Part shown: one piece after another, positions 1-32,778 of the stretch
Layout: each line of letters opens with the position of its first letter
How positions within the stretch are numbered: position 1 is the stretch's first letter
NCBI GenBank assembly: GCA_945983355.1
Contig: CAMFSU010000049.1
Coordinates: 1-32,778, forward strand
Direction: 5' to 3'
Length of the DNA stretch: 32,778 bases
Source: an uncultured Clostridia bacterium
GTDB lineage: Bacteria > Bacillota > Clostridia > Oscillospirales > Acutalibacteraceae
Translations under genes and position numbers: made by a program
Notes under the pieces: model-generated
Databases searched by the model: none
What the model was told of the DNA's origin: nothing
The model's input: only the letters and a program-made list of their open reading frames with translations

Positions 1-17
1 AACTGAACTACCAGGCC
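1..17 (-). tRNA. Partial tRNA-Asp (5' end only, cut by the window edge)
   Basis: Read on the minus strand the first 17 bases are GGCCTGGTAGTTCAGTT. This is the expected start of a tRNA: a seven-base acceptor strand, the T-A linker and a D-arm beginning GTTCAGTT. The wording matches bacterial tRNA-Asp 5' ends best. The anticodon lies outside the window, so the amino acid is inferred. It sits only three bases beyond the 3' CCA of the tRNA-Val gene, so the two are almost certainly cotranscribed. Confidence 0.55.
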
Positions 18-20
18 ACA

Positions 21-96
21 TGGTGGGAACAACAGGGCTCGAACCTGTGACCCTCTGCTTGTAAGGCAGATGCTCTCCCAGCTGAGCTATGCTCCC
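21..96 (-). tRNA. tRNA-Val, anticodon TAC, CCA encoded
   Basis: The minus strand folds as a full 76-base tRNA. The acceptor GGGAGCA pairs with TGTTCCC (one G-T pair), followed by discriminator A and an encoded CCA. The D-arm is GCTC...GAGC, the anticodon stem TCTGC/GCAGA encloses loop CTTACAA with anticodon TAC (valine), the variable loop is short, and the T-arm ACAGG-TTCGAGC-CCTGT is standard. A consensus promoter lies 50 bases upstream. Confidence 0.97.
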
Positions 97-145
97 ACGA
101 TGACCGCGCTGGCTTGCCAATGGCAACTCACCGGCGACAAGCAAT

Positions 146-174
146 ATATTATCATAACATATTGTATTTGTCAA
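146..174 (-). promoter_or_regulatory. Sigma-A promoter for the tRNA-Val / tRNA-Asp unit
   Basis: On the minus strand TTGACA (174-169) and TAATAT (151-146) are separated by exactly 17 bases. Transcription would start near 139, giving a leader of roughly 40 bases before tRNA-Val. The element lies just after the hslO stop codon. Confidence 0.75.
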
Positions 175-184
175 GCAAATTTTT

Positions 185-1057
185 TTAATTTTTTAAAATT
201 TTTTCAATATCTTTTTTCGAAAAACTATATGTTGTGTTACAGAAGTCACAGCATACACTAACTTCAGGTAAATCAGCGGTCATATCAGCCAATTCTTCTT
301 TATTTATTGACTTTAAAGTGGCTTCAACCTTTTCCCTTGAACATTTACATTTATATGCAACCTCTTCGGTATATATAACCTCTACCTCAAAACCTCTTAA
401 CACATCTTTTACAATTTCTTCAATATCCATACCCTCATCCATTAAAGCAGTAAGGGGGCGAACATTTTTAAGGTTTTCTTCAAGCTTTACTATTATTTCC
501 TCTTCGGTAAAGGGTAAAAGCTGTAAAATATAGCCACCCGCTTTTCTAACTGTCAAATCGGTGTTTACAAGCACACCCAACGCACAAACGGTGGGAATTT
601 GCTCGCTTGTGGCGTAATATGAGGTAATATCCTCGGCAATTTCGCCCGAAACGATAGGGATAAATGCGTTATATGGCTCTTTAAGCCCTAAATCCTTGGT
701 TACAAAAAGACTGCCATTTGTACCAACCGCAGCCGAAACATCCAGCTTGCCGTTTGGCTTTAAGGGAATTTCAACCACGGGGTTTTGCACATAACCGCGC
801 ACATTACCGTGATAGTCAGCCGAAACGGTAATTGCACCGGCAGGGCCGTTACCGTCAATTTTAAGGGAGATTGTGTTCTTTTCGCCCTTTAACATATTGC
901 CCATCATAGCAGCGGCGGTGAGCATTCTGCCAAGTGCGGCAGTTGTCACAGCCGAGGTTTTATGAATTTCTTCTGCCTTGGCTACAATATCAGTCGAATC
1001 CACAGCCGACACCATTATTGCGCCTTCGCTTGTTATACATCTTATAAGTTTGCCCAT
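185..1057 (-). CDS. hslO: Hsp33 redox-regulated molecular chaperone
   Basis: Hsp33 is a cytoplasmic holdase that binds unfolding proteins when oxidative stress oxidises its C-terminal zinc centre. The protein is 290 residues, the usual family length. The C-terminal switch is intact: C237-x-C239 and C270-x2-C273, the four zinc ligands, about 30 residues apart. The N-terminal core contains the family segment around GPAGAITVSADYHGNVRGYV (72-90). An additional Cys269 sits directly before the CxxC. The ATG at 1057 is preceded by AAGGTGA and overlaps the stop codon of the upstream methyltransferase by one base (TAATG), so the two are translationally coupled. The gene is last in a three-gene unit before the tRNAs. 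Confidence 0.96.
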   Translation of the reverse strand: MGKLIRCITSEGAIMVSAVDSTDIVAKAEEIHKTSAVTTAALGRMLTAAAMMGNMLKGEKNTISLKIDGNGPAGAITVSADYHGNVRGYVQNPVVEIPLKPNGKLDVSAAVGTNGSLFVTKDLGLKEPYNAFIPIVSGEIAEDITSYYATSEQIPTVCALGVLVNTDLTVRKAGGYILQLLPFTEEEIIVKLEENLKNVRPLTALMDEGMDIEEIVKDVLRGFEVEVIYTEEVAYKCKCSREKVEATLKSINKEELADMTADLPEVSVCCDFCNTTYSFSKKDIEKILKN

Positions 1058-1797
1058 TATTTCACCTTTTTTGTTATATAAATAGCCCTTTGGCTAACCT
1101 CATTTAACGGTTTTTCGGTCATATCGTCAAAAACTGCAACCACCGAAAGCCCTGCTTTTTCTAATGCTTTTTGAAGCTCATCCTCGCTATATGCCCGTTC
1201 AGAAAAATCTTCACTTTCCCGCAGATAGCTGTCACCCTGTTTTACAAAAAAGTCAAGCGAAATATCCACCGTTTTATTTTTTTTATTATAATTATTAGCC
1301 CACACGCAGTAAAGGTCGCCCCTGTCCATCACAAAGACATTGTCGCCCAAAATTTCGCGGTGCTTATATTCGGTATTGACATCAAATATAAAAAGGCGGT
1401 CTTTTTCTAAAAACAACGAAATTTTACAAAGTGCCTTGCAAAGCTTTTTATAATCGGTTATATGATTTAAACTGTCAAGACAGCAAACTGCACCGTCAAC
1501 CGTGCCGAAAAGGTCAAGTTCCTCTGCCTTTTGGCAAAGATACAAAACATCAAGACCGTTCTCCATAGAGCGCTGTCTTGCGATGTTAAGCATTTCCTCG
1601 CTCATATCGGCGCCGATAACCTCAACACCCTGCTTTGCAAATTCGTTTGAAAAACCACCCGTACCGCAAGCAACATCTAAAAGAAGTGTCGGCATTTTAT
1701 CATATTTTTTAAAAAGCTTTATTAAGTAAGCCGTACGTTTTTTATAATCAACATCATAAGTGAGTTCATCATAAAATTCGGCAAAAGTGTTATACAT
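1057..1797 (-). CDS. Class I SAM-dependent methyltransferase, substrate unknown
   Basis: A 246-residue cytoplasmic protein with the SAM-binding motif I LLLDVACGTGGFSNEFAKQG starting near residue 38, followed by an acidic residue at the end of strand beta-2 (VIGADMSEEML). The central segment AVCCLDSLNHITD resembles small-molecule methyltransferases of the UbiE/Methyltransf_25 type. The substrate cannot be read from the sequence. The gene starts two bases after the stop of the TrpR-like regulator and its stop overlaps the hslO start, so the three genes form a tight operon. Confidence 0.85.
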   Translation of the reverse strand: MYNTFAEFYDELTYDVDYKKRTAYLIKLFKKYDKMPTLLLDVACGTGGFSNEFAKQGVEVIGADMSEEMLNIARQRSMENGLDVLYLCQKAEELDLFGTVDGAVCCLDSLNHITDYKKLCKALCKISLFLEKDRLFIFDVNTEYKHREILGDNVFVMDRGDLYCVWANNYNKKNKTVDISLDFFVKQGDSYLRESEDFSERAYSEDELQKALEKAGLSVVAVFDDMTEKPLNEVSQRAIYITKKVK

Positions 1798-1799
1798 TT

Positions 1800-2066
1800 T
1801 TATTTTAACCTTTCGAAAGCCAAATTAAGCCCCTCGTTCATAGAACGGTTTACACGGCTTATGGTTGCGGTACTGGCGCCCGTAGATTTTACAATATCGC
1901 TGTAAACCTTTTTTTCATTTAAAAGCTTTGCCACAACAAAGCGCTGAGCATAGGTTTCAATTTCCTTTGGGGTGCAAATGTCACCAAAGAACATATAAAG
2001 CTCTTCACGGGTTTTAAGGGTTAAAACCGCATCAAATAATTGGTCAGCAAAATCGGTTCTTTTCAT
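1800..2066 (-). CDS. YerC/YecD-family TrpR-related DNA-binding protein
   Basis: An 88-residue protein matching the Firmicute YerC/TrpR-like family. The segment FGDICTPKEIETYAQRFVVAKLL followed by YSDIVKSTGASTATISRVNRSM is the helix-turn-helix of Trp-repressor-like proteins. The open frame extends upstream to 2465, but that part is antisense to the next gene. The ATG at 2066 is chosen because GGTGG lies correctly upstream and the protein then has the family length. It is the first gene of the operon with the methyltransferase and hslO. A good promoter and an inverted repeat lie directly upstream. The ligand and target genes are unknown; autoregulation is plausible but inferred. Confidence 0.9.
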   Translation of the reverse strand: MKRTDFADQLFDAVLTLKTREELYMFFGDICTPKEIETYAQRFVVAKLLNEKKVYSDIVKSTGASTATISRVNRSMNEGLNLAFERLK

Positions 2067-2097
2067 AAAAAATACCACCTTGTTAGAATACAAAAAC

Positions 2098-2126
2098 ATT
2101 TTAACACATAAAAGCGCTAAAGTCAA
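2098..2126 (-). promoter_or_regulatory. Sigma-A promoter of the TrpR-like / methyltransferase / hslO operon
   Basis: On the minus strand TTGACT (2126-2121) and TAAAAT (2103-2098) are 17 bases apart. The -10 is preceded by TGT, an extended -10. Transcription would start near 2091, about 25 bases before the ATG at 2066. Confidence 0.75.
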
Positions 2127-2136
2127 TTTGTGACTT
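2120..2136. promoter_or_regulatory. Inverted repeat between divergent promoters, candidate operator
   Basis: AAGTCA-ATTTG-TGACTT is a perfect six-base inverted repeat with a five-base spacer. It covers the -35 box of the leftward promoter and touches the -35 box of the rightward one, so a bound protein could affect both. The TrpR-like product of the leftward gene is a natural candidate, by inference only. Confidence 0.4.
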
Positions 2137-2163
2137 GATATATTATTAAAAAAATGATAATAT
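2135..2163 (+). promoter_or_regulatory. Likely promoter of the SbcD/SbcC-like pair
   Basis: TTGATA (2135-2140) and TAATAT (2158-2163) are 17 bases apart. The overlapping GATAAT (2156-2161) is an alternative -10 with a shorter spacer. The gene start is about 37 bases downstream of the -10. Confidence 0.5.
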
Positions 2164-2199
2164 AAAGACATAATTAAAGTCGAAAAAGGATGTTTTTTG

Positions 2200-3312
2200 A
2201 TGAACAGTGTAAAAATTTTACACACCGCTGATATACACATTGGCGCGCGCGACGCTTTTTTGGGCGCCGCCGCCGAAGGCCGCCGCTTTGAAACCCTTTT
2301 AACCTTTGAAAAAATCGTTGATTTGGCGAAGGAAAAGGGTGCTGACATTTTGGCCGTTGCGGGCGATTTGTTTGACAGCAACAATGTTGAAAGCGAATTT
2401 ATATCAGGTGTTTTAAATAAAATTAGCTCTATACCCGAAATCAAGGTGGTTTTTGCCGCGGGCAATCACGACCCGTTAAACAGCGAATCACCCTTCTTAA
2501 ATAACAGCTTACCCCAAAACCTTTATATTTTACCCACAACCGACAGTGTTTTAACCTTTGAGGATATAAAAACCAAGGTTTACGGCAAATCATTTGAAGG
2601 GGTTTATTTAAAGGGCGAAGAAGAATTTTCCATTAAACCCGATTCGGACTATATAAACATTATGGTACAACACGGTGAGCTTAGAGCTGATTTAGGTTCT
2701 GACTATAATTCCATTACCCCAAAATTTGTTAAAAAAAGCGGTATGGATTATATTGCTTTGGGCCATGTGCACACCCACACCCCCGTTGGCAAAATTGACA
2801 ACACGCATTTTGCTTATTGCGGCTGCCCCGAGGGGCAGGGCTTTGATGAATTATCCCAAAAGGGTGTTTATTTTGGCGAGGTGCAAAAAGGCAAGTGCGA
2901 TTTGCAGTTTATCCCCGTTTCAAAACGCCAACACATTGTAAGACAGGTTGACATTACAAGCTGTGAAGACATTGCAGGCGCAGTTTTGGCCGACCTTAAA
3001 GCAAACTTTGAAAACTATGCCGATAATCTTTATAAAATCGAGCTTGTGGGCAGTATCCCAAGTGATGCTACCCTTAACCTTGCCGAAATAACCGCACGCC
3101 TTTCGGCACAGCTTTATTTTGTAAAAATTAAGGACAAAACCGAATTTTTACTTGATTTAGAACTTTTGGCAACCGAACCCACCCTTAAAGGTGTTTTTGT
3201 TAAAAATATGCTTTCACTTTTAGACCAAAGCGATGACAAGGAAACCGTAAAGCAGGCGCTTAACATTGGGCTTCGCGCCTTTAATTCGGGGGTGATGTAT
3301 AATGAAGATTAA
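2200..3312 (+). CDS. SbcD/Mre11/YhaO-like DNA repair exonuclease (metallophosphoesterase)
   Basis: A 370-residue calcineurin-like phosphoesterase, the nuclease partner of an SMC-like ATPase. Metal-binding motifs are intact: D11-x-H13 (TADIHIG), GDLFD (55-59), GNHD (88-91) and GHVH (188-191). The C-terminal third is the variable capping region. The length is close to Bacillus YhaO. ATG 2200 is chosen over the in-frame TTG at 2197 because AAAGGATG lies seven bases before it. The last 11 bases overlap the next gene, which encodes the expected ATPase partner, so the two probably form an end-processing complex for broken DNA. The exact substrate is inferred from the family. Confidence 0.92.
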   Translation: MNSVKILHTADIHIGARDAFLGAAAEGRRFETLLTFEKIVDLAKEKGADILAVAGDLFDSNNVESEFISGVLNKISSIPEIKVVFAAGNHDPLNSESPFLNNSLPQNLYILPTTDSVLTFEDIKTKVYGKSFEGVYLKGEEEFSIKPDSDYINIMVQHGELRADLGSDYNSITPKFVKKSGMDYIALGHVHTHTPVGKIDNTHFAYCGCPEGQGFDELSQKGVYFGEVQKGKCDLQFIPVSKRQHIVRQVDITSCEDIAGAVLADLKANFENYADNLYKIELVGSIPSDATLNLAEITARLSAQLYFVKIKDKTEFLLDLELLATEPTLKGVFVKNMLSLLDQSDDKETVKQALNIGLRAFNSGVMYNED

Positions 3313-5590
3313 AAGCTTATATATTTCGGCCTTTGGTGGTGTTAAGGACCTGAGACTTGACTTTGAAAATGATTTTACCGTTATTTTCGGTGAAAACGAG
3401 CAGGGCAAAACCACCATTATGAATTTTATTAAAATGATGTTTTACGGTAGTGAACGTGCCAAGGGCGACCTTGCAAAAAGCCCCCGCAAAAAGTACACCC
3501 CATGGGACAACAGCCAAATGTCAGGCAGTATTGACTTTGAAAAAGACGGTAAAAGCTTTCGACTTGAACGCATTTTCGGTGAATCAAACTCTACCGACAA
3601 GGTAACCCTTATTGATAAGGATTTAGGAAAGCGTGAAACCGTTTCGGCAGATATTGGCGCCAAAATTTTAGGGCTTTCTGCCCCCGCGTTTGAACGCAGT
3701 ATCTTTATTGGTCAGTTTGGTTTTCCCGAAAGCAATGCTGCGGCCGAGGGTGAAATAAATTCAAAGCTTTCAAACATTGCACTAACCGGCAGTGAGGACA
3801 TATCCTTTGATGAGGTTTATGCCCGACTTGAAAAGGCAAAGCTGCAGCTGTCTTCAAAAAGCGGAAAAACAGGCACTTATGATAAAAACCTTATCGCCTT
3901 AAAAAACTTAAACGAACAGCTTGAAAAAGCCGAGGGTGATGCTGAAAAAATTGCCGTTGGTCGCCAAAAGGCCGCCGAAATTGTAAAAGAAATTGAAGCT
4001 TTGCAACAAAAAGCCGATGCTTTAAAGCAAAAAATTGATAAAGAGCAGGACTTTAAAAACGCAAATAAGCTGCGCGAGCTTTTGGCGCTTAAAGAAGAGC
4101 TTGAAAAAATTACGGCCGAGCTTACACTTGAAAACGGCAGCAAAATTGATGAAATGTTTCTTAAAAAAATTGATTTTTGCCTTTCAAAAATCGGCGGTGT
4201 AAAGACCAAAATTGAAGCCAAGGAAAACGAAAACAAAATAATTAAGCAGGGGCTTGATTTAGCGCTTAACCCACAAAAAGCATCCCCTGAAAAATCGGCC
4301 GAGCTGAGTGACAAGATTAAAGCACTTGAAGAAAAGCAAACCGATTTAAAAACTGAGTATAACAACACCGAAAATGAATTAAACCAAAAAGCCGCACCCA
4401 ATTTTATTTTGCTTATTTTAGGCATTATATTGGGATTGGGCGGTGCAGCGCTATGCTCTTATAAAACATATATAGGTGTGGTTGTTGCCTTAATCGGCAT
4501 TATCTTATGTGTGGTATTTCTTGTTATCACAAGCTCGAAAAACGCCAAGAAAAAAGCACTTGAAGGTCGGCTTTTAAACATTAAGCTTGAGCTTAATGAG
4601 CTTATGACCGTTTTAACCCTTGAAAAATCAAACCTTAATGCCATTACCACCGCATTAAATTCAAATGCGGCGATGATTGAAAACCAGCAAAACCACCTTA
4701 AAGAAAATGATGAAAAAATTGAAGAGCTTTTAAAGGAAAAAGCCGATTACGAAACCGAGCTTTCAACCCTTTTGGGCAATACCTTTAACACAACCGACAT
4801 TGACAGTACGCTTGATGCGCTTCGCCACAAGGCCGGCGAACAAAAGGAAATTAAGCAAAAAATTAACTATATTTTAAAGGATGTCGGCAACATTTCTTAT
4901 GAAGAGGCGGCACAAAAAATTAAAGAGGCCGAAAGCTTTGAAATTGAAGACGACTTTGATGCCATAAAGCAAGAATTTTCTAACATTTCGGATGAAATTT
5001 TAAACCGGAAAACCACCGCTACCGAAATTTTAACCGAAATTAAAGCCATGACAAAGGTAATGGATAACCCCGAGGCGATAAAATCACAAATTGCCGATTT
5101 GACCGCCAAGTCACAGTCACAAAAAGAGTATTTAGATGCTTTAAATCTTGCAATGACTACCCTTTCAAACAGCTTTGCAGAGGTTAGGCGAAACTATGGC
5201 TCGGCACTGGACAGCAAAACCGCCGAAATTTTTAAGGGTATTACAGGCGGCAAATACAAAGCCGTTAATGTTTCAAAATCGTTTGACATTTCGGTTGAAA
5301 AGGCCGACACCTTTGGCAGCTTTGAAATTGGTTATCTTTCAAGCGGTACGGTTGACCAAGCGTATTTAAGCTTACGCCTTGCGGTCAGCGAATTTATGGC
5401 CGACACAAACGGTGCTTTACCCATTTTGCTTGACGATTCGCTTACACAGTTTGATGATAAGCGCCAAAAAACCGCTTTGGAATTTTTAAAGGATTATTCA
5501 AACAAAAACCAAATTATAATGTTTACCTGCCATAAGGCAATAAGCGACACCGCCGAAGCTTTGGGTGGTAAGAAAATCAGTATATCTTAA
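3302..5590 (+). CDS. YhaN/SbcC-like SMC-family ATPase
   Basis: A 762-residue protein with an ABC/SMC ATPase split across its two ends. The N-terminus carries Walker A GENEQGKTT (30-38). The C-terminus carries a signature-like LSSGTVDQAYLSLRLA and a Walker B PILLDDSLTQFDD. Long charged coiled-coil stretches (about 170-350 and 410-600) lie between them. The middle contains two hydrophobic segments around residues 367-410 (FILLILGIILGLGGAALCS and VVVALIGIILCVVFLVI), so the coiled coil seems anchored in the membrane, as in Bacillus YhaN-type proteins and unlike classical SbcC. It is shorter than SbcC (about 1000 residues). It overlaps its nuclease partner by 11 bases and is followed by a strong terminator. 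Confidence 0.88.
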   Translation: MKIKSLYISAFGGVKDLRLDFENDFTVIFGENEQGKTTIMNFIKMMFYGSERAKGDLAKSPRKKYTPWDNSQMSGSIDFEKDGKSFRLERIFGESNSTDKVTLIDKDLGKRETVSADIGAKILGLSAPAFERSIFIGQFGFPESNAAAEGEINSKLSNIALTGSEDISFDEVYARLEKAKLQLSSKSGKTGTYDKNLIALKNLNEQLEKAEGDAEKIAVGRQKAAEIVKEIEALQQKADALKQKIDKEQDFKNANKLRELLALKEELEKITAELTLENGSKIDEMFLKKIDFCLSKIGGVKTKIEAKENENKIIKQGLDLALNPQKASPEKSAELSDKIKALEEKQTDLKTEYNNTENELNQKAAPNFILLILGIILGLGGAALCSYKTYIGVVVALIGIILCVVFLVITSSKNAKKKALEGRLLNIKLELNELMTVLTLEKSNLNAITTALNSNAAMIENQQNHLKENDEKIEELLKEKADYETELSTLLGNTFNTTDIDSTLDALRHKAGEQKEIKQKINYILKDVGNISYEEAAQKIKEAESFEIEDDFDAIKQEFSNISDEILNRKTTATEILTEIKAMTKVMDNPEAIKSQIADLTAKSQSQKEYLDALNLAMTTLSNSFAEVRRNYGSALDSKTAEIFKGITGGKYKAVNVSKSFDISVEKADTFGSFEIGYLSSGTVDQAYLSLRLAVSEFMADTNGALPILLDDSLTQFDDKRQKTALEFLKDYSNKNQIIMFTCHKAISDTAEALGGKKISIS

Positions 5591-5594
5591 ACCA

Positions 5595-5626
5595 AAAAAA
5601 TCAGGCAAAATTTTGCCTGATTTTTT
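5595..5626 (+). terminator. Intrinsic terminator after the SbcD/SbcC-like pair
   Basis: A perfect 16-base palindrome centred on GGCAAAATTTTGCC, with an A-run before and a T-run after. It lies four bases after the ATPase stop codon. As transcribed it folds as an AT-flanked hairpin with a U-tract. Confidence 0.85.
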
Positions 5627-5634
5627 GCTAATAT

Positions 5635-5663
5635 TTGCAAAATATAATGAAGTGTGATAAAAT
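5635..5663 (+). promoter_or_regulatory. Promoter of cardiolipin synthase
   Basis: TTGCAA (5635-5640) and TAAAAT (5658-5663) are 17 bases apart, with a TGA extended -10. Start of transcription near 5670 would leave only about 15 bases of leader, which contain the ribosome binding site GAGAGGTGA. Confidence 0.6.
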
Positions 5664-5684
5664 ATAATAAGAGAGGTGATAAAA

Positions 5685-7217
5685 TTGGCACGACAACATA
5701 CCCGCGGTTTTCAAATGCCCGCAAGAATTGTTGCATCAGCATTGCTTTTGCTGATACAATTTGGCTTTTTATTTTGGGTTTTATATAATTTTACAATTCA
5801 TTCGGCAACTGTGCTTGTTTTATCCTCTATTATAGGTATGGTAACCGTTATTTTTCTTGTAAACCGCCGCGGCAACCCCGACCATAAAATGAGCTGGATT
5901 ATTTTTATACTGCTCTTCCCCATTTTTGGCATTTCGGTCTATCTTTTATGGGGCGGCAACAGCGTTATGCCCCACATCCGCAAAAAAATGAAGGTTTGCG
6001 AGTCGCATTATTTGCCTTTTTTGGAGGATAATAAGGATATTATCGACCGACTTCGCTATAATGATATTATGCACTCGCGCCAAGCGGAATTTCTTATAAA
6101 TGAATCGGGTTATCCGCTTTATGACGGCACATCAAGTGAATATTTACCATCGGGCGAAAGGTTTTTTGAACAGCTTTTGGCAGAGCTTGAAAATGCACAA
6201 AAATATATTTATATGGAATTTTTCATCCTTGCTGAAGGATATATGTGGGATGAAATTCACAAAATATTAAAACGCAAGGCGCAAGACGGCGTTGAAATTA
6301 AAATTATTTTTGATGATTTTGGCAGTATTAAACGCCAAAGCCCCGACTTTTTAGAAAAGTTAAAGCGTGAAAAAATTGAGGTTGCGGTTTTCAATAAAAT
6401 TAACCTTATTTTCAACATTTTTATGAACAACCGAAATCACCGCAAAATTGTGGTTATCGATGGCGAGGTCGCCTTTACCGGCGGTGTTAATATTGGGGAT
6501 GAATACATCAACAAATATAAACGCTTCGGTCATTGGATGGACTGCGGAATAGCGCTTCGCGGCAAGGCAGTAAAAAGCTTTTTGGCAATGTTTTGTGTTA
6601 TGTGGGAATTTGTCACAAAACAGCGCATTGATATGAAATCGCACCTTGGAAGTGGCTTTTCTTATGATGATGGGTTTGTTATCCCCTACAGCGACGGGCC
6701 GTTAAATGATAAAAACCCCGCCGAAGGCATTTATATGCAAATCTTAAATTCGGCACAGCGTTATGTTTATATAATGACGCCCTATTTAATAATTGACGAT
6801 ATGATGACATCGGCTTTGTGTATGGCGGCAAAATCGGGCATTGAGGTTTGCATTATAACACCACATATACCTGATAAATGGTATGTTCATAATGTTACGC
6901 AATACCATTATTTAGACCTTTTGAAAAGCGGTGTTAAAATTTTTGAATATACCCCCGGCTTTATTCATTCAAAGGTTTATTTGTCAGATGACAGCATTGC
7001 CACTGTCGGCTCGGTTAATATGGATTATCGCAGCTTTGTTTTTCACTTTGAAAGCAGCGTATGGATTGACGACAAAAAAACAGCCCTTGACATTAAGCAC
7101 CACTTCCGCGAGGTTTTGGCAGTTTCAAAGGAAATCGAGCTTAAAAAATGGCAAAAGCGTTCGGTTTTTGTGCGAATTAAGCAGGCGCTTTTACACCTGT
7201 TTGGGCCTTTTATGTGA
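5685..7217 (+). CDS. cls: Cardiolipin synthase (phospholipase D superfamily)
   Basis: Cardiolipin synthases join two phosphatidylglycerol molecules at the membrane. This 510-residue protein has the full layout: N-terminal hydrophobic segments (about residues 15-60 and 70-92) and two HKD motifs, HRKIVVID with H252 and HSKVYLSDD with H428, each followed by a GG/GS-VN motif. Length fits the family. The frame can be opened at GTG 5676, but that codon lies inside the ribosome binding site AGAGGTGA. TTG 5685, five bases after it, is the better start. A TrmN6-like, pgsA and PlsC-like cluster elsewhere in the window supplies other phospholipid steps; pgsA makes the phosphatidylglycerol precursor. Confidence 0.93.
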   Translation: MARQHTRGFQMPARIVASALLLLIQFGFLFWVLYNFTIHSATVLVLSSIIGMVTVIFLVNRRGNPDHKMSWIIFILLFPIFGISVYLLWGGNSVMPHIRKKMKVCESHYLPFLEDNKDIIDRLRYNDIMHSRQAEFLINESGYPLYDGTSSEYLPSGERFFEQLLAELENAQKYIYMEFFILAEGYMWDEIHKILKRKAQDGVEIKIIFDDFGSIKRQSPDFLEKLKREKIEVAVFNKINLIFNIFMNNRNHRKIVVIDGEVAFTGGVNIGDEYINKYKRFGHWMDCGIALRGKAVKSFLAMFCVMWEFVTKQRIDMKSHLGSGFSYDDGFVIPYSDGPLNDKNPAEGIYMQILNSAQRYVYIMTPYLIIDDMMTSALCMAAKSGIEVCIITPHIPDKWYVHNVTQYHYLDLLKSGVKIFEYTPGFIHSKVYLSDDSIATVGSVNMDYRSFVFHFESSVWIDDKKTALDIKHHFREVLAVSKEIELKKWQKRSVFVRIKQALLHLFGPFM

Positions 7218-7246
7218 TTGACAAATTAAATTTGTTTTGATATAAT
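7218..7246 (+). promoter_or_regulatory. Perfect-consensus sigma-A promoter of a miniprotein gene
   Basis: TTGACA (7218-7223) begins on the base after the cls stop codon, TATAAT (7241-7246) follows after exactly 17 bases, and TGA before the -10 gives an extended -10. This matches the consensus at every position and should be very strong unless repressed. Confidence 0.9.
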
Positions 7247-7285
7247 AAATGTGGTTATATTATCTTTGGAAAGGCGGAATTTTTT

Positions 7286-7447
7286 ATGAAAAACGTTTGG
7301 AAAGTAATTGTTGCAATTTTGGCATTATTCGGCGCTTTGGTTGGCGCACTTGTTGTTGTTGATAAAATTAAAAACAAAAACCGCATCAAAGGTGACTATC
7401 TTGAATGTGATGACGATGCTGACGATATCCCCGATATCGATGAATAA
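7286..7447 (+). CDS. 53-residue single-pass membrane miniprotein, function unknown
   Basis: ATG at 7286 preceded by GGAAAGGCGG opens 53 codons. Residues 4-25 (VWKVIVAILALFGALVGALVVV) form one hydrophobic helix. A short basic linker follows (DKIKNKNRIK), then a very acidic tail (DDDADDIPDIDE) with one cysteine at residue 41. The positive linker after the helix suggests the tail is cytoplasmic. The gene has its own consensus promoter and its own terminator, so it is a stand-alone transcript between cls and glgP. I do not recognise a family. The coding potential rests on the ribosome binding site, the clear helix-plus-tail design and the flanking signals. Confidence 0.8.
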   Translation: MKNVWKVIVAILALFGALVGALVVVDKIKNKNRIKGDYLECDDDADDIPDIDE

Positions 7448-7457
7448 TTGTTAATAT

Positions 7458-7486
7458 AAAAGGTCCCTTTGGGGCCTTTTATTATA
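7458..7486 (+). terminator. Intrinsic terminator of the miniprotein gene
   Basis: AAAAGGTCCC-TTT-GGGGCCTTTT forms a ten-pair stem with one G-T pair, followed by an AT-rich tail. It lies ten bases after the miniprotein stop. Confidence 0.8.
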
Positions 7487-7505
7487 TATGCTTTTTGCTA
7501 TATTT

Positions 7506-7534
7506 TTGTGTTGTTTGCCGAAAAAGTTTATAAT
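7506..7534 (+). promoter_or_regulatory. Candidate promoter of the glycogen breakdown genes
   Basis: TTGTGT (7506-7511) and TATAAT (7529-7534) are 17 bases apart, giving a leader of about 130 bases before glgP. A second candidate, TTGCAC (7566) with TATACT (7587-7592), has a 15-base spacer. The leader is AT-rich and I see no strong regulatory hairpin in it. Confidence 0.45.
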
Positions 7535-7667
7535 TTAATGGTAATTTTTTCTATTTTTATGCAAATTGCACAAAAAATAGACAAAATATACTGCTAATGG
7601 CCAATAGAAATTTTAAGAGGAATATTGTATTATATTTTATATAGAATATAAATGGAGATGATTTAAG

Positions 7668-10070
7668 ATGACTAAGCTTTCAAGCACAAAGCTTGCCACA
7701 CTTATAGAAAAAAAGCTGTCCCACAATTTTGGCGTTTCACCCGCCCAAGCATCTGACGAGCTTTTTTATAAAGCAAGTGTTTTAACACTGCTTGATATTA
7801 TGAAGGAACGCAGAAGCGAATTTAAAAAAGCTACTGCCGAGCAACAGGCAAAAACCGTTTACTATTTAAGTATGGAATTTTTGATGGGCCGTTCCTTTAA
7901 AAATAACCTTTTTAATATGGATTTAACCTCTACCATGGAAAAGGCATTAGCAAGGTTTGGCGTAAAGCTTGAAAACCTTTACGAATTAGAGCCCGACGCA
8001 GGTCTTGGTAACGGCGGTCTTGGTCGACTTGCTGCCTGCTTCTTGGATGCCCTTTCAAGCGGTGGATATTCCGCTATGGGCTATTGCATAAATTATGAGC
8101 TTGGCATTTTCCGTCAAAAGCTTGTTGACGGCTGGCAGACCGAAATGCCTGACTTTTGGCTTCCCGGCGGCGGCGTTTGGCTTGAAGCTCGACCCGGCTC
8201 TGCTGTGGATGTAAACTTTGACGGCTATATTAACGAATGGTGGGAAAACGGCTATCACCATATTGAACACTGCGACTATCAAACCGTTCGCGCCGTACCC
8301 TATGACCTTATGGTTGCAGGTAAGGACGGTAAAACCATTAACGCCCTTCGCCTTTGGAGTGCGGAATGTCGCGATTTTGATATGTCGGCATTTAACCAAG
8401 GTGACTATGTACGTGCTATCGAACAGCGTGCAATGGCTGAAACCATTTCAAAGGTATTATACCCTGCTGACAACCATTATGAAGGTAAATCGTTGCGACT
8501 TCGCCAACAATATTTCTTGGTGTCAGCATCAATTCAGGATATTTTGCACCGCCATTTGCGCACCTATAACACGCTTGACAATTTGCCCGACAAGGTGGCA
8601 ATTCATATTAACGATACCCACCCAACGCTTTCTATTCCCGAGCTTATGAGATTTTTGCTTGATGAATGTGGCTACACTTGGGAGGATGCTTGGGCACTTG
8701 TTACCAAAACAGTTGCCTATACCAATCACACCATTATGCAGGAAGCTCTTGAATGCTGGTCCGAAGGACTTATTAAAGAACGTCTTCCCCGCATTTATCA
8801 AATTATTAAAGAAATTGACAGGCGTTGGCGCCAAGAGGTTATTGAAAAAACAGGCGATTTGGGCCTTGCTGAACGCACAAGCGTTATTTCAAACGGTGTT
8901 GTCAGAATGGCAAACCTTTGCTGTGCAACCTGTCACACCGTAAACGGCGTTTCAAAGCTTCACAGTAAAATTTTGGTTGACGAATTATTCAAGGATTATG
9001 TTCGCTTGTCACCCGATAAATTTACAAATGTTACAAACGGTATTGCACACAGGCGTTGGCTTTGCTGCGCCAATCCCGAGCTTACATCTTTCTTAACCGA
9101 CACCATTGGCGATGACTTTATTAAGGATGCAAGAAACCTTGAAAAGCTTATGGCATTTAAGGACGATAAAGCCGTTACTGACAAGCTGAATGAAATTAAG
9201 CTGCATAACAAACAACGCTTTGCAAAATATATTAAGGATGAAACAGGCATTATTTTAAACCCTGATTCTATTTTTGATATGCAGGTTAAGCGCCTTCACG
9301 AATATAAGCGCCAACACCTTAATGTTTTAAACATTATAAGCGAATACCAGTTTATTAAAAACAACCCCAACGCCCCCTTTACACCAAAAACCTATATCTT
9401 TGGCGCAAAGGCAGCACCAGGTTATCTTTTTGCTAAACAGGTTATTCAAATGATTTATAAGCTTTCCTGTCTGCTTGAAAACGACCCCGATGTTAAGGAT
9501 AAGCTTAAAATCTTATTCCTTGAAAATTACCGCGTTACTATGGCAGAGCTTATGATTCCCTCTGCCGACATTAGTGAACAAATTTCACTTGCTTCTACCG
9601 AAGCCAGCGGTACAGGTAATATGAAGCTTATGATGAACGGTGCAATCACCTTGGGTACCGAAGATGGCGCAAATGTTGAAATTCACAGTGAGGTTGGGGA
9701 TGACAACATTATCATTTTCGGTATGCAAACACCTGAGGTTTTGCGTTTGCAAAAGCAGGGTTACAACCCGTATGAATATTATAACAATAACGAAACTTTA
9801 CGCGAGGCCTTGGACTTTATTGGCAAGGGCTTTGGCGGTATGAATTTTGACAGCATTTATCATTCGCTTAAAAATCACGATAATTATATGGCTTTGGCCG
9901 ACTTTGCTGATTATCAGTCAGCCCAAAGAAAAGCAACCGAGCTTTATAACGACCGTGATACTTGGAACAAGATGTCACTTGTAAACATTGCAAAATCAGG
10001 CGTGTTTGCGGCTGACCGTTCTATTGAAGATTATGCGCGTGATATTTGGCACATTAAACCGGTTGAGTAA
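7668..10070 (+). CDS. glgP: Glycogen/maltodextrin phosphorylase
   Basis: An 800-residue GT35 phosphorylase that releases glucose 1-phosphate from alpha-1,4-glucan ends using phosphate and pyridoxal phosphate. Family signatures run the whole length: YYLSMEFLMGR near residue 65, LGNGGLGRLAACFLDA near 107, HINDTHP near 310, KRLHEYKRQ near 540, and the cofactor site EASGTGNMKLMMNGA with the Schiff-base lysine at K653. The start has GGAGATG at the proper distance. It is followed two bases later by a GH13 enzyme, so linear chains and branched or short dextrins are probably handled by one transcript. Glycogen versus maltodextrin preference cannot be decided from sequence. Confidence 0.97.
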   Translation: MTKLSSTKLATLIEKKLSHNFGVSPAQASDELFYKASVLTLLDIMKERRSEFKKATAEQQAKTVYYLSMEFLMGRSFKNNLFNMDLTSTMEKALARFGVKLENLYELEPDAGLGNGGLGRLAACFLDALSSGGYSAMGYCINYELGIFRQKLVDGWQTEMPDFWLPGGGVWLEARPGSAVDVNFDGYINEWWENGYHHIEHCDYQTVRAVPYDLMVAGKDGKTINALRLWSAECRDFDMSAFNQGDYVRAIEQRAMAETISKVLYPADNHYEGKSLRLRQQYFLVSASIQDILHRHLRTYNTLDNLPDKVAIHINDTHPTLSIPELMRFLLDECGYTWEDAWALVTKTVAYTNHTIMQEALECWSEGLIKERLPRIYQIIKEIDRRWRQEVIEKTGDLGLAERTSVISNGVVRMANLCCATCHTVNGVSKLHSKILVDELFKDYVRLSPDKFTNVTNGIAHRRWLCCANPELTSFLTDTIGDDFIKDARNLEKLMAFKDDKAVTDKLNEIKLHNKQRFAKYIKDETGIILNPDSIFDMQVKRLHEYKRQHLNVLNIISEYQFIKNNPNAPFTPKTYIFGAKAAPGYLFAKQVIQMIYKLSCLLENDPDVKDKLKILFLENYRVTMAELMIPSADISEQISLASTEASGTGNMKLMMNGAITLGTEDGANVEIHSEVGDDNIIIFGMQTPEVLRLQKQGYNPYEYYNNNETLREALDFIGKGFGGMNFDSIYHSLKNHDNYMALADFADYQSAQRKATELYNDRDTWNKMSLVNIAKSGVFAADRSIEDYARDIWHIKPVE

Positions 10071-10072
10071 TT

Positions 10073-11947
10073 ATGAATTATTATCCTTTTGATTCGCGAA
10101 ATTTATCTTATAAAAGCAAGCTTGGTGCCTTAGCCGAAGGGGAAACCCTTCGGCTTAGGTTGCTTTTGCCCGAATGGGAAAAAATAAGCCGTGCGTATTT
10201 GCTTATTCGCAACGATAATACAGGCAATTTAGATAAAATAATGATGAAAAAGGCCGAAAAGTGTGACGATTACTGCTTTTGGGAATGTGACATTTCCTTA
10301 AAAGAGGGTATTTATTGGTATTCCTTTAAATATAACACCGTCGACACCGAATTTTATGTAACAAAATTTGACCATTCGTTAGGTAAGGTGGCGGGTGACG
10401 GCAGCTGGTGGCAGTTGACCGTTTATAACAAAAGCTATACCACACCGAAATGGCTTGATGGCGGTATAATTTATCAAATCTTCCCCGACCGTTTTTATAA
10501 TTCCAAAAAAGTTAAAAAGGACGTCCCAACCGACAGATATATGTGTGATAATTGGGACAAGACCCCCGAATACAAACCGCAAACCGATAAAAATAACCCA
10601 AAATTTTTGGGTAATGACTATTATGGCGGTGACTTAAAGGGTATTCAGCAAAAGCTGCCTTATCTTAAAAAATTGGGGGTTAACTGCATTTATTTAAACC
10701 CAATTTTTGAGGCACACTCAAACCACCGCTATAACACCGCAAATTATATGAAAATTGACCCTGTTTTAGGGGACGAAAAAGACCTTAAAGCGCTTATAAA
10801 AGCCGCTGAAAAACTAGAAATTTATATTATTTTAGACGGTGTTTTTTCTCACACGGGGGATGACAGCATTTATTTTAATAAGTATAACCGTTACGACTGT
10901 GTTGGGGCATATAACAGTGATGAGTCTCCCTATCGCAGCTGGTATGATTTTGGCGAAACCCATGACGATTATGAATCCTGGTGGGGCATTAAAACCTTGC
11001 CCGAAACCAAGGAAAATGACCCCCATTTTTCAAAATATATCACAGGCGAAAAGGGTGTTATACGCCATTGGCTTAATTTGGGTATTAAGGGCTTTCGTTT
11101 GGATGTTGCAGATGAATTACCCGACCATTTTTTAGACAAGGTGCGTGTGGCTGTAAAAGCCGACAGCAGCGAAAACTTTTTACTGGGTGAAGTTTGGGAG
11201 GATGCCACAAACAAAATAAGCTATAACGCCCGCCGCAGATTTTTGCGTGGCAAGCAGCTTGATTCGGTTATGAATTATCCCTTTGCAAATGCTATTATAA
11301 GATATTTGAAGGGTGGCAATTCCCGTGATTTAATTGACACCGTGCTTGAAATTTTAGAAAATTATCCGCCGCAAGCGGTTAAGCTTTTGATGAATCATAT
11401 TGGCACACACGACACGCCACGAATTTTAACCGTTTTGGGCAGTGATAACGACAATTACTCCACCGACCGTGAGTGGCAAGCAAACCAAACCTTAACCGAC
11501 GAGCAGTATAAAAAAGCTGTATCGCTTTTAAAGGTTGCTGCAATTTTACAATATACGCTTCCCGGTGTGCCGTCGCTTTATTACGGCGACGAGGCAGGAC
11601 TTACAGGTTATGGCGACCCGTTCTGCCGCCGTGCATACCCTTGGGGCAAAGAAGATAAAGACCTTTTAAAATTTTATCAAAAGCTCGGTCAGTTCAGGCG
11701 TTCATCCGATGCCTTTAAGTCGGGTGAATTTATCCCCTTTTATGCAAACTTTGGTGAAATCGCCTATATGCGAAAATCTGAAAGCGAAACCGTGCTTATT
11801 GCCTGCACCCGTTGGCACGAAAGCACAGCCATTACCGTGCCAAAAGAATTTGACAATGCCGAGGTTGTTTTCGGCCAAAAATCAAATGACGGGGTGTTAA
11901 CCCTTGAGCCGTTCGGTTTTACAGTATTAAAGCTTAAAAATAATTAA
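10073..11947 (+). CDS. GH13 alpha-glucan hydrolase (neopullulanase / alpha-glycosidase type)
   Basis: A 624-residue protein with no signal peptide, so probably cytoplasmic. Residues 1-125 form a beta-rich N-terminal domain like those of neopullulanases. The (beta/alpha)8 domain begins at GGIIYQIFPDRFYN (130-143). Conserved regions are region I D255-GVFS-H260, region II GFRLDVADE with nucleophile D344, region III LLGEVWED with acid/base E373, and region IV HIGTHDTPR with D447. All catalytic residues are present. It is probably an intracellular maltodextrin or pullulan hydrolase/debrancher working with the phosphorylase two bases upstream. Exact bond specificity is open. Confidence 0.9.
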   Translation: MNYYPFDSRNLSYKSKLGALAEGETLRLRLLLPEWEKISRAYLLIRNDNTGNLDKIMMKKAEKCDDYCFWECDISLKEGIYWYSFKYNTVDTEFYVTKFDHSLGKVAGDGSWWQLTVYNKSYTTPKWLDGGIIYQIFPDRFYNSKKVKKDVPTDRYMCDNWDKTPEYKPQTDKNNPKFLGNDYYGGDLKGIQQKLPYLKKLGVNCIYLNPIFEAHSNHRYNTANYMKIDPVLGDEKDLKALIKAAEKLEIYIILDGVFSHTGDDSIYFNKYNRYDCVGAYNSDESPYRSWYDFGETHDDYESWWGIKTLPETKENDPHFSKYITGEKGVIRHWLNLGIKGFRLDVADELPDHFLDKVRVAVKADSSENFLLGEVWEDATNKISYNARRRFLRGKQLDSVMNYPFANAIIRYLKGGNSRDLIDTVLEILENYPPQAVKLLMNHIGTHDTPRILTVLGSDNDNYSTDREWQANQTLTDEQYKKAVSLLKVAAILQYTLPGVPSLYYGDEAGLTGYGDPFCRRAYPWGKEDKDLLKFYQKLGQFRRSSDAFKSGEFIPFYANFGEIAYMRKSESETVLIACTRWHESTAITVPKEFDNAEVVFGQKSNDGVLTLEPFGFTVLKLKNN

Positions 11948-11953
11948 AAAATA

Positions 11954-11982
11954 AAAACCGCAAGATTTATTCTTGCGGTTTT
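11954..11982. terminator. Bidirectional terminator between the GH13 gene and the plsC-like gene
   Basis: AAAACCGCAAGA-TTTAT-TCTTGCGGTTTT is a perfect 12-pair hairpin with A and T tracts on opposite sides. On the minus strand its 5' arm encodes the last codons of the acyltransferase and the stop codon lies in the loop, a compact convergent arrangement. Confidence 0.88.
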
Positions 11983-12803
11983 CTTATTTCATTATACGCT
12001 TTTTCCATTTTTTCGTAAAGCATTGCGCCAAGCTCGACAGTGTTCATACCCTCGTACTGTTCGGGGTAAACAACATCGGCAATTTTAAAATCAATAACTG
12101 TTTTTCTTCTAAACATATTTTTTGGTATTTGGCGGGTGTTGTTAATTACACAAACGACTATTGGTGCATTGGTCTTTAAAGCAATTTTAAAAACGCCGTT
12201 TCTAAAGGGCAACATCTCACACGAAGGGCTCGCATAACCTTCGGGGAAAACACCGATAGACGCCTTGTCGCTTTTAATAATGCGGATTGCCTCAATAATT
12301 GTCTTGGCGGCCTCGCGGTCGTTTTCGCGGTCAATAAAAAGACCGTAAAGCTTGTGCATTGCCTTGGCAATAAGATTTAATTCTTTTATTATATCTTTTT
12401 TACCGATATACCCGATTTCAACCTTATTAAAAACCGACATTAAAATAACGGGGTCAAAGTCAAACTGGTGGTTGCAAATAAAAAGCATTCGCTTGTCTTT
12501 TGGGATGTCGTCAGGGCTCATACCGGTAACATTGATTTTAACCCTTGCAAGTGTAATTATCATGGGCAAGGATATATTAACAATAAAACGGTAAAATTTA
12601 GCACCCTTTTCCCTGTCGGATTTTAAGCTTACAGGCACAAAAGCCAATATAAGCAGTAAAATGTGCGAAATAATGAAACCAACAAAAAAGCCGACAAACA
12701 TTAGCGGCACAGCCCACCAAGAATAGCTTTGCCTGAATATGTCAAAAAAGTTATTTAAAATGGGTAATAGTGCGGCTGATAAAATTAAGTAAAAATATAA
12801 CAC
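11967..12803 (-). CDS. plsC: 1-acyl-glycerol-3-phosphate acyltransferase family protein (PlsC-like)
   Basis: A 278-residue membrane acyltransferase for phosphatidic acid synthesis. Hydrophobic segments lie at about 2-20 and 30-58. The catalytic HX4D motif is NHQFDFD (H112 to D117), followed by a GYIGKKDI block, the FPEG motif (VFPEGYASPS) near residue 188, and a PIVVCVIN block. The start is GTG 12803, nine bases after GAGGT; no ATG is better placed. It is the last gene of the long minus-strand array, 12 bases after the miniprotein stop, and shares the array with pgsA. Some PlsC homologues use other acceptors, so the substrate is likely rather than certain. Confidence 0.85.
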   Translation of the reverse strand: MLYFYLILSAALLPILNNFFDIFRQSYSWWAVPLMFVGFFVGFIISHILLLILAFVPVSLKSDREKGAKFYRFIVNISLPMIITLARVKINVTGMSPDDIPKDKRMLFICNHQFDFDPVILMSVFNKVEIGYIGKKDIIKELNLIAKAMHKLYGLFIDRENDREAAKTIIEAIRIIKSDKASIGVFPEGYASPSCEMLPFRNGVFKIALKTNAPIVVCVINNTRQIPKNMFRRKTVIDFKIADVVYPEQYEGMNTVELGAMLYEKMEKAYNEIRKPQE

Positions 12804-12815
12804 AATAAATATACC

Positions 12816-12995
12816 TCAATTTTGTTTGCGAACAATGGAATATTCGTCATAAAAATTAAAATAGGGACATTCAAATTTGGGCGAGGACAAAAAGCGTTGC
12901 ATTTCATCCTCATCCAAATTTACATTACAATAATAGCAGTCATCTATATCATCATAAACATAGTTAGAGCAGTTTTCACAGTTTGCCGATGCCAC
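12816..12995 (-). CDS. 59-residue cysteine-rich small protein, DUF6472-like
   Basis: A 59-codon frame starting with GTG at 12995 and ending TGA at 12816. It has paired cysteines C6-x2-C9 and C20-x2-C23, an acidic block NLDEDEMQRFL, then C43-P-Y-F and an end of YSIVRKQN. This pattern matches my memory of the DUF6472 family of Clostridia. Four or five cysteines suggest a small metal-binding (zinc-ribbon-like) protein. The start overlaps the LCP stop by one base (TAGTG), and the stop overlaps the region of the plsC-like ribosome binding site, so it is translated within the operon. No function is known to me. Confidence 0.82.
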   Translation of the reverse strand: MASANCENCSNYVYDDIDDCYYCNVNLDEDEMQRFLSSPKFECPYFNFYDEYSIVRKQN

Positions 12996-14491
12996 TATTC
13001 TTCACCGCCTTGTTCTTCACTAGATACTGGTGGAGTATCCTCATCGCCACCTTCATTTTTGCTGTTTTCATCATTTGGGGTATTTGACTCGGATTCTTCA
13101 GGTGTGGAAGTATCAGGATTTGAGACATCGGGATTTGAAACATCAGGATTTGAGACATCGGGATTTGAAACATCGGGTTCATCGGCAGATGGCTCGGATG
13201 TTTCGGGCTCCTCAATCGACGGTTCAGAAGTATTAGGTGTAGAGGTAGAGGGTTTTGAAATTATGCCCGCACCGCTTGTTTCGTTTCTATACCAATCGTT
13301 TTTCTCGACACCGTTTTGTGCGATATAATCTTCAGGGGTTATATTATCATAAAAATAAGCGTGTAAAATCTTACTTGCATATGAAAGGTCATAATAAACA
13401 CAGTCGCCCACACCCTTAATATTAAGACCTCTCATCATATAGCTGTCAAGCGGCACGCGTGACTGTGAAAAGGTTGGAGATTTAAGCAAAACATCAAAAG
13501 CAAGCCCCATAATTTCGCTGTAAGAAAGCGAGGTTTGGGTATAAGGCATTAACGCCTTAGCAAGCTTAATATATTCGCTTTTCTTCATTGTAAGGGCTTT
13601 ATTGAAAAGCTGCTCCATTACATAGCGTTGACGGTCGGTTCGGCCATAGTCGTTATTTGTGCCCCAAACATTTTTGGTTTTGCGAATACGAGAATATGCA
13701 ACCGCCTGTATGCCGTTTAAGTGTTGTTTGCCCGCAGTATGAATATAATACTTTTGGGGATCTTTGCCAAGGTTTTGGCAAATTTCTTTAATACATCCGT
13801 TAAGGGCATAAATGCTCTTACTAATAGGCACAACCTCACCCTTGACAAGCTCAACATCAATACCGCCGACAGCATCTATGATTTCAGCCATACCGTAAAA
13901 ATTAACGGTAGCATATTCTGAAATATCAAGCCCGAAATTTTGGTTTAGGGTTTTAATTGCAAGCTCAGGGCTATTAGCGTAAGCCGAATTGATTTTGCGG
14001 TATTTTATTTGACCGCGTTGCTCAATTTTAACCAATGTATCACGAACGATAGAAACAAGCTTAACCGTTTTAAGCTCGGTATTTATACTTAAAACCATTA
14101 TCGAGTCAGAATTACCCTTAAAGCTTTTGCTTCTTGAATCAATACCGAAAAGCGCGATATTTATAACCTTTTTGTCAACAACATTCTCGAAACCCAAATC
14201 TTCGGGGTTGTCGGTAATATCGTTATAGTTATAGTTAAATATGTTAAATAAAACACCAAAGGCAATAGCAAAAACCAAAATCAAAGCAGTAAGCACGATT
14301 AAGGTTTTTTTGGTTTTTGGTTTAAGTGACTTAAAGGCATGTCCTATTTTCTGAAAAAAGCCCATAACACCACGCTTTTTCTTTACAAAATGCTTGCCTT
14401 TAAGGTTGGCACTTGTAGATGAAACATCAACAAAATCATTATTCATTTTAGAACTGGAAATAATATCTTCAAAATCTTTTCTTTCTTCCAT
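12995..14491 (-). CDS. LCP (LytR-CpsA-Psr) family cell-wall ligase
   Basis: LCP proteins move lipid-linked anionic polymers onto peptidoglycan outside the membrane. This 498-residue protein has a cytoplasmic N-terminus of about 60 residues, one transmembrane helix (62-87) and an extracellular LCP domain. Typical blocks are INIALFGIDSR, SDSIMVLSIN, SIVRDTLV, INSAYA, VGGIDVEL and AYSRIRKTK...DYGRTDRQR. The last 90 residues form a Ser/Pro/Glu/Asp-rich tail with tandem NPDVS repeats, probably disordered in the wall. AAAGGTGG precedes the ATG. It follows rsmI by 14 bases. Which polymer it attaches is unknown. Confidence 0.93.
   Translation of the reverse strand: MEERKDFEDIISSSKMNNDFVDVSSTSANLKGKHFVKKKRGVMGFFQKIGHAFKSLKPKTKKTLIVLTALILVFAIAFGVLFNIFNYNYNDITDNPEDLGFENVVDKKVINIALFGIDSRSKSFKGNSDSIMVLSINTELKTVKLVSIVRDTLVKIEQRGQIKYRKINSAYANSPELAIKTLNQNFGLDISEYATVNFYGMAEIIDAVGGIDVELVKGEVVPISKSIYALNGCIKEICQNLGKDPQKYYIHTAGKQHLNGIQAVAYSRIRKTKNVWGTNNDYGRTDRQRYVMEQLFNKALTMKKSEYIKLAKALMPYTQTSLSYSEIMGLAFDVLLKSPTFSQSRVPLDSYMMRGLNIKGVGDCVYYDLSYASKILHAYFYDNITPEDYIAQNGVEKNDWYRNETSGAGIISKPSTSTPNTSEPSIEEPETSEPSADEPDVSNPDVSNPDVSNPDVSNPDTSTPEESESNTPNDENSKNEGGDEDTPPVSSEEQGGEE
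13112..13171. repeat. In-frame tandem repeat in the LCP tail (15-bp unit, two identical 30-bp pairs)
   Basis: Four copies of a 15-base unit encode NPDVS on the minus strand. Copies 1 and 3 are identical (ATCAGGATTTGAGAC), and copies 2 and 4 are identical (ATCGGGATTTGAAAC), so the array is an exact duplication of a 30-base block. Being in multiples of three, it can grow or shrink without breaking the frame. Confidence 0.92.
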
Positions 14492-14505
14492 TTTTATACC
14501 ACCTT

Positions 14506-15327
14506 TTAGTCAAGCAGTTGTTTGTAAATTTCGCCCTTTTTTTGATTTGTAAGGGCTGCGGCTTCCTTTGCCGCCATTGAGGTTGATTTACCCTCGTCTA
14601 TAAGCTGCTTTGCTATTTTAACAGCATCATCTAATGTGTATTCAGGGGGCTCTTCCTCAGCGCCCGAAACAATAAGCACAAATTCACCACGAGGTGCATT
14701 TTCGTTAAAATAATTAAGTGCATCCGAAAATGTGGTGTGCATTACCGTTTCATGCAGCTTTGTAAGCTCACGCACCACCGCAATTTTTCGGTTGCCAAAA
14801 TATTCAAGCATATCCGAAAGGGTGGCACAAAGCTTATGCGGTGCCTCGTAAAAAATCATTGTGCGGGTTTCACGCTTTAAACCCTCTAAATGCTGGCGGC
14901 GACCGATTTTGTTCATTGTTATAAAGCCCTCGAAACAAAAGCGTCCGCTTGGCATACCCGAAATTGCAAGCGCGGTAATTAGCGCGCTCGGCCCCGGAAC
15001 CGATTCAACCTCTACCCCGTTTTCGTATGCCTGTCGCACCAAATCTTCACCCGGGTCGGAAATTGCAGGCATACCCGCATCTGACAAAAGCGCACAGGTT
15101 TCACCTTTTAAAAGGCGCTCAATAATAAGATTTCCTTTTGAATTTTTATTATGCTCGTAATAAGCGAGCATTTCTTTTTTTATACCAAAATGATTTAAAA
15201 GCTTTACTGTAACACGGGTGTCCTCTACCGCTAAAAAGTCAGCATTTTTTAGTGTTTCGATTGCTCGGGGTGAAAAGTCGGACAAATTGCCAATAGGCGT
15301 GCCGACTACATAAAGCTTACCGCTCAC
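14506..15327 (-). CDS. rsmI: 16S rRNA (cytidine1402-2'-O)-methyltransferase
   Basis: RsmI adds the 2'-O-methyl group to C1402 in the ribosomal decoding centre. The 273-residue protein has all signature blocks of the tetrapyrrole-methylase fold: LYVVGTPIGNLSDFSPRAI at the N-terminus, AVEDTR, LLSDAGMPAISDPG, VPGPSALITALAISG and FYEAPHKL. The start is GTG 15327, embedded in a four-base GTGA overlap with the upstream TrmN6-like gene. This order (methyltransferase then rsmI) is common in Firmicutes and indicates coupled translation. Confidence 0.95.
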   Translation of the reverse strand: MSGKLYVVGTPIGNLSDFSPRAIETLKNADFLAVEDTRVTVKLLNHFGIKKEMLAYYEHNKNSKGNLIIERLLKGETCALLSDAGMPAISDPGEDLVRQAYENGVEVESVPGPSALITALAISGMPSGRFCFEGFITMNKIGRRQHLEGLKRETRTMIFYEAPHKLCATLSDMLEYFGNRKIAVVRELTKLHETVMHTTFSDALNYFNENAPRGEFVLIVSGAEEEPPEYTLDDAVKIAKQLIDEGKSTSMAAKEAAALTNQKKGEIYKQLLD

Positions 15328-16061
15328 CTTAAATATGCCTCCTTATAACTTCCGTAAATTTTAATCATTTCATCCGAAAAATTGCCATTTTCTTCAATGT
15401 AAAGGTTGGGGTCAATTCTCATTCCGCTTTTACCGCAGCGCCTGCCCTCTACCAAAACAAGCCACGGCTCCTCGCCCTTTCGTTGACACACAAGGCGAAG
15501 TCTTTTGGGCTCAATTTTATTATCGCTCATAAGCTTTAAAAGCTCGCAAAGGCGTTCGGGGCGGTGGCATATACAAAGCCGACCGCTTGTTTGTAAAAGC
15601 TTTGCCGAAACCTTTATAATATCCTCAAGCGAGCATTCGATTTCGTGACGGGCAACCTTTTGGCGCTCGTTAGGGTTTTGAAGCCCTGCGCCCTTTGCCT
15701 TATAGGGCGGATTACAGGTCACAAGGGTGTGACAGCCAAAGGGCAGCTTGCCCTTTAAATCATTTAAATCTGAATTTATAAATTCTATATTTGAAAGCTT
15801 TAAATCTTCCTTGGTTTTTTGTGCCAAAGCTATTGCTTCACAGCTTATATCAACACCGACTGCCGTCTCTAAATTGCCGTCTCTTAACATTAAAAGCGGA
15901 ATTATACCACAGCCGGTGCCCAAGTCCACCATTTTATCCTTTTTGGTGGCTTTTGCAAAATTTGAAAGCAAAATGGCATCGGTACCGAAGGTGTGGTTTC
16001 CCGACACCCACAGCCCATATTCATTACCCAAGGGTTCAAATTTTGTTATACTCTGCTCCAT
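15324..16061 (-). CDS. trmN6: TrmN6/YfiC-like N6-adenine methyltransferase (tRNA1-Val A37 type)
   Basis: A 245-residue class I methyltransferase. Motif I is MVDLGTGCGIIPLLML (44-59), and the catalytic NPPY (117-120, CNPPYKAKGAG) is typical of N6-adenine methylation. The N-terminus DAILLSNFAKA and the C-terminus fit the YfiC/TrmN6 group annotated as tRNA1(Val) adenine-37 methyltransferase. It overlaps the 3' end of cysS by 16 bases and rsmI by four, deep inside the long operon. The specific tRNA target is known only from E. coli and is inferred here. Confidence 0.85.
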   Translation of the reverse strand: MEQSITKFEPLGNEYGLWVSGNHTFGTDAILLSNFAKATKKDKMVDLGTGCGIIPLLMLRDGNLETAVGVDISCEAIALAQKTKEDLKLSNIEFINSDLNDLKGKLPFGCHTLVTCNPPYKAKGAGLQNPNERQKVARHEIECSLEDIIKVSAKLLQTSGRLCICHRPERLCELLKLMSDNKIEPKRLRLVCQRKGEEPWLVLVEGRRCGKSGMRIDPNLYIEENGNFSDEMIKIYGSYKEAYLR

Positions 16062-17425
16062 TTTACGCCTTGTGGGGTATCCTCTAAAACAATACCCATT
16101 TCTTTTAATTTGTCACGAATTTCATCCGCAGTTTTGAAGTCGCGGTTTTTTCTGGCTTCACTTCGAGCATCAATAAGTGCTTGAATGTCGCTGTCTAAAA
16201 CCTCTTCCTTGCGGTTGTAAACAAGACCCAAAACGCCTGTTAATTGGTCAAACATATCAGCACATGCGAGTAAACCGTTCTTCTCTAAACCATTTGCAAT
16301 GGCGGTATTAATTTCACGCACCAAGGTGAAAATTGCAGCCAAAGCGTCAGCGGTATTAAGGTCGTCCTCCATTGCGGTAATAAAATCGTTCTTTGCGGTT
16401 TCAACAAAGGCAGGAGCTTCACCGCCGTCAGCCGCATTTTTAATTGCAAAGTCCAAATTATCACGGCAGGTATAAAGGCGTTCAAGCGAATTTTTTGCCT
16501 GCTCGATAATATCAACCGAATAGTTAATTGGGCTTCTATACTGCGAAGAAACAAGAAAATAACGAATTGGCTCATAGCCGTATTTCTCGGCAACATCGCG
16601 AACTGTAAAGAAGTTATTTAACGACTTGGACATTTTATGGTTGTCAACATTGATAAAGCCGTTATGCATCCAATAATGTGCAAAGTCACAGCCGTGTGCT
16701 GCTTCACTTTGAGCGATTTCATTTTCGTGGTGTGGGAAAATAAGGTCTAAACCACCGCAGTGAATGTCAATGGTGGTGCCAAGATAACGGCACGCCATAG
16801 CCGAGCATTCGATATGCCAACCCGGTCTACCCTTGCCCCAAGGTGATTCCCAAAACGGCTCGCCCGGTTTTGCACCCTTCCAAAGACAAAAGTCCATTGG
16901 GTCTTCTTTAATTTCAGTTACATTTATTCTGGCGCCTGCTTCCAAATCCTCAAGCGGTTGGTGTGAAAGCTTTCCATACTGCTCGAATTTCTTTGCACGG
17001 TAATAAACATCACCGTTTGATTCATAAGCATAACCTTTTTCAATTAAAGCAGAAATTATACCCTGAATTTCGGCAATGTTGTCAGTAGCGCGGGGGTGAA
17101 CGGTGGCTTCACGCACATTAAGTCCCTTTGCATCGGTCCAAAATTCACCGATAAAACGCTCGGCTACCTCGGGCACAGTAATACCCTCGGCATTGGCTTT
17201 GTTAATAAGCTTATCGTCAATATCGGTAAAGTTTTGAACAAAGTTTACCTTATAACCGCGCCACTCAAAATAACGGCGCAAAACATCAAAAACGCAAAGC
17301 GGACGGGCGTTACCAATGTGGATATAGTTATAAACTGTCGGTCCGCAAGCGTAGATTTTAACCTCGCCCTCGTTTATAGGGACAAATTCATCTTTTTGAC
17401 GGGTTAATGTGTTAAAAATTTTCAT
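16046..17425 (-). CDS. cysS: Cysteine--tRNA ligase
   Basis: A 459-residue class I aminoacyl-tRNA synthetase. It has the HIGH-type motif HIGN (36-39) in GPTVYNYIHIGNARP and KMSKS at 264-268. The zinc ligands that select cysteine are all present: C27, C207, H232 and E236. A C-terminal helical and anticodon-binding region follows. It starts three bases after the cysE stop, so cysteine synthesis and charging are coexpressed. The ribosome binding site AAAGGAG lies within the end of cysE. There is no room for a T-box leader. Confidence 0.97.
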   Translation of the reverse strand: MKIFNTLTRQKDEFVPINEGEVKIYACGPTVYNYIHIGNARPLCVFDVLRRYFEWRGYKVNFVQNFTDIDDKLINKANAEGITVPEVAERFIGEFWTDAKGLNVREATVHPRATDNIAEIQGIISALIEKGYAYESNGDVYYRAKKFEQYGKLSHQPLEDLEAGARINVTEIKEDPMDFCLWKGAKPGEPFWESPWGKGRPGWHIECSAMACRYLGTTIDIHCGGLDLIFPHHENEIAQSEAAHGCDFAHYWMHNGFINVDNHKMSKSLNNFFTVRDVAEKYGYEPIRYFLVSSQYRSPINYSVDIIEQAKNSLERLYTCRDNLDFAIKNAADGGEAPAFVETAKNDFITAMEDDLNTADALAAIFTLVREINTAIANGLEKNGLLACADMFDQLTGVLGLVYNRKEEVLDSDIQALIDARSEARKNRDFKTADEIRDKLKEMGIVLEDTPQGVKWSRV

Positions 17426-17428
17426 AGC

Positions 17429-18064
17429 TTAGTTTTTCTCCTTTAAAAGTGACTCTAACTGAACGATGCGCTCCTCCAAAGAATCCATTTTTTGCTTTAC
17501 GGGGTCGGGAATGTGGATTTGGTCAAGCGCAACACGCTTGCCGTCTTGCTTTACCACACGGGCAGGAACACCCACCACAGTGGAATTCGGCGGAACCTCG
17601 CTTAAAACTACCGCGCCTGCGGCCACACGGGAATTATCACCTATTTTAAACGGGCCTAAAACCTTTGCGCCGGCACTTATCATAACGTTATTGCCAATGG
17701 TGGGGTGGCGTTTGCCGACATCCTTACCCGTACCACCTAAGGTCACACCTTGGTAAATAAGCACATCATCACCGATTTCGGTGGTTTCACCGATAACAAT
17801 ACCAACACCGTGGTCAATAACCAAGCGGCGACCGATTGTAGCGCCCGGGTGAATTTCTATACCTGTTTTTCTTACCGCTTTTTGTGAAACATAGCGGGCA
17901 AGAAATTTTAAATTGTGTTTATAGTAAAAGTGTGCGATGCGATGCATACGAATTGCCTTAACGCCGGGGTATAAGAAAAATACCTCCCAAAAATTGCGTG
18001 CGGCAGGGTCACGTTCGCGCACTGCGTTTACATCTTCAATAAGTCGTTTAAACAAAAAGGTCAC
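17429..18064 (-). CDS. cysE: Serine O-acetyltransferase (EpsC/CysE type)
   Basis: This enzyme acetylates serine with acetyl-CoA, the first step of cysteine synthesis. The 211-residue protein has an N-terminal helical domain and a left-handed beta-helix of hexapeptide repeats (about 65-175). Family blocks include [32 protein letters not shown]-like repeats, [10 protein letters not shown] and KRHPTIG. It ends with a probable coiled coil ([18 protein letters not shown]). It lies between pgsA (seven bases) and cysS (three bases). Confidence 0.95.
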
Positions 18065-18071
18065 CTACTGT

Positions 18072-18662
18072 TTATTTTGCGTTTTTAATATAATCACGGC
18101 CGCCCCAAATGTAAATTGCGCCTGAAATTACGCAAAGCACAGCCGAAAGCCAGAATAAAGCCACAATTACGATATCGCAAACTGCAAAAACATTTTGTGG
18201 AATTTCGATAATTTCATTAAAACCATATACACCAAGGGCAACAATTATGCCTGCCATTTGGCTGACGGTTTTACACTTGCCCCACATATTTGCAGCCACT
18301 ACCTTACCGCCTGCAGTTACCGCTACCAAGCGGATTGATGAAACGGCAAATTCACGGAACAAAACAATAAAGGTAATAACAACAATATGCCAAGCATAAT
18401 TTGTGCCGCCATAAATAAACATAAATCCAAGATAAGCGGCGGTGGTAAGCATTTTATCAGCAAGGGGGTCCATAAACTTACCAAAATCGGTTACCATATT
18501 ATATTTTCTTGCCATTTTACCGTCAATCATATCGGTTAAAGAAGCGGCAATAAACAAAACAAAAGAAATTAGGTAATGGAAATTAAAATTTATTAGCATT
18601 ACTGCCATAAAAATTGGGGTTGCAATCATACGGGCCAATGTCAACTTATTTGGTGTATTCAT
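18072..18662 (-). CDS. pgsA: CDP-diacylglycerol--glycerol-3-phosphate 3-phosphatidyltransferase
   Basis: PgsA makes phosphatidylglycerol phosphate in the membrane, the committed step to phosphatidylglycerol and cardiolipin. The 196-residue protein carries the complete CDP-alcohol phosphotransferase motif DG-x2-AR-x8-G-x3-D-x3-D in DGKMARKYNMVTDFGKFMD followed by PLAD. Four to six hydrophobic segments span the rest. It starts in a four-base ATGA overlap with rimO. Together with cls at the other side of the window it defines an anionic phospholipid route. Confidence 0.95.
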   Translation of the reverse strand: MNTPNKLTLARMIATPIFMAVMLINFNFHYLISFVLFIAASLTDMIDGKMARKYNMVTDFGKFMDPLADKMLTTAAYLGFMFIYGGTNYAWHIVVITFIVLFREFAVSSIRLVAVTAGGKVVAANMWGKCKTVSQMAGIIVALGVYGFNEIIEIPQNVFAVCDIVIVALFWLSAVLCVISGAIYIWGGRDYIKNAK

Positions 18663-19984
18663 ATCGTTAATTCTCCTAACAAATCGTAATCTAAACAGTC
18701 ATTTATTTGTACCCTTACAAAGTCGCCGATTATAAGCGGGCGGTCTGACATAAAGAAAATTTTTCCATCCACATCGGGTGCATCACAAACGGTGCGACCA
18801 AAGTAGCATTTAATATAATCGTCCCAGCCCTCGATTATAACCTCTAAAACTGTTTCAATTTTTTCTTCGTTCTTCTCGCGCATTATGTCCATTTGCATTT
18901 CCATAATGTTTTCCGCACGGGATACCTTGGTTTGTTCATCCACCTGTCCGTCCATTTCGGCGGCTATTGTGTCCTCTTCTGGTGAATAGGCAAAGCAGCC
19001 AAGTCGGTCAAAGCGTGTTTCCTTTACAAATTCGCAAAGCTCCTCAAACTGTTCTTCGGTTTCGGTTGGGAATCCTGTAATAAGGGTTGTCCTTAAAGTG
19101 ATTTCAGGTATTTTTGCCCTTATTTTTTTTATGAGCGCTTCCAAATCTTTGCGACTGCCCTTGCGGTTCATTTTCTTTAAAATTTCGCTATTTACATGCT
19201 GAATTGGAATGTCTAAATATTTTACGAGCTTTTCTTCGCTTTTAATAGTGTCTAAAAGCTCGTCATCAATTTTGTCGGGATAGGTATAAAGCGTGCGTAT
19301 CCAATGAATGCCTTCAATTTTGCAAAGCTCTTTTAAAAGTGCCGAAAGCATTGGCTTGCCGTAAATATCACTGCCATAAGCGGTGGTGTCCTGTGCAACG
19401 ACAATAAGCTCTCTAACACCGTTTTTGGCAAGTTCTTTGGCTTCGGTCACACAGTCTTCAATGGTGCGGCTGCGCATTTTACCGCGAATTTTAGGTATTG
19501 CACAGTAAGTACAGCAGTTATTACAGCCGTCAGCCACCTTTAAATATGCGGTATAGGGTGCGCCGCCCAAAATTCGTTTTGCGTTTAAATCTAAATCACA
19601 TTTATCACCAAAGGAATTTTTGCATTTACCCTCGATAGCATTTTTAACAATTTCAGCAATTTTACCGTTTGAGCCAATACCAACACAAACATCAACCTCG
19701 GGTATTTCTTCGGTTACATCATTTTGGTATTTTTCAGCCAAACAGCCCGTCACTATAAGTGCTTTAAGCTTGCCCTCATCCTTATATTTTGCGGCTTCTA
19801 AAATGTTTTCTATTGCCTCTGCCTTGGCAGATTCAATAAAACCGCAAGTATTTATAATTATAGCGTCGGCATCGGCCTCGGCAGGAGTTAGCTCAAACCC
19901 TGCATTTTGCAAAGTGTAAAGCATTTGCTCGGCATCGACCTGATTTTTGGGGCAACCAAGCGACACCATACTTACTTTATACAT
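18659..19984 (-). CDS. rimO: Ribosomal protein S12 methylthiotransferase
   Basis: A radical-SAM enzyme that methylthiolates an aspartate of ribosomal protein S12. The 441-residue protein has the three expected domains: N-terminal UPF0004 with conserved cysteines (SLGCPKNQVDAE), the radical SAM centre CxxxCxxC in DGCNNCCTYCAIP, and a C-terminal TRAM domain. SLGCPKNQ...GKMRSRTIE favours RimO over MiaB. The frame can open at TTG 19996, but ATG 19984 has GAGGA six bases before it and gives the usual N-terminus. It overlaps recX by eight bases. Confidence 0.95.
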   Translation of the reverse strand: MYKVSMVSLGCPKNQVDAEQMLYTLQNAGFELTPAEADADAIIINTCGFIESAKAEAIENILEAAKYKDEGKLKALIVTGCLAEKYQNDVTEEIPEVDVCVGIGSNGKIAEIVKNAIEGKCKNSFGDKCDLDLNAKRILGGAPYTAYLKVADGCNNCCTYCAIPKIRGKMRSRTIEDCVTEAKELAKNGVRELIVVAQDTTAYGSDIYGKPMLSALLKELCKIEGIHWIRTLYTYPDKIDDELLDTIKSEEKLVKYLDIPIQHVNSEILKKMNRKGSRKDLEALIKKIRAKIPEITLRTTLITGFPTETEEQFEELCEFVKETRFDRLGCFAYSPEEDTIAAEMDGQVDEQTKVSRAENIMEMQMDIMREKNEEKIETVLEVIIEGWDDYIKCYFGRTVCDAPDVDGKIFFMSDRPLIIGDFVRVQINDCLDYDLLGELTI

Positions 19985-20597
19985 AAAAGTCCTCAATTTC
20001 TGTGTAATTTTTTAACACTTGCCTTACCGCACCATAGGAAAAGCCCTTACGAACAAGCGCGGCAAAAACCTTTTCGGCGCCATTTTCAGCGCTCAGCTTT
20101 GTGCGGTATTTTTTATCAATTAACGCTTTAATTTGCTCTTCCTCACTGACCTCTAAATCAGATAAAACCTCTTTTGCAATATCATAGGGCACACCCTTTT
20201 GAAAAAGCTTATTAAGCATTTCGCGTTTTGAAACATTTTCCCTTAAAAGTCGGTCACGGTAATTTTCAGCAAAACGGCGGTCATCAATAAGACCAACCTC
20301 TTGAAGCCGTGCAATAACCTGTGCCGATGCTTTTTGGTCAAAGCCCGCTTGACACAGTTTCTTGTAAAGCTCGTTTGAGGTGCGGTCCTTTCGGTCAAGA
20401 TACCACACCGCGCGGGATTTCGCCCTTTGATACTGCGACTGAAAGACCAAAGCGTTAAGCTTTTCTTCGGTTAAGCTATCACCTTTTTTAAGAAAATGCT
20501 CACCTACAACATTATTATCAATTAAAACCTCTTCACCGTTTGACAAAGAAATTTTTGTTAAATGAAGCTTGTCTTTTTTAATCTCTGAAATTTGCAT
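19977..20597 (-). CDS. recX: Regulatory protein RecX
   Basis: RecX modulates RecA filaments. The 206-residue protein has the three-helix repeats of the family: RAVWYLDRKDRTSNELYKKLCQAGF, VIARLQEVGLIDDRRFAENYRDRLL and a C-terminal VFAALVRKGFSYGAVRQVLKNY. The ATG overlaps the recA stop by one base (TAATG), the classic recA-recX arrangement, so RecX is made in proportion to RecA. Confidence 0.93.
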   Translation of the reverse strand: MQISEIKKDKLHLTKISLSNGEEVLIDNNVVGEHFLKKGDSLTEEKLNALVFQSQYQRAKSRAVWYLDRKDRTSNELYKKLCQAGFDQKASAQVIARLQEVGLIDDRRFAENYRDRLLRENVSKREMLNKLFQKGVPYDIAKEVLSDLEVSEEEQIKALIDKKYRTKLSAENGAEKVFAALVRKGFSYGAVRQVLKNYTEIEDFYV

Positions 20598-21739
20598 TAG
20601 TCGTCAACTGCAATGTCGATATCGATTGATTTGCGTGGACGGGCAATCGGTTCGGTCGGCATAATTACATCTTCATCATCATCTTTAACGGGGGCTGTAA
20701 TACTTTTTGCAGCGTCCGAAAGCTTTGCCATAATTTCGTTTTCGATTTTTTCGGCAAGCTCGGCATTATCTTCAAAAAGCTTTTTAACATTATCGCGCCC
20801 TTGACCCAAACGGGTTTCACCGTAATAGAACCACGCGCCCGACTTTTTAATAACGCCTGTGTCAACACCTGCATCAACGATTTCGCCTGTGTGGGAAATA
20901 CCTGTGCCGTACATAATGTCAAATTCGGCAACCTTAAAGGGTGGCGCCACCTTATTTTTAACAATTTTTGCCTTGGTATGAACACCTATAATATCGCTGC
21001 CGTCCTTAATCGGCTCGCCCTTTCTGACATCAATACGAACTGATGAATAGAATTTAAGCGCACGACCACCTGTGGTAACCTCAGGATTGCCATACATAAC
21101 GCCGATTTTTTCACGCAATTGGTTAATGAAAATTGCGGCGCAGTTTGTTTTTGAAAGTGCACCTGTAAGCTTGCGAAGTGCCTGTGACATAAGGCGGGCT
21201 AACTGACCAACGTGGTTGTCGCCCATTTCACCTTCAATTTCGGCACGGGTAACAAGAGCCGCTACCGAGTCGATAACAATAATATCAATAGCGCCTGAAC
21301 GCACTAACGCTTCGGCAATTTCAAGGGCTTGCTCGCCCGAATCAGGTTGAGAAACTAAAAGTGAATCAATATCAACACCCAAATTTGCTGCATAAACAGG
21401 GTCCAAAGCGTGTTCAACGTCAATAAATGCAGCAGTACCGCCTGCCTTTTGGGCTTCGGCAACACAGTGAAGCGCAACGGTGGTTTTACCTGATGATTCG
21501 GGACCGTAAATTTCAACAATACGGCCTTTTGGAATACCGCCGATACCGAGCGCAACATCAAGTGTTAAGGAGCCGGTTTTTATATGCTCAACATTCATAC
21601 CGCTGTTTTCGCCAAGGCGCATTACAGCACCTTTACCAAACTGCTTTTCAATTTGGTCCATTGCGGTTTTCAGCGCTTTTTGTTTTTCTTCAGATTCAAC
21701 TAATTTAACTGCGGTTTTTGTAGTAGTACTTTTTGCCAC
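20597..21739 (-). CDS. recA: Recombinase RecA
   Basis: The 380-residue RecA drives homologous recombination and LexA self-cleavage. Walker A is GPESSGKTT (79-87). The MAW signature [19 protein letters not shown] and the loop [10 protein letters not shown] are intact, as is the acidic C-terminal tail. It begins only 15 bases after prmC with GGAGGAATT as ribosome binding site. Neither that gap nor the end of prmC contains a GAAC-N4-GTTC SOS box, so transcription probably comes from further upstream in the operon. Confidence 0.98.
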
Positions 21740-21754
21740 TTTAAATTCCTCCGT

Positions 21755-22594
21755 TTATTTTAATGCACAAACGACACGCTCAATGCCGTTATAATCTTTA
21801 ATTTTTTTAATGTCCTTATAGCCGTTTTCCTTTAAAATATCGGCAACGGCGTTTGCCTGCTTAAAGCCAACCTCGAAAGCCAGCATACCGCCAGCTTTAA
21901 GTGCGGTTTTGTACTTTTCGGCAATTGTTTTATAAAACAAAAGGCCGTCCCCCTCACAAAGAAGGGCTGTTTCGGGCTCGAATTTGGTTTCGGCGTTCAT
22001 TTCACCGATTTCACTTTCGGGAATATAGGGCGGGTTTGAAACAATTAAATCATACTCTACCACACCGCCGTCACCTAAAAGCGCATCGCCCATTAAGAGC
22101 ATTGTGTTATAAGCCGAGTTAAGCTCGATATTTTGATTTATATATCTTGCCGCTTCCTCATACTTTTCAAGCATAACCACCGCCGAATCGGGATAATCCT
22201 TTGCAAGCGAAATACCAATACAGCCGCTACCGGCACATAAATCCAAAACCTGTGGATTTTTCTTATCCTTTAAAAATTCGCTAGCGGTTTCTACCAAAAT
22301 TTCAGTGTCGCTTCGGGGAATAAGCACCCCAACGCCAACCTTGAATTTATATTTATAAAAATCCCAAGTACCAAAGATATATTGAAGCGGGTAACGAATT
22401 TCACGCTGCCGCAAAATTGCGGTTATATTGTTTTCTTGAAATTCGGTTAAAGCGCGCATTGGGTTAGCGGTGATTTCAGCATTTGAAAGCCCTGTAATAT
22501 GGCGGATAATTGCCCTTGCTTCAAAGCTGCTGTCATCTATACCCGCCGCCGACAAGCGTTTTGAGATATTATTATATGCCTCAAATATTGTCAT
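21755..22594 (-). CDS. prmC: Release factor glutamine methyltransferase
   Basis: PrmC methylates the glutamine of the GGQ motif in release factors RF1/RF2. The 279-residue protein has an N-terminal helical domain, SAM motif I VLDLCAGSGCIGISLAKDY (116-134) and the catalytic NPPY (187-190, SNPPYIPESEI). The frame extends 14 codons further, but ATG 22594 gives the usual N-terminus (MTIFEAYNNISKRL) and has GGGGTG upstream. It overlaps the DUF1385 gene by 14 bases, the conserved Firmicute pairing. Confidence 0.94.
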   Translation of the reverse strand: MTIFEAYNNISKRLSAAGIDDSSFEARAIIRHITGLSNAEITANPMRALTEFQENNITAILRQREIRYPLQYIFGTWDFYKYKFKVGVGVLIPRSDTEILVETASEFLKDKKNPQVLDLCAGSGCIGISLAKDYPDSAVVMLEKYEEAARYINQNIELNSAYNTMLLMGDALLGDGGVVEYDLIVSNPPYIPESEIGEMNAETKFEPETALLCEGDGLLFYKTIAEKYKTALKAGGMLAFEVGFKQANAVADILKENGYKDIKKIKDYNGIERVVCALK

Positions 22595-23549
22595 TACAGC
22601 ACCCCGTTCTGTCAACATCGGGAACCGACGGCTCACAAGCTTTAAGTGCCGCTATCGCAATTTCTATCATATCGTCGGTTGGCTCTTTGGTAGTGACACG
22701 CTGTAGCCACATACCCGGTGCCGAAATAATGCGGGTGATAAAATTATCATATTTACCGCAAAATTTAAGCACCTCATAACCGATACCGCAGGTGAGCGGT
22801 ATCATTAAAATTTTGGCAATTGTCCAAAGCCAAGAAATTGCGTAAAGGTTTGGGAAAATGATTTGCAACACGGTTGATAAAACGACGCTTACCAAAATCA
22901 TTAAAATCATAAATGAGGTGCCGCAGCGTGGGTGGAAACGCTTTTGAAGTCGCACATTTTCAACCGTTAGGTCAAGACCCTTTTCATAGCAAAAAATTGT
23001 CTTATGCTCTGCCCCGTGGTACATATAAACACGCTTAATATCGTTCATAAGTGACACAAGCATTACATAACCGACAAAGATTGCAAGCTTTAAGCCCTGC
23101 TCAATTATTGACCTCAAAATTTTAGAGGTAATTTCGCCCTTTATAAGCCATTCTATACCGCTTACACAAAGGCGTGGTAAATACATGAATAATGCGATGG
23201 ATAAAAGCACACCCAAAACACTGCCAATAACCATAACAACCGCCAAAAGCTTGCTGTTGTCTTTTTTTGGCTCGTTTTTGTCGGCCTCTTCATCGGCAAA
23301 GCCCGATTTTTCAGCCGAAATTGAAAGCGCCTTATAGCCCTGTGTCATTGATTCAACAAAACCGACAACACCACGAATTATGGGAAGCTTTAAAATTTTA
23401 TATTTTTCTTTTATACTTTTGCCATTCATATAGCTTATGTCAATGCTTTTATCGGGGCATCTTACAGCGATTGCAGTTTTTTCGCTGCTTTTCATCATAA
23501 TGCCTTCAATCAAAGCTTGACCGCCGATTGAGGTATATTTATTAGCCAT
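22581..23549 (-). CDS. DUF1385 membrane protein (YqhQ-like)
   Basis: A 322-residue protein beginning MANKYTSIGGQALIEGIMM, the hallmark N-terminus of DUF1385/YqhQ. Several hydrophobic segments follow (about 95-120, 140-165, 195-230). The conserved block YHGAEHKTIFCYEKG lies near residue 180 and RFHPRCGTSFMILMILVS just after it; its histidines, glutamate and cysteines suggest metal binding, but no reaction is established. An upstream ATG at 23603 is disfavoured; AGGAG precedes 23549. Neighbouring prmC is a typical context. It overlaps the histidine kinase by eight bases. Confidence 0.9.
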   Translation of the reverse strand: MANKYTSIGGQALIEGIMMKSSEKTAIAVRCPDKSIDISYMNGKSIKEKYKILKLPIIRGVVGFVESMTQGYKALSISAEKSGFADEEADKNEPKKDNSKLLAVVMVIGSVLGVLLSIALFMYLPRLCVSGIEWLIKGEITSKILRSIIEQGLKLAIFVGYVMLVSLMNDIKRVYMYHGAEHKTIFCYEKGLDLTVENVRLQKRFHPRCGTSFMILMILVSVVLSTVLQIIFPNLYAISWLWTIAKILMIPLTCGIGYEVLKFCGKYDNFITRIISAPGMWLQRVTTKEPTDDMIEIAIAALKACEPSVPDVDRTGCCNDNI

Positions 23550-24981
23550 CAATTTCTCCTGTTTCCTGTGGTTTATTTTGTTCTTCATAAAGCGGTAAAA
23601 CAATGGTTACCGAGGTGCCGACATTTTCGGTACTTTCAATAAATAAAAGCCCGTTCATTTGCTTTATAATTTCATCGGCAACGGCAAGACCAATGCCCGA
23701 ACCGCGAACTGTTTTATTTGCTTTGTAAAATTTTTCTTTAACACGGTCAAGGTCCTGTGCGGGAATACCCACACCCGTGTCAGTAACTGTAATTCTAACG
23801 CATGCTTCTTCAATGTTGGCGCTAACCAAAACCTGACCTGCACCCTCGGTATATTTAACCGCGTTATCAATAATGTTTATAAACACCTGCTTTAAGCGGT
23901 CACGGTCACCCATAACGATAAGCTCATCAAACGGGTTTGTCAGTACAAGCTCGATTTCCTGCTTTTTGGCAAGCTCGGTGTACATATCAACCGACTCGCT
24001 TAAAATTGCGGTAACATTTATCGGCTGCGAGGTTAAAGAAAGTCGACCTGTTTCCATTCGTGAAAAATCCAAAAGCTCTTCAACAAGATTTGAAAGTCGG
24101 TCAGATTCACTGAGCACCACATCTAAACCTCGGCGCACTAACTCTTCATCAGTACCAAGCGACATTTTAGCCGTTTCACCCCAACCTCGAATTGCGGTAA
24201 GCGGTGTGCGAAGCTCATGCGATACCGATGAAATAAAGTCGTTTTTCATATTTTGCGCCTGAGAAAGCTCAGACGCCATATAGTTAATAGTGTCGCAAAG
24301 CTCACCAATTTCATCGTTTTTGTTTATATCAATTCGTGCATCAAAGTTGCCCATTGCAATAGTTCTTGCAATGTTACTTACATCACGGATAGGTCTAACA
24401 ATAGATTTAACGAAAAACAGTCCCGAAAAACAACTGAAAAGTAAAATAACAAAGCAGGCCAAAACAATAAGGGCAATAACACCGTAAATTGTTTTATATG
24501 CCTCGCTCATTGAGGTGGACCAACGATAGCTGCCAAGCAAATTTCCATCCCCGTCAAATATGGGGGTGGTGACCGCCATAATGGCTTCGCCATCCTTGGT
24601 TTGACCCTTAAATAACTGTGACTTACCGCTTTTTATTGCGCTGTCATATTCGGGAATTTCGCTGACCTCGGTCGGAAAGCCGGTTGTTGTGGCAACCACC
24701 CTGCCGTTTTTGTCAATAACCTGCACCGCAACCTTGTCCTTATAGGTAAAGCCCTCAACCAACAAAATTGCGCTGTCACCAAAGGTTTGTGGCGTTGCGG
24801 ATTCGAGGGATGAAAATTCATAAGCATAATCGTCACCAAGTGACTGCATTTGCGAGGTGTAAAGCGCATTATACAAAACCGAGAAGCCAATGGTAGCAGC
24901 ACAAACCACAACCAAAATAACTAAAAATATATTAAAAAACCATTTGAGTGTTATGCTTTTAAATTTAATTTCCAAATTCAT
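23542..24981 (-). CDS. Membrane sensor histidine kinase
   Basis: A 479-residue two-component kinase. It has TM1 (about 14-37), an extracellular sensor domain (38-163, PAS/Cache-like by its beta-rich GRVVATTTGF...GEAIMAVTTPIFDGDGNLLG pattern), TM2 (165-190), a HAMP linker (191-245), HisKA with phospho-acceptor H255 (SSVSHELRTPLT), and an ATPase domain with N box NIIDNAVKYT, G1 DTGVGIP and G2 GSGIGLAVADEI. The layout resembles ResE/PhoR-type kinases. Its response regulator is the upstream gene, 34 bases away. The signal is unknown. Confidence 0.93.
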   Translation of the reverse strand: MNLEIKFKSITLKWFFNIFLVILVVVCAATIGFSVLYNALYTSQMQSLGDDYAYEFSSLESATPQTFGDSAILLVEGFTYKDKVAVQVIDKNGRVVATTTGFPTEVSEIPEYDSAIKSGKSQLFKGQTKDGEAIMAVTTPIFDGDGNLLGSYRWSTSMSEAYKTIYGVIALIVLACFVILLFSCFSGLFFVKSIVRPIRDVSNIARTIAMGNFDARIDINKNDEIGELCDTINYMASELSQAQNMKNDFISSVSHELRTPLTAIRGWGETAKMSLGTDEELVRRGLDVVLSESDRLSNLVEELLDFSRMETGRLSLTSQPINVTAILSESVDMYTELAKKQEIELVLTNPFDELIVMGDRDRLKQVFINIIDNAVKYTEGAGQVLVSANIEEACVRITVTDTGVGIPAQDLDRVKEKFYKANKTVRGSGIGLAVADEIIKQMNGLLFIESTENVGTSVTIVLPLYEEQNKPQETGEIDG

Positions 24982-25015
24982 TTGGCTTCTCCTTTCGTTT
25001 AATCTTTAAATTTGT

Positions 25016-25717
25016 TTAGTGTGAATTCCACTTATACCCCATCCCCCAAACAGTAACAAGTCGTGTTGGGATTGATGGGTCATCCTCAACCTTCATGCGA
25101 AGGCGTCTTACGTTAACGTCAACAATTTTTTCTTCGCCAAAATAGTTGCTTCCCCAAACCTTATTTAAAATGTCAGTTCTGCCAAGGGCAACATCAGGAT
25201 TTGTGAAGAAATATTCTATCATTTGAAACTCAACCTGTGTGAGTTCAATGTTCTTACCATTTTTAACAAGTGTACGCTTTCTTAAATTAAGAGTAAACTC
25301 ACCGAGAGTTATATCATCAGTAACGGGCTGTACCTTTGGTGCATACATTTCAACCCTGCGATAAAGCGAATCAACACGGGCCAAAAGCTCAGTCGGGCTA
25401 AAGGGCTTTGTGATATAGTCATCCGCACCCTGCATAAGACCTGTGATTTTATCCATTTCCTGTGTGCGTGCTGTAAGCATTATAATACCGATTGTTTCAC
25501 TTCTTTTGCGAAGCTCTTTACAAAGGGTAAAGCCATCCATACCGGGCATTGAAATATCCAAAAGGGCAATGTCAAAGCCCTCAATATCGCTGTCATACAT
25601 CTCAAGTGCCTCTTCAGCCGAGCCCGCCTCAACAACGGTATAGCCGACACGCTTTAAATTTATCGCTTCAAACTCGCGAATGGCAGCTTCATCCTCAACT
25701 ATCATTATTCTTTTCAT
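25016..25717 (-). CDS. OmpR/PhoB-family response regulator
   Basis: A 233-residue transcription factor. The receiver domain has acidic residues E8/D9, phospho-acceptor D54 (ALLDISMPGMDG), T82 and K104 (DDYITKPFSPTE). The winged-helix DNA-binding domain covers about 130-230, with LTQVEFQMIEYFFTN, the recognition helix VDVNVRRLRMKVE and the wing TVWGMGYKW. It is encoded between the lipoprotein (six bases) and its kinase (34 bases). Target genes are unknown. Confidence 0.95.
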   Translation of the reverse strand: MKRIMIVEDEAAIREFEAINLKRVGYTVVEAGSAEEALEMYDSDIEGFDIALLDISMPGMDGFTLCKELRKRSETIGIIMLTARTQEMDKITGLMQGADDYITKPFSPTELLARVDSLYRRVEMYAPKVQPVTDDITLGEFTLNLRKRTLVKNGKNIELTQVEFQMIEYFFTNPDVALGRTDILNKVWGSNYFGEEKIVDVNVRRLRMKVEDDPSIPTRLVTVWGMGYKWNSH

Positions 25718-25723
25718 AAATTA

Positions 25724-27049
25724 CTAACCCCATTTCTCAAACAGTACAAACGCGTCCTTAACATCGCTGTGTGTAATACCCATTTTTGTAACGGCATCAT
25801 TTAGTCGATATGCGTAAACTGTGTTATTATCTCGTGCAATTTCGTTCATTTTAAGCTCTTTAAACTCTCCCTTATCCCAAGCGCGTTTATCAAATGCACG
25901 AATACAAATTAAGCTTTCGCCAATGGTGGCATCCTTTTGGTTATATACATAAATTTCGCGGATGCGGTTTTCGGTATCCTTTAAAATGGCAATGCGGTTG
26001 CGCCACTTGGTTGGAATGCTGAAATAATATCCGTCAAGCAGGTTTATCATTGCAGTCATTTGCACCGTAAGGTTTTCACCGTCAAATGAGCACCAGTTTG
26101 TAAGGTAAAGCTTTTCAGTTAAATCATCACCCGCAACGGCGGGAACATTTTCCTGCACGGGAATTTCCAAGGTACCGTCGTTGTTTATATCGGTTACCGA
26201 ATAGCTTGAAGAACGAAGTGTAAGTATATTCTCACGGGTTTCAGCATCAAAAAGCGGATTATAAATACCGCCGCGATTTTCCACCAAAACCTCGGTCACG
26301 GCACCCACGCCCTTAACCGCATCGATATACACCGCCATTTTGCCGTTTGAAAGCTCGGCCACAATTGGCTCGTTAGCAGACTGAATTTTACTGTCAAGCT
26401 CGCAAATACCGCTTTGAATAACACCCTCATCATTAAATGTGTAAAGCGCCGCAGTGTTATACTGCTTTGCGGTGTTTATATCAACAATAAGCACGCCGCT
26501 TTTTTTGTCGCCGTTTAAATCGCAGGTAATAAAATGGTTATACTTTTGTAGCAGGCGCTGTGCAAAGGTGTTTTCGCTATAGCTGTAAACCGCAAGCTGC
26601 ATTTCGCTTGTGCCGTATACCTGCCAACCAATTAAAATTTCAGAAATGCCGTTATTGTCAAGGTCGCAAAACTGCACCATATCAACGCCTGCGGCAACAA
26701 TGCTTTGTGTACCGCCGTCAACCCATTCACCATTTTGATTGCGCACAAGCTGAACCGTCATTGTGGTAACATCACCCTCGGTCTTGCTGTAAAAGGCAAA
26801 TGCCTCGTTCTTACCGTCTGAATTAATGTCATACTGCACAACGGCTGAACGGTGCTCACCACGCGCGGGATATTTTAGTGTATACCCGCTTCCCGCAGTT
26901 TTTGAAATAACCTGTGAAATATATTTAAAATCACCTGTAAGGGTTGGAGGAGAAAAAAGCTCTGCCATATCGGTTTTAAAAAAATCACAACCGCAAAGCG
27001 AAAAAAAGATAAGACAGCACGCCACTGCCGAAACAATTTTTTTAAGCAT
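25724..27049 (-). CDS. Secreted lipoprotein with VCBS/FG-GAP-like repeats, co-operonic with a two-component system
   Basis: A 441-residue protein starting MLKKIVSAVACCLIFFSLCGC, a lipoprotein signal with the lipid-modified cysteine probably at residue 21. ATG 27049 is preferred over 27055 or upstream codons because GGAG lies eight bases before it. The mature part contains repeated calcium-site-like motifs: YDINSDGKNEAFAF, CDLDNNGISEILIG, CDLNGDKKSG and TDINNDGTLEIPV. These are spaced as in FG-GAP/VCBS beta-propellers. It is first in the operon, six bases from the response regulator, so it may act as an envelope accessory to the kinase. That role is inference. Confidence 0.85.
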   Translation of the reverse strand: MLKKIVSAVACCLIFFSLCGCDFFKTDMAELFSPPTLTGDFKYISQVISKTAGSGYTLKYPARGEHRSAVVQYDINSDGKNEAFAFYSKTEGDVTTMTVQLVRNQNGEWVDGGTQSIVAAGVDMVQFCDLDNNGISEILIGWQVYGTSEMQLAVYSYSENTFAQRLLQKYNHFITCDLNGDKKSGVLIVDINTAKQYNTAALYTFNDEGVIQSGICELDSKIQSANEPIVAELSNGKMAVYIDAVKGVGAVTEVLVENRGGIYNPLFDAETRENILTLRSSSYSVTDINNDGTLEIPVQENVPAVAGDDLTEKLYLTNWCSFDGENLTVQMTAMINLLDGYYFSIPTKWRNRIAILKDTENRIREIYVYNQKDATIGESLICIRAFDKRAWDKGEFKELKMNEIARDNNTVYAYRLNDAVTKMGITHSDVKDAFVLFEKWG

Positions 27050-27087
27050 TTCCATCGCTCCTTTCAATACATAACTATTCACAATAA

Positions 27088-27116
27088 ATTATAACATAAA
27101 GCCCCGCAAAAATAAA
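27088..27116 (-). promoter_or_regulatory. Extended -10 promoter of the long minus-strand array
   Basis: On the minus strand TATAAT (27093-27088) is preceded by TGT, a perfect extended -10. The -35 region is a weak TTTATT (27116-27111) at 17 bases. Transcription would start near 27081 and the ribosome binding site GGAG follows at about 27060. This is the only convincing promoter I see for the sixteen genes downstream. Confidence 0.65.
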
Positions 27117-27263
27117 GCATTATTTCACTTAATTTGTTAATAAATATTAAATTTTTACTACCTAAAATTTAATAATAAGTTGCGTACCAAAAAGTGTACA
27201 TTAGATATTGTATATTAAAAGCACAGCAAGGGAAAACAAATTAAAAATTTTTTTAAAAAACCC

Positions 27264-27292
27264 TTGACAAAGTGATGAAAATGCACTATAAT
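27264..27292 (+). promoter_or_regulatory. Perfect-consensus sigma-A promoter of the LexA-boxed miniprotein
   Basis: TTGACA (27264-27269) and TATAAT (27287-27292) are separated by exactly 17 bases. Both hexamers match consensus at all positions. Start of transcription is expected near 27299, immediately before the LexA box. Confidence 0.92.
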
Positions 27293-27300
27293 ACAGATAA

Positions 27301-27314
27301 CGAACAAATGTTCG
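27301..27314 (+). promoter_or_regulatory. LexA (SOS) operator
   Basis: CGAACAAATGTTCG has perfectly inverted CGAAC/GTTCG arms around a four-base centre. It agrees with the Gram-positive LexA/DinR box (GAAC-N4-GTTC core) and matches the Bacillus consensus at all but the last base. It lies from about +2 to +15 of the strong promoter and before the ribosome binding site GGGAGGT, an ideal place for repression. It is the only such box I found in the window. Confidence 0.85.
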
Positions 27315-27326
27315 GGAGGTAATAAA

Positions 27327-27494
27327 ATGACTTTTTTCGATATTTTAAGCACAGTTTTTGAATTTTTACTTGTTGCCGCACTTGTTTGGGGCATTTTTAA
27401 CGAGCACCGCCTTTTAGCGTTTGAACGCAAAATTGTGGCATATTTCCGCCGCAAAAGCTTCCGCGTGGTTAAATCGCAGCGTGCAATAAACTAA
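27327..27494 (+). CDS. 55-residue single-pass membrane miniprotein, probably SOS-induced
   Basis: ATG 27327, six bases after GGGAGGT, opens 55 codons. Residues 3-24 (FFDILSTVFEFLLVAALVWGIF) form a hydrophobic helix. The rest is basic: about ten Arg/Lys in 28-52, including FERKIVAYFRRKSFRVVKS, which could be an amphipathic cytoplasmic tail. There is no signal peptide, LysM or enzymatic motif. A consensus promoter, a LexA box and a terminator enclose it as a one-gene unit. SOS-controlled small membrane proteins of other bacteria block division (SidA, YneA) or depolarise the membrane (TisB). I see no homology to any of them, so the role is a hypothesis. Confidence 0.85.
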   Translation: MTFFDILSTVFEFLLVAALVWGIFNEHRLLAFERKIVAYFRRKSFRVVKSQRAIN

Positions 27495-27534
27495 TTATAC
27501 TTGACAACACTCCATTAACTTTTTATTCCTTTTT

Positions 27535-27568
27535 GAAAAAAGACGGCGAAATTTCGCCGTCTTTTTTC
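27535..27568 (+). terminator. Intrinsic terminator after the LexA-boxed miniprotein
   Basis: A perfect 34-base palindrome with core GACGGCGAAATTTCGCCGTC flanked by A6 and T6. It lies 40 bases after the miniprotein stop and ten bases before the rsmE promoter, isolating the two units. Confidence 0.9.
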
Positions 27569-27577
27569 TTTCAAATG

Positions 27578-27606
27578 TTGATAAACCTTACAATATATGA
27601 TAAAAT
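27578..27606 (+). promoter_or_regulatory. Promoter of the rsmE / rsmF-like operon
   Basis: TTGATA (27578-27583) and TAAAAT (27601-27606) are 17 bases apart. The start of rsmE lies 33 bases past the -10. Confidence 0.65.
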
Positions 27607-27639
27607 TTATTTAAGCTTAATTTTAAGGGTTTGATAAAT

Positions 27640-28392
27640 ATGTTTAACTTTTTTTGCAGTCAAGAAAACAGGCAAAATTCACGCTATATCATAAACGGGG
27701 CAGATTATAACCACATTAAAAATGTGCTTCGTATGCAGGTTGGTGACACCTGCCTTGTAAGCTGCGGCGGGCAAAGCGATTTGTGCCAAATTGACAGCTT
27801 TTTTGAAGATGCCGTTTTACTTAAAATAATTGAAGAAAATTATAACGACACCGAATTGCCTGTTAAAATTTATCTTTTTCAAGGGCTTGCCAAAGGCGAC
27901 AAGATGGAGTATATAATACAAAAAACTGTCGAGCTTGGGGCTTATGCCGTTGTACCGGTGGAAATGAAGCACTGTGTTGTAAAGCTTGATGACAAAAAAG
28001 CAAAATCAAAACAAACCCGTTGGCAAAGCATTTCTGAAAGTGCCGCCAAGCAAAGCAAACGAAACATTATCCCAAAAATTATGGATGTTTGCACCTTTGA
28101 TAAGGCGCTTGAGTTTGCAAAAACGCTTGATTTAATTTTAGTGCCTTATGAAAATAAGGACGGTATGAAGGCCACCGCTGATGCCCTTGAAAACCTTAAA
28201 AATGTTAAAAGTGTGGGCATTTTCATCGGGCCCGAGGGTGGCTTTGAAAACGGCGAAATTGAAAAAGCGCTTGAAATGGGTGCCAAGGTAATATCGCTTG
28301 GAAAACGTATTTTACGCACCGAAACTGCCGCAATTACCGCCGTTTCAATGTGTATGCTCCAAATTGAAATGCAAGAGGAAAATAACCAATGA
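27640..28392 (+). CDS. rsmE: 16S rRNA (uracil1498-N3)-methyltransferase
   Basis: RsmE methylates U1498 of 16S rRNA. The 250-residue protein has an N-terminal PUA-like RNA-binding domain (HIKNVLRMQVGD) and a knotted SPOUT catalytic domain with RWQSISESAAKQSKRNIIP, IGPEGGFENGEIEKA and LGKRILRTETAAI. ATG 27640 is preferred over TTG 27631, because AAGGGT lies nine bases before the ATG and directly against the TTG. It overlaps the next gene by four bases (ATGA). Confidence 0.95.
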   Translation: MFNFFCSQENRQNSRYIINGADYNHIKNVLRMQVGDTCLVSCGGQSDLCQIDSFFEDAVLLKIIEENYNDTELPVKIYLFQGLAKGDKMEYIIQKTVELGAYAVVPVEMKHCVVKLDDKKAKSKQTRWQSISESAAKQSKRNIIPKIMDVCTFDKALEFAKTLDLILVPYENKDGMKATADALENLKNVKSVGIFIGPEGGFENGEIEKALEMGAKVISLGKRILRTETAAITAVSMCMLQIEMQEENNQ

Positions 28393-29744
28393 AACAACTG
28401 CCAAAGCCCTTTGAAGAGCGTATGAAACGCCTTTTGGGTGATGATTTTAAAAAATATGAAGCCGAGCTTGAAAATAAGCCCGTTAAAGCGTTCAGAGTTA
28501 ATACCGATAAAATCAGTTTAGAAGAATTTGAAAAGCTTAACATTTTCGGAAAAGAAAAAGTACCCTATGTCGAAAACGGGTATTATCTTGATTTTGAAAA
28601 AATCGGCAACCACCCATATCACCACGCGGGGCTTTTATATGTGCAAGAGCCCGCCGCAATGGCGCCTGCCAAATGTGTTGAAATAGACCCCCATTGGTGT
28701 GTGCTTGATATGTGCGCCGCACCGGGTGGCAAAAGCACCCAGCTTAAAAATAAATTAGGCGAAAATGGTGTTTTGGTTTCAAACGAAATTGTTCCCTCAC
28801 GCTGCAAAATTTTAACCGGCAATATTGAACGCTTGGGTCTTAAAAACACCGTTGTCACTTGTATGGACACAAACAGGTTGGCAGCCCTTTTCCCCGCTAC
28901 CTTTAATTTAGTTATGGTTGATGCCCCCTGTTCGGGCGAAGGAATGTTTAGAAAAGAAGAAATTGCGGTTGACGAGTGGAGCGAGCAAAATGTTTTAATG
29001 TGCGCCAAGCGACAGGCGGATATTTTAGAAAATGCGGTTAAAGTGCTTAAAAGCGGTGGTTATATTGTCTATGCCACCTGCACCTTTTCTTTGGAAGAAA
29101 ACGAAATGACAGTTGATGCATTTTTGCAAAACAACCCTGAATTTGAACTTTTGCCCGTTAACGAAAGGGTGCAAAAACACACTGCCAACGGCATAAAATT
29201 TGACGGCTGCAAATGTGAAAGCATCCATTTTGCCCGCCGCTTTTACCCCCATATTGCCAAAGGCGAGGGTCAATTTATGGCAGTTTTACACCACAAGGGC
29301 GAACCGACATCTAATATTTATAACCCCACCCCAAACAAAAAAGTGGATAAAATAGTTGTCGATTTTTTAAACGACACTTTGACCGACTATAACCCCAATT
29401 ATATTCACGAATATAACGGCAACCCAATTTATTACAACAACCGTTTGCCGATAAAAAACGGCACCGCCTTTTGCTGTGGCGTGACTATTGGCGAAATTAG
29501 AAAAAATTACATACTGCCACACCACCAGTTTTTTATGGCGCTTGGCGACAAATTTAAGCGCAAAATTAACCTTTCCCCCGAAAGTGACGACCTTTCGAAA
29601 TATTTACACGGTGAAGAATTTGACACTGACTGCCAAAACGGTTGGGCGGTTGTAATGGTTGACGGCTATACATTAGGTGGTGCAAAGGTTGTAAACGGCC
29701 GCGCCAAAAACCACTATCCAAAAGGATTAAGAATTAAAGAATAA
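28389..29744 (+). CDS. RsmF/NOL1-NOP2-Sun family rRNA (cytosine-C5)-methyltransferase
   Basis: A 451-residue m5C methyltransferase. SAM motif I is VLDMCAAPGGKSTQL near residue 105, the catalytic loop DAPCSGEGMFR is near 178, and the nucleophilic cysteine is in YATCTFSLEENE near 232. The C-terminal 150 residues form an RsmF-type extra module ending with a PUA-like domain (NGWAVVMVDGYTLGGAKVVNGRAKNHYPKGLR). This argues for the RsmF/YebU group that acts on 16S rRNA, but the position cannot be read. It is translationally coupled to rsmE. Confidence 0.92.
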   Translation: MKQLPKPFEERMKRLLGDDFKKYEAELENKPVKAFRVNTDKISLEEFEKLNIFGKEKVPYVENGYYLDFEKIGNHPYHHAGLLYVQEPAAMAPAKCVEIDPHWCVLDMCAAPGGKSTQLKNKLGENGVLVSNEIVPSRCKILTGNIERLGLKNTVVTCMDTNRLAALFPATFNLVMVDAPCSGEGMFRKEEIAVDEWSEQNVLMCAKRQADILENAVKVLKSGGYIVYATCTFSLEENEMTVDAFLQNNPEFELLPVNERVQKHTANGIKFDGCKCESIHFARRFYPHIAKGEGQFMAVLHHKGEPTSNIYNPTPNKKVDKIVVDFLNDTLTDYNPNYIHEYNGNPIYYNNRLPIKNGTAFCCGVTIGEIRKNYILPHHQFFMALGDKFKRKINLSPESDDLSKYLHGEEFDTDCQNGWAVVMVDGYTLGGAKVVNGRAKNHYPKGLRIKE

Positions 29745-29768
29745 AGAATAACGATATAAATAATGTCC

Positions 29769-29817
29769 GTGCCGAAGGCACACATTACTTCTTCACTATT
29801 CACTATTACCTATTACC
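29769..29817. repeat. Dispersed intergenic repeat, copy 1 (hairpin plus ATTCACT heptamers)
   Basis: GTGCC-GAA-GGCAC, followed by AC, forms a small hairpin (29769-29783). Downstream comes CTTCACTATTCACTATTACC, a run of imperfect ATTCACT heptamers. The same two parts in the same order recur at 32729-32778. It sits between the rsmF-like stop and its terminator. Confidence 0.75.
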
Positions 29818-29818
29818 T

Positions 29819-29851
29819 AAAAAAACGACTCCTTGCGGAGTCGTTTTTTTT
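29819..29851. terminator. Bidirectional terminator between the rsmF-like and SPFH genes
   Basis: CGACTCC-TTGC-GGAGTCG, flanked by seven A's on the left and eight T's on the right, works in both directions. It ends one base before the SPFH stop codon. Confidence 0.9.
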
Positions 29852-29852
29852 A

Positions 29853-30794
29853 TTAGTCACAACAAATATCGTTATTCTTTTTGCTCGGCTTTTTGGGTGC
29901 GGGGTTGGTAACGTCACCAAGACCGCTTGTTTCCGAGAAAAGCACATTTGCCTTTGTCATTTCAACCGCATCGGTTGGCACAATAATCTTCGATGCAGTG
30001 CCATTTGACATTGCAACCAATGCTTCGTATTTTTTAAGCTCTAAAACACCAAAATCGGGGTTTGCGGCTTTAAGTGCGGCAATACCGTCAGCTTCGGCCT
30101 TTTTAGCAAGTAAAATCGCCTTTGCTTCACCTTCGGCGCGGGCAATTCGAGCGTCACGCTCACCCTCGGCAGCCAAAATCATTGCCTGCTTGTCACCTTC
30201 TGCACGGGTAATAACTGCGGCTTTGTGGCCTTCGGCTTCTAACAAGGTTTCGCGGCGGTCACGCTCGGCCTTCATTTGCTTTTCCATCGCATTTTGAATT
30301 TCAGCGGGCGGAATAATATTTTTAAGCTCAACACGGTTTACCTTAATGCCCCATTGGTCAGTAGCGCTGTCAAGAATTTCGGTCATTTTTCCGTTAATTG
30401 TATCGCGCGAGGTCAAGGTATCGTCAAGCTCCAACTCACCAACGATATTACGCAAGGTGGTTGCAGTAAGATTTGAAAGTGCGCTTATTGGGTTAACGGC
30501 GCCGTATGTGAAAAGCATCGCATCAAACACCTTGAAATAAACAACGGTGTCAATTTGCATTGTAACATTATCCTTTGTAATAACCGGCTGTGGAGGAGAA
30601 TCCAAAACCTGCTCTTTAAGGGTTACACGCTTTGCCACGCGGTCAATTACAGGAATTAAAAAATGAAGTCCTGCGTCCCAGGTTTTGCAGTATTTACCCA
30701 AACGCTCAATAACGTGCTCGCTGGCTTGTGGCACAATTCTTAAACAAAGAAGCAGGGCAGCCACAACAACAGCCAAAATAATAAGTATTTCCAT
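29853..30794 (-). CDS. SPFH/Band 7 domain protein (paraslipin / QmcA type)
   Basis: A 313-residue stomatin-like membrane scaffold. One N-terminal hydrophobic anchor (2-20) is followed by the Band 7 domain (VPQASEHVIERLGKY, GLHFLIPVIDRVAKRVTLKEQ, NVTMQIDTVVYFKV). Then comes a long coiled coil rich in alanine and charge (KAERDRRETLLEAEGHKAA to about 260), and a Lys/Asn-rich tail ending in CCD. Paraslipins often pair with an NfeD membrane protease; none is present here. AAGGAGG precedes the ATG. Its exact role in membrane organisation is unknown. Confidence 0.93.
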   Translation of the reverse strand: MEILIILAVVVAALLLCLRIVPQASEHVIERLGKYCKTWDAGLHFLIPVIDRVAKRVTLKEQVLDSPPQPVITKDNVTMQIDTVVYFKVFDAMLFTYGAVNPISALSNLTATTLRNIVGELELDDTLTSRDTINGKMTEILDSATDQWGIKVNRVELKNIIPPAEIQNAMEKQMKAERDRRETLLEAEGHKAAVITRAEGDKQAMILAAEGERDARIARAEGEAKAILLAKKAEADGIAALKAANPDFGVLELKKYEALVAMSNGTASKIIVPTDAVEMTKANVLFSETSGLGDVTNPAPKKPSKKNNDICCD

Positions 30795-30835
30795 AGTTCT
30801 TCCTCCTTAAATTTAGGGTTTCCCCCTTTAATAAA

Positions 30836-30864
30836 ATTATATCAAAAACTGTGTTGGTTGTAAA
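30836..30864 (-). promoter_or_regulatory. Promoter of the SPFH gene
   Basis: On the minus strand TTTACA (30864-30859) and TATAAT (30841-30836) are 17 bases apart, with a TGA extended -10. Leader length is about 35 bases, containing AAGGAGG. Confidence 0.75.
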
Positions 30865-30900
30865 GGGGTTTGGATGAGAATTGTCTTCCGGTCAAAATTA

Positions 30901-31039
30901 TAAAATTGTCGGCAATGCTTCGGGTGTGGTCGGCATCGTTGTGAAACAGCACTATAGAGCCATTTTTAACCTTACTTGTCACCCGTTTGCAAATACTGTC
31001 GGGGGTGGCGCTGTCCTTCCAGTCAAGTGAGTCAACATT
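30901..31039 (-). pseudogene. Decayed C-terminal fragment of a polysaccharide deacetylase (NodB domain)
   Basis: The minus strand from 31039 reads NVDSLDWKDSATPDSICKRV then TSKVKNGSIVLFHNDADHT. This is the well-known C-terminal part of Clostridial NodB/PdaB-type deacetylases. The family continuation PEALPTIL is present, but only after a shift of one base near 30925, and stops follow. The N-terminal catalytic half (metal-binding D/HxxxH) is absent upstream, where an unrelated gene begins. It is therefore a truncated, frameshifted remnant with no start. This fills most of the 330-base gap between the SPFH gene and the next gene. Confidence 0.8.
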
Positions 31040-31066
31040 AGATACAAAAGTAAAAATTTGTACTTG

Positions 31067-31095
31067 TTGAAATTCAACCCTTTGAGTGTTATAAT
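31067..31095 (+). promoter_or_regulatory. Promoter of the 152-residue hypothetical gene
   Basis: TTGAAA (31067-31072) and TATAAT (31090-31095) are 17 bases apart. The ribosome binding site AGGAG and ATG follow within 30 bases. Confidence 0.75.
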
Positions 31096-31124
31096 ATATT
31101 ATTATATTTTATAGGAGCGACTTT

Positions 31125-31583
31125 ATGAGTAGGATTAACGATTACTTTACAGATGATGAATATCTTGTTGTTTTTGGTCATGATATGCTAAAACAAGGAT
31201 ATAACTATGTTGAGGATTGTACTGAAAAAGTAAGTCGGGAGCTTTTTATTGCATTGTTTAAACTGTTTGTAACCTGTATAAAAAATAATACAGGCATAAG
31301 CTATAACACTTTTGAAGATATTGCCTATTATTTTGACGATGAATTTGGTATTGGTGATAGAAACCCAAAACATTATGATTTTATAGATAATCTTGAAGAT
31401 AAAGATTTATTACTCACAAAAAAAGAATATTCACTTATTAAAAATTGTTTTACAAATCTTATTAATGATATAATTGTATTTGAGAAAGAAAAATGTGGCG
31501 TGGATGATAAGGACTTTAATTTTAAAAAATCTATTAAAAATAAAAGCTTTTTAATTGTTTTAAGTACCGATTCACTATTATAA
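31125..31583 (+). CDS. Hypothetical AT-rich accessory protein, 152 residues
   Basis: I do not recognise this protein. ATG 31125 follows AGGAG by eight bases. The sequence is acidic (many Asp/Glu, few Ala and Gly) and mostly helical, with an aromatic-rich N-terminus (DYFTDDEYLVVFGHDML), a cysteine pair region (FVTCIKNNTG) and no transmembrane segment. Codon use is strongly A/T-ending (Lys AAA, Asn AAT, Asp GAT), unlike the neighbouring core genes, which suggests acquired DNA. It faces another unrecognised AT-rich gene across a shared terminator and lies next to a gene remnant. Confidence 0.75.
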   Translation: MSRINDYFTDDEYLVVFGHDMLKQGYNYVEDCTEKVSRELFIALFKLFVTCIKNNTGISYNTFEDIAYYFDDEFGIGDRNPKHYDFIDNLEDKDLLLTKKEYSLIKNCFTNLINDIIVFEKEKCGVDDKDFNFKKSIKNKSFLIVLSTDSLL

Positions 31584-31626
31584 GCATTTTATAAATTTCG
31601 ATTATCAAAAAAATCGTTATATAGAA

Positions 31627-31662
31627 CATAAAAGACAGGTTATTACCTGTCTTTTATGTGTT
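31627..31662. terminator. Bidirectional terminator between two hypothetical genes
   Basis: CATAAAAGACAGGT-TATT-ACCTGTCTTTTATG is a perfect 14-pair hairpin, AT-rich at the base, between convergent genes. It is followed by TGTTTATTTT on the plus strand. Confidence 0.85.
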
Positions 31663-31696
31663 TATTTTAACGAGAATTCTTATTAAAAAGATTACT

Positions 31697-32584
31697 CTAC
31701 CACTCATATATTTGACCGCTCATTTTTGCTTTTTCGCCTTTTTTAACAATTATCCAGGCGAATTGCAATCTTTCATCTTCGGGATTCCATTTGAAAGAAT
31801 TGTTACCTCTATATGTATCTACATATTGTCTGTCTCCAAAAACATTCAATTTATTGTTGCCGTATTTTTGACCTATGCAATTTCCAAACATAAGATTTAA
31901 GGTTTCTTGTGTTTTTCCTTGTTCGCCATGAAAAGCACAAATCAAACCATCTAACATAGGTTTCATAATTGATGCGGGAAGATTTTTATTAGGTACTGTT
32001 ATTTCAATTTTCATACCAAATAATTTGAAATTTTTATCAAGGGCCTGCTTAATATTAATATTATTTACATTTTCTCTGATTGCAGAATAATACCGCATTG
32101 CAGATTGAGGAATCTTCAAATCAATATCAATATCCTCCCAATGCGCAAGTATATTCTTACCGTTAATTAAATTATGGATTTCATTTGTTTTAACAATTTT
32201 GTAATTATAAAAGCACTTACTGTCCATATCGGTCGGATTATCTTTTTTTTGTGAAAATCTTTCTTCATCACCTATAAATGCAACCTGATTTTTACAACAT
32301 TTTGAGAAAGTAGATGTTCCTATATTATAAAAAAGCATATTCTCTACATCAAAAAATCTATTTTTGTCCGTTTCGAAATACGAAGCGAATAAAATCTCAT
32401 CCTTTTCTACAACTAGTTTTTCAATGGAGGATTTTATATTTTTCCGTAAGGCGATGACTTTTTCGCGAATTTCAATATTGCTCTTTTTAGGTTCAAACGG
32501 AACATAAAAGTCGGATATAACACTTACCGATTTTGAATTATTTTCAATAGTATACGATAACAATTTTTGATTTTTTAAGCTCAC
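31697..32584 (-). CDS. Hypothetical AT-rich accessory protein, 295 residues
   Basis: I do not recognise this protein. The frame opens at GTG 32593, but that codon overlaps the ribosome binding site GAGGTG. GTG 32584, six bases further, is the better start (MSLKNQKLL). It is soluble, with no signal peptide. Visible blocks are FFDVENMLFYNIGTSTF with a following KCCKNQ, FYNYKIVK, a central AHWEDIDIDLKIP, and a C-terminal LNVFGDRQYVDTYRGNNSFKWNPEDERLQFAWIIVKKG. Codon use is A/T-rich like the 152-residue gene. A good promoter precedes it. It could belong to an acquired defence or stress cassette, but nothing in the sequence proves that. Confidence 0.75.
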   Translation of the reverse strand: MSLKNQKLLSYTIENNSKSVSVISDFYVPFEPKKSNIEIREKVIALRKNIKSSIEKLVVEKDEILFASYFETDKNRFFDVENMLFYNIGTSTFSKCCKNQVAFIGDEERFSQKKDNPTDMDSKCFYNYKIVKTNEIHNLINGKNILAHWEDIDIDLKIPQSAMRYYSAIRENVNNINIKQALDKNFKLFGMKIEITVPNKNLPASIMKPMLDGLICAFHGEQGKTQETLNLMFGNCIGQKYGNNKLNVFGDRQYVDTYRGNNSFKWNPEDERLQFAWIIVKKGEKAKMSGQIYEW

Positions 32585-32615
32585 AGTAAACACCTCTTTT
32601 TAACTTCTATATTAA

Positions 32616-32644
32616 ATTATATATTACTATTTAAAATATTTCAA
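32616..32644 (-). promoter_or_regulatory. Promoter of the 295-residue hypothetical gene
   Basis: On the minus strand TTGAAA (32644-32639) and TATAAT (32621-32616) are 17 bases apart. The leader to the GTG start is about 25 bases and contains AAGAGGTG. Confidence 0.75.
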
Positions 32645-32728
32645 TATGTAAAAAAACAATGCAGTACCGTGCTGTGTGGCAATTAGGAGATAATCGGGGG
32701 ACGGTTCTCTTGTATCCTTTATTAATCT

Positions 32729-32778
32729 GTGCCGAAGGCACACCGAAACTATTCACTATTCACTATTCACTTTTCACT
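32729..32778. repeat. Dispersed intergenic repeat, copy 2 (hairpin plus ATTCACT heptamers, runs off the edge)
   Basis: GTGCC-GAA-GGCAC plus AC (32729-32743) is identical to copy 1 over 15 bases. It is followed by CTATTCACTATTCACTATTC and ACTTTTCACT to the window end, a purer heptamer run than copy 1. Confidence 0.8.

Follow-up and report, generated by a model that had tools for sequence, protein, structure and literature searches.

A small, probably LexA-controlled membrane protein family of gut Clostridia and its possible role as an SOS division checkpoint

Introduction

Small SOS-induced membrane proteins that halt division via the septal synthase have been described in several bacteria (PMC13396833, PMC6851548, PMC4211646), and AlphaFold 3 models suggest FtsW as the target of several SOS-induced inhibitors (PMC13396833). 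YneA of Bacillus subtilis is a LexA-controlled, short-lived small protein whose single transmembrane helix acts on FtsW (PMC13396833, PMC6051672). The 55-residue protein described here resembles YneA in size, in its predicted membrane anchoring and in its probable control by LexA; its family may share the contact with FtsW and, in most genera other than its own, a short life. The two differ in that YneA has an extracellular LysM domain, whereas the present family gives no LysM match and has a tail predicted to be cytoplasmic, and in that the small gene is not adjacent to lexA in the genome studied. SosA of Staphylococcus aureus is a 77-residue SOS-induced division inhibitor, also with a single transmembrane helix, and its C-terminal end governs turnover; that end lies outside the cell and is cleared by CtpA (PMC6851548), whereas the C-terminus of the present protein is predicted to be cytoplasmic. 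Domain and predicted topology set the family apart from SosA, the comparison being one by description. SidA and DidA of Caulobacter are likewise very small damage-induced membrane proteins, which hold FtsW/I/N inactive (PMC4211646). They belong to another phylum, SidA being LexA-controlled and DidA SOS-independent, and are also compared by description.

The SulA gene of Escherichia coli likewise has a strong LexA operator, and its product differs from the present one in being a cytoplasmic FtsZ inhibitor and no membrane protein. A further likeness may lie in the fast proteolysis of SulA, which is degraded by Lon and targets FtsZ (PMC6051672). At the locus described here, neither an Rfam search nor a scan of the ORF for − strand promoters found an antisense-type element, in contrast to the TisB and DinQ systems of E. 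coli. TisB is paired with an antisense RNA. So is DinQ (PMC3567139), and both are SOS-linked single-transmembrane peptides (PMC3567139, PMC11575346).

That small SOS membrane checkpoint proteins exist is already known; what is new here is this protein family, together with its predicted topology and C-terminal motif. Among the titles and opening lines of abstracts of open-licence PMC papers (subscription papers and preprints lie outside this search), no such gene is described in these bacteria, nor is the way in which these gut Clostridia halt division after damage. The main text of a Clostridioides difficile LexA-regulon paper contains no word starting with "division" (PMC4234289). A metagenomic survey of gut LexA sites used genes assigned to COGs (PMC3998124), so that an orphan 55-residue gene would be missed. 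Should the protein be a true checkpoint, damage arrest in a large bacterial group could be tested through a single gene, and the convergence of unrelated small SOS proteins on FtsW would gain a case with a topology opposite to that of YneA.

Organization of the locus

The gene lies in a 32,778-nucleotide contig (the window), which belongs to a genome assembly of 1.57 Mb in 62 contigs, 97.7% complete, from an uncultured Clostridia bacterium. Its features are as follows.

27264..27292, + strand: sigma-70-type consensus promoter TTGACA-N17-TATAAT, matching at 12/12 consensus positions
27264-27269 and 27287-27292, + strand: −35 TTGACA and −10 TATAAT with a 17 nt spacer, read in the sequence
27301..27314, no strand assigned: LexA operator CGAACAAATGTTCG, just 3' of the −10, a perfect CGAACNNNNGTTCG match
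27314..27319, + strand: Shine-Dalgarno site GGGAGG, abutting the operator, by direct reading
27327..27494, + strand: ORF for a 55 aa single-pass membrane protein with ATG at 27327, from the reading frame, homologues and dN/dS
27339..27398, + strand: transmembrane helix spanning residues 5-24, E12 and W21 being conserved, from the hydropathy peak and alignment
27399..27491, + strand: predicted cytoplasmic part with an N-E-x6-E motif (E26, E33), RR (42) and a basic tail, from K/R distribution and alignment
27535..27568, + strand: hairpin terminator with a T-rich 3' arm, −23.6 kcal/mol, z −6.24

The initial annotation of this DNA had proposed a perfect promoter, a near-perfect LexA operator, a Shine-Dalgarno site and 55-codon gene for a protein with one helix and a basic tail, and a perfect terminator. 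All of these were recovered, and the operator turned out to be perfect. The hairpin, followed by T-rich sequence, lies ~40 nt 3' of the stop codon, beyond the end coordinate given by that annotation. A terminator pattern scan does not list it; the sole terminator-like match of that scan in the region is the operator palindrome itself, on the − strand. The + strand of the window has two perfect TTGACA-N17-TATAAT promoters, its − strand none. The second, at 7218-7246 (+), stands upstream of a phosphorylase-like ORF at 7668 and has no LexA box.

The pattern GAACNNNNGTTC occurs once in the window, at the small gene. A relaxed box (≤2 mismatches) is seen there 8 times against 9.4 expected. Such counts show no excess over chance; the case for the LexA box rests on conservation. 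Genome-wide there are 3 GAACNNNNGTTC sites, as against 57 for a reversed control pattern: one at the small gene, one upstream of a DinB-type polymerase and one within a 171-aa ORF. The genome encodes LexA, with Pfam LexA_DNA_bind and Peptidase_S24 domains, and its lexA gene carries AGAATAAATGTTCG immediately 5' of the Shine-Dalgarno site. The window also holds recA (20597-21739, − strand), which lies 15 nt after a prmC-like gene. No LexA box was seen 5' of recA in the window, and since that upstream stretch lacks one, recA may lie outside LexA control in this genome.

A family of small, predicted single-pass membrane proteins

The protein has one hydrophobic stretch, with a 19-residue Kyte-Doolittle peak of 2.24. 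Across 159 homologue entries (154 distinct proteins), the corresponding peak exceeds 1.6 in 158, and K/R is richer on the C-terminal side of the helix in all 159. By this positive-inside count the tail is predicted to be cytoplasmic, giving a predicted single-pass N-out/C-in topology. Homologues range from 48 to 137 aa (median 68). M1, E12, F24, E26, E33 and R42 are invariant across 30 genus proteins, and the E-x6-E motif is present in 150 of the 154 distinct proteins. A calculation gave no support to an unusually amphipathic second helix in the juxtamembrane segment. Among 25 pairs listed of 35 close pairs, dN/dS runs from 0.08 to 0.55, two being saturated at silent sites; a ratio below 1 in every unsaturated pair listed indicates purifying selection on the protein. 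Together with the residue conservation, these ratios rule out a non-coding sequence or leader peptide.

C-terminal ends such as -VA, -AA and -CA are ClpXP signals of the ssrA-tag type. The family proteins end in Ala in 82 of 105 cases (VA 37, CA 12, AA 12, others 21), and 10 of 17 further relatives do so, against 15 of 141 neighbouring ORFs taken as a control. The usual end outside the window's genus, -VA, -AA or -CA, is a possible degron. Within the genus a C-terminal Ala is rare (5/30), and the window protein lacks it.

No known protein family accounts for these proteins, none having been matched in Pfam or NCBIfam. Neither collection matches the window protein up to E 10. With 30 members searched against Pfam the best value is E 0.04, with no LysM up to E 1. 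In NCBIfam the best value is E 0.0091, for one relative and far under the family cut-off. Against PHROGs the window protein reaches E 0.068 at best, and the best of seven relatives E 0.034.

Conservation of the gene and its LexA box in the genus

A protein search found homologues in 33 of 37 genus genomes, the window's own genome counted; 23 further genomes of the order yielded none. All 33 genus carriers have a perfect GAACNNNNGTTC 5' of the start codon. The outer C and G of the operator are kept in 28 of 30 genus loci, with A replacing C in the other two, and the operator lies 12-16 nt from the start codon in these 30. A TTGAC...TAnnnT promoter accompanies the genus homologues in 29 of 30 cases and is also present in 80 of 105 upstream regions from the wider family. 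The operator core is kept in 41 of 42 loci from named genomes (the exception being L076); these loci come largely from the same organisms as the genus set. Related records are titled Clostridia, Oscillospiraceae, Ruminococcaceae or Eubacteriales bacterium and are largely gut and rumen metagenome assemblies. Ownership of the box by a neighbouring SOS gene was rejected because neighbours vary among loci, the commonest neighbour gene family being present at just 8 of 39 named-genome loci.

The four genus genomes without the gene, also negative in a profile search, comprise two that are 57 and 64% complete and two that are 96% complete (G025 and G029). In the latter pair lexA and its site are present, but searches for the gene and for GAACANNTGTTC sites both came up empty; the gene has either been lost or lies within the missing part of the assembly.

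The GAACANNTGTTC pattern occurs 70 times across 41 genus genomes, 37 times 5' of the small gene. Sixteen other sites lie ahead of dinB, 4 ahead of a second Y-family polymerase (Pfam confirmation for one of the four) and 2 ahead of a YpsA-type SLOG protein, leaving 11 unassigned. Three carriers (L211, L226, L234) were first found through the box and not through the protein. Since a reversed control pattern occurs 101 times in these genomes, it is the placement of the sites that is informative, not their number. The YpsA-type SLOG protein behind a LexA-type palindrome is seen at L206 (site 1024) and L214 (site 991).

Of 20 genus genomes searched for lexA, 18 yielded the gene, and in all 18 it is preceded by a site with ≤2 core mismatches. 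In 14 of the 18 (L237-L254) the site reads NGAATAAATGTTCG, with one half-site altered, so that the small gene matches the palindrome better than lexA itself.

Spread in the wider family

A profile built without regard to the LexA box (A2) was run against 298 genomes of the GTDB family (≥85% complete, 111 genera) and matched 115 genomes in 42 genera. In a class-wide sample it matched 2 of 391 genomes, both of the window's genus; seven family members of other genera listed in that sample gave no A2 match. An order-wide search with profile A1 returned 10 of 295 genomes, three of them (G061, G070, G285) unconvincing on reading.

The A2 family search lists 129 match rows, for which 122 upstream regions (105 + 17) were scored by one rule, with one genus member and a number of second copies among the 105. 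The operator core is perfect in 58 of the 122, has one mismatch in 36 and two or more in 28. Among the remaining seven rows, L001, L020, L077 and L078 have a perfect core, L079 has one core mismatch, and L081 and L086 have no box. Dinucleotide shuffles of the 105 regions gave on average 0.12 perfect and 4.8 one-mismatch cores, and the reversed sequences 0 and 2. A chance LexA box is ruled out by conservation, shuffles and reversed sequence alike, and because the box is conserved with the gene far above the shuffled level, the link to LexA is non-random.

LexA itself was detected (PF01726, E ≤0.001) in 112 of 115 carriers versus 145 of 183 non-carriers; the Fisher P of 3e-6 overstates this association because carriers are relatives and not independent. 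In 48 of the 105 family regions, and also at L079, L080, L088 and L120, a GAACATT half-operator runs into the −35, so that outside the genus the promoter would be bracketed by LexA sites.

The initial annotation had placed the gene under SOS control and called for a search of relatives for the same box. That search bore it out, with the box in 33/33 genus carriers and, at ≤1 core mismatch, in 94 of 122 regions of the wider family, upstream of a protein under purifying selection. Membership of the LexA (SOS) regulon as a stand-alone gene is strongly supported on these comparative grounds.

Phage-associated homologues

Four homologues have phage-like surroundings. In G023, which also carries a boxed copy, a 46-residue homologue (L092, 1501-1641) follows a 66-residue HTH protein and lies opposite an HTH-S24 repressor in a prophage-like region. 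A temperate-phage contig from a viral collection (L255) has the order integrase, HTH-S24 repressor, cro-like HTH gene and 46-residue homologue (3977-4114). The copies at L081 and L086 come after genes carrying DUF4406 and DUF3102. With the A1 profile all four homologues reach 30-46 bits; the top score among 2160 segment-preserving decoys is 15.6. L255 is the one contig of the viral collection with a homologue, two other viral scans showed no relative, and phage records gave no match to the window protein; a wide spread in phages was rejected on these grounds.

Proposed function and alternative explanations

In an undamaged cell, LexA bound between the −10 and the Shine-Dalgarno site would silence the consensus promoter. 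On damage, RecA filaments would trigger LexA self-cleavage and switch the gene on, and the product is predicted to insert as a single-pass membrane protein with its basic tail inside and its N-terminus outside. Through its conserved helix (with E12 and W21) and its juxtamembrane E26...E33...R42 segment it might then bind a membrane partner of the divisome, for which FtsW is the precedent, and delay septation during lesion bypass by the Y-family polymerases of the same regulon. The -VA/-AA/-CA or similar end found in most genera outside the window's own could be read by a cytoplasmic AAA+ protease such as ClpXP, and proteolysis of this kind would end the division block soon after LexA returns.

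We put at slightly above even the chance that the protein is an SOS-induced division-checkpoint protein of this kind, functionally like YneA, SosA and SidA but apparently unrelated to them, silenced by LexA, C-terminus inside and delaying septation. Regulon content, size, membrane location, the possible C-terminal degron and the phage homologues all fit such a role, which the initial annotation had put forward as a halt to division or an action on the membrane. Against it stand the 28 of 122 upstream regions with at least two core mismatches, the two 96%-complete genus genomes with lexA and its site but no gene, and the rarity of the Ala end in the window's genus; moreover, YneA and SosA work through an extracellular part, which this family is predicted to lack. 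A broader proposal, which we hold tentatively and think somewhat short of probable, makes this family of 42/111 genera the main non-repair SOS output, an N-out/C-in division checkpoint of novel design that works by way of its helix and a juxtamembrane motif on the cytoplasmic side, and that is removed, in most genera, by means of an ssrA-like C-terminal end. In temperate phages of related hosts, its position behind cro and opposite a self-cleaving CI repressor would offer a second route to damage timing.

The protein might instead serve the SOS response at the membrane away from the division machinery, tuning or holding translesion polymerases, cell-wall enzymes or a membrane protease. The genus regulon, in which the box stands mainly before the small gene and Y-family polymerases, is in keeping with this, as is a basic tail close to the membrane, but the phage homologues follow cro-like genes with no polymerase in view, and the loci compared show neither a fusion nor a common operon with a polymerase; we regard such a role as unlikely, if a serious contender. 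A dormancy peptide like TisB or DinQ, a small cationic SOS-induced peptide that reduces the membrane potential and slows growth while leaving the divisome unblocked, would also have a single helix, a basic tail and SOS control, and DinQ is a LexA-linked toxic single-transmembrane peptide (PMC3567139). At the present locus, the merely 12-16 nt between operator and start in 30 genus loci leave little room for antisense control. Systems of the TisB/DinQ type rely on such control. No Rfam family matches the locus, and no − strand promoter-like site falls inside the ORF, the two listed both lying outside it. Invariant E12, E26, E33 and R42 alongside a very variable tail length (48-137 aa in all) further suggest a specific partner, and we consider a dormancy peptide about as unlikely.

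Derivation from a phage early gene, retained in the host for a phage-related end such as lysis, exclusion or prophage control and with LexA timing taken over from prophage induction, has on its side the homologues carried by a temperate-phage contig and by prophage-like and phage-like regions, which score well above the decoys (30-46 bits vs 15.6). It appears improbable, given a single contig in the viral collection, a window protein unmatched in phage records, and a chromosomal form that spans 42 sampled genera and shows no common neighbourhood in the genus.

Loci without the usual box

Three second, mostly short copies in family genomes (L259, L260, L268) have no box, and L268 resembles the phage-surrounded copies L081 and L086. 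Four loci of genus g234 (L137, L165, L167, L168) have no usual box; TTGACAAACGCAA...TTGTGGTATACTG, common to all four, spans their promoter and may be a different operator. In genus g185 (L124, L136, L140) the box is absent and the LexA DNA-binding domain, too, gives a weak match (E 1e-8 to 5e-7), which would suit a joint change of repressor and operator.
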